64,000 bases of DNA from Gemmatimonadota bacterium (lineage in GTDB: Bacteria; Gemmatimonadota; Gemmatimonadetes; Gemmatimonadales; GWC2-71-9). Below, one piece after another: positions 1-64,000 of this stretch (the first letter of the stretch is position 1; each line of letters starts with the position of its first letter). The stretch is taken from contig JAPULZ010000204.1 in the NCBI GenBank assembly GCA_027294455.1, forward strand, positions 1-64,000, read 5' to 3'. Position numbers and translations under genes: made by a program. The notes under the pieces are model-generated. The model worked only from the letters and a program-made list of their open reading frames with translations, was not told where the DNA came from and made no database searches.

Positions 1-611
1 CTCCGGAACAACACGATCTATACGACGGGCGCTTCGTCCTGACGGGCGGCCGCATCTATCAGGCCGGCACGCTCTCGGATACTCCCCCCTGGGATCACAT
101 GGGGAACGACGCTGCAAATGTGCGGTCTGTTGAGGGCAATGTGGAGGTCGACGTCGACGAGGTCAACAACACCGGCACGTTTCGGGCCGAGCTCCAGTTG
201 CCCGAAGGGGAGTACGTGATCGAGCTGGAGCAGTTTGTAGAGTTCTCGCCGTGCCAGGACGGTGGAATCGCGGCATTCCTGTTCGAGCATGGGGATGCCG
301 GATGCGGCGACGCCAACTGGCCCAAGAGTCTCCTCTACGTGGCGGGCTGGGGCACAGGATCGGCCACGCTCAACGGGCAGGCGTTGTATGAGGACTACCA
401 GATTCACTTCATGGTGACACAGGGCATGCGCGACCGTGAGAGTTTACGGGTGAACTACCCCTTGGAGAACAAGACATCGCCGGCGGGTGCCGTGAACCCC
501 GCGTTGCAGCAACTGGATTTTTATATCCGCAGTCCAGAGCGCAACGACGAGAACCATCCGGATCGAGAAGTGTTCGATCACTTCTTCGCGATGGAGGTCA
601 CCTGGCGCTGA
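1..611 (+). CDS. Hypothetical protein, 3' part only
   Basis: The reading frame is open from base 3 to the TGA at 609-611, so the gene starts before the window and only about 202 C-terminal residues are seen. The visible part is acidic (a VDVDEV stretch), has a few cysteines (in SPCQDGG and GDAGCGD) and alternates polar and hydrophobic residues as in a beta-sandwich. I see no catalytic motif and no membrane segment, and I do not recognise the family. A secreted or periplasmic beta-rich protein is a guess. It converges on the permease gene that ends at 686. Confidence 0.6.
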   Translation, partial: PEQHDLYDGRFVLTGGRIYQAGTLSDTPPWDHMGNDAANVRSVEGNVEVDVDEVNNTGTFRAELQLPEGEYVIELEQFVEFSPCQDGGIAAFLFEHGDAGCGDANWPKSLLYVAGWGTGSATLNGQALYEDYQIHFMVTQGMRDRESLRVNYPLENKTSPAGAVNPALQQLDFYIRSPERNDENHPDREVFDHFFAMEVTWR

Positions 612-665
612 GTGACCACCTCCATTGATAATCCAAGGTAAAAATAGCGTTGGTTGACTCCGACG

Positions 666-679
666 CACACGGCCGTGTG
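666..679. repeat. 14-bp perfect palindrome in convergent gap
   Basis: CACACGGCCGTGTG lies between two convergent genes, just beyond the permease stop. It has no loop and no T-run, so it is not a typical terminator. A protein-binding site or chance are both possible. Confidence 0.3.
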
Positions 680-685
680 AACACA

Positions 686-3349
686 CTATACCGACCGCAG
701 GACCTTCGCCGGATCGAGCCGGCTGGCGCGCCACGCCGGCCAGTAACTCGCCGACAAAGCCGTGACCGCCATGAGCCCTACGACAGACACCAACGTCACG
801 GGATCAGCGGGCTCGACGCCGTACAGCAGAGAGCCGATGGCGCGACCTCCCGCAAACGCCCCGGCAACACCCAGCGCCAATCCGACCAACACGAACGACA
901 CGTTGTGGTACAACAGCCCCCGAACGATGTCGCGCATGGGCGCGCCGAGTGCCATGCGGATTCCGATCTCCCGAGTGCGAAACCGGGCCGCCTGGGCAGC
1001 GACCCCGTACACGCCCACCGCGGCGAGGACCAACGCGGCGATCGCAAAGATTCCCAGCAACGTCATGAGAAAGTTATCCGATGCCCGCGCGTCCGAGGCA
1101 ACCTCATCCATCGTGCGGATCCGCACGAGAGGAATCTCCCCGTCCAGGTCGGCCAGCGTCGCGCGCACCGCCGGCACGAGGTTGAGAGGATCGACTCCGG
1201 TCTTCACCGCGATCCGCACCGCATTCGGCATATCGCCGCGGAGATGCGCGATCACCTCGGGCAACGGATCCGAGGTGATCGACATCCGCTCATTCCCCAC
1301 AACTCCCACGATCGGATACCAGTACGAGGTCTCTGAAGGCGTGCGATCGAACACGATGCGCTGCCCCACGGGGTGGTCGTCAGGGAAGTATCGGTCGGCG
1401 AAGGCCTGATTCACGACGACCGGCACGGCCTCGCCGGGGCCGATGCCTACATCGAACATGCGTCCGGACACGACCGGGATGCCCATGGTGCCGAAGTAGC
1501 CGGGGCTCGCCTCGCGGTGGCGAACGTCGACGCCAAACTGGTCGACCTCCCACCCCTCGATCGTGAAATCACTGGTCCACGCAAACCCCGTATACGGCAA
1601 CCGCCGCACCGCTCCCGCGTCGATCACTCCGGGCACCCCGCGGAGCCGCTCGACAAACTGCATAACGAAATCGGCTCGCGCACGACCGCTCGGATAGGAT
1701 CCGGCAGGCGGCCGTATTTGGAAGGTGAGGACGTTTTCGGTATCAACCCCGGGATCGATTCGCCGCAACTCACCGATACTCCTGACCATCAACCCGGCTC
1801 CCACTGCGAGCACGACGGCCAAGCCGATCTCCCCGGAGATGAGGCTGTTGGCCGCAAGGAAACGCCGTCGTCCGCCGGTGCCGGTCCGTGACCCGTCGGT
1901 GAGCTGCTCGGCGACCTTCAAGCTGCCGCTCCGCACGGCGGGTAGGGTCCCGAACAGCAACGCGCTCAATCCACAAACGGCGCCGGCAAAGGCCACGAGC
2001 CGTCCATCGAGGCGAAACGCGAGGTCGGACAGCTCGGGTGGACTCAGAGTGGAAAGCCACGCCAATCCCAATGCGCCGATCACCGACCCCACCACTGTTC
2101 CCGCAATCGCCACGACCACACTCTCGGTGAACACCTGCCGCACGATTCGTCCCCGGCCCGCACCCAGCGCGACCCGCACCGCAATCTCCTGCCGCCGGTC
2201 CACCGCTCGTGCCAGAAAGAGGTTGGCCACGTTGGCGCACACGATCACCTGTAACACCAGCACCGCGCCGAGCAGCAAGAGCATGGACGAACGCCGGTCG
2301 CCTACGAGAAATGTGTGGAGCGGGGTGATTCCGGTCTGCATGCCGCGATTGGTCTTGGGATACTCCTGTTCCAACTGGGCGGCCACGGCGGCCAGCTCGG
2401 ACCGCGCCTGATCGTGCGTCACCCCCGGTCGCAGCCGCGCAATGGCGCGCACGACGTGGGCCTGCCGGAACCACACGGCATCCCGATACCGCGCCATCCA
2501 GGAGAAGGTCGTCCACATCTCCGCGTCGTTGATGCCGTACCGGAACCCGGAGCCCATGACCCCGATCACCTCGTAGCCAATGCCGTCCAGCCGGATCGCG
2601 CGGCCGATCATGTCGGGATCGGCGCTGAAGTACCGTTGCCAGGCATCGTAGCTCAGCACCAGCAGCCCTTCAGACCACGTTTCGTCCTCCGTGAACGTGC
2701 GGCCGAGGAGCGGGGGCACACCCAGCAGGGAAAACGCATTGCCGGACACGCTGGAAAGAGCCACCTGGACCGGCTCACCGTCGGCGGAGAGGGCGACCCC
2801 ACTGGTGAAATCGCTGACGAACGCAACGTCCTGGAACGGGGCAACCCGCTTGCGCCAATCCTGCACGTTGGCGGGCGCGGCGTGGACCTGTTCCCATCCT
2901 CGCTCCTGATTCGATTCCCACAGCATCACGAGGCGGTCCGGCCGATCGAACGGAAGGGGTCGGAGCACGACCTCGTTGACGGCCGAGAAGATGGCCTTCG
3001 TGGCGCCGATTCCCACCCCGAGCGTCAACAACACGACGAGCGTGAATCCCGGCGTGCGCTTGAGGTTGCGGAGGGTGAACCGGATGTCTTGGAGTAGCGC
3101 GGTCACGAGCGTGCCTCCAGGTCGGCGAGGTTGTGGCCGCGGACGCCGTCTAATCGTTGAAGCCCACGTACTGTGTGCAATGGATCGGACGGCCTGCGAC
3201 CAGTACCACCGGCGTGCGCCAGATCTTTCCCTCGCCAGAACGAACCGGCGAAACTCTTCGTCCAGATCTCCGATCACGAACTCGCGCACATCACGCGGCA
3301 GAAACCGTCGCAGGAGGAGCCGGGCAAGCCGCGGCGGGGACGCACCCAT
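686..3349 (-). CDS. ADOP-type ABC transporter permease (double FtsX/MacB)
   Basis: This 887-residue protein has the layout of the ADOP permeases described from Acidobacteria. A charged N-terminal prefix of about 70 residues (DVREFVIGDLDEEFRR) is followed by two MacB-like halves. Half one has a transmembrane helix near 100-128 (TLGVGIGATKAIFSAVNEVV), a periplasmic MacB_PCD domain and an FtsX domain near 345-460 (EIAVRVALGAGRGRI). Half two repeats this and ends with a second FtsX domain (REIGIRMALGAPMRDI). No ATPase is encoded beside it, which is normal for the type. The substrate is unknown; macrolide or lipid export is only inferred from MacB. The start lies 3 bases after the stop of the upstream PadR gene, so the two form one operon, probably repressed by that PadR. 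Confidence 0.9.
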   Translation of the reverse strand: MGASPPRLARLLLRRFLPRDVREFVIGDLDEEFRRFVLARERSGARRWYWSQAVRSIAHSTWASTIRRRPRPQPRRPGGTLVTALLQDIRFTLRNLKRTPGFTLVVLLTLGVGIGATKAIFSAVNEVVLRPLPFDRPDRLVMLWESNQERGWEQVHAAPANVQDWRKRVAPFQDVAFVSDFTSGVALSADGEPVQVALSSVSGNAFSLLGVPPLLGRTFTEDETWSEGLLVLSYDAWQRYFSADPDMIGRAIRLDGIGYEVIGVMGSGFRYGINDAEMWTTFSWMARYRDAVWFRQAHVVRAIARLRPGVTHDQARSELAAVAAQLEQEYPKTNRGMQTGITPLHTFLVGDRRSSMLLLLGAVLVLQVIVCANVANLFLARAVDRRQEIAVRVALGAGRGRIVRQVFTESVVVAIAGTVVGSVIGALGLAWLSTLSPPELSDLAFRLDGRLVAFAGAVCGLSALLFGTLPAVRSGSLKVAEQLTDGSRTGTGGRRRFLAANSLISGEIGLAVVLAVGAGLMVRSIGELRRIDPGVDTENVLTFQIRPPAGSYPSGRARADFVMQFVERLRGVPGVIDAGAVRRLPYTGFAWTSDFTIEGWEVDQFGVDVRHREASPGYFGTMGIPVVSGRMFDVGIGPGEAVPVVVNQAFADRYFPDDHPVGQRIVFDRTPSETSYWYPIVGVVGNERMSITSDPLPEVIAHLRGDMPNAVRIAVKTGVDPLNLVPAVRATLADLDGEIPLVRIRTMDEVASDARASDNFLMTLLGIFAIAALVLAAVGVYGVAAQAARFRTREIGIRMALGAPMRDIVRGLLYHNVSFVLVGLALGVAGAFAGGRAIGSLLYGVEPADPVTLVSVVGLMAVTALSASYWPAWRASRLDPAKVLRSV

Positions 3350-3352
3350 GCG

Positions 3353-3709
3353 TCAACGATCTCCCGCCACATGCGCGCGTTGGGCCAGGTCCGCGAGTTG
3401 GGGTATGAGCCCGCGGGCCATGCGCCTGACGTCCTCGTAGGCACGGTACAATTCGGCAGCTCCTTCGGGCTCCAGTTGGTAGTAGCGTCGCCGCTGACCG
3501 GTGCGTTCGGGAACTGTTTCCCCGGGCCAGGAGCAGACGAGTCCGCGGTTCTCCAGCCGGCCGAGCGTGGTGTAAACAGCGCCCGCAGACACGTCGCGCC
3601 CGGTCCTCCGCTCCACCTCCTGACGGATGGTCATCCCGTACGCCTCTTCCCCCAACCGCAGGACGGCCAGAAGGATCAGTTGTTCGAACTCACCCAGCGC
3701 ACGCCGCAT
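3353..3709 (-). CDS. PadR family transcriptional regulator
   Basis: A 118-residue winged-helix protein. The PadR core is plain: GEFEQLILLAVLRLGEEAYG, then the recognition region SAGAVYTTLGRLENRGLV and the wing RRRYYQLEPEG. The start at 3709 is preceded by AGGAGG at 7-base spacing; a GTG 33 codons upstream is in frame but would put the promoter and operator inside the gene. It is cotranscribed with the permease gene 3 bases downstream. PadR proteins of this type usually repress their own operon, and the promoter carries a matching dyad at 3727-3761. The inducer is unknown. Confidence 0.93.
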   Translation of the reverse strand: MRRALGEFEQLILLAVLRLGEEAYGMTIRQEVERRTGRDVSAGAVYTTLGRLENRGLVCSWPGETVPERTGQRRRYYQLEPEGAAELYRAYEDVRRMARGLIPQLADLAQRAHVAGDR

Positions 3710-3726
3710 CACGACCTCCTGGATAG

Positions 3727-3768
3727 CTACACTGTAGTATCCTATGAGCCCTACAGTGTAGTTGTCAA
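3727..3768 (-). promoter_or_regulatory. Promoter with PadR-type double operator
   Basis: Read on the minus strand, TTGACA (3763-3768) and TAGGAT (3739-3744) stand 18 bases apart. CTACACTGTAG and its exact inverse lie at 3727-3737 and 3751-3761, centres 24 bp apart; one sits in the -35/-10 spacer and the other just after the -10. The TACA...TGTA core resembles PadR and BlaI operators. Placement fits repression of the padR-permease operon. That PadR binds here is inferred. Confidence 0.7.
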
Positions 3769-3788
3769 GACTCTTGACGTATTCACAG

Positions 3789-3817
3789 TTGTTATCATGC
3801 TGAAACACAGATATTGT
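3789..3817 (+). promoter_or_regulatory. Candidate promoter for the 3870 gene
   Basis: TTGTTA (3789-3794) and TATTGT (3812-3817) are 17 bases apart, each 4 of 6 to consensus. ACAGA/TCTGT arms flank the -10. The site lies in the divergent gap, back to back with the PadR promoter, so that dyad could affect both directions. Confidence 0.35.
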
Positions 3818-3869
3818 CTGTCAGCAGCCGATGGGCAGATCTATTAGTTCACTTGATGGAGGTGGCGGG

Positions 3870-4913
3870 TTGAACAGCCGGAAGGCACTCCTGCTTTGGA
3901 CCATCCTCCTGCTGGGCGCCGCCCACGCCGATGCCACGGCGCAGTTGGCGCGCGAAGTCGCAACGCCCGCCAATTTCATCTACTTCGGTCTTGAGCGCTC
4001 TCGCATTGCGGAGGCCGAGTTCCTGGACACCGAAGCAATCGTCGGCGCGCAGTTGAAGTACACATGGCGAGAGCTGGAGCCCGATCGTGATCGATACGAG
4101 CTGCAGCCGGTACTGCAGGATCTCGCGTTCCTCGAACGGCATGGCAAGCGTCTCTTCATACAGCTGCAAGATGTTTCCTTCGAGGAGGCGATCGTCAACG
4201 TTCCGGACTATCTGCGCAATGACCCGGTGTTCGGGGGCGGCGTGGCGCGCCAGTATGCATTCGAAGATGACGACGAATCGGTCCCCATCGCCGAGGGATG
4301 GGTAGCGCGGCGGTGGGATCCTGCCGTGCGCGATCGCTTTGTAAAACTGCTCAGTGCGCTTGGTGAGGTGCTGGACGGGCGCATCGAAGGGCTGAGCCTC
4401 GCCGAGACGTCCATCGGTTTTGGCGAATCCGGAGAGCTCCATCCTCCGGGTTTTAGCTTCGAGAGTTATCTGGAAGGCCTGAAGGCGATCATGACGGCAG
4501 CCGGAGACATATTCCGCGAGTCCCGTGTGATCCTGTATGCGAACTTCATGCCGGGGGAAGGTCTGCCACGGCGCGACCAGGGCTATCTGCGACGCATTTA
4601 TGAGCACGCAGACCGCGTCGGAGTGGGAGTAGGTGGGCCCGATCTTCTTCCACACCGGCCGTGGCAGCAGGCGCACAGCTATCCCCTCATTGCGGCGCGG
4701 GCCCCGCACACGGTGGCCGGCAGCGCCGTGCAGTGGGGGAACCTCGATGACAGGAATCGCGAGACCGGCGAGCGGGTCACGGTGGATGAGCTGTACCGCT
4801 TCGCGCGTGACGGGCTCCGTCTCGACTACATCTTCTGGGGAACCCAAGAGCCGCACTACTCCGATGAGATCCTTCCGTACCTGCGCAACCTGGCCCGGGG
4901 CGGCGAACGCTGA
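3870..4913 (+). CDS. Secreted TIM-barrel glycoside-hydrolase-like protein
   Basis: About 347 residues. I chose the TTG at 3870: GGAGG precedes it at 8 bases, and translation then opens with a clear signal peptide (NSRKALLLWTILLLGAAHA). An ATG 13 codons upstream gives a poor leader. The mature part reads like a clan-A (beta/alpha)8 hydrolase: the KYTWRELEPDRDRYEL segment is typical of GH5-like enzymes. Candidate catalytic glutamates are in SLAETSIGFGE and WGTQEP. Residues such as DYIFWGTQEPHYSDEI near the end fit strand 8. No CAZy family can be named from sight, so the substrate is unknown. It is divergent from the PadR operon and shows no operon partner. Confidence 0.65.
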   Translation: MNSRKALLLWTILLLGAAHADATAQLAREVATPANFIYFGLERSRIAEAEFLDTEAIVGAQLKYTWRELEPDRDRYELQPVLQDLAFLERHGKRLFIQLQDVSFEEAIVNVPDYLRNDPVFGGGVARQYAFEDDDESVPIAEGWVARRWDPAVRDRFVKLLSALGEVLDGRIEGLSLAETSIGFGESGELHPPGFSFESYLEGLKAIMTAAGDIFRESRVILYANFMPGEGLPRRDQGYLRRIYEHADRVGVGVGGPDLLPHRPWQQAHSYPLIAARAPHTVAGSAVQWGNLDDRNRETGERVTVDELYRFARDGLRLDYIFWGTQEPHYSDEILPYLRNLARGGER

Positions 4914-5065
4914 GCGAGGCGGATCGATTCCCACCCCGTTGGTAGATTCGTTAGGTCTCTCCATGAAAGCGTCCGCCTCAAGAGCCGTAACAGACCTTGG
5001 GGGTGACACGCTGATTACCTTGGAAGAGGCCGAGGTCCTGATGGCCGTTCCCGGAGAGAAGCACG

Positions 5066-5971
5066 ATGTCCATCCGACCAATCAAACAAATCGTACAAGC
5101 CCAACCCACCATGGAGGGTGCCGGTGTAAGACTCCGCCGAGCCTTCGGCTTCGGCAACACCGACGACTTCGACCCGTTTTTGCTCCTGGATGACTTCCGG
5201 AACGAGAACCCTGAAGACTACCTCGCCGGCTTCCCCTGGCACCCCCACCGGGGCATCGAGACAATCACCTACGTCCTGGCCGGCACGGTAAACCACGGCG
5301 ACAGCCTCGGCAACACCGGTACCCTGGGCGCCGGCGACGTGCAGTGGATGACCGCCGGCAGCGGCATCCTCCACCAGGAGATGCCCCGGGGAAACCAGCA
5401 GGGCCAGATGCACGGCTTTCAGCTCTGGGCCAACCTGCCGTCCTCACTCAAGATGACGACGCCCCGTTACCAAGACATTCTCTCAAAGGACATTCCCGAG
5501 GTAACCGACGATGACGGCACCAAGGTGCGGGTCATCTGCGGTGATTTCTGGGGCAAGTCCGGCCCGGTGGACGGCATCGCGGCAGACCCGCGTTATCTCG
5601 ACGTCTCGGTCCCGCCCGGCCAGCGGAAGACCTTGCCCGTTGAGACCGACCGCCACGGTTTCGCCTACGTGTTCGGGGGCGCCGGAACATTTCGGGACGC
5701 GTCCGATCCAATGGCGGTCAAAACGGAAAACGTCGGCGACGGCCCGGAGACGATCACATACGAGGCGGGCAACCGATCTCTCGTGTTGTTCGGCCGGGGC
5801 GACGAGGTGACGGTGCAGGCGGGAGAGGAGGGCATCCGCTTCTTGCTGGTCTCGGGACGCCCCATCGAGGAACCGGTCGCCTGGCAGGGGCCGATCGTGA
5901 TGAACACCGACGAGGAGCTCCGGCAAGCCTACCACGAGCTGCACGACGGTTCTTTCATCAAGCACCCATGA
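5066..5971 (+). CDS. Pirin family protein
   Basis: A 301-residue bicupin. The N-terminal cupin carries the pirin metal site: His59 and His61 in PWHPHRGIETIT, then His103 and Glu105 in GSGILHQEM, matching the four iron ligands of human pirin. The C-terminal cupin (from about 170) lacks these ligands, as usual. Some bacterial pirins have quercetin dioxygenase activity and others act as redox-linked regulators; the sequence does not decide which applies here. GAGAGAAG stands before the ATG. The stop overlaps the ATG of the broken gene at 5968, so the two were probably one transcript. Confidence 0.92.
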   Translation: MSIRPIKQIVQAQPTMEGAGVRLRRAFGFGNTDDFDPFLLLDDFRNENPEDYLAGFPWHPHRGIETITYVLAGTVNHGDSLGNTGTLGAGDVQWMTAGSGILHQEMPRGNQQGQMHGFQLWANLPSSLKMTTPRYQDILSKDIPEVTDDDGTKVRVICGDFWGKSGPVDGIAADPRYLDVSVPPGQRKTLPVETDRHGFAYVFGGAGTFRDASDPMAVKTENVGDGPETITYEAGNRSLVLFGRGDEVTVQAGEEGIRFLLVSGRPIEEPVAWQGPIVMNTDEELRQAYHELHDGSFIKHP

Positions 5972-6331
5972 GAACGCTGGTCCTGGCCCTGACCATGACC
6001 GTCGGGGCAGTGAGCCTCGCCGGCGCCCAGAGTGCGGCGCCCATTTTGGAGTTCCGCAACGGGTTCTGGGTGAACCTCCATCACTTCCTATGAACGCGGC
6101 GTGCGATTCCCCAGGGACTTCACCCACGCGCTGATCTTCTACACGGCCGGCGTGCTCGTGCAGCAGGTAGTTCCGGGACACGTCCCGTGTGCTGAGCAGT
6201 ACGGCCTCTGGGAACGCCTGGTTCCGGGGATCAAGCCCCACCTCGACGAACATTGGCTGCCCTATCTGAGGGGTGAGGGAACGTTCGGGGAAGCGGTGGG
6301 TGACTTGATGGTGGCTCTTAGCGGCGCATGA
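5968..6331 (+). pseudogene. Frameshifted remnant of a secreted hypothetical protein
   Basis: Frame 1 starts at the ATG overlapping the pirin stop and encodes a signal peptide (RTLVLALTMTVGAVSLAGAQ), then NGFWVNLHHFL and a TGA at 6091-6093. One frame over, the sequence continues without a gap as YERGVRFPRDFTHALIFYTAG to the TGA at 6329-6331, so HHFL and YE are joined across the frame change. The total of about 120 residues looks short for a protein with such widely spaced blocks, which suggests an internal deletion as well. I recall similar blocks in larger hypothetical proteins of these phyla but cannot confirm it here. A sequencing error at about 6088 is the alternative. Confidence 0.6.
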
Positions 6332-7674
6332 TCGCCCACCTCGCCCGGTTCTGGCTCACCTTCGAGAGTCCAGTGAACCGCGCAGCGTATCTCAAGCACG
6401 GATTCGCGCTGGCACTCCTCAAGTACGGTGGTGACGCTCTCCTGGTCGGGACAGGCACTGGCGCGTTCTGGTCGCCGTTCGATTACATGCAATCGGTCCC
6501 GTTTCTCCTCGACGAGACATTTGCCAACGCGCCAGGCTACCTCGCCCCGGCCCTCGCGGTGTGGACGATGCCGTTCCTGTGGATCGGCGTCACCATGTCC
6601 ATGCGTCGCGCGCTGGACGCCGGCTGGTCTGCCTGGGCGGCGTTGCTGTTCTTCGTCCCCTACGCCAACTACGGCTTGATGTTGACGTTGGCAGCATTGC
6701 CCACGAGCGGGCGGACGTCGGGGCTGCGGGTCGCTCCACGTCCCCAGGAGGCGCGTCTCCCCAGCGCACTCCTCGCCATCGGCGCCGGCTCGGCCACAGG
6801 GCTCGGCATCCTGATCCTGAGTGTCAGGCTGTTGAACAGTTATGGCCTGGCACTCTTTCTCGGAGCACCCTTCGTGATCGGTACGGTAACCGGGTTCCTG
6901 TTGTGCCGCCGATACCCGGCTTCACTGCGAGAAACGCATGAGGCGGTCACCATGACCATGCTGTTGATCGGTGGCGTGGCGTTTCTTCTCGGCACCGAGG
7001 GCGCCGTCTGTCTGCTCATGATGCTCCCGCTGGGGATCGTGTTGGCGCTGATGGGCGGTGCAATGGGACGGGCCATCGCGCGCTTGGGCACCGGGACGGC
7101 CTCGCATGCGGCCATCGTGGTACTCATGCTTCCGTCGGCGGCGGCATGGGAGGCGGGAACCGAAACGGTGGTACTCCGCGAAGTGCAGTCGGCCATCGAG
7201 ATCGACGCAACAACCGAAGTCGTGTGGAATCATGTAATCGCGTTCTCGCCACTGCCCGAGCCCACGGAACTTCTCTTCCGCCTCGGCGTCGCCTACCCCA
7301 TGCGCGCGGAGATCGAAGGCAAAGGCGTCGGCGCCATGCGATACTGCGTGTTTTCCACGGGAAGGTTCGTGGAGCCCATCACCCGCTGGGAACCGGGCCG
7401 GCGCTTGAGCTTCGACGTTATCGAGTCTCCGCCGCCCATGAAAGAATGGAGTTTCTACGAGGGCGTGGCCCCGCCCCACCTGGAAGGGTATCTGGTTCCG
7501 CGCCGCGGCGAATTTCGGTTGGTCGCGCTGCCGAACGGCAGGACGCGGCTCGAGGGCAGCACGTGGTACGAACAGCGGCTTCGCCCGGAGGGATACTGGG
7601 TGCTCTTCTCCGACGCCATCATCCGGCGGATCCATCTGCGCGTGCTAGAGCATATCGCCCTGTTGGCGGAGTAG
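6328..7674 (+). CDS. Multi-pass membrane protein with C-terminal SRPBCC (START-like) domain
   Basis: 448 residues in two parts. Residues 1-270 hold roughly eight hydrophobic helices; the first block (ALDAGWSAWAALLFFVPYANYG) looks like a DUF805 membrane unit. Residues 285-448 form a soluble SRPBCC fold: SAIEIDATTEVVWNHVIAF is the usual first strand and helix, and RLEGSTWYEQRLRPEGYWVL the last strand and helix. Such domains bind hydrophobic ligands, so a lipid-sensing or lipid-handling role at the inner membrane is plausible but inferred. The ATG overlaps the upstream stop (ATGA), so it is translationally coupled to the broken gene and belongs to the pirin transcript. Confidence 0.75.
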   Translation: MIAHLARFWLTFESPVNRAAYLKHGFALALLKYGGDALLVGTGTGAFWSPFDYMQSVPFLLDETFANAPGYLAPALAVWTMPFLWIGVTMSMRRALDAGWSAWAALLFFVPYANYGLMLTLAALPTSGRTSGLRVAPRPQEARLPSALLAIGAGSATGLGILILSVRLLNSYGLALFLGAPFVIGTVTGFLLCRRYPASLRETHEAVTMTMLLIGGVAFLLGTEGAVCLLMMLPLGIVLALMGGAMGRAIARLGTGTASHAAIVVLMLPSAAAWEAGTETVVLREVQSAIEIDATTEVVWNHVIAFSPLPEPTELLFRLGVAYPMRAEIEGKGVGAMRYCVFSTGRFVEPITRWEPGRRLSFDVIESPPPMKEWSFYEGVAPPHLEGYLVPRRGEFRLVALPNGRTRLEGSTWYEQRLRPEGYWVLFSDAIIRRIHLRVLEHIALLAE

Positions 7675-7705
7675 CTGGGATCGAGGCAGGCTGCCGGCCA
7701 CCCCC

Positions 7706-7744
7706 TGGACGATATAGACATTCTGTTTATATTCATTTTGTCTA
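7706..7744 (+). promoter_or_regulatory. Candidate promoter and inverted repeat before second padR
   Basis: TGGACG (7706-7711) and TATATT (7728-7733) are 16 bases apart. An inverted repeat TAGACA/TGTCTA (7715-7720, 7739-7744) brackets the -10. The region is strikingly AT-rich for this genome. The dyad differs from the TACACTGTA operator at 3727, so each PadR may have its own site. Confidence 0.45.
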
Positions 7745-7762
7745 CTCAGTCCCGAGGCCGCC

Positions 7763-8116
7763 GTGTCGCCCAACGCCCCCCGCCCTGCCGCGATTCTGCC
7801 CGTAAAGCCTGACGTCTTCATGGTCCTGTTGGTCCTCCTCGATGGGGAGCGGCACGGATATGGGATCATGCAGGACGCCGCCGAGCGTTCCGGAGGAGAG
7901 GTGCGGCTCCAGCCCGGAGCTTTGTACCGGATGCTGAAGCGGCTGCTCGAAGAGGGGCTGGTGGAGGAGACCACCTGCCGACAAGGCGAGCGGCGGCGCT
8001 ACTACCGCATCACAGCCCTGGGCAAGCACGTGGCCGCCGCGGAGGCCCGGCGCATGGCGCGGCTCGTGGACGCATCCCGGGCCCACGATCTGCTGGACGA
8101 CGCGAAGTACGTCTGA
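7763..8116 (+). CDS. PadR family transcriptional regulator
   Basis: 117 residues with the PadR winged helix: KPDVFMVLLVLLDGERHGYG, then QPGALYRMLKRLLEEGLVEE and the wing RRRYYRITALGKH. It starts at GTG 7763; no better start is seen. Its TGA shares one base with the ATG of the long permease gene (TGATG), so the two are coupled. By analogy with the pair at 686-3709 it probably represses this operon. The two PadR proteins are only loosely alike. Confidence 0.92.
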   Translation: MSPNAPRPAAILPVKPDVFMVLLVLLDGERHGYGIMQDAAERSGGEVRLQPGALYRMLKRLLEEGLVEETTCRQGERRRYYRITALGKHVAAAEARRMARLVDASRAHDLLDDAKYV

Positions 8117-10815
8117 TGGCCCACACGCCGTTTCCGGTTTGGATCTCTCGCGCCGTGTACCGGCGCCTGGCGCTCGTCTACCCCAAGAGCTTCCGCAGGC
8201 AATTCGGCGACCAGCTGTTCCACGCCTTCGACGACGCCTGCCGGGCCGCGTGGCACGGCAAGAGACTCCTCGGCCTGGCCAAGCTGTGGATGGCGACTTT
8301 GGTCGACCTCGCCGTCGAGGGCAGTCTCGAGCGCATGAAGATCGAACGCCCGCTGCGCACCGGAGGAGCACCCCACCCCACACCACGCACCATCAAAGGC
8401 GCATCTCTCGTGGAATCCATGTTGCAAGATCTGCGGTTCGCCCTCCGGTCGCTCTTCAAGGCACCGGGGTTCACCGCCGTCGTTGTCCTCACACTGGCAG
8501 TCGGCATCGGCGCCAACACCGCCATCTTCAGCGTCGTGAACGGCATCATCCTGCGACCCCTGCCGTTCGACCATCCCGAGGAGCTGGTGTTGATCTGGGG
8601 TAGCGATCTGCGCACGGGATCCGACCAAAACGTGGTATCGCCGCTCAACTTCGAAGACTGGCGCGACATGAACGCGGTGTTCACCGGAATGGCGGCGGCC
8701 ACGGGGTGGGGACCAACCCTGAGTGGTGACGGAGACGCGGTTCGCCTGAGCGGCAACGGGGTCTCCGAAGACATGTTTGCCATCCTCGGCGTCACCCCCG
8801 TGTTGGGACGGCTCTTTGCGAAAGACGATGGGCCCGTGGCCATCGTGACGCACGATCTCTGGACCAACAAGTTCGGCGCCGACTCAGGCCTCATCGGACG
8901 AGAACTCACCCTGAGCGGCGTGACGCGAACGGTCGTAGGCGTTCTTCCGCCGGAGTTTCGTTTTCCCATCAACCAGGACGCAGAGATCTTCACGATCATG
9001 CGGCTCACGGAGGCCACCCGGCGACGGGACCTGACGTTCCTGCGCGTGTTCGCACGCATGAAGCCCGGCGTCGACCTCGAGCAGGCGCAAATGGAGATGA
9101 CGGCCATCGCGCGGCAACTCGAGGAGGCGTATCCCGAGGCGAACACCGAGAGCGGGGCCCACGTCATGACGCTACACGACAACGTGGTGGGCCACGTCGA
9201 GAACGCACTCTACTTGTTGCTCGGCGCGGTGGGGTTCGTTCTGCTCATTGCCTCCGCCAACGTGGCCAATCTGCTGCTGGCGCGGGCCTCTGCCCGTGAC
9301 AGCGAGATGGCCGTGCGGGCGGCACTCGGAGCGGGCCGCGGGCGCCTGTTCCGACAGCTTGCCACCGAGAGCATGCTCCTCGCCGTCGCGGGCGGTATGG
9401 CAGGTGTGGCACTGGCCCGCTGGGGCATCCGCGCATTGCTGGCGCTGAGCCCGCCGGACATCCCTCGCCTGGATCAGGTCGCCATCGATACGCCCGTGCT
9501 CGCGTTCTCCCTGGCCGTCACGTTGTTCACCGGCCTGGCGTTCGGCATTCTTCCCGCCGTGCACGCTTCGCGGCCCCACCTGGCCCAGTCCATGAAGAGT
9601 GGGGGACGCCAGGGCGGTCCCACGCGCCGCGGACTCCGGCTGCGCCGGGGACTGGTGGTGTCGCAAGTGGCCATCGGGCTGGTGCTGCTGGTGGGATCGG
9701 GCCTGCTGATCAGAAGCTTCGGCAAACTCCTGGCCGAAGACACGGGATTCGACGGGAGCGGCGTGCTGACCGGGCGCGTGTCACTGAGTGCCGAATACGA
9801 CACCGGTGAGCTCCGTGGGCAGTTCTACACGACATTGCTGGAGCGTGTCGACGCGCGGCCCGAGACCGCGAAGGTAGCCGCCGTGCTCCTGGCGCCGTTC
9901 GACGAATCGAACATCCAGAGTTCCTTCGAAATCGCGGGTCGGCCGACGCCGCTGCCCAACCAAAGCCCCGTCGCCCGATTGCTCTCGGCCAGCGAAGATG
10001 TTTTCGGCGCGATGCGGATCCCCGTCCTCGCAGGCCGCGTATTCGAACCGACCGACCGCAAGGGATCGATCCCTGTCGCGGTGGTGAATCAGGCGGCGGT
10101 GGACCAGTACTGGTCCGGCGAGGACCCCGTCGGACAACGTATCACACTGGGTATCGCCCTCGACGGGGACGAAACCGAGCGCGAAATCGTCGGCGTCGTC
10201 GGCAACGCACTCTACGACCAGCTGGACGAAGAGGCCGGCCCACAGGTCTACGTCCCGTACAAGCAGTATCGTACGAGCCGCATGAGCCTCGTCGTCCGGA
10301 CCCACGGCGACCCCTTCGCGTTCGTCCCCACGCTGCGAAGCGAGTTGCGCGCGTTGGATCCCAACCTCGCGTTCGTCGGGTTGAACACCTTCGACAGGAT
10401 GGTGAGCCAATCGGTGGCGGTGGATCGGTTCTACGCGATTCTGCTGTCCGTGTTTGCAGCCGTCGCCGTGTTGCTCGGCGCCGTGGGCTTGTACGGCGTG
10501 CTGTCGTACGCGGTCGTCCAGCGCACCAACGAGATGGGCATCCGCGTCGCGCTTGGTGCCAGCCGGTCGGACGTGCTCCGGCTCGTCGTGGGCGAGGGCA
10601 TCAAGCTGGTGGGCGTCGGCATCGGCGTCGGTCTCGTGGCCGCCCTCCTTCTCACACGCCTGATGGAAAGCCTGCTGTACGGCATCAGCGCGACCGACCC
10701 GGCCACGTTCGGTGCCACCGGTGCGTTCTTGGCCGCGGTGGCGATCCTGGCGAGCTACATTCCGGCACGGCGCGCGGGCCGCGTGAACCCGGTGGAAGCG
10801 CTACGGCACGAATAG
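8116..10815 (+). CDS. ADOP-type ABC transporter permease (double FtsX/MacB)
   Basis: 899 residues. The first 95 residues form a soluble prefix (VYPKSFRRQFGDQLFHAFDD) of a different type from that of the permease at 686. Then come two MacB-like halves: helix near 110-138 (LTLAVGIGANTAIFSVVNGI), periplasmic domain, FtsX domain (EMAVRAALGAGRGRL), a helix near 515-540 (VSQVAIGLVLLVGSGLLIRS), second periplasmic domain and a final FtsX domain (EMGIRVALGASRSDV). There is no linked ATPase. It is coupled to the PadR gene before it. The cargo is unknown; export is inferred from the MacB family. Confidence 0.9.
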   Translation: MAHTPFPVWISRAVYRRLALVYPKSFRRQFGDQLFHAFDDACRAAWHGKRLLGLAKLWMATLVDLAVEGSLERMKIERPLRTGGAPHPTPRTIKGASLVESMLQDLRFALRSLFKAPGFTAVVVLTLAVGIGANTAIFSVVNGIILRPLPFDHPEELVLIWGSDLRTGSDQNVVSPLNFEDWRDMNAVFTGMAAATGWGPTLSGDGDAVRLSGNGVSEDMFAILGVTPVLGRLFAKDDGPVAIVTHDLWTNKFGADSGLIGRELTLSGVTRTVVGVLPPEFRFPINQDAEIFTIMRLTEATRRRDLTFLRVFARMKPGVDLEQAQMEMTAIARQLEEAYPEANTESGAHVMTLHDNVVGHVENALYLLLGAVGFVLLIASANVANLLLARASARDSEMAVRAALGAGRGRLFRQLATESMLLAVAGGMAGVALARWGIRALLALSPPDIPRLDQVAIDTPVLAFSLAVTLFTGLAFGILPAVHASRPHLAQSMKSGGRQGGPTRRGLRLRRGLVVSQVAIGLVLLVGSGLLIRSFGKLLAEDTGFDGSGVLTGRVSLSAEYDTGELRGQFYTTLLERVDARPETAKVAAVLLAPFDESNIQSSFEIAGRPTPLPNQSPVARLLSASEDVFGAMRIPVLAGRVFEPTDRKGSIPVAVVNQAAVDQYWSGEDPVGQRITLGIALDGDETEREIVGVVGNALYDQLDEEAGPQVYVPYKQYRTSRMSLVVRTHGDPFAFVPTLRSELRALDPNLAFVGLNTFDRMVSQSVAVDRFYAILLSVFAAVAVLLGAVGLYGVLSYAVVQRTNEMGIRVALGASRSDVLRLVVGEGIKLVGVGIGVGLVAALLLTRLMESLLYGISATDPATFGATGAFLAAVAILASYIPARRAGRVNPVEALRHE

Positions 10816-10908
10816 CCGTGCGAAACTTCATCCGTGGTTGCGCGTAGGGGTGCCAGGCTTGTATGTTGTGTGTTCACTGCAACGACCCTTGAGGAGTACT
10901 GCCCTTAG

Positions 10909-11052
10909 ATGCGAATGACGATCCCGTTCAACCGAGCTACGCGGCAGCCCCGTAAGTGGGGTATCGCGGCGTTCCGGGCCACCCGTGTGTCCCGGAGCTA
11001 CGTCGCGAACGCGAAGATCGTCGATTCGCCGACGGGGAGGGCAGCACCCTAG
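10909..11052 (+). CDS. 47-codon leader-like small ORF
   Basis: ATG at 10909 to TAG at 11050-11052 encodes a basic 47-residue peptide (10 Arg/Lys, start MRMTIPFNRATRQPRK). A GAGGAG lies 12 bases upstream, which is rather far. I recognise no family. It is the only reading frame of note in the 329-base gap, and it ends 26 bases before a strong terminator hairpin that precedes the ABC exporter gene. The GCACCC just before its stop (11044-11049) can pair with GGGTGC (11087-11092) in the terminator stem. A leader peptide is therefore possible, but chance coding is not excluded. Confidence 0.4.
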   Translation: MRMTIPFNRATRQPRKWGIAAFRATRVSRSYVANAKIVDSPTGRAAP

Positions 11053-11077
11053 AAGTACTGGATTTCACGGTTTGATC

Positions 11078-11126
11078 CGGCCTTCCGGGTGCTACGAGGA
11101 CGCACCTGGAAGGCCGTTTTCATTTT
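11078..11126 (+). terminator. Strong intrinsic terminator or attenuator
   Basis: CGGCCTTCC (11078-11086) pairs with GGAAGGCCG (11108-11116). A G-T pair and GGTGC/GCACC extend it to a 15-bp stem with a 9-base loop, followed by TTTTCATTTT. It ends only 18 bases before the ATG of the ABC exporter. It could end a short transcript covering the small ORF, or act as an attenuator. Confidence 0.8.
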
Positions 11127-11144
11127 GGGCCAGAGACGAGAGAC

Positions 11145-13433
11145 ATGACTGCGAAGATACAGAATCGAGATCAGGAAATCGTTGCACGGTACACCGACCA
11201 ACCGGCCCGAATGCCCGCGGAACTGCGCGAGCAAATCGAGGCGTCGTGGGGCGGTGATCCGGTCCAGCTGTACACGCTCGTCGACCTCGACGGGTCGATG
11301 CAACTGACAAACGGTTGGCTCGCGTTGGGCCCCGCAAAAATCGCCGTGGCGCGGCAGACCGACGACGGGGCCTGGGACGTGTACAGCTTCGAGCGCCCCA
11401 GGGTGCAACAGATTCGTGAATCGCCCGGTCTCAGTGGGAGCGTGGTGTCGTTCCTCGCCTCCGTCGACGAACCGGCGCTGGCGGTGGTGCGGTTCACGCA
11501 CCGGCAACGGCGCGCGATGGAGAACATCAAGTTCGTCATCAAGGAGCAGATCGACGGCCGCGTCGTGGCGCCCAAGGATCCCGACGAGGTGTACGCCGAG
11601 GGCGTGGCCGGGCCGATCAAAGAGGCTCAGGCGTTGGTCGCGGGCAACCGCATGACGGTGATCTGGCGGTTGCTGAGATACTTGAAGCCCTACCGACGGC
11701 AGGTGACCATCGGCATGACGGCGGCGGCGGTGATCACGTTCGTGAGCCTGATCCCGCCATACCTGGCCGGTTACCTGATCGACAGCGTGGTGCGCCCGGT
11801 GCGGGACGGCACGCTCACGGTGGGCGCGGGAGCCACCATCGCGTGGATGGCGGTGGCGGCGATGGCGATCGTGTACGTGATCCGGCAGGCTGGGGCGTTG
11901 GTGCGGCTCCGGCTGATGTCGGTGCTCGGCGAGTTCGTGGCGCGGGATCTTCGCACCGAGTTGTACGAACACTTGCAGACGTTGAGCCTGAGCTTCTATT
12001 CGCGGAAGAAGACCGGAAGCTTGATCACCCGGGTGAGCTCGGACACCGATCGGCTGTGGGAATTCCTCGCCTTCGGCGTCGTCGACGTGTCGTTGTCGGC
12101 GGTGATGCTGATTGGGTTGGGCACGGTGCTCATCAGTCTGGACTGGAAACTGGGGTTGGTGATGGTGCTCCCGGTGCCGGTGTTCTGCTGGATGATCTAC
12201 TTGTACGGCGAGCGGATCAGCCAGCTGTTCTTGCGGGCCTGGCGGAAATGGTCGCGGGTGACCGACGTGTTGTCGGACACGATTCCCGGTATGCAGGTGG
12301 TAAAGGCGTTCAATCAGGAGGAGCGAGAGAAGCAGCGCTTCAACGAACGCAACCGGGACGTGACGCAGGAGTTCAACCGCATCCACGCGATGTGGACGAC
12401 GTTCTGGCCCGTGTTGATGTTCATGGTGCACGGCACGACCGTGGCCGTTTGGGCGTTCGCCGTGCCGCGGTTGCTGGGCGGCGCCGACGGGTCGCCCGCG
12501 ACGCTGTCGGCAGGGGTGTTTGTCTCGTTCTTGCTGTACACGACGATGTTCATCGGGCCGATCGAGATCATCGGCCAGATGGCGCGGATCATGAATCGCG
12601 CGACCACCTCGGCGCACCGCGTGTTCGAGGTGCTGGACACGGAGCCGGAGATCGTGGATGCCAAAGATCCGGTGCGACTCGAACCGGTACAGGGTCGGGT
12701 AGAATTCGACAACGTGACGTTCGGCTACGACGGCGTGCGTCAGGTCATCCGGGGCATGTCCTTCGAGGTGGCGCCGGGTGACATGATCGGGTTGGTGGGA
12801 CCGTCGGGCGGCGGCAAGACAACGGTCATCAATTTGATCGCCCGGTTTTACGACGCGACGGGCGGCATGGTCCGGATCGACGGTGTGGACATCCAACATC
12901 TCGAGACCGGGCACTACCGCCAACAGATCGGCATGGTGCTACAGGACCCGTATTTGTTTCACGGCACGATCCTGGGGAACATCCGGTACGGGCTGCCGGA
13001 AGCCACGCTCGAGGAGGTCATCGACGCGGCCAGAGCCGCCAACGCGCACGATTTCATCTGCAACTTGGCGCACGGATACGACACGGTGGTCGGCGAGCGC
13101 GGCCAGACATTGTCGGGAGGAGAGCGTCAACGTGTCTCCATTGCGCGGGCCATCTTGCACGATCCGCGGATCCTCATCCTGGATGAGGCGACGAGCAGCG
13201 TGGACACGGAGACCGAGCGCAACATTCAGGAGGCCATGGATCGCCTGATTGCCGGACGAACGGTATTCGCGATCGCCCACCGGCTGTCGACGTTGCGCCG
13301 CGCCGCGCGATTGCTCGTGATCAAGAACGGGCAGATCGCCGAATCGGGGACGCATGCCGAGCTGCTGGCGAAGGATGACGGCGTGTATCGCAGACTGTAC
13401 GACATGCAGCGCGAACTGCAGGTTGGTGCCTAA
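11145..13433 (+). CDS. ABC exporter (fused permease-ATPase) of the DUF1854-associated type
   Basis: 762 residues. An unusual soluble N-terminal part of about 165 residues precedes a type IV exporter membrane domain (about 170-460, six helices). The ATPase domain (about 515-755) has Walker A GPSGGGKTT, signature LSGGERQRVSIARA, Walker B ILILDEATSSVDTET and an H-loop AHRLST, so it should be active. The N-terminal extension and the next gene, a DUF1854 protein, match a pair that annotation systems call 'cyanophycin metabolism-associated'. No cyanophycin synthetase is seen in this window, so the cargo is open. The gene follows the terminator hairpin at 11078 and is followed by its partner after 21 bases. 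Confidence 0.85.
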   Translation: MTAKIQNRDQEIVARYTDQPARMPAELREQIEASWGGDPVQLYTLVDLDGSMQLTNGWLALGPAKIAVARQTDDGAWDVYSFERPRVQQIRESPGLSGSVVSFLASVDEPALAVVRFTHRQRRAMENIKFVIKEQIDGRVVAPKDPDEVYAEGVAGPIKEAQALVAGNRMTVIWRLLRYLKPYRRQVTIGMTAAAVITFVSLIPPYLAGYLIDSVVRPVRDGTLTVGAGATIAWMAVAAMAIVYVIRQAGALVRLRLMSVLGEFVARDLRTELYEHLQTLSLSFYSRKKTGSLITRVSSDTDRLWEFLAFGVVDVSLSAVMLIGLGTVLISLDWKLGLVMVLPVPVFCWMIYLYGERISQLFLRAWRKWSRVTDVLSDTIPGMQVVKAFNQEEREKQRFNERNRDVTQEFNRIHAMWTTFWPVLMFMVHGTTVAVWAFAVPRLLGGADGSPATLSAGVFVSFLLYTTMFIGPIEIIGQMARIMNRATTSAHRVFEVLDTEPEIVDAKDPVRLEPVQGRVEFDNVTFGYDGVRQVIRGMSFEVAPGDMIGLVGPSGGGKTTVINLIARFYDATGGMVRIDGVDIQHLETGHYRQQIGMVLQDPYLFHGTILGNIRYGLPEATLEEVIDAARAANAHDFICNLAHGYDTVVGERGQTLSGGERQRVSIARAILHDPRILILDEATSSVDTETERNIQEAMDRLIAGRTVFAIAHRLSTLRRAARLLVIKNGQIAESGTHAELLAKDDGVYRRLYDMQRELQVGA

Positions 13434-13454
13434 ACAGAAAGGAGGGATGCCATC

Positions 13455-13964
13455 ATGAAACCGCCAGTGTACGCGCCATGCGTCGAGTATGAGTCGGCGC
13501 AAGAATCCTTGGGCCTGGAACACCGGATCGACGGGCAGCTGTGGGCCGTCAAGGGAGGCTTCGAGGCCTGTGCCGTCTCCGTACGGCGTTGCTTCCCGTG
13601 GTCCGAGCCGGCGCGTTTCGTCTCATTGCGGGATCGGGACGAGGAGGAAGTCGCGCTGATCCGGGAACCGGAAAGCCTCGATGATGCGTCGCGAGAGGCA
13701 CTCGAACAGGCGCTCGTCGAGGCGGGGTTCGTGCTCCGGGTCGTGAAGGTCAATGAGGTCGAGGAGGAAATCGAGATTCGCACATGGAAGGTCGAGACCG
13801 CACAAGGTCCGCGAACCTTCCAGACCCGCCTCGACGACTGGCCTCGCGACCTTCCAGCCGGAGGCCTGCTGATTCGCGACGTGGCCGGCGACCTGTACCA
13901 CATCGCCGACCGCGAAGGGCTCGATGAGAAGAGCAGGAAGTTGCTCTGGGCCTTTGCGGATTAG
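13455..13964 (+). CDS. DUF1854 domain protein, partner of the ABC exporter
   Basis: 169 residues, soluble. The C-terminal half is the conserved DUF1854 core: GPRTFQTRLDDWPRDLP, then GGLLIRDVAGDLYHIADR and LDEKSRKLLWAFAD. The first 80 residues are more variable and acidic. AAGGAGG stands 9 bases before the ATG, and the gene lies 21 bases after the exporter stop, so they are one operon. The family has no established biochemistry. Tight linkage suggests a regulatory or accessory role for the exporter. Confidence 0.82.
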   Translation: MKPPVYAPCVEYESAQESLGLEHRIDGQLWAVKGGFEACAVSVRRCFPWSEPARFVSLRDRDEEEVALIREPESLDDASREALEQALVEAGFVLRVVKVNEVEEEIEIRTWKVETAQGPRTFQTRLDDWPRDLPAGGLLIRDVAGDLYHIADREGLDEKSRKLLWAFAD

Positions 13965-13973
13965 CAGTGCGTT

Positions 13974-14002
13974 GTAGGGGCGAGGCATGGCCTCGCCCCT
14001 AC
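13974..14002. repeat. REP-like hairpin repeat, copy 1
   Basis: GTAGGGGCGAGGC and its exact inverse GCCTCGCCCCTAC flank ATG: a 13-bp stem with a 3-base loop, 10 bases after the DUF1854 stop. The same element recurs at 25988 and, degenerate, at 43711. It has no T-run. It probably lies in the mRNA 3' end. Confidence 0.8.
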
Positions 14003-14082
14003 TGAACACTGGCCACTCCAGCAGTCTCCGCTAGATTCCCCCTGTCAAATCCTTAATATCCTCCCGATCCGGAACGTGTCCC

Positions 14083-17019
14083 ATGAACTGCTTCGCCAAG
14101 TCCGTGGTGCTGTGTGGGTTCCTGGCATTTCCCGCCGCGCTGAACGCCCAGCAGGCCACCATCACAACCGAGCAACTCCAGAACTTCCATTTCCGTCAGG
14201 TGGGCCCCGCCGTGTCGGGGGGCCGGATCCACGACGTGGAGGCGTTGCCGCACGATCCGTCCACGATCTATCTCGCCACGGCAACCGGCGGCATCTGGAA
14301 GACGACCAACAAGGGCACGACGTGGAGGCCGATCTTCGAGGGACAGCCGGTCAGCAACTTCGGCGATCTCGCCATCGCGCCGTCGAACCCCGACGTCATC
14401 TGGGTGGGCACCGGCGGACAGAACAATCGGCAGAGCACCTCGTGGGGCAACGGCGTCTACCGCTCCACCGACGCAGGCGAGACGTGGACACACTTGGGAC
14501 TGGACGACACACGACACATCGGCCGCGTGCGCGTGCATCCGCGGAACCCCGACGTGGCGTACGTGGCCGCGCTCGGGAATCTTTGGGCCCCCGATCCGGA
14601 TCGGGGCGTGTACAAGACCACGAATGGGGGACGGTCGTGGCAGAAGGTGTTGTACATCGATACCCTCACCGGCGTCGTGGACCTGGTCATGGATCCCACC
14701 GACCCGGATGTCCTCTACGCCGCCGCCTATCAGCGACAGCGCCGCACCTGGGGCTTCAACGGCGGCGGCCCGGGCAGCGGCATCTACAAGACCACCAACG
14801 GCGGCGACTCGTGGGACGAGCTGACCAACGGCATCCCGTCCGGCGACAAGGGACGCATCGGTCTCGCCATCGCCGCCACGAACGGCCAGGTATTGTTTGC
14901 GCTCATCGAGCACGCCGGCGGCGGCCGGGGCACCTACCGCAGCGAAAACGGGGGCGCGTCCTGGGACCGGGTGAACGATCTCGACGCGCGTCCCATGTAC
15001 TACAGTCACATCTTCATCGACCCGACAAACGAGGATCGGGTGTACGAGCTGGCCACGTCGTTCTACAAGAGCGAAGACGGTGGCCGGAACTTCCGCACCA
15101 TGCCAACCAACCTGACGTACGACGTGGGCGTCCACGCCGACTACCACTCCTTGTGGATCGACCCGACCGACACCGAGCATCTTTATCTGGCGGGAGACGG
15201 CGGATTGTACGAGAGCTGGGATCGCGGCGAGACGTACATCAAGATCAACAACATTCCCATCGCCCAATTCTATGCCATCGGCGTGGACCATCGGGAGCCA
15301 TACAACATCTACGGCGGCTTGCAGGACAACCACTCCTGGATGGGCCCGAGCGCCACGCGCCACTGGATCGGCATCATCAACGACGACTGGCGGCAGATCG
15401 GTTTCGGTGACGGCATGTTTCACCAGCCGGATCCCACGAACACGCGGTACGAGTACGGCGGGTCGAACGGCGGCGACATCTACCGGCTGGATACCGAAAC
15501 GGGAGATCTGATGACCATTCGTCCGGTGCCGGACCCGGGCGAGCAGTACCGGTTCGACTGGGCGCCGCCGATCCTCATCTCGCGCCACGATCCGCGTACA
15601 GTGTACTTCGGCGGCAACCGGCTGTTCATCTCCCACGACCGCGGATCGAGCTGGGAGCGCACCGACGACCTCACCAAGAACATCGATCGCGACGCCCTGG
15701 AGTTGATGGGCATTCGGGGCGGCGACATTACCCTGTCACGCAACGATGGAACGGGTTCCTACGGCGAGCTGGTCACCGTCGCGGAGTCTCCCCTGACCCC
15801 GGACGTCCTGTGGGTGGGTGCGGACGACGGCAACATCCAGGTGTCCCAGGACGGTGGGGCCACATGGCGGGAAGTATCCCGCAACATCCGCGACGGCCCG
15901 CCGAATGCCTACGTGAGTCGTCTCTTGGCGTCAGTGTCGGCGCGTGAGGTGGCGTATGCCACGCTGGACGCCCATCGCGACGGGGACTTCCGCCCGTACA
16001 TCTACCGCACGGACGATTTGGGAAATACGTGGACGCTCCTCACGAACGGGCTCTGGGCGGACGGCTCGGTCAATGTCATCAAGGAACACCCACAGAACCC
16101 CGACCTGCTGTTCGTCGGTACGGAGCGCGCCGTGTTCGTGTCGGTGAATCGGGGTGCGGAGTGGACGCACTTCAAGGCCGACTTGCCGACGACGTTGTAC
16201 GACGACATGGTGATCCATCCCCGGGACAACGATCTCGTCCTCGGCACACACGGCCGCAGCGTGTACGTGCTCGACGACCTGTCGGCGCTGGTGGAGTGGA
16301 CGCCACAGGTCGCCGCCGCGCCGGCACACGTGTTCTCCATTCGGGCCGCCACCATCAAGCATTTCTGGAAGGACACATCCTACCGCGGGCAAGCGGCGTA
16401 CGCCGGCGAGAATCCGCCGGACGGTGCGATCGTCGGCTACGTGGCGCAGGGCGGTGCCGACGCGACGCTCGAGATTCGCAACGCGAGCGGTGACGTGGTG
16501 CGCCGACTAGACGTCCCCGCCAGCTGGGGGCAGATCCAGCGCGTGACCTGGGACCTGCGGCACGAGACCCCACCGGGCAGCCAGTTCGGCCGCGACGCGA
16601 ATCCCGCCCTCGCCGACATGCCCCAACCCGTTGGCCCACGAGGGCACTTCGTGTCCCCCGGAACGTATACGGCCACGCTCACCGTTGCCAATGCGCAGGC
16701 CGAGCAGACCTTCAGGGTACGCGGCGATCCGCTCATGACACTGACACAGGAGCAGTACGAAGAGCGGGAGGCGTTTCTTTCAGCAATTGTCGCCGCGCAG
16801 CGCCGACTCCAAGACATCGGAGGCGACCGCGACCGTTCAGACTTGGCCACCCGGGCAAGACAAATGCGCCAACAAATGGGAAGGCTTTACAGCCAGTTCA
16901 ACGGCCGGGGCGTGCGCCAAGGTAGCCTCTATCCGCCGACGATGACGCAGCGGCAAACCTGGAACGCTCTACAAGAGGAGATGCAACAGTTGGAGAAAGA
17001 TTTCGCCCGGGGACAGTAG
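14083..17019 (+). CDS. Secreted Asp-box (BNR/sortilin-like) repeat protein
   Basis: 978 residues with a signal peptide (VVLCGFLAFPAALNAQQ). At least ten Asp-box motifs of the S/T-x-D/N-x-G-x-x-W type are spread over residues 60-700, for example KTTNKGTTW, STDAGETW, KTTNGGDSW, ISHDRGSSW and VSQDGGATW. These form two beta-propellers like those of sialidase or VPS10 folds. After about 730 comes a beta-sandwich segment and a helical tail (TLTQEQYEEREAFLSAIVAAQ). The family is often annotated as glycosyl hydrolase, but no catalytic residues can be assigned and many members have no known activity. It stands alone; the kinase gene converges on it with a 15-base gap. Confidence 0.85.
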   Translation: MNCFAKSVVLCGFLAFPAALNAQQATITTEQLQNFHFRQVGPAVSGGRIHDVEALPHDPSTIYLATATGGIWKTTNKGTTWRPIFEGQPVSNFGDLAIAPSNPDVIWVGTGGQNNRQSTSWGNGVYRSTDAGETWTHLGLDDTRHIGRVRVHPRNPDVAYVAALGNLWAPDPDRGVYKTTNGGRSWQKVLYIDTLTGVVDLVMDPTDPDVLYAAAYQRQRRTWGFNGGGPGSGIYKTTNGGDSWDELTNGIPSGDKGRIGLAIAATNGQVLFALIEHAGGGRGTYRSENGGASWDRVNDLDARPMYYSHIFIDPTNEDRVYELATSFYKSEDGGRNFRTMPTNLTYDVGVHADYHSLWIDPTDTEHLYLAGDGGLYESWDRGETYIKINNIPIAQFYAIGVDHREPYNIYGGLQDNHSWMGPSATRHWIGIINDDWRQIGFGDGMFHQPDPTNTRYEYGGSNGGDIYRLDTETGDLMTIRPVPDPGEQYRFDWAPPILISRHDPRTVYFGGNRLFISHDRGSSWERTDDLTKNIDRDALELMGIRGGDITLSRNDGTGSYGELVTVAESPLTPDVLWVGADDGNIQVSQDGGATWREVSRNIRDGPPNAYVSRLLASVSAREVAYATLDAHRDGDFRPYIYRTDDLGNTWTLLTNGLWADGSVNVIKEHPQNPDLLFVGTERAVFVSVNRGAEWTHFKADLPTTLYDDMVIHPRDNDLVLGTHGRSVYVLDDLSALVEWTPQVAAAPAHVFSIRAATIKHFWKDTSYRGQAAYAGENPPDGAIVGYVAQGGADATLEIRNASGDVVRRLDVPASWGQIQRVTWDLRHETPPGSQFGRDANPALADMPQPVGPRGHFVSPGTYTATLTVANAQAEQTFRVRGDPLMTLTQEQYEEREAFLSAIVAAQRRLQDIGGDRDRSDLATRARQMRQQMGRLYSQFNGRGVRQGSLYPPTMTQRQTWNALQEEMQQLEKDFARGQ

Positions 17020-17034
17020 CCAAACGCCAACCGA

Positions 17035-18432
17035 CTACTTGGCTAGGTCTTTCGCCTTCGGCTGCGGATTCGGCCCCGACGGGCGGCACCGCAGGAGCTT
17101 GTCGATCATCTTGCCCAGCGTGGTGCTCTGGATGGGCTTCTGCATGAGGTGCACGCAGCGGCCGAACTGCTCCGAGTCGATCTGGTCGGCGGCGTACGAC
17201 ATCAGCACGACCTTGATGTTGGGCCAGCAGACGGTGGCCTGGCGCGCGAGCTCGACCCCGCTTCGGCCGCCTGGCAGCACGATGTCACTCACCATCACGT
17301 CGACGTTGGGCACGCCGGCCAGGATTTCCAGAGCCCCCGGAGCGTGCTCCGCCACGAGCGTCTTGTAGCCCAGGCCCTGCAGCACCGAAACCGTCAACGA
17401 ACGAACACCGGGGTCATCTTCCACGACCAGAACGGTCTCACCGTTGCCCTTCGGTACCTTGCCGTTGGCCGAAACGGGGGGGGGGCTCCCCGGTGCCGCT
17501 TCACGGGGGAGACACACGCTGACCGCCGTCCCCTCATCGAGCTTGGTCTCGACCGTGACGTGGCCGCCGGACTGGGTCGCGAACCCGTGCACCATGCAAA
17601 GACCCAAGCCGCAGCCCTCTCCGGCTGACTTGGTCGTGAAGAACGGATCGAACGCCCGCCGCACCACGTCGGGCTGCATCCCACAGCCGGTATCCCGCAC
17701 CGTGAGCACCACATACTCCCCGGGAGACACCCCTTCGTGCAGCGCGGCGAATCGGGCGCCCAGGCTCACGTTGGCCGACTCGAGGGTCATGGTGCCTCCG
17801 CCGGGCATGGCGTCCCGGGCATTGTTGGCCAGGCAGATGACCGCCCGCTCGAGCTGGACCCGATCAGCGCGACAGGTCCAGCCATCGTGTGACTGCACGG
17901 TTTTGATCTCGAAATCGTCCCCCATGGTCCGTGCCAGCAGGTCCCCCATGTCGCCGACGAAATGATTCATGTCGATGGACTGGGGGTCGAGGGGCTGCTT
18001 GCGGGAGAACGACTGGAGTTGCTGGCTCAAGTTGGCCCCACGGGCCGAGGCCGTGAGTGCCCGCTCACACACCTCGAACAGCTCGGGGCGATCCTGCAGC
18101 TCGGTGGCGAGCAACTCCAGGTTGCCGATCACCGTCGCCACGATGTCGTTCAGGTGATGGGCGACCCCCGCGCTCAGACGGCCGATGGCCTCCAGCTTCT
18201 CGGCCTGGCGAAGTCGCTCCTCGATCCGCTTGCGCTGCTCGTCGGCTCGGCGGCGCGCGGTGATGTCCACGACCCGCCCACGCGTCTGTGTCCGTTCGCG
18301 AATGCGTCGTTCGCTGCGCCGGCGGCGATCGGGAAATGCAATTGGCATCTGGCGTGCCCGCCGGATGGAAAAGCGGCGGGCTCCCTGTCGCCGGTCGACG
18401 ATGTCTTGCGGTATCGGAATGCCCATGACCAA
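17035..18432 (-). CDS. Hybrid histidine kinase with C-terminal receiver domain
   Basis: 465 residues, no membrane segment. Residues 1-60 are very Arg-rich and end in VVDITARRRADEQ, the usual tail of a PAS domain whose core is absent. A short coiled helix leads to the dimerisation box EAIGRLSAGVAHHLND; the phosphoacceptor should be His92, and position 93 is His where most relatives have Asp or Glu. The ATPase domain has N (NNARDAMP), G1 (DTGCGM), F (FDPFFTTK) and G2 (GCGLGLCMVHGF). The receiver (about 340-450) has DD, acceptor Asp in VSDIVLPGG and Lys in QKPI. A run of ten G (17476-17485) encodes the linker before the receiver. Input signal and output are unknown. Confidence 0.85.
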   Translation of the reverse strand: MVMGIPIPQDIVDRRQGARRFSIRRARQMPIAFPDRRRRSERRIRERTQTRGRVVDITARRRADEQRKRIEERLRQAEKLEAIGRLSAGVAHHLNDIVATVIGNLELLATELQDRPELFEVCERALTASARGANLSQQLQSFSRKQPLDPQSIDMNHFVGDMGDLLARTMGDDFEIKTVQSHDGWTCRADRVQLERAVICLANNARDAMPGGGTMTLESANVSLGARFAALHEGVSPGEYVVLTVRDTGCGMQPDVVRRAFDPFFTTKSAGEGCGLGLCMVHGFATQSGGHVTVETKLDEGTAVSVCLPREAAPGSPPPVSANGKVPKGNGETVLVVEDDPGVRSLTVSVLQGLGYKTLVAEHAPGALEILAGVPNVDVMVSDIVLPGGRSGVELARQATVCWPNIKVVLMSYAADQIDSEQFGRCVHLMQKPIQSTTLGKMIDKLLRCRPSGPNPQPKAKDLAK

Positions 18433-18703
18433 TGTTGCAAAAGTTCTTGAGTCGGGGGGGTTTAGTATATGCGCGGAATGGGTGTGCGCTAGAGTGTCTT
18501 AGTACGAAGTTTCAGTGCTCGTTGCTCAGTACTCAGTCGATCTGCGACCGCGCCCCGGAATCGGCCACAATTGTCGCTTTTTGTATATCCCTCGCGTCGC
18601 CGCCATGCGGAACCTTCCCCACCCCAACGCCGTAGGACGTAATAACCGGTCACCCCCGATCGTTACGATCTCGACCGGGGTTGGTCCTTCGAACTGGGGC
18701 ACG

Positions 18704-21262
18704 ATGGTAGCTGGGAAAACCGGGGTACGCTGTCTGATCGTGGCGATGGCGCTGTTGCCGGGCGTCTCGGCCGCCGTGCGCCCGGCCGCAGGCCAGCAGA
18801 CCTCCAACCGAGGGGCGTTGACCGGCTACGTGGTGGCCACGAGCGACGACACGCCGCTGGGCCTCGCCAGGGTGAGCCTCACCCCACAACCCGCGGGAGT
18901 CCTTCCCGCCCAGAACGGTGAATCCAGCTTCGTGCTCGGCAGCCGTTCGGTGCTCACCGATGAGAAGGGCGCCTATCGGTTCGACAACATGGTGCCCGGC
19001 AGCTACCGGCTGTATGTCCGCCGCATCGGATACCGCCCCGTGAGCCTCGACCTCGAGCTGGAGGGCTCCCATGGACTCCAGCTTTCCGTGGGACTCACCG
19101 TGGCTCCGATCCGGTTGGAGCCGGTCACGGCCACCGCCGCCCCGGCGGACGTATTTAGCGCGACACAGACGGCCAGCGATGCGATCTGGTTCGACCGGGT
19201 GTCCCGGGAACGGTGGCGGCAGGACACGTTCCTCGAGAGCGACGTCCGCATGATCTCGGGCGAGGAGGTCGTGGAGGCGATCACCCTCGGCGAGACCGAC
19301 GTGCTCCGCGCGCTGCATCACCTTCCCGGTGTCACGACCCGAGATGATTGGACGGCCGAACCGTGGGTCCGCGGGGCACCGGGTAGCCAGTCGCGGGTGT
19401 ACTTCGACGGGATGCCGCTCTTCAACCCGCTCCATGCAGGTGGGTTGGGGACGGCCATCAACACGGACGCGCTGGGCGCGGTCTTCCTGCACCCCGGCGT
19501 GAGGCCGCCCGACATGGGAGACGGCGCCGCCGCGGTGATCGACATGAAGTCCCGCCCCGCCGGCGGGCTCGGCGAGCTGCGGGGGCGGGCGGGGATCACC
19601 AGTTCCAGCATCAGCGCCGCGTTCGACAAGCGTTGGAACGGAGGACGAGTCGGGACCCTGCTCGCCGTGCGGCGGTCCTGGCTCAACCGCACTCGCGACC
19701 TGGTCAAGAATCCGGACGGGCTCTCTCCCGAGATTCCGAACGACTACGCGGACGTGGTGGGCCGGGTGGACGTGGACCTGGGCGACGGCCGCAGCCTGGA
19801 GCTGAGCGGACTCTGGGAGCGGGACTGGATCGACGGCCCGATTCGCGGCGGCGCTCAGGGCAATACCTCGGCGTGGGGGAGCCTGGCCTCCCGGGCCACA
19901 GTCTCTTTCCCGACTGCCGGCGGGATCATGCGGCACACGCTGGGCTTCAGCACGTTCACCGCACGGGTCAAGCAGATCGAGCCGAAATGGCCGTTGGCCA
20001 TGTACGACTCGCTCCCCACCCAAGAGCCAACCGACAACGAGATCTATTACCTCACGCTGAACGGTGACTGGACACTTCCCGACGAAAGCAACTTCGGGCC
20101 GAAATGGCGCCTCGGCTACAAGGTGTTTTACGAAGAGGTGAGCTATCGCGGCGCCCCCCCAGCTCCCTTTTCGACCCCGGTCTATCTCTACACCGCCGAG
20201 GTGAACGGCCGCGTGGCGGCGGTGAATCTCTGGGGAGAGCGTTGGTTCCGGCCGGGCGACCGGTGGACCATTCGCCTGGGCGTGCGGGTCGGACTGGACA
20301 AAGAAACGCTGGAGGGTCTGGCCGATGAAGATCCCACGGCCATCGCCGACCAGCAGCTCGCGCCGCAAGTCACCGTCCGCTACCAGGCCAACGATCGGTT
20401 GCACCTCACCCTGGCTACGGGAACGCACCACCAGTACGAACAGGGTCTGGCCCCCTCCGGATTGAACTTCGGCCCGGCCCTGAACGCGAGCCCCATCTGG
20501 GTGCTCCCGCCGAACACCCGCTCGGCCGCCACCACGGAGATCACCACGCTGGGGGCGGAGTACTGGATCGGGGATACGTGGCTGGCGTCGGCCAATCTCT
20601 ACGAGCGCACGACCAACAACGTCGCTATTCCGGATCCTGGTCCCGGCCCGACAGACGACGACGCCTTCTCCGTGTCGGCGCAGAACCGGGCCCAAGGAAT
20701 CGAGCTGGCGGTCCGCCGGCTGGCGGGGCGATGGACCGGGTCGTTTGCATACACCGCGGGGCAGTCGGTCTACCAGGTCGGCGGCATGCGGTTCCCGGCG
20801 CCAACCGACCGGCGGCACATCATCGACGCTACCGCCATCACCGAGCTGCCCAGTCACATTGCCGGGGGGAAGGTGCGGATCGGCGGGACGTTCACGGCAG
20901 CCTCGGGAGCACCCTATAGCCGCCTTCATCCCGGCATCTACGACTGCAGCAACTACCAACCCGGGGAGGGCTGCCAGGCGATCATCCCCTCCTCGGTAGA
21001 GGCCCCCAACGCCCAGCGGTCGCCGTGGTACAGCGCCTTCAATGTACTGATCGACTGGGGTCGTTCGTTTACGGGATGGCATCTCGCGGCCCACGTGCAG
21101 GTACAGAACCTGTTGAACACCCCGCGGGCGGTCACGTACGCGGTGGACACGGCAACGTGCCGCCGGTTTTCGCTCGACCAGCCGGCGTGCGGCGCAGCGG
21201 AGGACGCGTTCCTTCCCGGCCTGAAGCGGCATTATGAGCTGGGATTGAAGGTGGCCTTTTGA
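18704..21262 (+). CDS. TonB-dependent receptor with carboxypeptidase-regulatory-like domain
   Basis: About 852 residues from ATG 18704, which gives a signal peptide (VRCLIVAMALLPGVSAAV). In-frame ATGs at 18515 and 18605 would add a leader of unlikely composition. Residues 30-125 form a carboxypeptidase-regulatory-like domain (GALTGYVVATSDDTPLGLAR). A plug domain follows (EAITLGETDVLRALHHLPGV, then VRGAPGSQSRVYFDGMPLFN) and then a 22-strand-type barrel to the C-terminal Phe. Such receptors take up siderophores, glycans or peptides; the ligand is not evident. The TGA overlaps the TTG start of the ECF sigma gene (TTGA), so receptor and sigma factor are coupled, though no FecA-like signalling domain is seen. 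Confidence 0.85.
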   Translation: MVAGKTGVRCLIVAMALLPGVSAAVRPAAGQQTSNRGALTGYVVATSDDTPLGLARVSLTPQPAGVLPAQNGESSFVLGSRSVLTDEKGAYRFDNMVPGSYRLYVRRIGYRPVSLDLELEGSHGLQLSVGLTVAPIRLEPVTATAAPADVFSATQTASDAIWFDRVSRERWRQDTFLESDVRMISGEEVVEAITLGETDVLRALHHLPGVTTRDDWTAEPWVRGAPGSQSRVYFDGMPLFNPLHAGGLGTAINTDALGAVFLHPGVRPPDMGDGAAAVIDMKSRPAGGLGELRGRAGITSSSISAAFDKRWNGGRVGTLLAVRRSWLNRTRDLVKNPDGLSPEIPNDYADVVGRVDVDLGDGRSLELSGLWERDWIDGPIRGGAQGNTSAWGSLASRATVSFPTAGGIMRHTLGFSTFTARVKQIEPKWPLAMYDSLPTQEPTDNEIYYLTLNGDWTLPDESNFGPKWRLGYKVFYEEVSYRGAPPAPFSTPVYLYTAEVNGRVAAVNLWGERWFRPGDRWTIRLGVRVGLDKETLEGLADEDPTAIADQQLAPQVTVRYQANDRLHLTLATGTHHQYEQGLAPSGLNFGPALNASPIWVLPPNTRSAATTEITTLGAEYWIGDTWLASANLYERTTNNVAIPDPGPGPTDDDAFSVSAQNRAQGIELAVRRLAGRWTGSFAYTAGQSVYQVGGMRFPAPTDRRHIIDATAITELPSHIAGGKVRIGGTFTAASGAPYSRLHPGIYDCSNYQPGEGCQAIIPSSVEAPNAQRSPWYSAFNVLIDWGRSFTGWHLAAHVQVQNLLNTPRAVTYAVDTATCRRFSLDQPACGAAEDAFLPGLKRHYELGLKVAF

Positions 21263-21765
21263 GCCTCAACCTCGAAGCCCTGTTCGACGCGCACCACGAT
21301 CAATTGTACGGCTATCTCGTACGACTGGTCGGAGATCCGGAACTGGCGGCCGACGCGGCCCAGGAAGCGTTCGTGCGCCTGTCGCAGCGACCGCCTCGTG
21401 ATACCAGCAACCTGAAGGCCTGGCTGTATACAGTGGCAACCAATTTTGCTTTTGACACGCTCAAGGTCGCGCGGCGGCGCGCCGAACTCTTGTCGGCGGC
21501 GCCGGACAGTGCACCCACGAGCGAACCGGCGCCCCCACCGGACGTTTCCCTCGAGCGTCTGGAGCGCCAAAAAACCGTTCGTGATGCTCTCGACCAACTG
21601 AGGGAGAAAGAGCGGACAACACTGCTCATGCGTGCCGAAGGTTTTTCATATCGCGAAATCGGTAAGGCGCTGACCATCCCCACCAATTCAGTGGGCGTGG
21701 TGGCGGCCCGGGCCCTGCGCAAACTCGCCGCGTTGCTGCAGACACAGGAGGCGATCCTCCAATGA
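21259..21765 (+). CDS. ECF sigma factor
   Basis: 168 residues. Region 2 spans about 5-70 (LFDAHHDQLYGYLVRLVGD, then AADAAQEAFVRL) and region 4 about 105-160 (REKERTTLLMRAEGFSYREI, then GVVAARALRKLAALL). There is no C-terminal extension. The TTG start overlaps the receptor stop (TTGA); the first residues MSLNLEALFDAH fit the family. Its stop overlaps the anti-sigma start (ATGA). Two identical TGTCACA-N16-CGTT motifs lie upstream of the two barrel genes at 22615 and 23271 and are the likely targets. Confidence 0.92.
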   Translation: MSLNLEALFDAHHDQLYGYLVRLVGDPELAADAAQEAFVRLSQRPPRDTSNLKAWLYTVATNFAFDTLKVARRRAELLSAAPDSAPTSEPAPPPDVSLERLERQKTVRDALDQLREKERTTLLMRAEGFSYREIGKALTIPTNSVGVVAARALRKLAALLQTQEAILQ

Positions 21766-22538
21766 CTTTGAAACTACTCAGCAACGAAGCGCACCTCACG
21801 GACGGAGACCTTCTCCGATTCAGTGATGGGGAGTGCGGCGCCCAAGAGCGAGCGCAGATCGCCGCGCACATCGCCGGCTGCGAGCAATGCGCCGAAGCAT
21901 CGCGGTTCTTCACGTCGATCACGAGCCAGTTGAACGTCTCGCTCGACGACCTGGTCGTCGACCCGCCGGCCGATGCGAAGCAGCGTGTCCTCGCCGCGGC
22001 GCGCAGCGCGAAACCAATCCCGCAACGACGACCCGTGCTCCGCAGGCAGGCACTCCTGAGGGCCGCGGTCGTCGCGTTTGCCCTGGTGGCCGCCGGCATG
22101 TGGGCCGCGCCCGTCCGGGCGTGGTTTGCCGAACTGTTGGGGGTCGATCGGCCGGAGCCCGTGGAAACCGCGCCCGCCCCCGAGCGCGCGGCGCTGCCCC
22201 AGGCGAGCCTGTCGTCGACGGTGTCGTTCGTCCCCACGGCCGCGACGTTCGTCATCGACCTCTCCGCGAACCAAGCCGCGGGCACGTTGACGCTCGCGGT
22301 GCACGACGGCGCGCAAGCGTCAGCCCGAATCACCGATGGCGGGCCAACCGATGCCCTCTTCGTCACGGGCAACGGCATTCGCATCAGCAATGCCCCTACC
22401 TCCTCGGCGACGTACACCATCACCGTGCCAGCCAACGTGCAAGAGGTCCAGGTGCTCGTGGGCGGTGTGGTGGCGGGGACGTACTCGGTGTCGAGCATCG
22501 CCGCACAGGACGGGGTGGTGGTGGACATCGCAGGGTAG
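21762..22538 (+). CDS. Zinc-binding anti-sigma factor, membrane-anchored
   Basis: 258 residues. The N-terminal domain carries the ZAS zinc motif: His36, Cys40 and Cys43 in HIAGCEQC, preceded by the usual LTDGDLLRFSDGE helix. One membrane helix spans about 98-117 (LLRAAVVAFALVAAGMWAAP). The outer part is a Pro/Ala-rich stretch and a small beta domain. It should hold the ECF sigma at the inner membrane and release it on an envelope signal, perhaps redox-linked through the zinc site. The ATG overlaps the sigma stop, the standard coupled arrangement. Confidence 0.88.
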   Translation: MTLKLLSNEAHLTDGDLLRFSDGECGAQERAQIAAHIAGCEQCAEASRFFTSITSQLNVSLDDLVVDPPADAKQRVLAAARSAKPIPQRRPVLRRQALLRAAVVAFALVAAGMWAAPVRAWFAELLGVDRPEPVETAPAPERAALPQASLSSTVSFVPTAATFVIDLSANQAAGTLTLAVHDGAQASARITDGGPTDALFVTGNGIRISNAPTSSATYTITVPANVQEVQVLVGGVVAGTYSVSSIAAQDGVVVDIAG

Positions 22539-22554
22539 TGGCCTTCCACCACCC

Positions 22555-22581
22555 TGTCACAAACTCCACCGACGGATCGTT
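22555..22581 (+). promoter_or_regulatory. ECF-type promoter for barrel gene 1
   Basis: TGTCACA (22555-22561), 16 bases, CGTT (22578-22581), then 33 bases to the ATG at 22615. The same motif with the same spacing precedes the barrel gene at 23271. The elements resemble ECF promoters of the TGTCACA/CGTC class. Confidence 0.7.
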
Positions 22582-22614
22582 CCATGACTGAATCAAGACA
22601 CGGACGATCCGACA

Positions 22615-23175
22615 ATGCGAACGACATTACGGGCAGCGGCAATTGCCGCATTGCTGTTGAGTACCATGGCCTCGACTGGAACCGCGCAAGAGAGACGCAA
22701 GCACGACGGCTTCTGGTGGGGATTCGGACTCGGCGGCGGCGTGCAGGGCCTGCAGTGGGATTTCGATTCGGCGAACGACGCGTGGGAATTCGATTGGGAC
22801 GGCCGGCGCGGTGGGAGCGCGCACTTCCGGGTCGGCGGCACCGTCAATCAACAGGTGCTCCTGGGCGCCGAGACGCTGGTGCTCTGGCGAGAGAATCAGC
22901 CCGGCCAGGATCTCCAACGCGTCAACGTCATGGCGACGGCACTCATCTATCCGGACTCCGACGGCGGAGTGTTCTTCAAGGGGGGCTTCGGCGTTGCCAC
23001 GGTGGAGGACCTGGGCCAACACGAGACCGGTGTCGGCACAACACTGGGAGCCGGCTACGACTTCCGCATCGCATCCAATCTCTATCTGACGCCCAATTTC
23101 CACGTGCTCGTTCAGATCTTCGACCGCCATACGAGCTCGGCGTTGCTGTTCACGTTGGGACTTACGTGGCACTAA
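22615..23175 (+). CDS. Small outer-membrane beta-barrel protein
   Basis: 186 residues with a signal peptide (RTTLRAAAIAALLLSTMAST, cut near TAQ). The mature protein has alternating strands, many Gly and aromatic residues (GFWWGFGLGGGVQGLQWDFD) and ends in a strand TLGLTWH, as in 8-strand OmpA/OmpX-like barrels. No enzymatic motif is seen. It is the first gene after the sigma/anti-sigma pair and has its own ECF-type promoter, so it is a likely regulon member. Function is unknown. Confidence 0.7.
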   Translation: MRTTLRAAAIAALLLSTMASTGTAQERRKHDGFWWGFGLGGGVQGLQWDFDSANDAWEFDWDGRRGGSAHFRVGGTVNQQVLLGAETLVLWRENQPGQDLQRVNVMATALIYPDSDGGVFFKGGFGVATVEDLGQHETGVGTTLGAGYDFRIASNLYLTPNFHVLVQIFDRHTSSALLFTLGLTWH

Positions 23176-23209
23176 TGCCATCGTCGAGTAACCAGTGCTC
23201 GCTCTAAGG

Positions 23210-23236
23210 TGTCACAAATCGCCCCCACGGTTCGTT
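23210..23236 (+). promoter_or_regulatory. ECF-type promoter for barrel gene 2
   Basis: TGTCACA (23210-23216), 16 bases, CGTT (23233-23236), then 34 bases to the ATG at 23271. Same elements, spacer length and start distance as the site at 22555, with further likeness just outside them (AA after the -35, CGG before the -10, TTC at the -10). Confidence 0.7.
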
Positions 23237-23270
23237 CAACCCACGAACCACCACGACAACGGGGGCACAC

Positions 23271-23942
23271 ATGTCGAAGATGATCACGGTTGTTGCAGTC
23301 GTCTGCCTCGGATCCGGTATGACGTCCGCTACGGCAGCCCAAGCACGTGTTGGGGTCAAAGGGGGATTCAACATCACCGATTTCCACGGCGGCACATCGG
23401 GCACGGGCGACACATTCGCGGAAACCAAGAATCGTCATCCGGCGGCGGGCGGATTGTTTGTGAGCATTCCCATCGGGTCGCGTGTGTCAATCACGCCTGA
23501 AGTGTTGCTGACCGGCAAAGGATTCAAGCAGAACGACGTCATCTCGGGAATACCGGTAGAGGTGACCGTCAAATTCAACGCGCTCCAATTTCCCCTGTTG
23601 TTGAACGTCGTACTCGGGCCAACCGATGCCGTCGTGACGTCCCGATTGTTCGTCGGGCCGGCCGTGACGTTCGAGCTCTCGTGTGACCTGACGTTCGACA
23701 GATTGCTCCCCGAGCTGCCGTGCGACGACGTGGCCGATCTGGACCGGGAGTCGTGGGACCTGGAAGCCATATTTGGCGGGGCACTGGATATCGCCGGCCC
23801 CGGCCGGTTCGTGTTCTCGCTCGAAGCGCGGTACGATTACGGATTGCGCAATCTGGATGCGGCGGCCGAGCCGAACAACTTCAACGTGAAGAGCCGCGCC
23901 TTCACCTTCCTCGGTGGAGTGTCGCTGGCGCTGGGACGCTAG
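23271..23942 (+). CDS. PorT-like outer-membrane beta-barrel protein
   Basis: 223 residues. A signal peptide (KMITVVAVVCLGSGMTSATA) precedes a barrel that opens with VGVKGGFNITDF, the usual first strand of the PorT/OmpW-like family, and ends in FTFLGGVSLALGR. A CDLTF...LPCDD segment could form one disulfide in an outer loop. It has its own ECF-type promoter and is followed after 13 bases by the DUF2807 lipoprotein gene, so the two are one operon. The role is unknown. Confidence 0.75.
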   Translation: MSKMITVVAVVCLGSGMTSATAAQARVGVKGGFNITDFHGGTSGTGDTFAETKNRHPAAGGLFVSIPIGSRVSITPEVLLTGKGFKQNDVISGIPVEVTVKFNALQFPLLLNVVLGPTDAVVTSRLFVGPAVTFELSCDLTFDRLLPELPCDDVADLDRESWDLEAIFGGALDIAGPGRFVFSLEARYDYGLRNLDAAAEPNNFNVKSRAFTFLGGVSLALGR

Positions 23943-23955
23943 GAGGGAACGCCTC

Positions 23956-24642
23956 ATGAAGAAACACCTCATAGTTGCTTGGGGGTTGACCGTGCCCCTG
24001 CTCCTGTCGGGATGCATCGCGCTAACAGACCCGCTCATCCCGGGCGGCGGCGGCACCGTCATCGGATCGGGACGCGTGATCACCGTATCCCGATCCGTGA
24101 GCGGCTTTTCGACGATCCGGGTCAACGGCGTGGCCCGCGTGACGATCGAGCAGACGGGCGAAGAAACCCTGTCCATCACGGCGGACGACAACATCGTCCC
24201 CGTGCTACACTCCGATGTCGAGGACGGAACACTCATCCTCGGCACCCGAGACGACACCAACATCGAATCCTCGACCGAGATCTTCTACCGTCTGACCGTC
24301 AAGGATCTCCGGGGTATCGACATCAACGGGGTCATCACCGCCGATGCCGCGGGACTCGACACCGACCGACTCGACATCAACCTCAACGGCGTCTCCACGC
24401 TGACCACCGAGGGACGCGCCGACCGGCAGTTCATCAACCTGAACGGCGTCAGCGCGTATCGAGCGGACAAACTGCACAGCCTGGAAGCGAGAGTCGAAGC
24501 CGACGGCGTCCTCACCGTCGTGCTCAGGGTGAGCGACCGCCTCGATGTACTGGCGTGCGGTGCGGGCTCGGTAGAGTACATCGGCGATCCGCTGGTCGAT
24601 CTCCACGACACGTGCGCGGCAGTTACCGTGCGCAAGCTATAG
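23956..24642 (+). CDS. DUF2807 lipoprotein (head-GIN type)
   Basis: 228 residues. The lipobox LLLSGC follows a short signal (KKHLIVAWGLTVPL). The mature part is a DUF2807 right-handed beta structure, with repeating motifs FSTIRVNGVARVTIEQTG, LRGIDINGVITADAAG and INLNGVSAYRADK. AGGAGGG stands 8 bases before the ATG. The family is common in envelope-stress contexts and may act as a putative auto-adhesive or scaffolding protein, but its activity is not established. It is cotranscribed with the PorT-like barrel and so falls under the ECF-type promoter at 23210. Confidence 0.82.
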   Translation: MKKHLIVAWGLTVPLLLSGCIALTDPLIPGGGGTVIGSGRVITVSRSVSGFSTIRVNGVARVTIEQTGEETLSITADDNIVPVLHSDVEDGTLILGTRDDTNIESSTEIFYRLTVKDLRGIDINGVITADAAGLDTDRLDINLNGVSTLTTEGRADRQFINLNGVSAYRADKLHSLEARVEADGVLTVVLRVSDRLDVLACGAGSVEYIGDPLVDLHDTCAAVTVRKL

Positions 24643-24701
24643 CGGCAACGCCGGCCGGTACTCTATCTTGGCCTGATCCGAACAGGCCGATGGAGTGCCC
24701 C

Positions 24702-25922
24702 ATGCGCCACGCCACCCTAGTCAGGACGCTCGTAGTCTTCACCCTCGCATCTTGGGCTTGCGCCGGCGATCGATCGGCGGCCGAGGCCCCTCCGGCGGAA
24801 CACGTTCCACCGGTGTCGCCGGCGGAAACCACCGACATCGTGTCGCTCATGGCGTCGATCCCCGAGGTCGAGGTGCCGGCCCTCGACATGGAGACGGCCC
24901 TGGGCCTCGCGGCCATGCCCCTCGCATGCCTCGACCGCCCGCATGCGGCGCCGCGGAGTCGCCCCGGGTACCTCGATGAGCGAACCTCGGTGAGGCGGCC
25001 GGACTACGAATCGACGCGGGCGTTCTACGGCTGTTCCGACTGGCACTCCGCCGTCAACTCCACGTGGGCCGTGGTGCGGATCCTCAGGGAGTTCCCTGAC
25101 AATGCGGTGGCCGGACTCATCCGCGAAAAGCTGAACGACCACATCACCGAAGAGACCACGGCCGGCGAGCTGGAGTATTTCGAGGAGGCCAAGAGCTTCG
25201 AGCGTCCCTACGGCTGGGCCTGGCTGCTCCAACTCTACGCCGAACTGTCGGAGTGGGACGACCCGGAGGCGGCCGTATGGGCGGAGCGTCTCGCACCGCT
25301 GGTGAGCCTCTTTTCGGAACGGATGGTCACGTATCTGGACAACACCGACTATCCGTCACGCGTGGGCATGCACGGTAACACCGCCTTCTCGTTCGCCATG
25401 ATGTTGGAGTACGCCCGGGCAACCGGCGACGAGCCGCTGGAGGCGGCGATCGTCGCCAAGTCCGTGGAATACTATCTCGCCGACGTGGACTGTCCCACCG
25501 CGTACGAACCGTCGGGATCAGACTTCTTGTCGCCCTGCCTCGAAGAAGCCAAGCTCATGAGCCAGGTGCTCGGGCAAGCCGAGTTTGTCTCCTGGTTCGG
25601 CGAGTTCATGGCGCCGGTGTACTCGCCGGCATTTCGGCCGCTCACGGTAGCCGTCGAGGTTCGAGAGAACGACGAAGCGCTCGAAGAAATCAACCTGCTC
25701 GGCGCCAAGTCACACCTCATCGGATTGGCGTTCCTCAGGGCCGCTGCCATGAACGACATCGCGGCCGCCCTTCCCCCCGACGACCCACGCGGTGCCGCCT
25801 ACCGCAAGCTGGCCGACTCCCACGGCCGCACCGGCTTCGACGCCATGTTCGACGCGGATTATACGGGCAGTCATTGGATTGGGACGTTTGCGTTGCGGTA
25901 CTTGTTGTCGGCTCGCGAGTAG
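24702..25922 (+). CDS. DUF2891 family protein, exported
   Basis: About 406 residues. GGAG lies 6 bases before the ATG at 24702; another ATG four codons earlier is possible. The N-terminus is a signal (LVRTLVVFTLASWACAG) with a Cys that could be a non-standard lipobox. The rest is an all-helical DUF2891 domain, probably an (alpha/alpha)6 toroid: FYGCSDWHSAVNSTWAVVR, RPYGWAWLLQLYAEL, GNTAFSFAMMLEYAR, SGSDFLSPCLEEA and GSHWIGTFALRYLL are its conserved blocks. The Trp/His-rich motifs suggest a catalytic pocket, perhaps glycan-active, but the activity is not known. A GGCCTG/CAGGCC hairpin (24670-24688) lies just upstream. Confidence 0.82.
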   Translation: MRHATLVRTLVVFTLASWACAGDRSAAEAPPAEHVPPVSPAETTDIVSLMASIPEVEVPALDMETALGLAAMPLACLDRPHAAPRSRPGYLDERTSVRRPDYESTRAFYGCSDWHSAVNSTWAVVRILREFPDNAVAGLIREKLNDHITEETTAGELEYFEEAKSFERPYGWAWLLQLYAELSEWDDPEAAVWAERLAPLVSLFSERMVTYLDNTDYPSRVGMHGNTAFSFAMMLEYARATGDEPLEAAIVAKSVEYYLADVDCPTAYEPSGSDFLSPCLEEAKLMSQVLGQAEFVSWFGEFMAPVYSPAFRPLTVAVEVRENDEALEEINLLGAKSHLIGLAFLRAAAMNDIAAALPPDDPRGAAYRKLADSHGRTGFDAMFDADYTGSHWIGTFALRYLLSARE

Positions 25923-25987
25923 GAGTCCGTGTTTCAGTACCCGGTGTCCAGCGGGCTGGCGGGCCGGGAACGACGAACCCTTTCGTT

Positions 25988-26015
25988 GTAGGGGCGAGGC
26001 ATGGCCTCGCCCCCA
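25988..26015. repeat. REP-like hairpin repeat, copy 2
   Basis: GTAGGGGCGAGGC, ATG, GCCTCGCCCC: identical to the copy at 13974 except for the last bases of the 3' arm. It lies between convergent genes (stops at 25922 and 26031), where a hairpin could protect or end both transcripts. Confidence 0.8.
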
Positions 26016-26030
26016 TAACGGCCCACCGCG

Positions 26031-27296
26031 CTACGGATGTGGTCTCTTGTAGACCACCCCGCCCTTCATCACGAACTGCACATCCTCCATCACCCGGATG
26101 TTCTCCAATGGATTCCCCGGGACGGCAATGATATCGGCCAGGAAACCCGGGGCTATCTGCCCCCGGTCGTCAAAACCCAAGAGCTCGGCGGGCGTCAGCG
26201 TCGCCGAGCGGAGCGCGGCCAGGGGGTCCATCCCCCGCTCGACCAGCGCGGCGAATTCACGCGCGTTGTCACCGTGGGGGAAGACCGCCGCGTCGGTTCC
26301 GAAGGCGATGTTCACTCCTTCCCGGATCGCCTTTTCGACACTCGCGATGGCCAGGGGTAACACCGTCTCCGCCTTTGCCCGGATGGAAGCCGGCAGGGCG
26401 TCGAGGTCGATTGCGCCGGCGAGATACGTGGTGGGGACGAGATACGTACCGTGCTCCTTCATCAAGCTGATGGACTCGTCGGTCAACATGGAGCCGTGCT
26501 CGATTGACCTGACACCCGCCCGAACGGCGGTGTTGATGCCCTCGGTGCCGTGGGCGTGGGCCGCGACGTGCGTACCATGCCGCGCCGCCTCCTCGACGAT
26601 GGTCCGCATCTCCTCGAAGGTGAACTGCTGCGCGCCCACCGGCCCCTCGAACGAGAGCACGCCGGCCGTCGCGCAGATCTTGATGAAGCGGGCGCCGTGC
26701 TTGATCTGGTACCGGGCGGCCCGCAACACTCCGCTCGGTCCATCCCCAACGCCGTCCGCGAAGTCGGTTTCGAGGATGCCGGGAGCGAAACCGGTCACGT
26801 CACAGTGTCCGCCCGTGATGCCGAGGCTGTTGGCCCCGGGGAAGATGCGCGGACCTTCGACGAAGTCCTTGTCGATGGCGCGCATCAACGCGATGCCCGC
26901 AAACCCGCTCATGTCGCGCACCGTGGTAAACCCGGCGTACAGCGTCCGCTTCGCGTTTCTCGCGCCGCGGAGCGCGGCATCGGCGTCGGTCTCTCGCGTG
27001 GCCTGGTTGGTCCAATCGCCCTCGATGTCACCGGTCAAATGCGTGTGCAGGTCGGTGAGGCCGGGGACCAGCGTCACGTCACCGAGATCGATCACGTCGG
27101 CCCCATCTGGAACGTTGCCGCCGACGCTCACGATACGATCACCTTCGATGACGACGACCGCGCCGCTCACCACCTGCCCGGACACGACGTCCAACATCCT
27201 GTCTGCACGCACCACCGTCGTCTGTGCGGCCGTGCCCACAGGCAGTGCCATGAAGACCATAACGAAAGTCGCAACCCCAGCTATTCTCTTGGTCAT
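26031..27296 (-). CDS. Secreted amidohydrolase (imidazolonepropionase-like)
   Basis: About 421 residues from ATG 27296, which has TGGAG at 7 bases and a clean signal peptide (KRIAGVATFVMVFMALPVGT). An ATG 12 codons upstream is less likely. Metal ligands: DLHTHLT (HxH), Lys in FIKICATAGV, His in AHAHGTEG and SIEHGSM, Asp in FGTDAAV. The family includes Xaa-Pro or Xaa-Arg dipeptidases and carboxypeptidase-like enzymes acting on dipeptides in the periplasm; which substrate applies cannot be told. It lies 23 bases downstream of the D-aminoacylase gene, so both form one minus-strand operon. Confidence 0.88.
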   Translation of the reverse strand: MTKRIAGVATFVMVFMALPVGTAAQTTVVRADRMLDVVSGQVVSGAVVVIEGDRIVSVGGNVPDGADVIDLGDVTLVPGLTDLHTHLTGDIEGDWTNQATRETDADAALRGARNAKRTLYAGFTTVRDMSGFAGIALMRAIDKDFVEGPRIFPGANSLGITGGHCDVTGFAPGILETDFADGVGDGPSGVLRAARYQIKHGARFIKICATAGVLSFEGPVGAQQFTFEEMRTIVEEAARHGTHVAAHAHGTEGINTAVRAGVRSIEHGSMLTDESISLMKEHGTYLVPTTYLAGAIDLDALPASIRAKAETVLPLAIASVEKAIREGVNIAFGTDAAVFPHGDNAREFAALVERGMDPLAALRSATLTPAELLGFDDRGQIAPGFLADIIAVPGNPLENIRVMEDVQFVMKGGVVYKRPHP

Positions 27297-27319
27297 CGAT
27301 ACTCCACGGTCAGTGGTTT

Positions 27320-28897
27320 TCAGTTTTTCCATTGACGGCGCAACACGCGGCCGTGCAACGCGGCTTCAAACTCGCCTTCATCGATGGCGAGCCGCCCATT
27401 CACGAACAGATACACCAAGCCGTCTGCGAGCTGGTGCGGATCGCTGTACGTGGCGTTGTCCGCGACCCGCTCGAGGTCGAAGACGACGACGTCGGCGAAT
27501 GCACCTTCGCGCAACACGCCTCGATCCGCCATACCGAACACGGACGCCGGCAGCGAGGTCATCGTCCGCACGGCATCCGCCAGCGACAGCACGCCTTCGT
27601 CGCGAACGTACTTTCTGATCTTGCGGGGAAACGTCCCGTAGTACCGCGGGTGCGGCACGCCACGACCCATCTCGGTGAGCCCGCCGTCGGACGCCGTGAT
27701 CGTCCACGGCTGCCGCATCAGCGTCCGGATGTCCGCCTCTTCCATATTAAAGGAAACGAGGGTGGCGCCGCCGGCATCGAGGAGCTGGAGGGTCAGATCC
27801 GCCGGGTGGACGCTCCGCTCCTCGGCCACGGCTTGCAGGGTCTTTCCCTCAATGGCAGGGTCCGGCGCGTGGCGGCTGATCTGAAGCCGGCCGGCGCCGC
27901 CGCGGCGGTCGAGGTTCTCCAACACGCCCTCACGCATGCGGGCCCGCTCGCTCGGGTCACGCAAGCGATCCCGCAAGGCCTGCCGGCCGTCGGCCTGAGC
28001 CCACCTCGGGATGAGCGCCCCACCGATGCTCGTACCCGACGCCTCGTACGGATACTGATCCGCGAAGACGCTGACCCCAGCAGCTCGGGCACCCTCGATC
28101 CGCCGCACCAGGGCCTCGGAGAATCCCCACACCCGGGGACCGAGGGCCTTGATGTGGGTGACGATGCCGGGCAGCCCCGCTTCGCGGGCGATACGGATGA
28201 CCTCGTCCACCGCCACTACGAGCCCCACGTTGTAGTCGGCCTCGTCGCGAATGTGGCTCTGGTACACACCCGAGTATCGGGCGGCCACCTTGGCCAAGGC
28301 GATGACCTCTTCCGTTTCGGAATAGCTTCCGGGCGCGTAGTACAATCCGCTGGACAGGCCGAACCCACCGGCCTCCATCCCACGACCGACCAGGTCCTTC
28401 ATGCGGTTGAGCTCCGCCACGGTGGGCGCCCGATCGGCCATCCCCACCACCTCCCGGCGAATCGAGCCGTGGGGCACGAGCTGGGCCACGTTGACCCCCA
28501 GCCCGTGCTCCAACAACCGAGCGCGCTGGGCCACGAGGTCGATGGGGCCGCCGCCGTCGGGATTCACCACCACCGTGGTGATGCCCTGGGCCAAGAGGGG
28601 CCGTCCGTGGCTCAAGCTCGCCGAGGCCAGGCCGCCCCCGGCATGGGAATGGGTATCGATGAAACCGGGGGCCACGTAGAGTCCCGTCCCGTCGATCACC
28701 CGCCGGGCGGTGGCCTCCGGCAAGAGGCCCACGGCCGCGATCCGGTCGCCGGTGATGGCGACACTCGCCACCCGCCAGGGATTGCCGGAGCCATCCAGCA
28801 GCCGGGCTCCGCGGATCAGCACGTCGTATTGGGCCTGGGCCCCGCCCGCCACAGCCAACGAGAGGACCAAAACCGCCGCCATTCTGGGTAGATTCAT
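27320..28897 (-). CDS. N-acyl-D-amino-acid deacylase family amidohydrolase, secreted
   Basis: 525 residues from ATG 28897. The frame stays open far upstream, but the start gives a clear signal peptide (RMAAVLVLSLAVAGGAQA). Metal and active-site motifs: GFIDTHSHAG, SHIRDEADYN, THIKALGP, ASDGG and HPRYYGTFPR, as in D-aminoacylases. It would hydrolyse N-acyl-D-amino acids or related N-blocked dipeptides in the periplasm. It is the first gene of a two-gene operon and diverges from the adaptor gene at 29228. Confidence 0.9.
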   Translation of the reverse strand: MNLPRMAAVLVLSLAVAGGAQAQYDVLIRGARLLDGSGNPWRVASVAITGDRIAAVGLLPEATARRVIDGTGLYVAPGFIDTHSHAGGGLASASLSHGRPLLAQGITTVVVNPDGGGPIDLVAQRARLLEHGLGVNVAQLVPHGSIRREVVGMADRAPTVAELNRMKDLVGRGMEAGGFGLSSGLYYAPGSYSETEEVIALAKVAARYSGVYQSHIRDEADYNVGLVVAVDEVIRIAREAGLPGIVTHIKALGPRVWGFSEALVRRIEGARAAGVSVFADQYPYEASGTSIGGALIPRWAQADGRQALRDRLRDPSERARMREGVLENLDRRGGAGRLQISRHAPDPAIEGKTLQAVAEERSVHPADLTLQLLDAGGATLVSFNMEEADIRTLMRQPWTITASDGGLTEMGRGVPHPRYYGTFPRKIRKYVRDEGVLSLADAVRTMTSLPASVFGMADRGVLREGAFADVVVFDLERVADNATYSDPHQLADGLVYLFVNGRLAIDEGEFEAALHGRVLRRQWKN

Positions 28898-29227
28898 CGC
28901 TCGTTCCGCCGCCCGGGATTGTGGTGGTAGAGGACACGGAATCTGCAGCGCGGGGTAGGATATGGGGAGCGGCACCGGGCCGGCAGCGACACTTTCGCCG
29001 GCCCGCCCCCGTAGGATGGGGTAGCCGGGATCGGGACTCGGGCTTGTCCGCTCGTGGGACCCCGATCCCACAACCGGAATCGGAATCGGCCCTCCGACAG
29101 CGATTCTGGAAGCCGGTAACTCAATGTAGTTCAAGCATTTAATCGATCGGCGCGAATTCGGCACGGTCTCTGCACTAGCCTCCATGCAGAGCACAACCGC
29201 TTCCACGTCAATACCAGAGGAACGGAA
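28898..29227. promoter_or_regulatory. Divergent intergenic region with three inverted repeats
   Basis: 330 bases between divergent genes. It holds GGGCCGGC/GCCGGCCC (28977-28984, 28997-29004), GGGATCGGG/CCCGATCCC (29027-29035, 29061-29069) and CTCTGCA/TGCAGAG (29168-29174, 29185-29191). None has a T-run. The AT-rich patch near 29120-29145 may hold the rightward promoter. No gene is seen. Confidence 0.5.
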
Positions 29228-30475
29228 ATGGACATCCCTCGCGAGAAGAAAAGAAGCCCAAAGAAATACATTCTGGGCGGGGTAGCCGCGGCGGGTGTGG
29301 TCGTCACGACGGTCGGGTTGTCTCAGCTCAAACCCGCGGCGCCGTCCGTGGACCGAGCCGCCATCTGGATGGGGCAGGTCGTGCGGGGCGAATTGGTCCG
29401 GCAGGTTCGGGGGCCGGGCACCCTGGTTCCCGAGCAGATGCGTTTCGTCTCGGCGCTGAGCTCCGGACGAGTGGAAGAGAAGCTCCACTTCCCCGGCGAC
29501 ACCATCTTGGCCGGAACCGTGATTCTCCGGATGAGCAATCCGGACATCGAACTCCTGTACCTGACGGCCGAGCAGAACCTGACTCGGGCCCAGGCCAACC
29601 TCATCAGTCTGAAATCGAACCTGACCAACGGCCGGTTGGCGCAGGAAGGCGCCGTCGTCACCACCAAGACGCAATATCTCGCCGCCCAGCGTGCCATCGC
29701 GCAGAACGAACGGCTCGAGGCGGAGAACCTGATCTCGGAAACCGATCTGCAGGCCTCCCGCGAGCTGGCCTTCGAACTCGAGACCCGGTTGGCCATCGAG
29801 GAGAACCGGCTGGAGGTCATGACCCAGTCGATGCAGGAGCAGCTGGACGTGGAAGAGCTCCAGATCGAGCGCCTGCGTCAGATGCGGAACTTCCAACAGA
29901 ATCGCTTGGCCCAGATGGACATCACGGCGGGCGTCGCCGGAGTGATCCGCGACCTGCCACTGGAAGAGGGTCAGTGGGTGAACGCCGGTCAGCAGCTGGC
30001 CACCGTGGTAAAACCCGGCCGCCTACGGGCCGATCTACGGATCCCCGAGACCCAGGTCCAAGACGTCGTGGTCGGGCAGTTTGCCTTCATCGACACCCGA
30101 ACGGACACGATTCCAGGTCGCGTACAGCACATCGATCCGGCCGCCGTGAACGGGACGGTGCGGGTGGAGGTGCGGCTGGAGGTGGACCGGCTGCCGGCCA
30201 GCGCCCGGCCCGATCTCAGCATCGACGGAACGATCGAGATCGCGCGCTTGAGCGACGTGCTCCACATGGGCCGTCCGGCCTTCGGCTCGGCCCGGCAGAA
30301 GGTGGGCATCTTCCGCCTGGTCCCCGGCACCAGCGAAGCCACCAGGGTGACGGTGCAGCTCGGTGTCAGCTCCGTCAACGAAGTGGAAGTCCAAAGTGGT
30401 TTGGTAGAAGGTGATTCGGTGGTGCTCTCGGACATGGCCCGCTGGGACGCGTTCGATCGGGTCCGCCTGCGGTAA
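29228..30475 (+). CDS. HlyD/MacA-family periplasmic adaptor of an ABC exporter
   Basis: 415 residues. A single N-terminal membrane helix (about 13-32, KKYILGGVAAAGVVVTTVGL) anchors it in the inner membrane. The lipoyl half-motifs surround a long coiled coil (about 115-230, rich in Gln, Glu and Leu). Beta-barrel and membrane-proximal domains follow (ADLRIPETQVQDVVVGQFAF). It should link the permease at 32429 to an outer-membrane channel, though no TolC is in this cluster. It heads the operon-like series adaptor, ATPase, ATPase, permease. Confidence 0.85.
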   Translation: MDIPREKKRSPKKYILGGVAAAGVVVTTVGLSQLKPAAPSVDRAAIWMGQVVRGELVRQVRGPGTLVPEQMRFVSALSSGRVEEKLHFPGDTILAGTVILRMSNPDIELLYLTAEQNLTRAQANLISLKSNLTNGRLAQEGAVVTTKTQYLAAQRAIAQNERLEAENLISETDLQASRELAFELETRLAIEENRLEVMTQSMQEQLDVEELQIERLRQMRNFQQNRLAQMDITAGVAGVIRDLPLEEGQWVNAGQQLATVVKPGRLRADLRIPETQVQDVVVGQFAFIDTRTDTIPGRVQHIDPAAVNGTVRVEVRLEVDRLPASARPDLSIDGTIEIARLSDVLHMGRPAFGSARQKVGIFRLVPGTSEATRVTVQLGVSSVNEVEVQSGLVEGDSVVLSDMARWDAFDRVRLR

Positions 30476-30553
30476 CAGTACTAATCTGAAACCTTTCGGA
30501 CATGGGGACGTACTGAAGAGCACAGATATCTTAGGGTTTGCGGCGTGTTGCCA

Positions 30554-30573
30554 ACCCTGCCGCCAGGCAGGGT
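30554..30573. repeat. Hairpin between adaptor and first ATPase gene
   Basis: ACCCTGCC, loop GCCA, GGCAGGGT: an 8-bp perfect stem in the 253-base gap. It has no T-run, so it is more likely an mRNA-processing or stability element than a terminator. The rest of the gap holds no gene. Confidence 0.5.
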
Positions 30574-30728
30574 CTCGCCGGAGGGGACGAGTCGGGTCCA
30601 CGCATTTGCCCGAGGCCGCACGCCGCACCCTCTCTCTTTTTCGCAGTGTCTTAACGAGTAGCAGTCATCACCTGAGCCTGGCAGCGCTGGCCGGCTCGAA
30701 CGTCTAGTAAAGGAATGAGGTCGTCTCT

Positions 30729-31433
30729 ATGGATGCTTCCGCAAAACCACTAATCGAGCTCGAAGGCATCAAGAAGGTCTTCCTGACCGAGGAGGTCGAG
30801 ACACACGCGCTGTCCGGGATTCATCTGAGCATTCAGCCCGGCGAGTTCGTGGCCATCTCCGGACCGTCGGGCTGCGGCAAGACTACGCTCTTGTCGATCC
30901 TCGGGTTGCTGGACTCGCCCACCGAGGGCAATTACCTCCTGGACGGGGAGCCGGCCATGGGGCTGACCGCGTCCCAGCGTGCGTACATCCGCAACCGCCA
31001 GATCGGCTTCATTTTCCAGGCGTTCAACCTGATCGGCGACCTCACGGTGTACGAGAACGTCGAGCTGCCCCTGACGTATCGCGGCATGCCGAGCGCCGAG
31101 CGCAAGAAGCGGGTGCACGACGCCCTCGAGAAGGTGGGCATGGCGCACCGGATCAAGCACTATCCGGCGCAGCTCTCCGGTGGTCAACAGCAGCGCGTCG
31201 CGGTGGCCCGCGCTGTCTCCGGCGACCCCCTGCTGCTGCTGGCCGACGAGCCGACGGGCAACCTCGACTCGACGAACGGCGAGGCCGTCATGGATCTGCT
31301 GCGGGAACTGCACCAGGAAGGTGCGACCATCGTCATGGTCACCCACGATCCGCGGTACGAGCACTGTGCCGAACGGTCCATCCATCTTTTCGACGGCCGG
31401 GTCGTCGAAGAGAACGCCGGCGCTCCCCAATAA
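30729..31433 (+). CDS. MacB-type ABC ATPase, canonical
   Basis: 234 residues. Walker A GPSGCGKTT, Q-loop FIFQAFNL, signature LSGGQQQRVAVARA, Walker [12 protein letters not shown]-loop GNLDST and H-loop VTHD are all intact. It is the LolD/MacB-type ATPase expected to drive the FtsX-like permease at 32429. A terminator at 31458 follows, so its level may be set separately from that of the second ATPase. Confidence 0.92.
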   Translation: MDASAKPLIELEGIKKVFLTEEVETHALSGIHLSIQPGEFVAISGPSGCGKTTLLSILGLLDSPTEGNYLLDGEPAMGLTASQRAYIRNRQIGFIFQAFNLIGDLTVYENVELPLTYRGMPSAERKKRVHDALEKVGMAHRIKHYPAQLSGGQQQRVAVARAVSGDPLLLLADEPTGNLDSTNGEAVMDLLRELHQEGATIVMVTHDPRYEHCAERSIHLFDGRVVEENAGAPQ

Positions 31434-31457
31434 CTGGCAGCACCGGCCCGAGCACGG

Positions 31458-31488
31458 CGGCGCCCTCCAGGCAGGGGGGCGCCGTTTT
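31458..31488 (+). terminator. Intrinsic terminator between the two ATPase genes
   Basis: CGGCGCCCTCC (31458-31468) pairs with GGGGGCGCCG plus one G (31474-31484): 11 bp with one G-T pair, loop AGGCA, then TTTT (31485-31488). The T-run is short, so read-through is likely. Confidence 0.65.
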
Positions 31489-31610
31489 GGTTGGCACGGG
31501 GCTCGGTCGCAATCCGCGATCCCCCGCAGTATGTTTTCTGCCTACCGTCGGTAGCGCCGGTCTCCGGCGCCGCGACTTCGGACTCCACGCGACCGCCAAA
31601 GGTCTCATCG

Positions 31611-32282
31611 ATGATCAAGCTGAGAAATCTCGAGAAATTTTACGAGTCCGGCGCCGGCCGGACCTATGTGTTGCGCCAGATCAACGTGGAAGTCGCCGAA
31701 GGCGAATTCGTCACCATCATGGGCCCGTCCGGTGCGGGCAAGACCACGTTGATGAGTATTCTGGGCATGCTGGACGGATCGTGGAACGGCGAATACTGGC
31801 TGTACGATAATCCGGTGCACGAACTCAAGACGAAACACCGCAACGAGCTCCACAAGCGATACATCGGTTTCGTATTCCAGCAATACCACCTGCTCGACAA
31901 TTTGACCGTCTACGAAAACCTCGACATCCCCCTCTCCTACCGGAACGTCAAACGATCCGAGCGCGCGGCCATCGTGGCCGATTCGTTGGACCGATTCCAT
32001 ATCGTGGGTAAGAAAGACCTGTATCCGAGCCAGCTGTCCGGCGGCCAGCAGCAGCTCGTGGCAGTCGCGCGTGCCATCATTGCGGATCCCAAGCTCATTC
32101 TCGCGGACGAGCCCACGGGCAATCTGCACACGACACAGGGCCGCGAGATCATGGGCCTGTTCAAGCGGTTGAATGCGGAAGGTACGACGATCATCCAGGT
32201 GACGCACTCCGAGGCGAATGCGGCTTACGGCGATCGCATCATCGACTTGTTGGATGGCTGGGTGGTCGAAAAGGAAGAATAG
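31611..32282 (+). CDS. MacB-type ABC ATPase with altered motifs
   Basis: 223 residues from ATG 31611 (AAAGG upstream); a GTG-type start about 40 codons earlier would add an unrelated leader. Walker A GPSGAGKTT and Walker B LILADEPTG are intact. The signature helix reads SGGQQQLVAVARA, with Leu for the usual Arg, and the D-loop reads GNLHTT, with His for Asp. The H-loop is VTHSE. Together with the canonical ATPase at 30729 it may form a heterodimer with one good and one weak site. It is followed closely by the single permease gene. Confidence 0.87.
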   Translation: MIKLRNLEKFYESGAGRTYVLRQINVEVAEGEFVTIMGPSGAGKTTLMSILGMLDGSWNGEYWLYDNPVHELKTKHRNELHKRYIGFVFQQYHLLDNLTVYENLDIPLSYRNVKRSERAAIVADSLDRFHIVGKKDLYPSQLSGGQQQLVAVARAIIADPKLILADEPTGNLHTTQGREIMGLFKRLNAEGTTIIQVTHSEANAAYGDRIIDLLDGWVVEKEE

Positions 32283-32428
32283 ACGGTTCCCTTTCGCTCG
32301 AGCTGTGCCCTCCGGAAGATCCGGCCTACCGAGCGGTGGAAACCCGCGTCGTCATTACGATGCGCGGACTTGGACGGAATGTATTGGTGGAACGATTCAC
32401 CGCACACGGAGGCTGCCATACGCCGCTG

Positions 32429-33673
32429 ATGCTGAAGCTCACATCCCTGCCGTCCATCATCGTCGGGATGCAAACGCTGCGGGTCAATCCACTCCGGACG
32501 ATGCTATCCACGCTGGGCATCATCATCGGCGTGGCGTCCCTGGTAGCCATCTTGGCGCTGGGCGACGGGTTGGAGCAGTTCTCACGGGAGCAGATCGAGT
32601 TCACCACCGATCTGCAGACCGTGATCATCACCACGCGCACGACCGAGCGCCTCAACGGTGTCATCGTGCGGCGGTCCGACTACGCCGTGCTGACGCGCGA
32701 GCACGCCGAGGCGCTCCGCGCGGAGCTGTCCGACATGGCGACCACCATGTTGACCCTGCGGGGCAGCGCGCCCGTGCGTCTCCCCGGAGACACCGTCCGC
32801 TATGCTGCGCTCATCGCGGGCACGCTGGCCAACGTACCGGATTTTCTCGAATTCACCATGGAGGAGGGCCGCTTCTTTGGGCGCGACGAGGTGCAGGGAG
32901 ACCGGCCGGTGGTAGTGCTCTCCAATCGATTGGCGGCGGCGCTCGCGGCCGACGGTGAGGGCGGACCCCTGCCCGGATCCACCATCGTCATCCGGGAGCG
33001 GTCCTATGAGATCATCGGAATCCTCGAGCAGGCAGGCAACGCGGAGACACCCATCGCCTACGTGCCGGTGACCGGTGCGGCCGCGCTGCTCGCGCAGGAT
33101 CCGCCGCGGACGCCGACGCTCATGGTCAAGGCCCGTCACATCGAGGACGTGCAGGCCGTTGAAGAACGCGCCAGGGCTTGGCTCGACGAGCATGTGGGAA
33201 CCGCCGACGACCATTTCACCATTGCCACCTCGACCGGCCGGCTCGCGCAGGCGCAGCAGGGCATCCTTGTATTCAAGCTGGTGATGGGCGCCATCACGGG
33301 CATCGCCATTCTGGTGGGCGGCATCGGCGTCATGAACGTGCTCCTCGCCTCGGTGACGGAGCGAACCCGCGAAATCGGGATCCGCAAATCCACCGGTGCC
33401 AGCCGACGGGATATCCTCGTGCAGTTTCTCGCCGAGTCGGTGGCGATCTCCGGTGTCGGCAGCGGGATTGGTGTGATCACGGGATTGACCGGCGCCTTCG
33501 TGATCACCGCCGTCATCCGCCAGATCACCGAAGCTCCCGTGTACGCGGCGTTCACGTGGGGCACGGTGTTTGTTGCCGGCATCGTCGCAGTGTTTGTGGG
33601 AATTGTCTTCGGAACCTACCCGGCCCGCCGGGCCGCGAAGCTATCACCCATCGAAGCTATCCGTCACGAGTAG
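32429..33673 (+). CDS. MacB-like ABC permease (single FtsX unit)
   Basis: About 414 residues from ATG 32429, where the sequence begins like other MacB permeases (MLKLTSLPSIIVGMQTLRVN). Earlier in-frame starts at 32336 and 32360 have no good ribosome site. One helix near 25-50 (TLGIIIGVASLVAILALGDG) is followed by a periplasmic domain of about 200 residues and an FtsX domain with three helices (TREIGIRKSTGASRRDI, ending FGTYPARRAAKLSPIEAIRHE). It needs the separate ATPases encoded just upstream. Its end overlaps the convergent zinc-ribbon gene by 17 bases. Confidence 0.85.
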   Translation: MLKLTSLPSIIVGMQTLRVNPLRTMLSTLGIIIGVASLVAILALGDGLEQFSREQIEFTTDLQTVIITTRTTERLNGVIVRRSDYAVLTREHAEALRAELSDMATTMLTLRGSAPVRLPGDTVRYAALIAGTLANVPDFLEFTMEEGRFFGRDEVQGDRPVVVLSNRLAAALAADGEGGPLPGSTIVIRERSYEIIGILEQAGNAETPIAYVPVTGAAALLAQDPPRTPTLMVKARHIEDVQAVEERARAWLDEHVGTADDHFTIATSTGRLAQAQQGILVFKLVMGAITGIAILVGGIGVMNVLLASVTERTREIGIRKSTGASRRDILVQFLAESVAISGVGSGIGVITGLTGAFVITAVIRQITEAPVYAAFTWGTVFVAGIVAVFVGIVFGTYPARRAAKLSPIEAIRHE

Positions 33674-34667
33674 CCTGCACGGCTCGCCTGTGCCGCGCGA
33701 TCAGCTCCTCGTCCTTCTGGGGCACGAGCAGGTTGTCGGCGATGCCGGCAATTTCCTCTGCTTCCCGCCAGGCCGCCTCGAGGATGGCAAGTTCCCCTTC
33801 CAGCGCCCGCCGCTCCTGCTCCTCGTGCAGGGCCATCTCGACGGCGAGCTTAGCGGGTTTCGGAAGCTGCCGCAGCGCGCTCCGCTTGCTTTGCGCCCGC
33901 GGTGCTTTGGGCGCCGCCGCGATCTTGCTCAAGGTGTCGGCCAGATAGCGATCCGGATGTCCCGCTGCCTCGATGCGCTGCACGGCGCGTTGCACGACGT
34001 CCTTGCTGCCTCCAAAACTGTTCAGCTTGGGCATCAAGATACCGGCGACTCGCATTGCTTCCTCTCCGTCGAACGTCTCTTTGCCCTTGTTGTGCTTTAC
34101 GCTCAGTTTCCACCCGTGCTCGTCGGAGGGCTGGATCTTGGCGTGGGGTAGGTGGACGTGCCGGATGACCAGCTTGCGGCCGTCGGCGGTCTTGAGCTTG
34201 GCGGCCGTACGCTGGTTCATGAGATTGCCGATGTGCGGGAAGAACACCGCACCCACACCGGCGGCCGCCATGCCGGCCACTACGGCACCGACCCCCACGG
34301 TAGCAGCCGCCGCATAGATGATCGCCCGCTTGCGGCGCTGGCCGAACTGGTCGCCGTATCTCCAAGCGGCAAACTCCGGTCGCAGCGGGTTGCCGAGTCG
34401 AACGAGCTCGAGTCCTTCGGGAAGCTTCGCGAATCCGATGTTGTCGGTGGATAGGCGAATGCGCGTGGACGCGAACTGCCGCTCGCATTCCTCGATGGCC
34501 TCCCACCGCTCCTCCATGGGCGTGAGATTCCAGCGCTCGCATTTGCGACACACCACCCACAGCCGACCCTTCGCCGCATCGAACGCCAACCGCCGGCCGA
34601 GCGGAAAAGCCTCGATGAGCTCGTTGGCACCCAACGGGTGCGTGCAAAAAATGCAGGTGGAATACAT
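33657..34667 (-). CDS. Zinc-ribbon membrane protein of unknown function
   Basis: 336 residues. The N-terminal 50 residues form a zinc ribbon: CIFC, then CRKC about 33 residues on, with the strongly conserved-looking core LGRRLAFDAAKGRLWVVC between. A long helix (NLTPMEERWEAIEECERQFAS) follows. One or two membrane helices lie near 112-145 (AIIYAAAATVGVGAVVAGMA). The C-terminal half is basic, then Glu-rich helices. I know of similar unnamed proteins in these phyla but no function. It diverges from the START gene at 34865. Confidence 0.6.
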   Translation of the reverse strand: MYSTCIFCTHPLGANELIEAFPLGRRLAFDAAKGRLWVVCRKCERWNLTPMEERWEAIEECERQFASTRIRLSTDNIGFAKLPEGLELVRLGNPLRPEFAAWRYGDQFGQRRKRAIIYAAAATVGVGAVVAGMAAAGVGAVFFPHIGNLMNQRTAAKLKTADGRKLVIRHVHLPHAKIQPSDEHGWKLSVKHNKGKETFDGEEAMRVAGILMPKLNSFGGSKDVVQRAVQRIEAAGHPDRYLADTLSKIAAAPKAPRAQSKRSALRQLPKPAKLAVEMALHEEQERRALEGELAILEAAWREAEEIAGIADNLLVPQKDEELIARHRRAVQATRDG

Positions 34668-34864
34668 GTATCGAAATCAGCCTCCGCGTACTATCGAGGG
34701 CAAGACACATCCGGCGAGCGGTCAATCACGCCGGCCGAACGGTCGCGGGAGTGCGTCGCGTCGGGGCTCTCCTTGCCCCGGGCTGCTCCCAATGCGAACG
34801 TTGCGGCCCGGTGGCCAGCGTCGAGTTGCCGGCAACCTACGACCCGTTGAGCTGAGGCACGGAC

Positions 34865-35377
34865 ATGTGGACCGAAGAACTCGAATCCCTCGCCGTGAAG
34901 ACGCCGAAGCACGCGTCTGCGTTCAGTGAAGAGATCGCCATCGACGCCCCCATCGAGCGCGTGTGGAGGGTGCTGGCGGATATCGGGTCCGTCCACGCGT
35001 GGAATCCCGGCGTGCGGAGTTCGCGCCTCACCACGCACCATGGCGAAGGTGTGGGCGCCGCGCGCCACTGCAAGCTGGCCGGTCGACGGTACCTGGAGGA
35101 AGTGGTCGTGGACTGGGAACCGCTCAAGCGACTCACCGTACGGATCACGGCAACCAACCTCCCGTTCGAAGCCGCCGATGTTCGTTTCATGCTCCGGGCC
35201 ACCTCGAGCGGCGTCATCGTCAGCGTGTCCCCCCGGTACACCGTCCGATTTGGTTTCCTCGGCACGATCCTGGAGTGGCTCGTCGTCGGGCCGAGGTACC
35301 GCCGGGGGATGAAGGCTCTCCTGGACGGGCTCAAGGCCCACGTCGAAAACCTGAGCGCCGCCAAAGCCGGGCCGTAA
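34865..35377 (+). CDS. SRPBCC (polyketide cyclase/START-like) family protein
   Basis: 170 residues, soluble. The fold shows in EEIAIDAPIERVWRVLADIG (first strand and helix), HAWNPGVRSSRL, EEVVVDWEPLKRLTVRI and the long C-terminal helix RYRRGMKALLDGLKAHVEN. The group includes ligand-binding and dehydratase-type members; no catalytic residue can be assigned. It stands alone, 37 bases before the peptidase gene. Confidence 0.82.
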   Translation: MWTEELESLAVKTPKHASAFSEEIAIDAPIERVWRVLADIGSVHAWNPGVRSSRLTTHHGEGVGAARHCKLAGRRYLEEVVVDWEPLKRLTVRITATNLPFEAADVRFMLRATSSGVIVSVSPRYTVRFGFLGTILEWLVVGPRYRRGMKALLDGLKAHVENLSAAKAGP

Positions 35378-35413
35378 CCCGCCTTCTAACGCTCGTCCCG
35401 GATCCGGGGTACA

Positions 35414-36583
35414 ATGAGCCTCATGCGTGCCATGGTCTTGGTCGTCGCACTCCTTCTCGGCGGAACCGGTGCCGCTCGAGGCCAGGCCCGACTCCCCCTC
35501 GATTGGCCGGCCGTGGCCCGAAAAGTCGTCGGTTGGCTGGCGCTCCTGCCAGGTGAGCGAGTCCTGCTGGTGGCGCATCCCGGCATGTTCGAGGAGCTCG
35601 TGCCCCACCTGCGGTACGAGGTGATGGCGGCGGGCGGCGTCGATCTGGGAGTCGTGGACGTGCTGGCCGGCCCCGTTCCGGCCTCGTGGGACCCGGCCGT
35701 CCTGCGCGGCGGCAGCGGACCGGCGCGGCGGGCCTATCGGGAAGCCTTTGCCGCTGTCGATGCCGCCGTCATGCTGCCGGGCGCCGTACCCGCCCACCCG
35801 GCGTACGCCGCGATGCAGGATCTCCTCACGGACGGCTCCCGCCGGGTCGTGCACTTTCACTGGCTCGAGAACGGCAGCGCGTTTCCCATCGCCGGACAAC
35901 CCCTGCCGCTTCCCGATCGGATCGACGCCGTGTATCAACGCGCACTGCTCGAGACAGACTATGACGCGTTGGCCGCAACGCAGCGTCGGTTCGAGGATGC
36001 GATGCGCGATGCCGAGATCCGTGTGACGACGCCGGCGGGCACCGACCTGCGTTTCCAGATCGGCCTCCGGCCAGTGAACCGTCAGGACGGCGACGCCTCG
36101 AGCGCCAGAGCCGAACGAGCCGTCGTGCTCATCGACCGGGAAATCGAGCTGCCGGCGGGCGCCATCCGCGTCGCACCGCTGGAAGAAACGGTGAACGGGG
36201 CAGTCGCTTTTCCGCCCTCCCAATGGAACGGGAGACCCGTCAGCGGGCTCGTGCTCCGATTCGAAGAGGGTCGAGTCACCGACATGGATGCGGACTCGGG
36301 AGTCGAGTTCGCCGCCGCCGAGATGCAAGCGGCGGGCGAGGCGGGCCGGCGCTTCCGCGAGTTCGCCCTGGGCTTCAATCCATTGCTTGCCGTGCCGGAG
36401 GAGCAGCCGTGGGTTCCGTACTATGGCTACGGCGCCGGCGTTGTACGGTTGTCGTTGGGGGACAACTCGGAGCTGGGCGGCCGGGTGACCGGTGGCTACG
36501 TGCGGTGGAATTTTTTCGCCGACGCCACGGTCACGGTGGGCAACACGGTCTGGGTTCGCGATGGAAAGCTCGTGATGGACTGA
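35414..36583 (+). CDS. Secreted M29-like aminopeptidase
   Basis: 389 residues. A signal peptide (MVLVVALLLGGTGAARGQ) is unusual for the otherwise cytoplasmic M29 (aminopeptidase T) family. The body fits that family in layout: VARKVVGWLALLPGERVLLV, then TDYDALAATQRRFEDAMRDA and RVTTPAGTDLRFQIG. Expected metal ligands near the end are only partly visible (EETVNGAVAFPPS, DSGVEFAAAEMQ, FALGFNP, GYGAGVVRLSLGDNSELGG). Activity is therefore uncertain; a start at 35423 is also possible. Confidence 0.65.
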   Translation: MSLMRAMVLVVALLLGGTGAARGQARLPLDWPAVARKVVGWLALLPGERVLLVAHPGMFEELVPHLRYEVMAAGGVDLGVVDVLAGPVPASWDPAVLRGGSGPARRAYREAFAAVDAAVMLPGAVPAHPAYAAMQDLLTDGSRRVVHFHWLENGSAFPIAGQPLPLPDRIDAVYQRALLETDYDALAATQRRFEDAMRDAEIRVTTPAGTDLRFQIGLRPVNRQDGDASSARAERAVVLIDREIELPAGAIRVAPLEETVNGAVAFPPSQWNGRPVSGLVLRFEEGRVTDMDADSGVEFAAAEMQAAGEAGRRFREFALGFNPLLAVPEEQPWVPYYGYGAGVVRLSLGDNSELGGRVTGGYVRWNFFADATVTVGNTVWVRDGKLVMD

Positions 36584-36605
36584 ATGTCAACACAATCACT
36601 GACCT

Positions 36606-37658
36606 ATGCAAAAGAACATCGTCGTATTCTCCGACGGAACCGGCCAGGAGGGCGGGAAAAGGTACAACACCAACGTCTACAAGCTGTTCAACATGGTGTT
36701 GGATCGCAGTCCCGAGCAAATCGCGTACTACGATCGGGGGCTCGGCACCGGCTGGCGGAAGGTCTTGGGTAACGCCGCCGGCATGGGCATCTCCCAGAAC
36801 ATCCGCGACTGCTATCGGTTCATATTCGAAAATTACGTCGCGGGAGACAGGATCTATCTCTTTGGCTTCAGTCGCGGCGCCGCGACTGTGCGCAGCCTCT
36901 CGAGCTTCATCCACTTGTTCGGCCTTCTGCCAAAATCGAGGCCGGAGCTCATCAAGCAGGCGTACCGAATATACAAGACCCGCAACAAAGAGCGGCGGGA
37001 CGCCGAGGCGAAGCGGTTCATCGCGCTAAACCACACCATGTGGTGCCGCATCGAGTTTCTCGGCGTGTGGGACACCGTGGCCGCGCTCGGCATTCCCTGG
37101 AAGGCCATCGACGTCATCGTGGACAAGATTCCGATATTTCAGCACAAGTTCCAAGACCTGCGCCTCAGCGACAGCGTGAGCAACGGCTACCACGCCCTGG
37201 CCCTCGACGATCAGCGCAAGACATTCCACCCCACCTTGTGGCAGAAGGAGCTGGCCCCGCACCAAACCGTCAAACAGGTGTGGTTTTGCGGCATGCACAC
37301 CGACGTTGGCGGCGGCTACGCGGAGCAGCAGCTCTCCGACATCCCGCTCGCCTGGATGACGCGCATGGCGCTGAGCCATGGCCTCAAGGTGTGGCCCAAG
37401 CACAAGGTACACGTGCAGGGCGACGTCAACGGGATGATGCACGACTCCCGCGGTAGCTTCTTGGCCAAGTTGTATCGCAAGGCGGAGAGAACTTGGGACG
37501 CGGCACGCTGTGACACCCCGGTGGTGCACGAGAGCGTACTCGCACGGACGCGCAATCCCCGGAACACGGACGACCCGCCGTACAAGCCCTGGATCCTCGA
37601 TCCCAAGTACGACCACCAGGTGGAGCCCGGAGACGACAAGACGCTGCCGCTTCTTTGA
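36606..37658 (+). CDS. DUF2235 alpha/beta-hydrolase (Tle1-like)
   Basis: 350 residues with no signal peptide. Hallmarks of DUF2235: FSDGTGQEG near the start, YYDRGLGTGW, the nucleophile elbow GFSRGAATVRS, GVWDTVAALG and MHTDVGGGY. These match type VI lipase effectors of the Tle1 group and also stand-alone hydrolases. No VgrG, PAAR or other secretion gene is nearby, so a housekeeping phospholipase or esterase is as likely. A small membrane protein gene follows after 9 bases. Confidence 0.87.
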   Translation: MQKNIVVFSDGTGQEGGKRYNTNVYKLFNMVLDRSPEQIAYYDRGLGTGWRKVLGNAAGMGISQNIRDCYRFIFENYVAGDRIYLFGFSRGAATVRSLSSFIHLFGLLPKSRPELIKQAYRIYKTRNKERRDAEAKRFIALNHTMWCRIEFLGVWDTVAALGIPWKAIDVIVDKIPIFQHKFQDLRLSDSVSNGYHALALDDQRKTFHPTLWQKELAPHQTVKQVWFCGMHTDVGGGYAEQQLSDIPLAWMTRMALSHGLKVWPKHKVHVQGDVNGMMHDSRGSFLAKLYRKAERTWDAARCDTPVVHESVLARTRNPRNTDDPPYKPWILDPKYDHQVEPGDDKTLPLL

Positions 37659-37667
37659 CGCGATGAC

Positions 37668-37976
37668 ATGATCGAGCTCATCTTCGCTCCCATACTCCCG
37701 GTTCTCGTGTTTCCGCCGCTGGCATTCATCCCCTCCGTGGTGTTCCTCGTCTACTTCTACCGGTACCGCCCGCGCGTGAATCGTCCCACGATGCTGGCCC
37801 TTCTGCTGCCCGCGGTGCTGTGGATGGTCTACGGTGTGTACGAAATCCGCATGTTCTTCTGGTCTCAGACCGTGACCGCCCCAATCCGAATCGATCTCCT
37901 CTTGATCGTGCCCGTCCTTGACCTGCTGCTAGCGATCGGGATCGTCGGGTGCATGGCAGCTCGCCGAGCTCCATAG
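37668..37976 (+). CDS. Small three-helix membrane protein
   Basis: 102 residues with three hydrophobic helices: about 4-28 (FAPILPVLVFPPLAFIPSVV), 40-60 (MLALLLPAVLWMVYGVYEIR) and 74-95 (IDLLLIVPVLDLLLAIGIVG). It is 9 bases after the DUF2235 gene, so cotranscribed. I do not recognise the family. An immunity-like or membrane-partner role to the hydrolase is a guess from position only. Confidence 0.65.
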   Translation: MIELIFAPILPVLVFPPLAFIPSVVFLVYFYRYRPRVNRPTMLALLLPAVLWMVYGVYEIRMFFWSQTVTAPIRIDLLLIVPVLDLLLAIGIVGCMAARRAP

Positions 37977-38193
37977 GGATTCCAGATTGGTGATTCGAGA
38001 TTGGAGGTGGTGAGGCGGAACCGCGGTCGAACCACTTGGCCTTCGCACCAATTGGTTCGCCGCTGCAGGCCGGTGCCTTGCGGAGCGCACGTTGGTGAGC
38101 AGCGGCGCTGCTTGGGATCCCACCGAATGAGCGAATCACGCTGCGCGGAGCGAGGCACCGGCCTGCGGTGGCGAGGGTGAGAAAGAGCTTGGC
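37977..38193. repeat. Inverted-repeat island between convergent genes
   Basis: The 217-base gap holds GCAGGCCGGTGCCT (38065-38078) and its exact inverse (38153-38166), 74 bases apart. Inside is a hairpin AGCAGC, GGC, GCTGCT (38098-38112). Before the arms is a GATT-rich stretch, AGATTGGTGATTCGAGATTG. This could be a MITE-like or REP-like element or a long hairpin terminator. No gene is seen. Confidence 0.55.
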
Positions 38194-38805
38194 CTACTCC
38201 TCGAGACTCTTCAACTCCTCCGCGAGAATCGCCTGCTCCTCGGCCGACAGCCCGGTAGAAGCGTCCACCTCCACCCCCACCGCGACTGCCACCCGATGTG
38301 CCCGGCGCAAGTACAGCGCGAGGAAGGCACCCGCGGTCGCAATGAACGCGCCGGGCATGACGTAGGCGATCAGGTTGAACCCTTCGGCCGCAGGAGCCAT
38401 CAGGTATTCGGCGCCGTGCTCGTTCACGTACGCGTTGATGATTTCCTTCGCGGTCAACCCGGCCGTGGCCTGTTCGACGATCGTCGCGTGGTGGGCGGGC
38501 CAGAAACCACATGTGAAATCCGTGAGGCGACACTCGTACACGTTGTGCAGGCATCCACAGGTGCACTTCAGCTTGGTCTCGACGTCGATGATGAACGGGT
38601 TGTTGTCGTAGGGGGTCGTGAACAGTTGACCCCGGCGCGGCACGAAACGCTCCCCGTCGCCGATCGGCGCACCCGGCATGCGGCGCTCGCCATTCGAGAC
38701 CGGCACTTGCCGCGCCCGACCGCTACGGGGGAGCGCGAGCAGTCCCAATCCCAGTCCCAGTCCCGTTCGCAAAACCGCCCGGCGGCTCATCGTCATGGTT
38801 TCCAT
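38194..38805 (-). CDS. CcmH-like protein with Tat-type signal
   Basis: About 203 residues from ATG 38805 (AGGA 8 bases before); the frame is open 22 codons further. The leader has a twin-arginine motif (SRRAVLR) and a core of Gly-Leu repeats coded by four 6-bp units (38741-38764). The domain near 85-140 has KCTCGCLHNVYECR and DFTCGFW, reminiscent of the cysteine motif of CcmH/CycL cytochrome c maturation proteins, followed by TAKEIINAYVNEHGAEYLM, the typical CcmH helix. One membrane helix follows (AYVMPGAFIATAGAFLALYL) and an acidic tail. Haem ligation or thiol reduction is inferred. No other ccm gene is in view. Confidence 0.72.
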   Translation of the reverse strand: METMTMSRRAVLRTGLGLGLGLLALPRSGRARQVPVSNGERRMPGAPIGDGERFVPRRGQLFTTPYDNNPFIIDVETKLKCTCGCLHNVYECRLTDFTCGFWPAHHATIVEQATAGLTAKEIINAYVNEHGAEYLMAPAAEGFNLIAYVMPGAFIATAGAFLALYLRRAHRVAVAVGVEVDASTGLSAEEQAILAEELKSLEE

Positions 38806-38992
38806 GAATATCCTGCGACTCTCTTCCAGCTCGGTTACAACCTCGACCGCGTCGCGTGACGCGATCGTCATGAGGAAGTTAAGGTATTCTCACCAGCGGG
38901 GAGAGGGTGGAGGCCACGCCTGACAGATAGCGGTGTCCCCGCGTGGCGGCGAGCCCCGATAGCCTCCCCTAACCATGTGCAATGAAACAACT

Positions 38993-38998
38993 TATAAT
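38993..38998 (+). promoter_or_regulatory. Perfect -10 box before the response regulator
   Basis: TATAAT stands 42 bases before the ATG at 39041, in an AT-rich patch. No good -35 is seen. It argues against the in-frame GTG at 38975, which would lie upstream of the -10. Confidence 0.5.
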
Positions 38999-39040
38999 AC
39001 AAACTCGACTCGTTGTCAGGACACGGCGCTCAAGGCTAAG

Positions 39041-40420
39041 ATGACCAAGCACAACCACGACCCGCACCTCCTCATCGCCGACGACCAGCCGGACGTCCTC
39101 GAAGCCCTCCGGATGCTGCTCAAGAGCGAAGGGTTTTCCGTCGACACCGTCACCTCGCCCGCGAAGACCCTCTCCGCCGTGGAGTCCCGAGAATACGACC
39201 TGCTCTTGATGGACATGAACTACACCCGGGACACCACTTCCGGCATCGAGGGACTGGATCTGCTCTCCCGCATCCAGGCCCTCGACAGCAACCTGCCGGT
39301 GGTGGTGATGACAGCGTGGGGCAGCGTGGAAGGGGCCGTGGAATGCATGCGTCGCGGGGCCAAGGACTACGTGGAGAAGCCGTGGGACGATGGGCGGCTC
39401 CTGGCCACCCTCGGCACCCAGTTGGAGCTGGGCCGGGCCCTCCGCCGCAGCCAACGGCTGGAAGATGAGAACCGCCGACTGCGCCGGGACGGTCTCCCCG
39501 ATTTCATCGCGGGCTCGAAGGCAATGAAGCCGGTGCTGCAGCTGATGGAGCGCATCGCCCCCTCCGACGCCAACGTGCTGATAACCGGGGAACACGGGAC
39601 CGGGAAAGAAGTCACGGCGCAGTGGCTCCACGCCGCGTCGGAGCGTGCCGGCAACGCCCTCGTCACCGTGAATGCGGCAGGGCTCTCGGAAGGCGTCTTC
39701 GAAAGCGAGATCTTCGGTCACGTCCGCGGGGCGTTTACCGACGCCAAAACCGATCGCGTCGGGTGTTTCGAATTGGCCGACGGCGGCACGCTCTTCATGG
39801 ACGAGGTCGCGAACGTGGGCCCCCGGGAGCAGGCCAAGCTGTTGCGCGTGATCGAAACGGGCGAGCTCCAACGCGTGGGATCGTCCAAGATGCGCCGAGT
39901 GGACGTTCGCATCCTCAGCGCCACCAATTCCAACGTGGTCAAAGAAGTGCAAGAAGGACGGTTTCGCGAGGACCTGCTGTACCGGCTCAATACCGTGGAG
40001 ATCCATCTGCCCCCGCTGCGCGACCGGGTCGACGACATCCCCGCGCTGGCGCAGTACTACCTTGCCCGGCTCACCGACCGGTACCGCAAGTCACTGGCAT
40101 TCGACGCCGCCGCAATGCAGGCGCTCACCAACCACACCTGGCCCGGCAACATCCGCGAGCTGGCTCACGTGGTCGAGCGATCCATCCTGATGGCGCAGGG
40201 TAATACGATTTCGGTGGGAGACCTCGGGCTACGCCCGAGGACCGACAGCAGTTCGCATCTGGAAGGCATGACGATCGACGATGCCGAGAAGCACTTGATT
40301 CAAAAGGCCCTCGAACGATACGCCGGGAACGTGAGCGACGCGGCGGAATCACTCGGCTTGAGTCGCAGCGCCCTCTACCGGCGACTGCAACGCCACGGTA
40401 TCAATGCCGATGGGCCCTGA
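39041..40420 (+). CDS. NtrC-family sigma-54 response regulator
   Basis: 459 residues. Receiver at 5-125: Asp pair in IADDQPD, acceptor Asp in LLLMDMNY, Lys in VEKPWDD. The AAA+ domain (about 150-385) has Walker A GEHGTGKE, Walker B GGTLFMDEV and the arginine fingers in FREDLLYRLN. The sigma-54 contact loop reads GAFTDA where the consensus is GAFTGA. A Fis-type helix-turn-helix ends the protein (NVSDAAESLGLSRSALYRRL). The start follows a TATAAT box. The stop overlaps the kinase gene by 17 bases, so the two are one operon and a cognate pair. Confidence 0.9.
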   Translation: MTKHNHDPHLLIADDQPDVLEALRMLLKSEGFSVDTVTSPAKTLSAVESREYDLLLMDMNYTRDTTSGIEGLDLLSRIQALDSNLPVVVMTAWGSVEGAVECMRRGAKDYVEKPWDDGRLLATLGTQLELGRALRRSQRLEDENRRLRRDGLPDFIAGSKAMKPVLQLMERIAPSDANVLITGEHGTGKEVTAQWLHAASERAGNALVTVNAAGLSEGVFESEIFGHVRGAFTDAKTDRVGCFELADGGTLFMDEVANVGPREQAKLLRVIETGELQRVGSSKMRRVDVRILSATNSNVVKEVQEGRFREDLLYRLNTVEIHLPPLRDRVDDIPALAQYYLARLTDRYRKSLAFDAAAMQALTNHTWPGNIRELAHVVERSILMAQGNTISVGDLGLRPRTDSSSHLEGMTIDDAEKHLIQKALERYAGNVSDAAESLGLSRSALYRRLQRHGINADGP

Positions 40421-41756
40421 TCGGAAACGCAGGCGAATCAGCCACGACGTCAAGATTTTCTTCATGGCCATCGCCGCCGGGTTGCCGGCGGCGATCTTGG
40501 GCTTGGTGCTGCTCTGGACCGGCGACTGGTCGTCGAGGGTCCAGTGGACCCTCACGGTCGTGGTCGTTCTCACCTGGCAAGGTTTCGCGTTTGCACTGCG
40601 CCAACACGTGATCCGACCACTCCAAACCATCTCCAACATGCTGGGCGCCCTCCAGGAGGGTGACTACTCCATTCGCGCCCGCCAGTTTCATGCCGACGAC
40701 GCCCTGGGGTTGGCCATGACCGAGGTCAATGCCCTCGCCGAGACCCTCCGCCAAGGGCGTCTCGACGCGGTGGAGGCCACGGCACTCCTCTCGAAAGTCA
40801 TGGAGGAGATCGACGTGGCGGCGTTCACCTTCGACGGGGAGGGCACGCTCAAGCTGGTCAACCGCGGCGGGGAACGCCTGCTCGGCGGCACCGCGGCGAA
40901 CTTGATCGGCCAGACCGCCCAGGAGCTCGACCTCGAAGAGGTGCTGGAAGGGGAGACCCCCCGCCTGATGGAACACGCTTTCGGCGGCAAGGGGGGCCGG
41001 TGGGAATTGCGGCGCACGGTGTTCCGCGAAAACGGCTTGCCCCACCAGCTCGTTGTGCTCTCCGATCTCACGCGCGCGTTGCGCCAGGAAGAGCGCCAGG
41101 CATGGCAGCGTCTCGTCCAGGTGTTGCGCCACGAGATCAACAACTCCCTGGCGCCGATTCAGTCGCTCTCGGGGACGATGCGACGCATGATGGTGCGCGA
41201 TCCCCGACCGGCCGATTGGGAGGAAGACCTGGGCCAGGGGCTCTCGATCATCTCCGAGCGCGCGGCGGCATTGAGCCGCTTCATGGCCTCGTACGCCCAG
41301 CTCACCCACTTGCCGAAGCCGACCATCAAGCCGCTGGACGTCGAGAAGTGGGTCAGACGTGTGGCCCGCCTGGAAACCCGGCTCAAAGTCGATGTCGTCC
41401 AGGGTCCATCCATCTCCATTCACGCGGACGGCGATCAGCTCGACCAGCTCCTCATCAACCTCGTACGCAACGGCGTGGATGCCGCCCTCGAGACCGGCGG
41501 CGGTGTCCGCGTCAGATGGAAGCGCCGCACGGATGGCGAGGAGTATGTCGAGGTATCGGTTCAGGACGACGGTCCGGGACTCTCCAACACGGACAACCTG
41601 TTCGTCCCGTTCTTCACCACCAAGCCGCAAGGCTCGGGCATCGGGCTCGCCCTGTGCCGCCAGATCGCGGAGGCCCACGGGGGCAACCTCGCCCTCGCGA
41701 ACCGCGAGGATGGTGGGCGGGGGTGCGAAGCAACGGTCCGGCTCCCGGCCGCGTAA
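40404..41756 (+). CDS. NtrY-like sensor histidine kinase
   Basis: 450 residues. Two N-terminal helices (about 18-38 and 45-63), a HAMP-like segment (IRPLQTISNMLGALQEGDY), a PAS domain (about 130-215) and a kinase core. The H-box is VLRHEINNSLAPIQSLSGT; N-box LINLVRNGVDAAL, G1 DDGPGL, F-box FVPFFTTK and G2 GSGIGLALCR are intact. This order is that of NtrY-type kinases. The start lies inside the end of the NtrC-type gene. The signal is unknown; there is no large periplasmic sensor. Confidence 0.88.
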   Translation: MPMGPDRKRRRISHDVKIFFMAIAAGLPAAILGLVLLWTGDWSSRVQWTLTVVVVLTWQGFAFALRQHVIRPLQTISNMLGALQEGDYSIRARQFHADDALGLAMTEVNALAETLRQGRLDAVEATALLSKVMEEIDVAAFTFDGEGTLKLVNRGGERLLGGTAANLIGQTAQELDLEEVLEGETPRLMEHAFGGKGGRWELRRTVFRENGLPHQLVVLSDLTRALRQEERQAWQRLVQVLRHEINNSLAPIQSLSGTMRRMMVRDPRPADWEEDLGQGLSIISERAAALSRFMASYAQLTHLPKPTIKPLDVEKWVRRVARLETRLKVDVVQGPSISIHADGDQLDQLLINLVRNGVDAALETGGGVRVRWKRRTDGEEYVEVSVQDDGPGLSNTDNLFVPFFTTKPQGSGIGLALCRQIAEAHGGNLALANREDGGRGCEATVRLPAA

Positions 41757-42479
41757 GTGCCCCTCCGAACGCGGCGTCTCCACCGCTTTCTCACCGACCG
41801 CAGATCGGGTGCGGCCGAGCTAGCCCAGGCAGCCCTCGCGATCATGGACGACGCCCGGGGCCGCGACGCGACCCCGGCGGAACTCGAACGGCTGGGCCGG
41901 CGGTTGTGCCGCGCCCATGCGACCATGGCCTCTGTGTGGAACGCGGTTCACACCACCGAGCCGGCCGCCTTCGCCCGGGCACTGCGACGGGACATGCGCG
42001 CGACCGTGCGAACCGCCCGCCAGCATTTCCCGTCCCGCGCCGTCGTGCTCACCTTGAGCTACTCCTCGACGGTGCTGGCCGCGCTGTCACGGCGCGACCT
42101 TCGCGTCGTGGTCGCCGAGAGTCTCCCTGGAGGTGAAGGACGCACGACCGCACGCCGGTTGTCCCGCGAGGGCGTGCGCGCGAGCATCGTGCAAGACACC
42201 ATGATCGCAGTGGCGGCGGAACGCGCCCACTGCGGCGCGGTGGGGGCCGATGCCGTCACCCCGGACGCGGTGATCAACAAGGTGGGCACCCGACTGTTGG
42301 CGCTGGCATGCCGCGAGGCCGGCATCCCCTGCTACGTGCTCGCGGACTCGTCCAAGTTCGTCTCGTCCGACTGGCCCCAACCCGATCTCGCGCGGCATCG
42401 ACTCTTCGAGGCGACGCCACTACCGCTCTTCACCGCAGTCCTGTCGGGACGAGCGGCGGAAACCGGATCGGCCGTTTAG
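41757..42479 (+). CDS. eIF-2B/IF-2B alpha-subunit-like protein
   Basis: 240 residues, starting at a GTG that abuts the kinase stop. The C-terminal half has the Rossmann-like core of the family: AVVLTLSYSSTVLAAL, VVVAESLPGGEGRTTARRL, GADAVTPDAVINKVGTRLLA and CYVLADSSKFV. Bacterial and archaeal members include ribose-1,5-bisphosphate isomerase and methylthioribose-1-phosphate isomerase. The Cys and Asp used by the latter are not clearly present, so the reaction is unknown. It is contiguous with the two-component pair. Confidence 0.75.
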   Translation: MPLRTRRLHRFLTDRRSGAAELAQAALAIMDDARGRDATPAELERLGRRLCRAHATMASVWNAVHTTEPAAFARALRRDMRATVRTARQHFPSRAVVLTLSYSSTVLAALSRRDLRVVVAESLPGGEGRTTARRLSREGVRASIVQDTMIAVAAERAHCGAVGADAVTPDAVINKVGTRLLALACREAGIPCYVLADSSKFVSSDWPQPDLARHRLFEATPLPLFTAVLSGRAAETGSAV

Positions 42480-42522
42480 ATTCCGTCCGCCAGCGTTATC
42501 GCTCTCGACCTCTGGAGCCCCC

Positions 42523-43707
42523 ATGACGTCCAGTCCGGCAATGGTCCCTCCTCCCTTGACGATCCTCTCTGAAGACGAGGTCATGTTCCGGGATGCGGTA
42601 AGGGGGTTTGCCGAGTCGGAGGTTGGGCCCCGCGTCGAGGCCATGGAACGCGCCGCGGCGTTCGACCGGACTTTGATCGCGAAGTTCACCGAGCTCGGGC
42701 TCATGGGTATCGACGTCGACACGGAGTACGGGGGCTCGGGAGGTTCGTTCTTCATGACGGTGCTCGCGGTGGAGGAGTTATCCGCGGTCGATGCGTCGAC
42801 GGCCATTCTGGTCGACGTCCAGAACACCCTGGTGAATCTGCCGATCATGGATTGGGGCACCGACGCGATCAAGCAGCGGTTCCTTCCGAGACTCGTGGGT
42901 GGCGCGGTCGGCGCGTACGCCCTATCGGAGCCGGGGTCCGGCTCCGATGCCTTCGGACTTCAGACGCGAGCCCGGCAGGACGGCGATCATTGGGTTCTGA
43001 ACGGCACCAAACTCTGGATCACCAACGGCAGTGAGGCCGAGATCTACCTCGTGTTTGCCACCGTGGATCCCGCTCTCGGCTACAAGGGTATTACCGCCTT
43101 CATGATCGAACGGGACTTCGATGGGTTTGCCGTCGGCAAGAAGGAAGACAAGCTCGGCATTCGGGCGTCAAGTACCACTGAGTTGATATTGGAAGGCTGT
43201 CGCGTTCCCGCCGAGAATATCCTCGGAGAAGTGGGCCGGGGATACAAGGTGGCCATCGAAACGCTCAACGGGGGCCGGATCGGTATCGGCGCGCAGATGT
43301 TGGGCGTGGCGCGGGGGGCGCTCAACGCGGCCCTCAAGCACATCCGGGAGCGGAAGCAGTTCGACAAGAAGCTCGCGGAGTTTCAAGGCGTGCAGTTCCA
43401 GATCGCCCAGGCCGCGACCGAATTCGAAGCGGCCCGCCTCACCGTGTACAACGCCGCCCGTCTGCGCGACGCGGGACAGCCGTACAGCAAGGAAGCCGCG
43501 ATGGCCAAGCTCTTCTCGTCCCAGGTCGCCGAGCGGGTGACCAGCCTCTGCGTCGAGCTGCTGGGCGGATACGGTTATAGTAAGGAATACCCTGTCGAGA
43601 AGTTTTACCGGGATGCCAAGATCGGGACGATCTACGAGGGAACGAGCAATATGCAGCTCCACACCATTGCGAAGATTGTGCTCGGCGAGGGGGCCGTCGG
43701 TCGGTAG
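42523..43707 (+). CDS. Acyl-CoA dehydrogenase (short/branched-chain type)
   Basis: 394 residues, FAD flavoprotein. Motifs: AYALSEPGSGSDAFG and WITNGSEAEIYLVF around the flavin, RIGIGAQMLGVARGAL, QFDKKLAEFQGVQFQIA and the C-terminal catalytic block DAKIGTIYEGTSNMQL, whose Glu is the expected base. GGAG lies 7 bases before the ATG. It oxidises an acyl-CoA to the enoyl-CoA, passing electrons to ETF; isobutyryl- or 2-methylbutyryl-CoA from amino-acid breakdown would fit the neighbouring peptide-use genes. Substrate chain length is not certain. Confidence 0.92.
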   Translation: MTSSPAMVPPPLTILSEDEVMFRDAVRGFAESEVGPRVEAMERAAAFDRTLIAKFTELGLMGIDVDTEYGGSGGSFFMTVLAVEELSAVDASTAILVDVQNTLVNLPIMDWGTDAIKQRFLPRLVGGAVGAYALSEPGSGSDAFGLQTRARQDGDHWVLNGTKLWITNGSEAEIYLVFATVDPALGYKGITAFMIERDFDGFAVGKKEDKLGIRASSTTELILEGCRVPAENILGEVGRGYKVAIETLNGGRIGIGAQMLGVARGALNAALKHIRERKQFDKKLAEFQGVQFQIAQAATEFEAARLTVYNAARLRDAGQPYSKEAAMAKLFSSQVAERVTSLCVELLGGYGYSKEYPVEKFYRDAKIGTIYEGTSNMQLHTIAKIVLGEGAVGR

Positions 43708-43710
43708 CCG

Positions 43711-43735
43711 GTAGGGGGAGGCATGGCTCCCCTGC
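43711..43735. repeat. REP-like hairpin repeat, degenerate copy 3
   Basis: GTAGGGGGAGGC, ATG, GCTCCCCTGC: shares the GTAGGGG..GAGGCATGGC core with copies at 13974 and 25988 but has lost perfect pairing. It lies 3 bases after the acyl-CoA dehydrogenase stop. A second hairpin, GGCCAGA/TCTGGCC (43744-43761), follows and may end the transcript. Confidence 0.6.
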
Positions 43736-43813
43736 ACATCACCGGCCAGATCCCTCTGGCCAGCTCTTACATTCCGTGCCATAATCGTCTGCTTCACCCC
43801 CCACCGGGAGCCC

Positions 43814-45814
43814 ATGCCCGATCAGGAGCCGACGCAGCCGACCGAGCCGGACACACCCTACATCGCGGCCTCGAGCGACCTCCCCGAGATCACGGTCAAG
43901 GCGGTCGTGCTCGGTGTGTTGCTCTCCATGACCTTGGCCGGCGCCAACGCTTACCTGGGCCTGTTTGCGGGGATCACGGTCTCGGCGTCCATTCCCGCGG
44001 CCGTCATTTCGATGGCGATCCTCAAGGTGTTCCGCAAATCCAACATCCTGGAGAACAACATCGTCCAGACCTCGGCATCGGCGGGCGAGAGTCTGGCGGC
44101 CGGGGTGATCTTCACGATTCCGGCAATGATTCTCTTGGGGACGTGGACGGAGTTCCACTACCTGGAGACCACGTTGATCGCCGCTCTGGGCGGCACGATG
44201 GGAGTGTTGTTCACCATTCCCTTGCGCCGGGCACTCATCGTCGAGAATCCGCTGCGATTTCCGGAAGGTGTTGCCACCGCCGAGGTGCTGAAGGTCGGCG
44301 ATACCGGTGGCAGCGCCGTCAAATACCTCGTTTGGGCCGGGACGATCGGGGCGTTGTTCAAGCTCGGCGAGACCGGGTTCAAACTCTGGGGTGGTGCCAA
44401 GCAAGCGGCTTGGTTCGTGGGCAACTCCGTCGTCTATGTCGGGTCGAATCTGTCTCCCGCTCTCGTGGGCGTCGGGTACATCGTCGGTCTCAACATCGCC
44501 GTGCTGATCTTCATTGGCGGGGCCATCAACTACCTCATCGCCGTTCCCATCGTCGCCGCGATTCAAGGGATTCCGGCTGGTGCCCTCGATCCCGTCAGCG
44601 CGGCGAACGCGATCTGGAGTACCCAGACTCGGTATCTCGGTGTGGGATCGATGGTCGTCGGCGGTTTGTGGGCGTTGATCAACGTGCGCAGCAGTATTGC
44701 CAACGGGATCCGATCGGGGGTGGCAGCCTATCGACGTCTTAAGGCCGGCGAACCCGGCGACCGGCTCGAGCGGGACACCCCCATGCAATGGGTGGGCATG
44801 GCCATGGTGTTCTCCGTGGTCCCGATCTTCATCATGTTCTGGTACTTCACCGGCAGCGTCGGCGTCGGCTTCGTCATGGCCATCGTGATGTTGATCGCCG
44901 GATTTCTGTTCTCGGCGGTGGCGGGATACATGGCGGGCCTCGTAGGGTCCTCCAACAATCCCATCTCGGGTGTCACCATCGCCACGATCCTCACGGCGGC
45001 CCTCTTGCTCGTCGCACTGCTCGGCACCGACAGCGTCATCGGCCCGGCGGCGGCGGTGCTAATCGGGGCGGTAGTAGCCTGTAGCGCTGCCATCGCCGGC
45101 GACAACATGCAGGATCTCAAAGCGGGCCGGATCCTCGGCGCCACTCCCTACAAGCAACAGATCATGCAGTTCGTCGGCGTGATCGCCGCCGCAGTGGTCA
45201 TCGCTCCCGTGCTCTCACTCATCCTCGACGTCTACGGCATCGGCCCGATTCGTGGTCTGCAACCAACGACACTCGCCGCACCCCAGGCCTCCCTGATGGC
45301 GGCGGTCTCGCAGGGCGTGTTCACTCGTAATCTGCCGTGGTCGATGATCTTCACCGGGATGGCCATCGCGGTCGTCGTGATCGCCCTCGACAAGGCCTTG
45401 GAAGCTAGGGGGAGCGAATTCCGCACGCCCGTGCTCGCGGTGGCGGTGGGCATCTATCTACCGTTCCAGCTTTCCGTCGCGATCGCTTTCGGCGGCCTTA
45501 TTGCGTGGGCCGTGAGCCGTTACAATAAAGCGGCGGAACGAAGCGCGCCGGCGGACGCGCGTCCGGCACTGCAGGAGGCCAGGACGGCAGGAGACCGGCA
45601 CGGGCTCCTCTTCGCGGCGGGACTCATCACCGGCGAGGCCCTCGTCGGCATTCTCGTCGCCATACCGATTGCCGTGACGCGCGATGCCGAGGTGCTCGCG
45701 TTTTGGGGCGATCACTCCAGCGTCACGTGGCCGGGCATGGTGTTGCTCGCGCTCGTGATCTATGGGATCTATCGCGTGGCAAGCGGGGTCACCCGCGAGC
45801 GCCTCCGAGCATAA
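43814..45814 (+). CDS. OPT family oligopeptide transporter
   Basis: 666 residues with about 15 hydrophobic helices. It opens with the family's ITVKAVVLGVLLSMTLAGAN and LGLFAGITVSASIPAAVISM, then NNIVQTSASAGESLAAGVIF, and later GYMAGLVGSSNNPISGVTIA and GDNMQDLKAGRILGATPYKQ, all marks of the bacterial OPT group. It imports small peptides by proton coupling, or metal-chelate complexes in some members. GGGAG stands before the ATG. It is followed after 23 bases by a secreted amidohydrolase. Confidence 0.93.
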   Translation: MPDQEPTQPTEPDTPYIAASSDLPEITVKAVVLGVLLSMTLAGANAYLGLFAGITVSASIPAAVISMAILKVFRKSNILENNIVQTSASAGESLAAGVIFTIPAMILLGTWTEFHYLETTLIAALGGTMGVLFTIPLRRALIVENPLRFPEGVATAEVLKVGDTGGSAVKYLVWAGTIGALFKLGETGFKLWGGAKQAAWFVGNSVVYVGSNLSPALVGVGYIVGLNIAVLIFIGGAINYLIAVPIVAAIQGIPAGALDPVSAANAIWSTQTRYLGVGSMVVGGLWALINVRSSIANGIRSGVAAYRRLKAGEPGDRLERDTPMQWVGMAMVFSVVPIFIMFWYFTGSVGVGFVMAIVMLIAGFLFSAVAGYMAGLVGSSNNPISGVTIATILTAALLLVALLGTDSVIGPAAAVLIGAVVACSAAIAGDNMQDLKAGRILGATPYKQQIMQFVGVIAAAVVIAPVLSLILDVYGIGPIRGLQPTTLAAPQASLMAAVSQGVFTRNLPWSMIFTGMAIAVVVIALDKALEARGSEFRTPVLAVAVGIYLPFQLSVAIAFGGLIAWAVSRYNKAAERSAPADARPALQEARTAGDRHGLLFAAGLITGEALVGILVAIPIAVTRDAEVLAFWGDHSSVTWPGMVLLALVIYGIYRVASGVTRERLRA

Positions 45815-45837
45815 CGGAGAAAACAGGACTAAAATCA

Positions 45838-47187
45838 ATGAACCACGACACGATTCGAACAAAAACGATTGCGGGCCTTGCGCTCGCTCTTGCGCTCGCA
45901 ACCCCACTCCAAAGCCTGGCCCAGCAGCCGACGTTGGCCCTGGTCGGTGGGCGGGTGCTGGACGGATTCGGGGGACCACCGATCGAAAACGGCGTTTTGT
46001 TGATCCTCGACGATCGGATCGTTGCGATGGGCACGCGCGACCAGGTCGACGTGCCGCCCGGCACGCCCGTCGTCGCCACCGACGGCATGACGGTCATGCC
46101 GGGTCTCTTCGACATGCACGTGCACATGATGCTGCTAGGACACGGAGACTACGAGAGGTGGCATGATCTGTTCGGCGACAGCTTCGCCGAGGAGGTCATG
46201 CCGATCGCGGCCCGGCAGTTGCTCGAAGCAGGCGTGACCTCGGCGCGAGACCTCGGTGCTCCGCTCGAGGCCATACTCGACCTCAAGCGACGCATCAGCG
46301 ACGGGGAGATTCCGGGACCCCGCATGTTTGTGTCGGGGCCGTTTATCCAACACGCCCCGTACGAACCGTGGGAAGCGGCGTACCGCTGGGGCGTGAACGG
46401 TGCCGCCGATGCCCGGCGGAAGGTCCAACAGATCATTGACGCCGGTGTCGACGTCATCAAGCTCATCGATCAAGATCAGCTCACCGATGAAGAAGTTGCG
46501 GCCGTGGTCGAGACCGCCCACGCGGCGGGGAAGCCGGTAGTGGCTCACGCGCACCGGCCCGAAGAGATCCGCGTCGGGCTCAAGCACGGGATCGACAACT
46601 TCGAACACACCGGACTCGCGACCGCCCCCGGTTACCCGGAGGACATTCTCGAGCTGCTCAGGGAACGCAACACCTCGCTCTACTGGACCCCCACGATCTC
46701 GCCGCTCTACGTGATGCAGTACAGCGGTGAGGTGTTTCCCGAACGGCTGGACGATCCCGCGTGGCAGGCGGCCATGCCGACCGCCATGGCAAACGAGATT
46801 CGCGCGTCACTCGAAAACATCCCGCACTTGCCATATTACGCCCTGTTCCCGAGCAGGATTCCTCTGCTGCCCACGAAGTTCCAGCAGATCCGGGAGACCG
46901 GCGTGCGCCTGCTCATCGGCACCGATGCCGGAATCCCGTCCATGTTCCACAGCGACGCCACATGGCGCGAGATGGCCATGTGGGTCGAGCTGGGCGTGTC
47001 GCCGATGGAAGTCATCCAGGCCGCCACGCTCTGGCCTGCCCGGTTTCTGGGGGTCGAAGACGAGCTCGGCACGCTGGCGCCCGGCAGACTGGCAGACATC
47101 ATCGCCGTGCGAGGCGACCCGTTGCACGAGATGGAGGTTCTAAGAAACGTCGACGTGGTGATTCAGGGCGGGCGGCGAGTGAGGTAG
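45838..47187 (+). CDS. Secreted amidohydrolase family protein
   Basis: 449 residues from ATG 45838, which gives a signal peptide (RTKTIAGLALALALATPLQS). The frame is open further upstream but inside the transporter gene. Metal motifs: FDMHVHMMLLG, Lys in DVIKLIDQDQ, AHAHRPEEIR, NFEHTG and IGTDAGIP. It belongs to the same broad group as the gene at 26031. It may cleave dipeptides or amides in the periplasm, whose products the OPT transporter could import. The pair is probably one operon. Confidence 0.86.
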   Translation: MNHDTIRTKTIAGLALALALATPLQSLAQQPTLALVGGRVLDGFGGPPIENGVLLILDDRIVAMGTRDQVDVPPGTPVVATDGMTVMPGLFDMHVHMMLLGHGDYERWHDLFGDSFAEEVMPIAARQLLEAGVTSARDLGAPLEAILDLKRRISDGEIPGPRMFVSGPFIQHAPYEPWEAAYRWGVNGAADARRKVQQIIDAGVDVIKLIDQDQLTDEEVAAVVETAHAAGKPVVAHAHRPEEIRVGLKHGIDNFEHTGLATAPGYPEDILELLRERNTSLYWTPTISPLYVMQYSGEVFPERLDDPAWQAAMPTAMANEIRASLENIPHLPYYALFPSRIPLLPTKFQQIRETGVRLLIGTDAGIPSMFHSDATWREMAMWVELGVSPMEVIQAATLWPARFLGVEDELGTLAPGRLADIIAVRGDPLHEMEVLRNVDVVIQGGRRVR

Positions 47188-47201
47188 GATACGTCCCGCG
47201 C

Positions 47202-47435
47202 TCAGTGCACGGAGGCGCTCTGCAACAGCGCCTGCAGCTCCTCGACGGACAGGGACTCCAAGTCACCCTGCACCTCGACAGCGAATCCCGCGTAGCGTCT
47301 GGGACGCCGGGCGTCGACGCAGGAAAATTGCAGGATCGGGCGGTGCACCCGACGGTTCAGGTAGCCCGAGGTCCGGCCGTGGCTGATCAACTCCGCGCGC
47401 CAGCGAGTGCCCTCGGCGTCCTCAAATTCGCGCAT
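47202..47435 (-). CDS. Small conserved-looking protein
   Basis: 77 residues. MREFEDAEGTRWRAELISHG starts a small beta-rich domain; a helix VEELQALLQSA ends it. I recall similar 70-80 residue proteins starting MREF-D-G-W in related genomes but know no function. It is convergent with the amidohydrolase (15-base gap) and divergent from the M42 peptidase. Confidence 0.55.
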   Translation of the reverse strand: MREFEDAEGTRWRAELISHGRTSGYLNRRVHRPILQFSCVDARRPRRYAGFAVEVQGDLESLSVEELQALLQSASVH

Positions 47436-47535
47436 GACGTCAATCTACGAGGTGGTAGGTCCGTCGCGGAAGCCGAGTTGCACGTTTGGTGACGTCACGC
47501 CGTTACCCTAGCGGCACATTCATCAGGAAGAGGCC

Positions 47536-48603
47536 ATGAAGAAAAAGTCGTTGGCGTTTTTGGAACGATTGCTCGATACACCCGGCCCGTCCGGCTTCGA
47601 AACCGCCCCAGCCCGGTTGTGGCGAAAAGAGGCGGAAGGGTTCGCCGCGCGGGTGACCAGCGACGTGCAGGGAAACTCCCTCGCGGCCATAAACCCCGAC
47701 GGCGCCCCACGGGTGATGTTCGCCGGGCACATCGATGAGATCGGCCTCATGGTCGTCCACATCGACGACGAAGGATTCCTCTACTTCTCCACGATCGGCG
47801 GCTGGGATTCGCAGGTGCTGGTCGGCCAGCGCGTGATCCTGGCCACGAAAGACGGTCCCGTGGCCGGCGTGATCGGCCGCAAGGCGGTACACCTCATCAA
47901 GGAGGCCGACAAGAACAAGATCGCCAAGGCGAGCGACCTCTGGATCGACATCGGCGCCACCTCGAAAGATGACGCCCTGTCGCGCGCCCGTGTCGGCGAT
48001 CCGGCGGTCCTGGCGGCACCGATGCTCGAGTTTCCGGGCGGCCGTATCGCGTCGCGCAGCATCGACAATCGCATCGGCGCGTTCGTGGTGCTCGAAGCCC
48101 TGCGCTTGCTGGCCGCCGACGACCCCGCGGCAGCCGTGTTTGCCGTCGCCACGACCCAGGAGGAGATCGCCTGGTCGGGCGGCGGCGCCCGTACCTCAGC
48201 CACGTACCTCGAGCCCAACGTGGCCTTGGTGGTGGACGTCACCCACGCCACCGACCATCCGGACGTGGAGAAGAAGGAAGCGGGAGACTACCGCTTGGGA
48301 GGTGGGCCGGTGCTCTCCAGGGGATCGGCCGTCAACGGCGCGGTGTTCGACCTACTCGTGCAAACCGCCGAGGAGGAGAAGATCCGGTACAGCGTCGCCG
48401 CCGCGCCTGCCGCCACCGGAACCGACGCCGACTCCATCCACACCGCCCTGCGGGGCATCGCCACCGGTCTGGTCTCCGTCCCCAACCGGTACATGCACAC
48501 TCCGAACGAAATGGTGGACCTGGACGATCTCGACAACGCAGCCAAACTGCTGGCCGCGTTCGCCAGACGCGTGACGAAGGAGATGGACTTCATCCCGCGG
48601 TAA
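47536..48603 (+). CDS. M42 family metallopeptidase (tetrahedral aminopeptidase type)
   Basis: 355 residues, cytoplasmic. Metal ligands and catalytic residues of M42: His and Asp in AGHIDEIG, Asp in SIDNRIGA, catalytic Glu pair in TQEEIAWSGG, Asp in VVDVTHATD and His in RYMHTPNE. It should be a multimeric di-zinc or cobalt aminopeptidase that finishes the breakdown of imported peptides. AGGAAGAGG lies before the ATG. Confidence 0.92.
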   Translation: MKKKSLAFLERLLDTPGPSGFETAPARLWRKEAEGFAARVTSDVQGNSLAAINPDGAPRVMFAGHIDEIGLMVVHIDDEGFLYFSTIGGWDSQVLVGQRVILATKDGPVAGVIGRKAVHLIKEADKNKIAKASDLWIDIGATSKDDALSRARVGDPAVLAAPMLEFPGGRIASRSIDNRIGAFVVLEALRLLAADDPAAAVFAVATTQEEIAWSGGGARTSATYLEPNVALVVDVTHATDHPDVEKKEAGDYRLGGGPVLSRGSAVNGAVFDLLVQTAEEEKIRYSVAAAPAATGTDADSIHTALRGIATGLVSVPNRYMHTPNEMVDLDDLDNAAKLLAAFARRVTKEMDFIPR

Positions 48604-48703
48604 CCTCCACGGCCTTCGCATTTTTCGTTGCGGACATATCTTTCCTAGCCCGCCACGCGGAAGTGGCGGTCTCGGCCATACGTACGCGACCCGGAACGTC
48701 CCC

Positions 48704-49972
48704 ATGAGACACAAATCCTCGGTTGTCTTCCTGCTCCTCCTGGCCCTCTCCTCCGGAGCCGCCGCCCAGTCTCCAACCATGTCGACCGCGGCCACCCGGA
48801 TTCTCCAGGACGTCTCCTTCCTCGCCGACGACGCCCGGCAAGGGCGCGGTGTGGGCACCGCCGGCCTGGATGCAGCGGCGGAGTACATCGCCGACCGGTT
48901 CGCTGAAATCGGCTTGGCATGGGGGGCCGACGGTGGCTTCCTGCAGCCGTTCACCATATCCGAATCGGCACCCGCCGCCGCCCACGCGGGGCTGGGTAGC
49001 GTGCCCGTCCGGAACGTCGTCGGCATCATTCCGGGAAAGGGGGCGCTGAAAGGGCAGGCGGTTGTGGTGGGAGCACATTACGACCACTTGGGCTATGGGG
49101 GATTCGGGAGCCTGGATCCGGACAGCGTCGACGTAGTACACAACGGCGCGGATGACAACGCCTCCGGTACGGCGGTGATGATCGAGATCGCACGCACGCT
49201 GCGAGAAAAGTCGGGCGATAACGTGCGGACCTTCGTGTTCGTCGCCTTCACCGCCGAGGAGTTGGGGCTCATCGGATCCGACTATTACGTGAAGAACCCA
49301 GCGCTCGGGAACGACTCGACGTTTGCCATGGTGAACCTCGACATGGTTGGCCGCATGGTGGAGAATCGCGTCGCGGCCTTCGGCGCCGAGACGGCCGAGG
49401 AGTTCCCATCACTCCTCGACTCGATCAACGCCGACTACCAGCTCACCATCGCCGCCTCGGGCGACGGCTTCGGCCGGAGCGATCAACAGTCGTTCTTCAC
49501 GCAGAAGATCCCAGTGCTCCACTTCTTCACCGGATCCCACGAGGACTACCACCGCACGAGCGACGACACCGCACTCATCAACGCCGACGGGGCGGCGACC
49601 GTGGCGTCGTTCGTGGCGGATCTCACCTGGGCATTGGCGACCAGGCGGGCCCCGCTGAGCTTCGTCGATGCCGAACCGCCGACGATGACCACGTCCGGCG
49701 GGTACGGCGCCTACCTGGGATCGATTCCCGACATGACGGAGTCACCCAACGGCGTGCGGCTCTCCGGCGTGCGTGCGGGCAGCCCCGCGGACGACGCCGG
49801 CATCGAGGCGGGTGACATCCTGATCCGAATCGGGGAGTTCACGATCACGGATCTCTACGAGATGACCGACGCGCTCCGCGCACACAAACCCGGCGACCGT
49901 GTCGTCATCCGCCTGCGCCGCGGAGCCGAAGTGCTCGAAGTCGAAGCGACGCTCGGGAGGCGGGGTGGGTGA
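48704..49972 (+). CDS. Secreted M28 aminopeptidase with PDZ domain
   Basis: 422 residues. Signal peptide (SVVFLLLLALSSGAAAQ). M28 core: His in GAHYDHLGYG, Asp in NGADDNASGT, Glu pair in FTAEELGLIGS, Asp in VNLDMVGRM and His in EDYHRTSDD, so both zincs can be held. A C-terminal PDZ domain (about 335-420, GSPADDAGIEAGDILIRIGE) probably binds peptide ends. The stop lies within the start of the GAF gene. A CCGCCAC/GTGGCGG hairpin (48650-48669) precedes the gene. Confidence 0.92.
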   Translation: MRHKSSVVFLLLLALSSGAAAQSPTMSTAATRILQDVSFLADDARQGRGVGTAGLDAAAEYIADRFAEIGLAWGADGGFLQPFTISESAPAAAHAGLGSVPVRNVVGIIPGKGALKGQAVVVGAHYDHLGYGGFGSLDPDSVDVVHNGADDNASGTAVMIEIARTLREKSGDNVRTFVFVAFTAEELGLIGSDYYVKNPALGNDSTFAMVNLDMVGRMVENRVAAFGAETAEEFPSLLDSINADYQLTIAASGDGFGRSDQQSFFTQKIPVLHFFTGSHEDYHRTSDDTALINADGAATVASFVADLTWALATRRAPLSFVDAEPPTMTTSGGYGAYLGSIPDMTESPNGVRLSGVRAGSPADDAGIEAGDILIRIGEFTITDLYEMTDALRAHKPGDRVVIRLRRGAEVLEVEATLGRRGG

Positions 49973-50432
49973 AGCGGTTTTGAAATTCGAGCCGATCGCC
50001 AAAGCTCTCCACGCGGCCTTTTGTCGTGACGTCGGGCGCACCGAATTGCTGCAACTCGCCGCGACGCACATCCGGTCCGCCGGCCCTCCCTATACGTCGG
50101 TATACATGTACATGATGAACGAAAGAGCGGACACGCTCGAGCTGGCGGCGTTCGACGGGAGGGAAACAGAGCACGCAAAGATTTCACTGGACAAGGGACT
50201 GTGCGGCAAGGCAGTTACCGACAAGGCCGACTTGAACGTCCCCGACGTCTCGGCATCGCCCGAATACCTCGCCTGCAACCTGGAGACGCGGTCCGAGCTC
50301 ATCGTGCTCATCCGGCGGCACCAAGAGATCTTGGGACAGATCGACATCGACAGCGATGTCCCCGACGGATTCGATTCGGCCGAGGAAGCGGCGGTGCGGG
50401 GAGTGGCTGACGCCCTCGCCGCGCTCATCTAG
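49965..50432 (+). CDS. GAF-domain protein, fRMsr-like
   Basis: 155 residues from GTG 49965, with GGGAGG 4 bases before; a TTG at 49980 is possible. It is one GAF domain. The pattern GLCGKAVTD, VPDVSASPEYLACN and GQIDIDSD is that of free methionine-(R)-sulfoxide reductase. Cys80 and Cys104 are 24 residues apart like the second and third cysteines of that enzyme, but the first (ten residues earlier) is His70. Weak or altered reductase activity, or ligand sensing, are both possible. It overlaps the M28 gene by 8 bases. Confidence 0.75.
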   Translation: MGEAVLKFEPIAKALHAAFCRDVGRTELLQLAATHIRSAGPPYTSVYMYMMNERADTLELAAFDGRETEHAKISLDKGLCGKAVTDKADLNVPDVSASPEYLACNLETRSELIVLIRRHQEILGQIDIDSDVPDGFDSAEEAAVRGVADALAALI

Positions 50433-50447
50433 CACGGGACACTCCCG

Positions 50448-51281
50448 ATGACCGCACACCACGAGGAGGTAAACGGGGTCGACTTGTTCGTGCGCCATGT
50501 CGGAAACGGTCCCGACGTCGTGGTGTTGCACGGCGGACCGGGCGCACACCACGACTACCTCCTGCCCCACTTCGACATGCTCGCCACGGGGCGCCGCCTC
50601 CGCTATTACGACCAGCGCGGTGGCGGCCGGTCCCCCGTGTCACGGGAGACAGCAACCGGATGGCGCGAGCACGTGGCCGACCTCGACGCTCTGATCACCA
50701 CGTGGAACATCGCCCCGGTGACCATCGTCGGATACTCCTGGGGCGGATTGCTGGCCCTGTTATACCTGACCGAACATGCCGATCGCGTGGGTCGTCTGGC
50801 GCTGGTGTCGTCGGCGCCCGCCCATGCCCCGGCCCGGCGGGAACTCGAGCGACGTCTCGCGGAACGGATGCGGGCACCGGAGATCGTCGAGGCCAGAACG
50901 CAACTGCGGGCTTCCGGCTTGCGCGAGCGCGATCCTGACGCCTACCGGCAACGGGCGTTCGAGCTTTCGGTGGCGGGATATTTCACGCATCCGCAGCAGG
51001 CCCGCGCGCTCACACCGTTTCGCGTCACCGAGCGCACCCAGCGGGCTGTGTGGGAAAGTCTCGGGGAGTACGACCTGCGGGAGAAACTCGCCGCGGTTTC
51101 GGTTCCGGCGTTCGTCATGCACGGCAGGCACGATGCCATCCCGCTGTCGACGGCGGAAGAAACGGCGCGGCTGCTCGGCGCCGAGTGCTTGGTGATGGAA
51201 CACTCCGCACATGTACCCTACGTGGAGGAGACCCAGCATTTCGTGGCCGCGTTGAACCAGTTTCTCCCACGGGCAACGTGA
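50448..51281 (+). CDS. Alpha/beta hydrolase, proline iminopeptidase-like
   Basis: 277 residues, no signal. HGGPGAHHDY forms the oxyanion segment of the proline iminopeptidase group (S33). The triad is Ser in GYSWGG, Asp in MHGRHDAIP and His in HSAHVPYVE. It would cut N-terminal proline from peptides in the cytoplasm, in keeping with the M42, M28 and OPT genes. Its TGA overlaps the GTG of the next gene. Confidence 0.85.
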   Translation: MTAHHEEVNGVDLFVRHVGNGPDVVVLHGGPGAHHDYLLPHFDMLATGRRLRYYDQRGGGRSPVSRETATGWREHVADLDALITTWNIAPVTIVGYSWGGLLALLYLTEHADRVGRLALVSSAPAHAPARRELERRLAERMRAPEIVEARTQLRASGLRERDPDAYRQRAFELSVAGYFTHPQQARALTPFRVTERTQRAVWESLGEYDLREKLAAVSVPAFVMHGRHDAIPLSTAEETARLLGAECLVMEHSAHVPYVEETQHFVAALNQFLPRAT

Positions 51282-51931
51282 CCCGCCTCCACCCGTTCGA
51301 TTTCATGTTCGCCGACTTCGCGCGGGAGCATTTTCCAGCGATTCAAAAAGAGGCCCCGAATCCGAACGTCGACCTGGGCACGATGGCGCGGCTCCCGGCC
51401 ACACAGAACGCGCTCCGCGTCCTCGGCGCCCCGGATGCCGACGCGAGCGCCCCGGCACTGGACGAGTATCTCACCCTGCTGTTTGCCACGTATCGTTTTT
51501 GGACCGCGGGCCGGCCGAGCTTGTCGGTGGGCAAGACCCGCCTGGAGGAGGTGCTCGCCCACCCTCCCATGGGACACCGGGCGATCCCCGACGGGGCGTG
51601 TTACATCCAGCTTCCGGAGCGGCTGTTCTGGGCCACCATCGGCGAGGACGCGCCCCACGAGCCCGTCGACGGCATGTTCGTCATCGGCAACGCGGCCGGA
51701 GGAGACCTCACGGTCGTGGCCGTCCTCGGTTTCCGGGCCGGCCGCGAAGGCTTCTCCCAAGTCACGGTGGCGGCAAGCGTCGCGGAAATCGCCGCGGCGG
51801 AGACCACACTGCGAACGCCGCCCTTCGCACCCGTGATGGAGGGAGGAGCCGAAGCCGGGTTTCACTCCGTGACGTCCGAGGCCGAGCTGCTCCACTTGAC
51901 CCGTCTCGCGCTCGATTCGGCCACCGAGTAG
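51278..51931 (+). CDS. Hypothetical protein coupled to the S33 hydrolase
   Basis: 217 residues from GTG 51278, which overlaps the upstream stop (GTGA). The frame is open further up, but inside the hydrolase gene. It is soluble, with PNVDLGTMARLPATQNALRV and DGMFVIGNAAGGDLTVVAVL as the most regular stretches. I recognise no family, motif or fold. The overlap suggests a function tied to the hydrolase. Confidence 0.6.
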   Translation: MTRLHPFDFMFADFAREHFPAIQKEAPNPNVDLGTMARLPATQNALRVLGAPDADASAPALDEYLTLLFATYRFWTAGRPSLSVGKTRLEEVLAHPPMGHRAIPDGACYIQLPERLFWATIGEDAPHEPVDGMFVIGNAAGGDLTVVAVLGFRAGREGFSQVTVAASVAEIAAAETTLRTPPFAPVMEGGAEAGFHSVTSEAELLHLTRLALDSATE

Positions 51932-51947
51932 CTTCAATTCACCATAT

Positions 51948-53672
51948 ATGAGCAAGAACGAAGTCTCCCGTGTGCTCGAACAGATCGCCGCCTGCCTCGA
52001 GCTCAAGGGTGCCAACACCTTCCGCATCAGAGCCTACCGGACCGCCGCGCGGGCAGTCGCCGGTTTTCCCGAAGACCTCGCGGCTGCCGCGGAGAGCGGG
52101 GCGTTGGCGGAGCTGAACGGGATCGGGCCCGCCACGCACAAGATCATCTTGGACGTGTTGGTGAATGGCCGTAGCCATGTGCTCGAAGACCTGCGTGAAG
52201 AGATCCCGGCGGGCCTCGTGGACATGATGAAAATTTCCGGGCTCGGGGTCGCCAAGATCCGGCAAATCCACGAGAGCCTCCGCATCGACACCCTCTCCGA
52301 GCTGGAAGAAGCCGCTCGCGACGGACGGCTGGCCAAGCTGCCGCGCTTCGGTCGGAAGACGGCTGAGAAGGTCCTCCGGGGTCTCGAGTTTCTCAAGCGC
52401 GTGACCGAGTTTCGCCTCTTCCATCACGCGCGGGCCGAAGCGCGCGCGATGTTGCCGGCTCTCCGGGAGCTGCCCGGCGTGTCGCGGGCGGAGATCGTGG
52501 GCGGCATTCGACGGCGGAGCGAGATCATCGAGGACATGGACTTCGTCGTCGAGCTCGACGGCCCATGGGACCAACTCGTCAGGCGACTCGATTCCCTGGT
52601 GGACGTGACGGAATTCGCCAGCGAAGCCGACGGCGTGTTCACCCTCAAATTCGGCAGCGGGTCGGTCGCGGACGTGTCCGCAACGCCGTCGCGGGAGATG
52701 GGCTTCCGGATGGTGCGGGGCACGGGAAGTGAACTGCACGTGCAGCAGCTGGCCGAGCGTGCCGCCGGCCTGGGCCTCGTATGGACCGACAACGGGATCG
52801 AGCGCGACGGCGAGACCATCGCGTGCCCAACGGAAGAAGACGTCTATGCTGCACTCGACCTTCCCTGGATCCCCCCCGAACTTCGCGAAGGCCAGGGCGA
52901 GATAGCCGCCGCCGCGAATGGGCAATTGCCGCATCTGGTGAAAGCGGACGAAATCCGCGGATTCCTCCACTGTCATAGTGACTATTCGGACGGCACGAGC
53001 ACCGTGAGGGACTGGGCCATCGCCGCGCGCGACGCGGGCTATGAGTACGTGGGGATCACCGATCACAGCGCGGCGGCAGCATATGCGGGTGGGCTGTATC
53101 CCGAAGCCATCAGCGAACAACACGCCATGATCGACGAGGTGAATCGAGAGTTCGACGACCTGAGAGTGCTCAAGGGCGTCGAGGCAGATATTCTCCAGGA
53201 CGGCAGTCTCGACTACACGCCCGAGATCCGCGCGTCATTCGATTTCATCATCGCCTCATGGCACAGCGGATTCGGCCAAGATGGCCCCACGATGACCAAG
53301 CGAATCCTCAAAGCCATGGACGATCCGAACATGGCCATCTTCGGCCATCCCACGGGACGATTGTTGTTGTCGCGAGACCCCTATCCCATGGACCTCGATG
53401 CCATCTTCGAGAAGGCTGCCGACCGCGGCATCGCCATCGAGATCAACGCCGACCCCCAGCGCCTCGATCTCGACTGGCGTCTCGTCCGAGCCGCCGTCCA
53501 GAAAGGGGTCGTGGTTTCCATCGGTGCGGACGCGCACAACGTGGCCGGCATGATCAACATGGATCTCGGTGTCGGGATTGCGCGCAAGGCGTGGTTGACC
53601 GCAGATCAGGTCCTCAACGCGCGCACGCTGGATGGTTTCCTGGAACACGTCGCAGCGCGCCGGGCGAATTGA
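51948..53672 (+). CDS. polX: DNA polymerase/3'-5' exonuclease PolX
   Basis: 574 residues, the usual length. An N-terminal 8-kDa HhH region (about 1-100, LNGIGPATHKIILD and ISGLGVAKIRQIHE) precedes the family X polymerase core. The metal site reads EIIEDMDFVVE with the third Asp in SVADVSATP, so it should be active; the primer-site GS is in RGTGSELHVQQL. A PHP domain (about 330-560) has HCHSDYSDG, TDHS, EINADP and ADAHN for the exonuclease metals. It fills short gaps in base excision repair. Its TGA overlaps the TTG start of the endonuclease III gene. Confidence 0.94.
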   Translation: MSKNEVSRVLEQIAACLELKGANTFRIRAYRTAARAVAGFPEDLAAAAESGALAELNGIGPATHKIILDVLVNGRSHVLEDLREEIPAGLVDMMKISGLGVAKIRQIHESLRIDTLSELEEAARDGRLAKLPRFGRKTAEKVLRGLEFLKRVTEFRLFHHARAEARAMLPALRELPGVSRAEIVGGIRRRSEIIEDMDFVVELDGPWDQLVRRLDSLVDVTEFASEADGVFTLKFGSGSVADVSATPSREMGFRMVRGTGSELHVQQLAERAAGLGLVWTDNGIERDGETIACPTEEDVYAALDLPWIPPELREGQGEIAAAANGQLPHLVKADEIRGFLHCHSDYSDGTSTVRDWAIAARDAGYEYVGITDHSAAAAYAGGLYPEAISEQHAMIDEVNREFDDLRVLKGVEADILQDGSLDYTPEIRASFDFIIASWHSGFGQDGPTMTKRILKAMDDPNMAIFGHPTGRLLLSRDPYPMDLDAIFEKAADRGIAIEINADPQRLDLDWRLVRAAVQKGVVVSIGADAHNVAGMINMDLGVGIARKAWLTADQVLNARTLDGFLEHVAARRAN

Positions 53673-54310
53673 CCACCGACGACAAGAAAAAACGCGCGCG
53701 AGCGATCATCCGGAAACTCCGCAAGCGGTTTCCGGATGCGGAGTGCTCGCTCAATAACCGGAGCCCGCTACAGCTGCTGGTTGCGACGATCCTGAGTGCG
53801 CAGTGCACCGATGCACGCGTGAACATCGTCACCAAAGATCTGTTCAAGCGCTACAAGACCGCGCACGATTTCGCCGAAGCGAATCCGGAAGAGCTCTCAG
53901 AGTTGATCAAATCCACCGGCTTCTACCGGAACAAGACCAAGTCCATTCTTGGGATGGCCCAAGCCGTCGTCGAACGGCACAAAGGGAAAGTTCCCAAGAC
54001 CATGAAGGAGCTCACCGCCTTGGCGGGCGTCGGGCGCAAGACGGCGAACGTGGTGCTCGGCAATGCGTTCGGGATCGACGAGGGCGTGGTCGTGGACACC
54101 CACGTCAAGCGGATCACGAATCGCTTGAAGCTCACGAACAAACAGGATCCGGAAAAGATCGAGCAAGATCTCATACTGATCGTGCCGCAGAAGGATTGGA
54201 CCCTGTTCCCGCATCTCATGATCCACCACGGCCGCGCCATTTGCCAGGCTCGCAATCCCAAGTGTGAGGCGTGCCCGATCAACACGCTCTGCCCGTCCTC
54301 CACAAACTAG
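53669..54310 (+). CDS. nth: Endonuclease III
   Basis: 213 residues from TTG 53669, overlapping the PolX stop (TTGA). The frame is open upstream, but inside polX. The helix-hairpin-helix LAGVGRKTANVVLGNAFG carries catalytic Lys124, and VVVDTHVKR carries Asp143. The 4Fe-4S cluster motif C-x6-C-x2-C-x5-C is complete (CQARNPKCEACPINTLC). It removes oxidised pyrimidines and nicks abasic sites; with PolX it makes a natural base excision repair pair. Confidence 0.95.
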   Translation: MTTDDKKKRARAIIRKLRKRFPDAECSLNNRSPLQLLVATILSAQCTDARVNIVTKDLFKRYKTAHDFAEANPEELSELIKSTGFYRNKTKSILGMAQAVVERHKGKVPKTMKELTALAGVGRKTANVVLGNAFGIDEGVVVDTHVKRITNRLKLTNKQDPEKIEQDLILIVPQKDWTLFPHLMIHHGRAICQARNPKCEACPINTLCPSSTN

Positions 54311-54347
54311 ATGCTATTGCCCACCTTCCGAAGAATTTGAGGCGTTC

Positions 54348-54767
54348 GTGAATGTCGACTTGGCCCTCGTGTGCGACTACGCGCTGATCGATCAATACGG
54401 CAAGCTCTCCGTCATGGGGATCTTCGAGCATATCTGGGTGCAGCAATTCCCGGTCGTCCACCCGCGGCTGCACCTGGTGATGCGTCTGAAAGGCCGGCGT
54501 ACCGAGATCGGTGAGCACAAAGTGAGGATCAGGCTCGTCGACGAGGACGGGAATGAGATCATCAACGGTGACGGCACGGTAACCTTCAGCGAGCCTCCGG
54601 CCGGGGTGCTCGACATCGAAGCGGGCACCGTCCTCGTGTTCGACGTTCCCTTTGAACATGGAGGAACCTACCAGTTCGAGATCGCGGTCGATGGCACGAA
54701 CATGGCCACGGTGCGGCTCACCGCCGGTATCGCGCCCGACCCGCCGGCGTCGGACTCACTCGAGTAA
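54348..54767 (+). CDS. DUF6941-like small beta protein
   Basis: 139 residues from GTG 54348 (GAGG 5 bases before). NVDLALVCDYALIDQYGKLS, then VMGIFEHIWVQQFPVVHPRL and EIGEHKVRIRLVDEDGNEI fit the DUF6941 family, probably a beta-sandwich. Function is unknown. It lies 37 bases after nth and 23 bases before the glycosyltransferase gene. Confidence 0.72.
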   Translation: MNVDLALVCDYALIDQYGKLSVMGIFEHIWVQQFPVVHPRLHLVMRLKGRRTEIGEHKVRIRLVDEDGNEIINGDGTVTFSEPPAGVLDIEAGTVLVFDVPFEHGGTYQFEIAVDGTNMATVRLTAGIAPDPPASDSLE

Positions 54768-54790
54768 ACGGACCGGCGAGCCGTGAGCCG

Positions 54791-56536
54791 ATGAAGTCCG
54801 CCATCGCCCACAACACGTGGCTCTGGGCAGCCATGGCCGTGATGCTGGTCGGGCTCGGGTTCGGCATCGGCGGCTATCCCCTGCTCGACCCCGACGAGGG
54901 CCGCAACGCCGAGATTGCTCGCGAGATGGCGGCGACCAACGACTACGTCGTGCCGCGACTGAACGGACTCCCGTACGCGGACAAGCCCATACTCTATTTT
55001 GCCGCCGGCGCGGCGATGATGGAGATCCTCGGCCCGACGGAGCTCGCCGCGCGGCTCCCATCACTGGTGTTCACGTGTGCGACGTTAATGCTGGTCGGCT
55101 GGTTCGGTCGGCGCGTCCTCGGGCCGGCGGGCGGGTTGATCGCCGTGGTCGCAACCGGTGCAGCACCGCTGACCCTGGCCTTTGCCCGCACCGTCATCTT
55201 TGACAGCGCGCTCACGTTCTTCGTCACCCTCTCCATCGTCGGGTTTTACATGGCGGCCGAGGTCCCACGAGCGCCGAGCGACGACACCGACCGCGCGCAC
55301 GCGGCACGGTGGATCGCGATCGCGTGGGCGGCGCTCGCGCTGGGCGTGCTGACGAAAGGCCTAATCGCCCTCGGGCTTCCGTTGATGGTCATGGTGCCGT
55401 ACCTCGGCTGGCGCCGGCGATGGGACGCGCTCTGGGACCCCATCGCCGTGCTCCTGTTCATCGCGCTCCTCCTGCCGTGGCTGCTGGCCATGTCGCGGGC
55501 GGTTCCGGGATTTTTACAATACGCCATCGTCACCGAGACCGCCCTGCGGTTCGCGACCGACCAGCTTGGTCGCACCGCCCCCATTTGGTATTTCTTCCCC
55601 ATCCTGCTCGCGGGCTCGCTCCCATGGTCGCTGGCCGTGCTCGGCGCGTGGAGGCGTGGCACACCCGAACGAGACGCCACGGGAAAGATGGATCGCCGTC
55701 TCGTGCTGTTGCTGTTGTGGATCCTCGTGCCGTTGCTGTTCTTCACGTTGTCTCAGTCGAAGCGGCCGCATTACGTCTTGCCGCTCATTCCCGCCATCGG
55801 GTTGCTCCTCGCTCTCTTCTGGAGTGGAAAGACCGCCCACGCTCCGGGCACCCGGGCGAGCGCCGTCGGGCTCGGCGTGTGCGGCGCCGTGTTGCTCGCC
55901 GCACCGCGGATCGTTGGCGCGTTGCTCGACGTGGACGACGCGGTGGCGCGCGCGATCCCAGGCACCGGCATCGCACTCGGCAGTATGTGTTTCATCTCTG
56001 GCCTGGTGACGTTCTTCGCCGGGCGTCGCCGGAATCTCGCCGTTCTGGCCCTCTGCCTTCCGGTCGCCTCCATCCCGTTCGTGAGCACTCGCCTCATGGA
56101 TGCCATCGGTCCCGATCGCTCCACACGAGACCTGGCGACTGCCGTGCAGGCAGTGCTGACTCGCGAATCCGAAATCGTGGCGATCGAGTCGTATCCGCTG
56201 TCGCTGCCGTTTTATCTCCGGAGAACCATGCTGGTGGCCACTGCGGACGGTTCCGAGCTCACCAGTAACTACCTGAAGGCGACATATTCCCATTGGGCTG
56301 CGGCACCCGATACGCCGCTCCGGCCCGTGGATTGGTGGTTCGACGCTCTGGCCGCGTGCCGCCGGCCACTGGTGTTCGTGGTCCGGAGCGACGACACCCG
56401 GGTTCGCGCGCAACTCGATCCGATCCTGCCGCTGATCGCCGAGACGCGCAAAGTGGCGGCGTACGGTCCGTGCGGCATGACCGGTCTCGCCACGCAGCGT
56501 CCGGGCTTGGCCGCCGCCAAGCCTTCAGCGGATTGA
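54791..56536 (+). CDS. ArnT/PMT-like glycosyltransferase, family 39 type
   Basis: 581 residues with about 12 membrane helices. The first periplasmic loop has PLLDPDEGRNAEIAREM and GLPYADKPILYF, the catalytic-Asp region of ArnT-like GT39/GT83 enzymes; FARTVIFDSALTFFVTLSIV and KGLIALGLPLMVMV follow. A periplasmic C-terminal domain lies after about 460. It would transfer a sugar from polyprenyl phosphate to lipid A or another envelope acceptor. The neighbouring asparagine synthetase gives no further clue. Confidence 0.87.
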   Translation: MKSAIAHNTWLWAAMAVMLVGLGFGIGGYPLLDPDEGRNAEIAREMAATNDYVVPRLNGLPYADKPILYFAAGAAMMEILGPTELAARLPSLVFTCATLMLVGWFGRRVLGPAGGLIAVVATGAAPLTLAFARTVIFDSALTFFVTLSIVGFYMAAEVPRAPSDDTDRAHAARWIAIAWAALALGVLTKGLIALGLPLMVMVPYLGWRRRWDALWDPIAVLLFIALLLPWLLAMSRAVPGFLQYAIVTETALRFATDQLGRTAPIWYFFPILLAGSLPWSLAVLGAWRRGTPERDATGKMDRRLVLLLLWILVPLLFFTLSQSKRPHYVLPLIPAIGLLLALFWSGKTAHAPGTRASAVGLGVCGAVLLAAPRIVGALLDVDDAVARAIPGTGIALGSMCFISGLVTFFAGRRRNLAVLALCLPVASIPFVSTRLMDAIGPDRSTRDLATAVQAVLTRESEIVAIESYPLSLPFYLRRTMLVATADGSELTSNYLKATYSHWAAAPDTPLRPVDWWFDALAACRRPLVFVVRSDDTRVRAQLDPILPLIAETRKVAAYGPCGMTGLATQRPGLAAAKPSAD

Positions 56537-56554
56537 ATTGCCGAGGCGCTGATC

Positions 56555-58408
56555 GTGTGTGGAATCTACGGACTGGTCTCTCTCACCGAGGCACCCCTCG
56601 CGCGAGGGGATTTGCTCGATCGGATGGGCGCCGTGCTCCGCCATCGCGGACCGGATGACTGCGGGGCGTTCCGTTCGCGCCACGCGGCGTTCGGCGTGCA
56701 GCGCCTCGCCATCGTCGATGTTCGTCCGCAGGCTCGGCAGCCATTCGTCACCCCCGACCGAACCACGGTACTGGCGTGCAATGGCGAGATCTACAACGCT
56801 GCGGCCCTCCGCACGCGGTTCTCCCGCTATCCGTTCCGGTCCCGGTGCGACGTCGAAGCCCTCGTACCCCTGTTGCGGGAGCAAGGCGAGGGCGGTCTGG
56901 ACCACGCCGACGGCATGTTCGGCCTCGCGCTCTGGCGCGCCACCGACCGGTCGCTCGTCCTCGCCCGCGACCGCGCCGGCGAAAAGCCCCTGTTCTACAC
57001 GCACCTCGATGGCGAGGTGTGGTTCGCCTCCGAGATCCAGGCCCTGCTCATCCATCCCGGCAACCCACCCAAGCTGGACGGCCTGGCGTTGACACAGTAC
57101 CTCACACTCGGATACACCCTCGAGCCACGGAGCGTGTTCCAGCGGATCCACAAGGTGCCGGCGGGAACGAGCCTCACCTTTTGCGGTGCCGCCGCGCCGC
57201 GCCGCCGGCCCATCGGTGGCCCCCACGTCGTGGTGCCCGTGTCACCGATGGGGGCCCGCGCCCGGCTGCGATCGCTCCTCGAGGACGCCGTCACCAAGCA
57301 AATGCGAGCCGACGTCCCCGTCGGCGTGTTCACGAGCGGGGGCGTGGATTCGGCGATCATCACGGCGATCGCCGTGCGCACCGCCACTCGCAAGGTCCAC
57401 ACGTTCACCGCCGCCTTCGTCGACGCCCATCACGACGAGAGCGCGCAGGCGAGACGGCTGAGCCGGGAGCTGGGTACCGAGCACATCGAGACCCGGATCG
57501 GCGAGGGGGAGCTGGAGACGGCATTCAGCGCCCTTATGAAAGGAATGGCGGAACCTCTGGCCGACCCCGCTCTGCTCCCGACCTATCTCCTGGCCCGCAC
57601 GGCCCGGCAGCATGTCGGCGTGGCCCTGTCAGGTGAGGGGGCCGACGAGCTGTTCGGCGGGTATCCCACCTACCTGGGCCATCGGGCGGCCGCGTGGTAT
57701 GGGACGCTCCCCGCCGCCATTCGCCGGGCCGCGGGGGCCGCGGCCGCCCGGCTGGCGAGCAACCACCGGCCGGTCGCTCCGTCCTTCCTGCTGCAGCGGT
57801 TCACCGCCCACGCCGGGGAGCCCTGGTTGGACCGGCATCTCGCCTGGTTCGGGACCGGCCTGGTGGGCCACCTCCAGCCGGAGGCCCTCGACGCCGTCAA
57901 GGCCGACCTCCCCGTGGCGGAGTGCCCCAACCCCGTGGCGGCGGCCATGGCGCTGGATTATCGGACCTACCTGCGGGAGGGCTTGCTGGTGAAGCTCGAC
58001 CGGGCACCGATGCTGGCTTCGCTGGAGACCCGGGCCCCGTTCCTCGATCCCCACGTGACGGCGTTCGCCGCGGGCCTCGCCCCTGGTGAGGCCATTCGGG
58101 GATGGCGAACGAAGCACCTGCTCAAAGACGCCGCGGCAGGGTTGGTTCCCGGCTGGGTGCTCAGGCGCCGGAAGCGGGGCCTCAGCGTCCCCATCGCGGG
58201 ATGGCTGAACCGGGGACTCCGGGCCGAGGTAGACCGGCTCCTCCACCCAGAGAAATTGCGGTGCACGGGGGTGTTGCGGGGGCTTCCCATCGATCAGTTT
58301 ATTAAGGAACATCGAGGCGGGCAGGCCAATCACGCGCGCCTCCTCTGGCCGATCGTGGTCCTACAGGCCTGGCTCGAACACTGGGCTCCCGGAGAAATCG
58401 CCCGATGA
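56555..58408 (+). CDS. asnB: Asparagine synthase (glutamine-hydrolysing)
   Basis: 617 residues from GTG 56555, which puts the glutaminase nucleophile Cys directly after Met (MCGIYGL). Glutaminase motifs RHRGPDDCG, LAIVD and CNGEIYN are present. The synthetase domain has the PP-loop SGGVDS (about 261), then GVALSGEGADELFGGYPTYL and the C-terminal KHLLKDAAAGLVP and KRGLSVP. It makes asparagine or amidates a related acceptor, since such genes also serve cell-surface polysaccharide clusters; the ArnT-like neighbour leaves that open. Its TGA overlaps the HD gene (ATGA). Confidence 0.92.
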   Translation: MCGIYGLVSLTEAPLARGDLLDRMGAVLRHRGPDDCGAFRSRHAAFGVQRLAIVDVRPQARQPFVTPDRTTVLACNGEIYNAAALRTRFSRYPFRSRCDVEALVPLLREQGEGGLDHADGMFGLALWRATDRSLVLARDRAGEKPLFYTHLDGEVWFASEIQALLIHPGNPPKLDGLALTQYLTLGYTLEPRSVFQRIHKVPAGTSLTFCGAAAPRRRPIGGPHVVVPVSPMGARARLRSLLEDAVTKQMRADVPVGVFTSGGVDSAIITAIAVRTATRKVHTFTAAFVDAHHDESAQARRLSRELGTEHIETRIGEGELETAFSALMKGMAEPLADPALLPTYLLARTARQHVGVALSGEGADELFGGYPTYLGHRAAAWYGTLPAAIRRAAGAAAARLASNHRPVAPSFLLQRFTAHAGEPWLDRHLAWFGTGLVGHLQPEALDAVKADLPVAECPNPVAAAMALDYRTYLREGLLVKLDRAPMLASLETRAPFLDPHVTAFAAGLAPGEAIRGWRTKHLLKDAAAGLVPGWVLRRRKRGLSVPIAGWLNRGLRAEVDRLLHPEKLRCTGVLRGLPIDQFIKEHRGGQANHARLLWPIVVLQAWLEHWAPGEIAR

Positions 58409-58980
58409 CGAGGCACGAGGCGCTGGCATTGATGCAGGAGTATACGGAGAACGAGAGGCTCCGCCGGCACATGTACGCGGTGGAGGCCGCCATGCGCGCC
58501 TACGCCAGGCGCTTCGGAGAGGACGAGGAGCAGTGGGGGCTGGTGGGATTGCTGCACGACTTCGACTACGAGAAGTACCCCAACGACGTCCACTCGGCCA
58601 CCGAAGAGCATCCCTCGTTCGGTGTCAGCTTGCTCCGGGAGCGAGGCGTTCCGGAGGTGATCTGCGAAGCCATCTTGGGACATGCCCCGTACTGCGGGGT
58701 CGCTAGAACCACGCAGATGGCCAAGACCCTTTTCGCCGTCGACGAGCTGTGCGGGTTTCTCGTGGCGTGCGCCCTGGTGCGGCCCACCCGGAGCCTGCAG
58801 GACCTCAAGGTCAGCAGCGTGAAGAAGAAGCTCAAGGACAAGGGATTCGCCCGGGGAGTGAACCGGGAGGACATCCGGGTGGGAACCGAGGAGCTCGCAG
58901 TTCCCATGGATGAACACATTCAATTCCTCATCGAGGCACTCCGGCCCAACGAGGAAACCTTGGGATTGGGGGCCGCGTAA
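58405..58980 (+). CDS. HD-domain phosphohydrolase
   Basis: 191 residues. The HD metal motif is complete: His in RRHMYAVEAA, HD in GLLHDFDYEKYP, His in AILGHAPYC and Asp in FAVDELCGF. These stand-alone HDIG-type proteins are probably phosphohydrolases of nucleotides or small phosphates; the substrate is unknown. The ATG overlaps the asnB stop. Confidence 0.85.
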   Translation: MTRHEALALMQEYTENERLRRHMYAVEAAMRAYARRFGEDEEQWGLVGLLHDFDYEKYPNDVHSATEEHPSFGVSLLRERGVPEVICEAILGHAPYCGVARTTQMAKTLFAVDELCGFLVACALVRPTRSLQDLKVSSVKKKLKDKGFARGVNREDIRVGTEELAVPMDEHIQFLIEALRPNEETLGLGAA

Positions 58981-59046
58981 TATGGGTCACAATGGCAGCC
59001 AATTCAGTCCCGCAACCGTCAACACGGCCGACTTGCCGCACGTAGA

Positions 59047-59607
59047 ATGAATGTGAACGAATCGGCGCTCGCGACCATGGCCAAGGCCGGCGATGTGGAC
59101 GCCTTTGGAGAGCTGGTCGAGCGATACGCGGCCCAAGCTCGCCGAGTGGCCCGAGCGGTGCTGTCCGACCCTGACGACGGTGATGATGCGGCGCAGGATG
59201 CGTTTCTGTCCGCGCTCAAGCACCTGAACCGATACGATCCCAGCCGGCCTTTTGGCCCATGGCTGATGCGGATCGTGGCCAATGCCGCCGCCGACCGGCG
59301 GCGCCGCCGGAAGGTCCGGGCTGCCGAGGAGCTCTCGGATACCACGGCCGGAGGCGGTCCGGGACCCGACATCGAGACCGACCGCCGGGCGTTCATGGCG
59401 GCGTTCCGCGCAGCCCTGCAGGGTCTTCCGGAGCGCCAACGGGCGGCGGTGACGCTCTTCGACGTGGAGGGGTATTCCCACGCCGAGATCGCCGAGATCC
59501 TGGAGATCCCCCAGGGGACCGTGCGATCGGACGTCTTTCACGCCCGCCGCCGCCTGCGGGGGACGTTGCAGACCTGGAGGCACCACTGGAAGGAGGAAGT
59601 GGTTTGA
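59047..59607 (+). CDS. ECF sigma factor
   Basis: 186 residues. Region 2: GDVDAFGELVERYAAQARRV and DAAQDAFLSALKHLNRYD; region 4: ERQRAAVTLFDVEGYSHAEI and GTVRSDVFHARRRLRGTLQ. The TGA overlaps a TTG that opens the putative anti-sigma gene (TTGA, AAGGAGG 7 bases before). The upstream GGTCACA at 58985 lacks a CGTC at the right distance, so no autoregulatory site is claimed. It heads a series that ends in a MacAB-TolC-type exporter. Confidence 0.92.
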   Translation: MNVNESALATMAKAGDVDAFGELVERYAAQARRVARAVLSDPDDGDDAAQDAFLSALKHLNRYDPSRPFGPWLMRIVANAAADRRRRRKVRAAEELSDTTAGGGPGPDIETDRRAFMAAFRAALQGLPERQRAAVTLFDVEGYSHAEIAEILEIPQGTVRSDVFHARRRLRGTLQTWRHHWKEEVV

Positions 59608-59984
59608 GATCCTCACCATTTGACCATCGGCCGCAGCGCGATCTCGGCAACGCCTTACGTGACGCGTTGGGGCCGGTGGACGACCGCGAGTTCGTTGAGC
59701 GCGTCTTGGAAGATCTTCGCGTGATCGATCTTCGCCGGTTCCGCAGCGACTGGCTGGAGGTCCTGGGGATGTGGGTGCGTCCGGGCCTCACCGCGGCGGC
59801 GGCCCTGGTGGTCTTCGCCCTCGCCATGACGTTGTCCATGAGACCCGTGGGCCCGGGCGATGACGTGACGGCGATGGACGACGCGGTGCGGGCCCAAACG
59901 CTGGAGACCGACACCTCGGTGCTGTTGGCTGCGCCGAGTCCGCCGCACGTGGCCATCATCCTGGCGACGAACTTTGATCGTTAA
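59604..59984 (+). CDS. Putative membrane anti-sigma factor
   Basis: 126 residues from TTG 59604, chosen because AAGGAGG lies 7 bases upstream and the start overlaps the sigma stop. One membrane helix spans about 60-80 (GLTAAAALVVFALAMTLSM). The cytoplasmic part (1-58) has no zinc motif, only helices such as DREFVERVLEDLRVIDLRR. Position, size and topology fit a small anti-sigma factor; no family motif proves it. Confidence 0.7.
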   Translation: MRSSPFDHRPQRDLGNALRDALGPVDDREFVERVLEDLRVIDLRRFRSDWLEVLGMWVRPGLTAAAALVVFALAMTLSMRPVGPGDDVTAMDDAVRAQTLETDTSVLLAAPSPPHVAIILATNFDR

Positions 59985-60026
59985 CACGCCCCCAGCGGCA
60001 GGTGTCTTGGTACCGAGCGAAGCGCA

Positions 60027-60428
60027 ATGAACAGGTCCAAACTGGCTGCCGGAGGGCTTCTCTCCGCCGTGTTTATCTCCGGCGTCATCGTGGGCGGTAC
60101 CGGCATCACTGCCCTCGCGGACCGCGAGGAACGTGAGGAACCCAGGCGGCCTCGCAAGCCGTACGTGGAGATCTTGCAGGAAAACCTCGCTCTGACCCCC
60201 CCGCAGCGGGATACCATCGAGGTACTCCTCGAGGAGTTCAACACGGCGTTTCGCCAGGCGTGGCGAGAGCTGCAGGACGAAGAGGCGCAGCGGAACAACG
60301 CAATCCGGCAGAACTGGCGTGGAGAGATCCTCCGTGTGCTCGACGAACGTCAAGCCGACACTTACCGTCAGATGCTCGCGCGCAGCGACAGCGCTCGCGC
60401 GGACCGGGCAGCCAGACGACGCCGATAA
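60027..60428 (+). CDS. Periplasmic LTxxQ/CpxP-like protein
   Basis: 133 residues. An N-terminal signal or anchor (KLAAGGLLSAVFISGVIVGG) is followed by a highly charged helical protein. LALTPPQRDTIEVLLEEFN carries an LTxxQ-like motif, as in CpxP/Spy and metal-resistance proteins, and AREL/Glu/Arg helices follow. Such proteins act as periplasmic sensors or chaperones. Lying between the sigma/anti-sigma pair and TolC, it may sense envelope stress or metals. Confidence 0.68.
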   Translation: MNRSKLAAGGLLSAVFISGVIVGGTGITALADREEREEPRRPRKPYVEILQENLALTPPQRDTIEVLLEEFNTAFRQAWRELQDEEAQRNNAIRQNWRGEILRVLDERQADTYRQMLARSDSARADRAARRRR

Positions 60429-60441
60429 CCCGAGAATCATC

Positions 60442-61740
60442 ATGACGCCTACACGGATTTCTTCGTTGGCCGCCATCGCGGTCGTGGTAGTCCTGGCTTC
60501 TGCCCCGACGCCAGTCTCCGCCCAGATTCCCACGGTCACCTTGCAAGACGCCATCGCGCTGGCAAGAGAGCACAGTCCCGCGATCATCCAGGCTCGCGGC
60601 GACATCCGGGTAGCGGAGGCGAGCAAGCGGGAGTCTATCAGCGACTGGCTGCCGACCCTTTCGGGAAGCGGCAGTTGGAGCAGGGGCTCGAGCAATCGGT
60701 TCGACGAGCGGACACAGACCACCGTCGCCGCCGCGAGTTCTTCGTTCAGTGGCTCCCTGAACACGTCGTTCACGATATTCGACGGACTCCGGCGCCCGGG
60801 AAACAACCGTTCTCGTCGTGCCAATCTGGAGAGCTCCGAGGCGGCGTACACCTCCCAGGAGTTTCAAATCGCCCTCCAGACGAAGCAGGCGTTCTTCAAC
60901 GCCTTGGCGGCCGAGGAACTCGTCCGCGTGGCCCAGACCCAGATCGAACGCACCACCCAACAGCTGAACGTCTCGCGGGATCGCCTTGCCGCCGGCGCCG
61001 CCATTCGCTCGGACACTCTGAGTTCTTTCGTGCAAGCGGCCAACGCCCAGCTCCAGCTCATCAACGCCCAAACCCAGCGCGCCACGTCGTCGGCCGATCT
61101 CGCGCGGCTCATCGGATTCGACGGCGACGTGCAGGCCGTGCCGGATCCGTCCATCCAGGTCGTCGTGGATCTCGATACCGCGGCGCTGCGCGTGGAGGCC
61201 CTGCAATTCGGGCCAGGCATGCAGCAGGTCGACGCGGCTGCACGCGCCGCCGATGCCCAGGTCACGGTGTCCCGCGCGGCGTACTTTCCGAGCCTCTCGG
61301 CGTCGTATAGCCGCTCGCTGGCCGGTCCCGAAGTCAGCAACCTGAACTCGAGCTGGAGCGCGCGACTCAACTTCTCCATACCGATTTTCAACGGCTTCAA
61401 CCGCGAAACCAACATGGCCCGGTCCCGCGCCACCCAGGATGCGGCGCACTCCCGTATCGACGATACGCGTCGCCAGATCAACGCCCAGCTCACGCAGCAG
61501 TTTGCGGCGCTGCGCTCCGCCCAGCTGCGATTGCAGATCGCGCACGCGAGTTTTGAGGCGTCCACGGAAGATCTCCGGGTGCAACAGGAACGCTATCGGC
61601 TGGGCGCGGCTACCATTCTCGAAGTCATGGTCTCCCAAGTGAACGTCGACCAGGCCGAGGTGGATCGCGTGCAGGCGCGCCTGGACTATTTCCTCGCCAA
61701 GGCGCAGATCGAGGCCATCGTGGGGCGGGAGATTCAATGA
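60442..61740 (+). CDS. TolC-family outer-membrane efflux protein
   Basis: 432 residues from ATG 60442, with signal peptide ([20 protein letters not shown]). Two OEP repeats, each with long helices: [20 protein letters not shown], then [20 protein letters not shown] in the first and [39 protein letters not shown] in the second. A trimeric channel is expected. The stop overlaps the ATPase start (ATGA), so channel, ATPase and adaptor are coupled. Confidence 0.92.
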
Positions 61741-62480
61741 GCGCGCCGCAGCCCACGGACTTTCAGACGGGCGACCTCCCGCAGCCGGATATCATCATCC
61801 TGACGTACAAGCTTCACCGGCATTATCACATGGGGTCCGAGGTCGTGCGCGCCTTGCGGGGCGTGGACGTGCAGATCCGCCGTAACGAGTTCACGGCGAT
61901 CATGGGTCCGTCCGGATCGGGCAAGTCCACCTTGATGAACATGCTCGGGTGTCTCGACACGCCCACCAGCGGCGAATACTGGCTCAACCATCAAAAGGTG
62001 AGCGAGCTCTCCGACGACGAGCTGGCGAAAATTCGCAACAAGGAGATCGGGTTCGTTTTTCAAACATTCAACCTGCTCCCGCGCGCCACGGCGTTGCACA
62101 ACGTCGAGCTCCCGTTGATCTACGGCGGATTCAAATCCAAGGCGCGGCGCGAAAAGGCCGAGCATGCCTTGGAACAAGTGGGCCTCGCCGACCGCATGCA
62201 GCACCGGCCCAACGAACTGTCGGGAGGCCAGCGGCAGCGCGTCGCCATCGCCCGGGCCCTCGTCAACGATCCCAGCATCCTCCTCGCCGACGAGCCCACC
62301 GGAAACCTCGACAGCACCACGAGCCAGGAGATCATGGAGGTCATGGAACAGCTCCACGATGCCGGGCAGACCATCATCCTCATCACCCACGAACGCGACA
62401 TAGCCGCGCACGCCTCGCGGCAGATCCATCTGCTGGACGGCTTGGTCTCGGAAGACTTTGCCACGGAGAAGGCGACATGA
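61737..62480 (+). CDS. MacB-type ABC ATPase
   Basis: 247 residues. Walker [11 protein letters not shown]-loop FVFQTFNLL, signature [14 protein letters not shown], Walker [11 protein letters not shown]-loop GNLDST and H-loop ITHE are all canonical. An N-terminal stretch of about 20 residues precedes the core. ATGA overlaps join it to TolC upstream and to the adaptor downstream. The permease is presumably encoded beyond the window. Confidence 0.93.
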
Positions 62481-64000
62481 GGTACGCCAACCCGGTGCTC
62501 CGGCTGGCGCGCCTCCTGGCGATCGTGCTCATCGCAGGGTGTCAGGACGAGGTCGAGCCGCCCATGTACCAGATCGTTCCGGTGGTGCAACGGAGCATCA
62601 CGGTCTCGGTCCGTGCCGAAGGCGTCATCGAGCCCATTCAGACAATCGAGGTCAAGTCCAAGGCCTCCGGCGAGATCATGGAGGTGCTGGCAGAGACCGG
62701 CGATCTCGTTCACCGGGGGAATCTCCTCGTGCGCGTCGATCCGCGCGGGCCGCGCAACGGGGTCGTGCAGGCCGAGGCAGACATCGCCGTGGCCGAGGCA
62801 CAGCTCACCAACGCCGAATCGGAGCTGCGCCGCGCGGAGGCGCTGTACGAGACCCAATCGATGACCGAGCGGGAGTACGACCAGGCGCGGTTGGCCCGGG
62901 CGAATGCCAACGCCCAGCTCATTCGCGCTCGGCGTTCGCTCCAGGATGCGACGATCGCATTCGAGGATACAGATGTGCGCGCACCCGCCACGGGCGTCAT
63001 TCTCGTGCGCAGCGTGGAGGTGGGCACCGTGATCTCGTCGGCCACCGGTGGTGTCAATGCGGGTAGCGTCCTAATGTCGATGGCCAACCTCGAAACGGTG
63101 CAGATCCGCTCACTGGTTCCCGAAAACGACATCGGGAAGGTGCGCGCGGGCATGGACGCCACCATCACCGTCGACGCCTATCCCGACCATCCGTTCTCCG
63201 GACAGGTGCTCAAGATCGAGCCCCAGGCGGTGGAATCCCAAAATGAAACCCTGTTCCCCGTCCTAATTCGCATTCCCAACGAGGGAAACCTCCTGCGACC
63301 TGGCATGAACACCGACGTGGAGATCCACGTGGGGTCGCAGGACCGGGTGCTCACCGTGCCCAACGCCGCGCTCCGGACCGAGCGCGATCTGCAATCGGCG
63401 GCCATGGTGCTGGGTCTGGACATGGCAGTGGTCCGAGCACAACTGGCCGCCGCCCGGGGAGAAACCGCTGGACGCACGCGAAGCGGCCAGGCGGGGGGGA
63501 CCGTGCAGGAGTCGGACAATACGGTCACCTTCAACGGCCGGACGGTGCCCGTTCCGGCAGGGCTCACCAAGGAACAAGTGCAGCCCGTTCTCGACAAGCT
63601 CGGACAGGGCGGCGGGCCCGCTACCTTCCAATCGCTTTCCGCCGAGGAGCGGTCGATCATGCAACGGGTCATGGGCAGCCTGCGCGGGAACGGCGGCCGC
63701 CGCCGCGGTGAAGGCCAGAGGGGATTCGGCGGCGAGGGTGACCGTGGCGACAGGAGACGGTCATCGACCTCGGCGTTCCAGTTCGGCGGCGACTATATCG
63801 TGTTCGTCATGCGAGACACAGGACCCGCCGCGGTTCCCATCCGCACCGGCATGACGGATCTCGACTACGCCGAAGTGGCGTCGGGACTCACCGGCGACGA
63901 TCGTGTCTTAATTCTGCCGAGCGCGAGCCTGGTGCAGAACCAACAAGAATTCCAGGAACGCATGCGGCGCTTCTCCGGCGGTTTGCCGGGGCTCGGGGGG
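62477..64000 (+). CDS. HlyD/MacA-family adaptor lipoprotein, 3' end missing
   Basis: The frame is open from ATG 62477 to the window end (508 codons), so it is already longer than a typical adaptor. [10 protein letters not shown] is a lipobox. Lipoyl halves ([20 protein letters not shown] and [19 protein letters not shown]) flank a short coiled coil, and a barrel domain follows. An insert at about 310-450 is Gly/Arg-rich ([20 protein letters not shown]) and includes a helical EF-hand-free [15 protein letters not shown] segment. The adaptor should link the ATPase/permease to TolC. ATGA overlap with the ATPase stop. Confidence 0.88.

Follow-up and report, generated by a model that had tools for sequence, protein, structure and literature searches.

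Two predicted promoters with a shared motif, P1 and P2, are very probably driven by the ECF sigma factor encoded at 21259–21765 in a 64-kb stretch of Gemmatimonadota DNA (the window), which forms part of a 4.2 Mb draft genome that is 94% complete. In this explanation the sigma factor would be held by its anti-sigma factor, would serve a local cargo of genes and would probably autoregulate weakly. Our best reading of the locus is a strictly local ECF/anti-sigma surface-sensing module, probably autoregulated, whose surface-protein cargo varies by species.

All genes of the locus lie on the plus strand. It begins with a TonB-dependent receptor (18704–21262), in which Pfam recognizes N-terminal CarboxypepD_reg and Plug domains and gives no match to STN at E-values up to 1. 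The start of the sigma gene overlaps the receptor stop and the anti-sigma gene (21762–22538) overlaps the sigma stop, by 4 bases in each case. The sigma protein of 168 residues, characterized with Pfam, NCBIfam and alignment, contains Sigma70_r2 and r4_2 only, lacks region 3 and scores over the cut-off of TIGR02937, and is thus of the ECF type; the alignment shows that it stops just past region 4, without a C-terminal extension. The anti-sigma factor exceeds the Pfam cut-off for zf-HC2 and consists of an Hx3Cx2C zinc-type anti-sigma domain, a membrane helix and a periplasmic beta domain of about 105 residues. Its zinc-motif residues H36, C40 and C43 are invariant, which places the domain in class I (ASDI), and Pfam finds no FecR match in it at E-values up to 1.

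Downstream lie two outer-membrane beta-barrel genes, barrel 1 (22615–23175, OMP_b-brl) and barrel 2 (23271–23942, OMP_b-brl_2), followed by a lipoprotein gene with a DUF2807 (head GIN) domain (23956–24642, Pfam E 1.9e-24). Pfam thereby bears out the gene content read by the first-pass annotation from the letters alone: sigma-70 regions 2 and 4, a zf-HC2 anti-sigma factor, two barrels and a DUF2807 lipoprotein. Because the lipoprotein gene begins only 13 bases 3' of barrel 2 and has a good ribosome site (AGGAGG), the two genes likely share one transcript, and P2 would then serve both. Between 18500 and 24800, sigma-70-type promoters and intrinsic terminators show no excess over shuffled sequence. 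A second ECF sigma gene lies elsewhere in the window, at 59134–59574.

The paired sites had been described as TGTCACA-N16-CGTT at 22555–22581 and 23210–23236, and both copies are exact at these positions. The distances from CGTT to the start codon are 33 bases for barrel 1 (ATG 22615) and 34 bases for barrel 2 (ATG 23271), as had also been reported, and the two spacers are equal in length at 16 bases, with letters that agree at 10 of the 16 positions. The likeness extends beyond this pattern, to TGTCACAA...ACGG.TCGTTC. In full, P1 reads TGTCACAA-N15-CGTTCC (22555–22583, plus strand) and P2 reads TGTCACAA-N15-CGTTCA (23210–23238, plus strand). Outside the −35 element, spacer and −10 element, the sequences around P1 and P2 are unlike.

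We searched the whole genome for TGTCACA-N16-CGT[TC], the check proposed with the first description of the sites. The 4.2 Mb contain four copies of the CGTT form and two of the CGTC form, compared to none and one, respectively, for the pattern read backwards, and only P1 and P2 lie upstream of gene starts: of the other two CGTT copies one falls within a MacB-type permease gene (contig C247) and one has no plausible gene start near it (contig C7), and both CGTC copies fall in coding frames. Of a refined motif, GTCASAA-N15-CGTTC, the genome holds exactly two copies, P1 and P2, and 27 related genomes together hold 14. Looser forms are common: GTCAC-N17-CGTT has 70 copies in the genome, and matches with two mismatches abound in the shuffled window, so that the evidence lies solely in the exactness of the pair, where it stands and how it is conserved. 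Since the motif was chosen after being seen, independent tests weigh more. A wider regulon elsewhere in the genome was considered and set aside: with two mismatches allowed, 48 genome matches against 27 for the reversed pattern do not resolve one, and the stricter matches examined outside the locus are coding or have no gene start near them. The distribution of the motif in this genome is local only.

Conservation in relatives provides such a test. In the sister genome, where the sigma factor is 74% identical, the orthologous locus (L157) carries CGTCACGAA-N14-TCGTT before barrel 1, at 6334; the −35 element, spacing and −10 element of P1 are kept there amid diverged flanks. Tandem TTGGATA-type repeats occupy L157:6244–6330, between the anti-sigma stop and this promoter. 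More distant relatives, with sigma identities of 41–57% (L159, L160, L165, L039, L040, L043 and L042), carry GTCA[CG]-N17-CGTT at their sigma loci. Over all loci, a site of the group stands immediately upstream of sigma in five (L159, L160, L165, L125, L126) and upstream of the TonB gene heading the sigma operon in seven (L039, L040, L043, L044, L124, L162, L163), with a weaker site at the latter place in L041 and L157; L042 has sites before both divergent units, one of which precedes a barrel gene leading sigma. Sites also precede the lipoprotein gene directly 3' of the anti-sigma gene in L039, L040, L124, L043 (CGTC form) and L046, the first four of these coming from a matrix rescan that included the window sites. 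L046, which was first taken as a control, has a GGTTC-form site at this place, and the tree puts it in the group. Among the loci of the same clade where no site was found, L164 is a plain negative, L158 offers fewer than 450 bases of sequence before the receptor gene, and the contig of L161 starts at the sigma gene.

The spacing of 17 is uniquely enriched. In a scan of 20 sigma loci, 10 GTCA[CG]–CGTT matches occur at N17 and between 0 and 2 at each of the remaining spacings between 8 and 30 (Poisson P about 2e-9), three of the ten coming from the window and its ortholog. We built a matrix from nine sites before a homologous sigma or TonB-receptor operon, all from other genera, and scanned the 64-kb window and the loci from relatives with it. 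Over both strands of the window the matrix ranks P1 first (20.8) and P2 second (19.6), followed by a third match at 13.2; the highest-scoring single match among 60 shuffled windows reached 20.1. Control loci yielded five matches scoring 15 or more, two of which come from loci placed within the group by the tree. The matrix is therefore not highly specific. In the held-out loci L157, L162, L163, L044 and L124 the top matches lie before the receptor gene. Further predicted sites of the group precede barrel and lipoprotein genes that are divergent or lie nearby (L163:3978, 5428 and 10504, minus strand; L044:3368 and 2713, minus strand), so that some relatives may have a more extensive local regulon.

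The genes behind the promoter vary. The gene 3' of anti-sigma encodes secreted lipoproteins of different kinds in relatives and barrels in the window, and at L039:7173, L040:5996, L124:6549 and L046:7219 the promoter is kept while this gene differs. Barrel identity was rejected as a marker of the regulon, as barrel-1 homologues elsewhere in the family are common but for the most part lack both linkage to sigma and the motif. The genome itself carries a barrel-1 paralogue with 42% identity (G000:C216:12172–12705), without a convincing upstream site.

Taken over the sigma group, the predicted promoter is GTCA[CG]AA-N15-CGTTC. The TGTCACA form from which the first-pass annotation started thus does not extend to the group: in most relatives the −35 element reads GTCAGAA, and CGTTC is the main form of the −10 element. 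Where the −35 element ends in G, the region 4.2 helix reads GTTTxSVG(T), with the near exception of L041 (GACAG with RTTTGSVG); where it ends in C (the window, L157, L165, L125, L126 and L045), the helix is not GTTT. The C form occupies two separate positions on the tree, corresponding to two changes of base and helix in step. Co-variation of the last −35 base with the helix is thus suggestive, with about two changes that do not reach significance in an independent-pairs test. Given the conserved motif and spacing at homologous operons, the helix that tracks the −35 element and the local-only distribution, all of them computed, we infer that P1 and P2 are most likely ECF-type promoters read by the adjacent sigma factor.

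The release mechanism, the signal and the extent of the operons we infer from the gene content. The zinc-type anti-sigma factor (21762–22538) would hold the sigma factor at the inner membrane until an envelope signal frees it; the co-encoded TonB receptor or the periplasmic beta domain of the anti-sigma factor may relay this signal. Once freed, the sigma factor would use P1 to drive barrel 1 and P2 to drive barrel 2 with the DUF2807 lipoprotein, and a site near 18639 would probably give weak transcription of the sigma operon itself. The sigma group as a whole would be mostly autoregulated and control adjacent genes for surface or secreted proteins. The periplasmic domain is well modelled, with pLDDT around 90 over most of residues 150–258 (22209–22535). 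Its closest solved folds in a fold search are DUF2807-type putative adhesins, which match weakly (E 6e-3 to 3e-2), and no sequence homology was found between this C-terminal domain and the DUF2807 lipoprotein. DUF2807-type folds are the family of the regulated lipoprotein at 23956–24642, and the predicted structure makes sensor mimicry or feedback possible.

The first-pass annotation had drawn a self-contained regulon of receptor, sigma, anti-sigma, two barrels and lipoprotein. The two barrels are well supported as members and the lipoprotein is a likely one; for the receptor–sigma–anti-sigma operon the window offers a weak candidate, GTAATAA-N15-CGTTAC (18639–18666, plus strand), 39 bases before ATG 18704. 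This candidate has 3 mismatches in 13 positions, a match equalled by 6 of 2000 random positions at that distance range, and scores 6.1 with the other-genera matrix. The sigma factor may read P1 and P2 while another promoter serves TonB–sigma–anti-sigma, with no autoregulation and a regulon of two barrels and a lipoprotein. The lack of a good motif upstream of the window TonB gene (best score 6.4) is in favor of this possibility, to which we give a less than even chance. Against it, most relatives have a clear site before the receptor–sigma–anti-sigma operon, suggesting positive feedback, and weak candidates stand at a similar distance in the window and the ortholog (in L157 GGAAGAA-N15-CGTTCA, with 36 bases between it and the TonB start). 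It is a variant of the main explanation and compatible with its core, the reading of P1 and P2 by the adjacent sigma factor.

Two further alternatives deny that core. P1 and P2 could belong to a different sigma factor of the genome, in particular an ECF41: the published signature of that group is TGTCACA-n16-CGTC (PMC3426412), and ECF41s do exist in Gemmatimonadota, many with TGTCACA-N16-CGTC sites nearby, which bear out that signature as a positive control. However, neither the genome nor the sister genome contains an ECF41 over the cut-off or with its extension, the −10 element of P1 and P2 is CGTTC as opposed to CGTC, the only two CGTC-form sites of the genome are coding, and across genera the motif, including its GTCAG variants, follows the locus of its own sigma factor. 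Within the limits of an assembly that is 94% complete, ECF41 is excluded as the reader of P1 and P2, and we regard a foreign reader as very improbable. The pair could also be a chance likeness or a copied intergenic repeat without promoter function, given that 10 of the 16 spacer letters agree, that a local duplication is conceivable and that less strict matches to the motif abound in shuffles and in the genome. The dissimilar surroundings of the two sites, the preservation of P1 in the ortholog and the independent recurrence of the motif at homologous sigma operons make this exceedingly improbable.

About 79% of Gemmatimonadota ECFs have a linked class I anti-sigma factor (PMC7406223), and our literature search found no ECF promoter study of this phylum. 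The system is thus of an ordinary kind, with a promoter class for which no study was found. The observation of paired sites from which the analysis departed proved correct and sharp, and the regulon reading largely right, with the receptor–sigma operon uncertain in this genome. The outcome is a concrete, falsifiable prediction of promoter and regulon for a Gemmatimonadota ECF group. The natural −35 specificity pair GTCAC/GTCAG, with its matching helices, is useful for the ECF −35 recognition code, and a TGTCACA −35 element by itself must not be taken for ECF41.

The data also admit a broader proposal, which we offer tentatively and with well under even confidence. The sigma factors may form a Gemmatimonadota ECF group that has not been described before and that has a promoter class to itself, GTCA[CG]AA-N15-CGTTC; in this group the STN-less TonB receptor and the adhesin-like anti-sigma domain would sense the surface, the cargo (barrels, adhesin-like or other secreted lipoproteins) would be swapped between species, and the helix would set the last −35 base as C or G (GTTTxSVG for G). 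The DUF2807 lipoprotein, which shares a loose fold class with the sensor domain of the anti-sigma factor, might feed back on it.

The FecA-FecR-FecI system likewise unites a TonB-dependent receptor, a sigma factor and a membrane anti-sigma factor in one cluster; here, in contrast, the receptor yielded no STN domain, and the anti-sigma factor is of the zf-HC2 and not the FecR type. ECF41 (SigJ-like) shares the TGTCACA −35 element and about the same spacing (PMC3426412), whereas its large C-terminal (SnoaL_2-like) extension, CGTC −10 element and COE target genes have no counterpart here. The ECF41 model NF007214 matches only the sigma part of the window protein, below cut-off, and in an alignment with 16 Gemmatimonadota ECF41s the ECF41 helix reads ..RQL..RAR and that of the window sigma NSVGVVAARA. 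The first-pass judgement that the likeness comes without membership is confirmed by the missing extension, the other helix, the CGTTC −10 element and GTCAGAA in most relatives; most simply, the shared TGTCACA would be convergent. The class I zinc anti-sigma modules SigE-ChrR and SigL-RslA also combine a sigma gene with an overlapping Hx3Cx2C anti-sigma gene and a bipartite ECF promoter at a mostly autoregulated locus; RslA and ChrR are among the fold-search matches, and among PDB sequences SigL matches the sigma factor best. The present system differs from them in its membrane-anchored anti-sigma factor with an adhesin-like periplasmic domain, in its GTCA[CG]AA −35 element and in its linkage to a TonB receptor and surface proteins. 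By analogy, the sigma/anti-sigma pair would work like these known ECF/class I modules, with inhibition of the sigma factor predicted on the same grounds.
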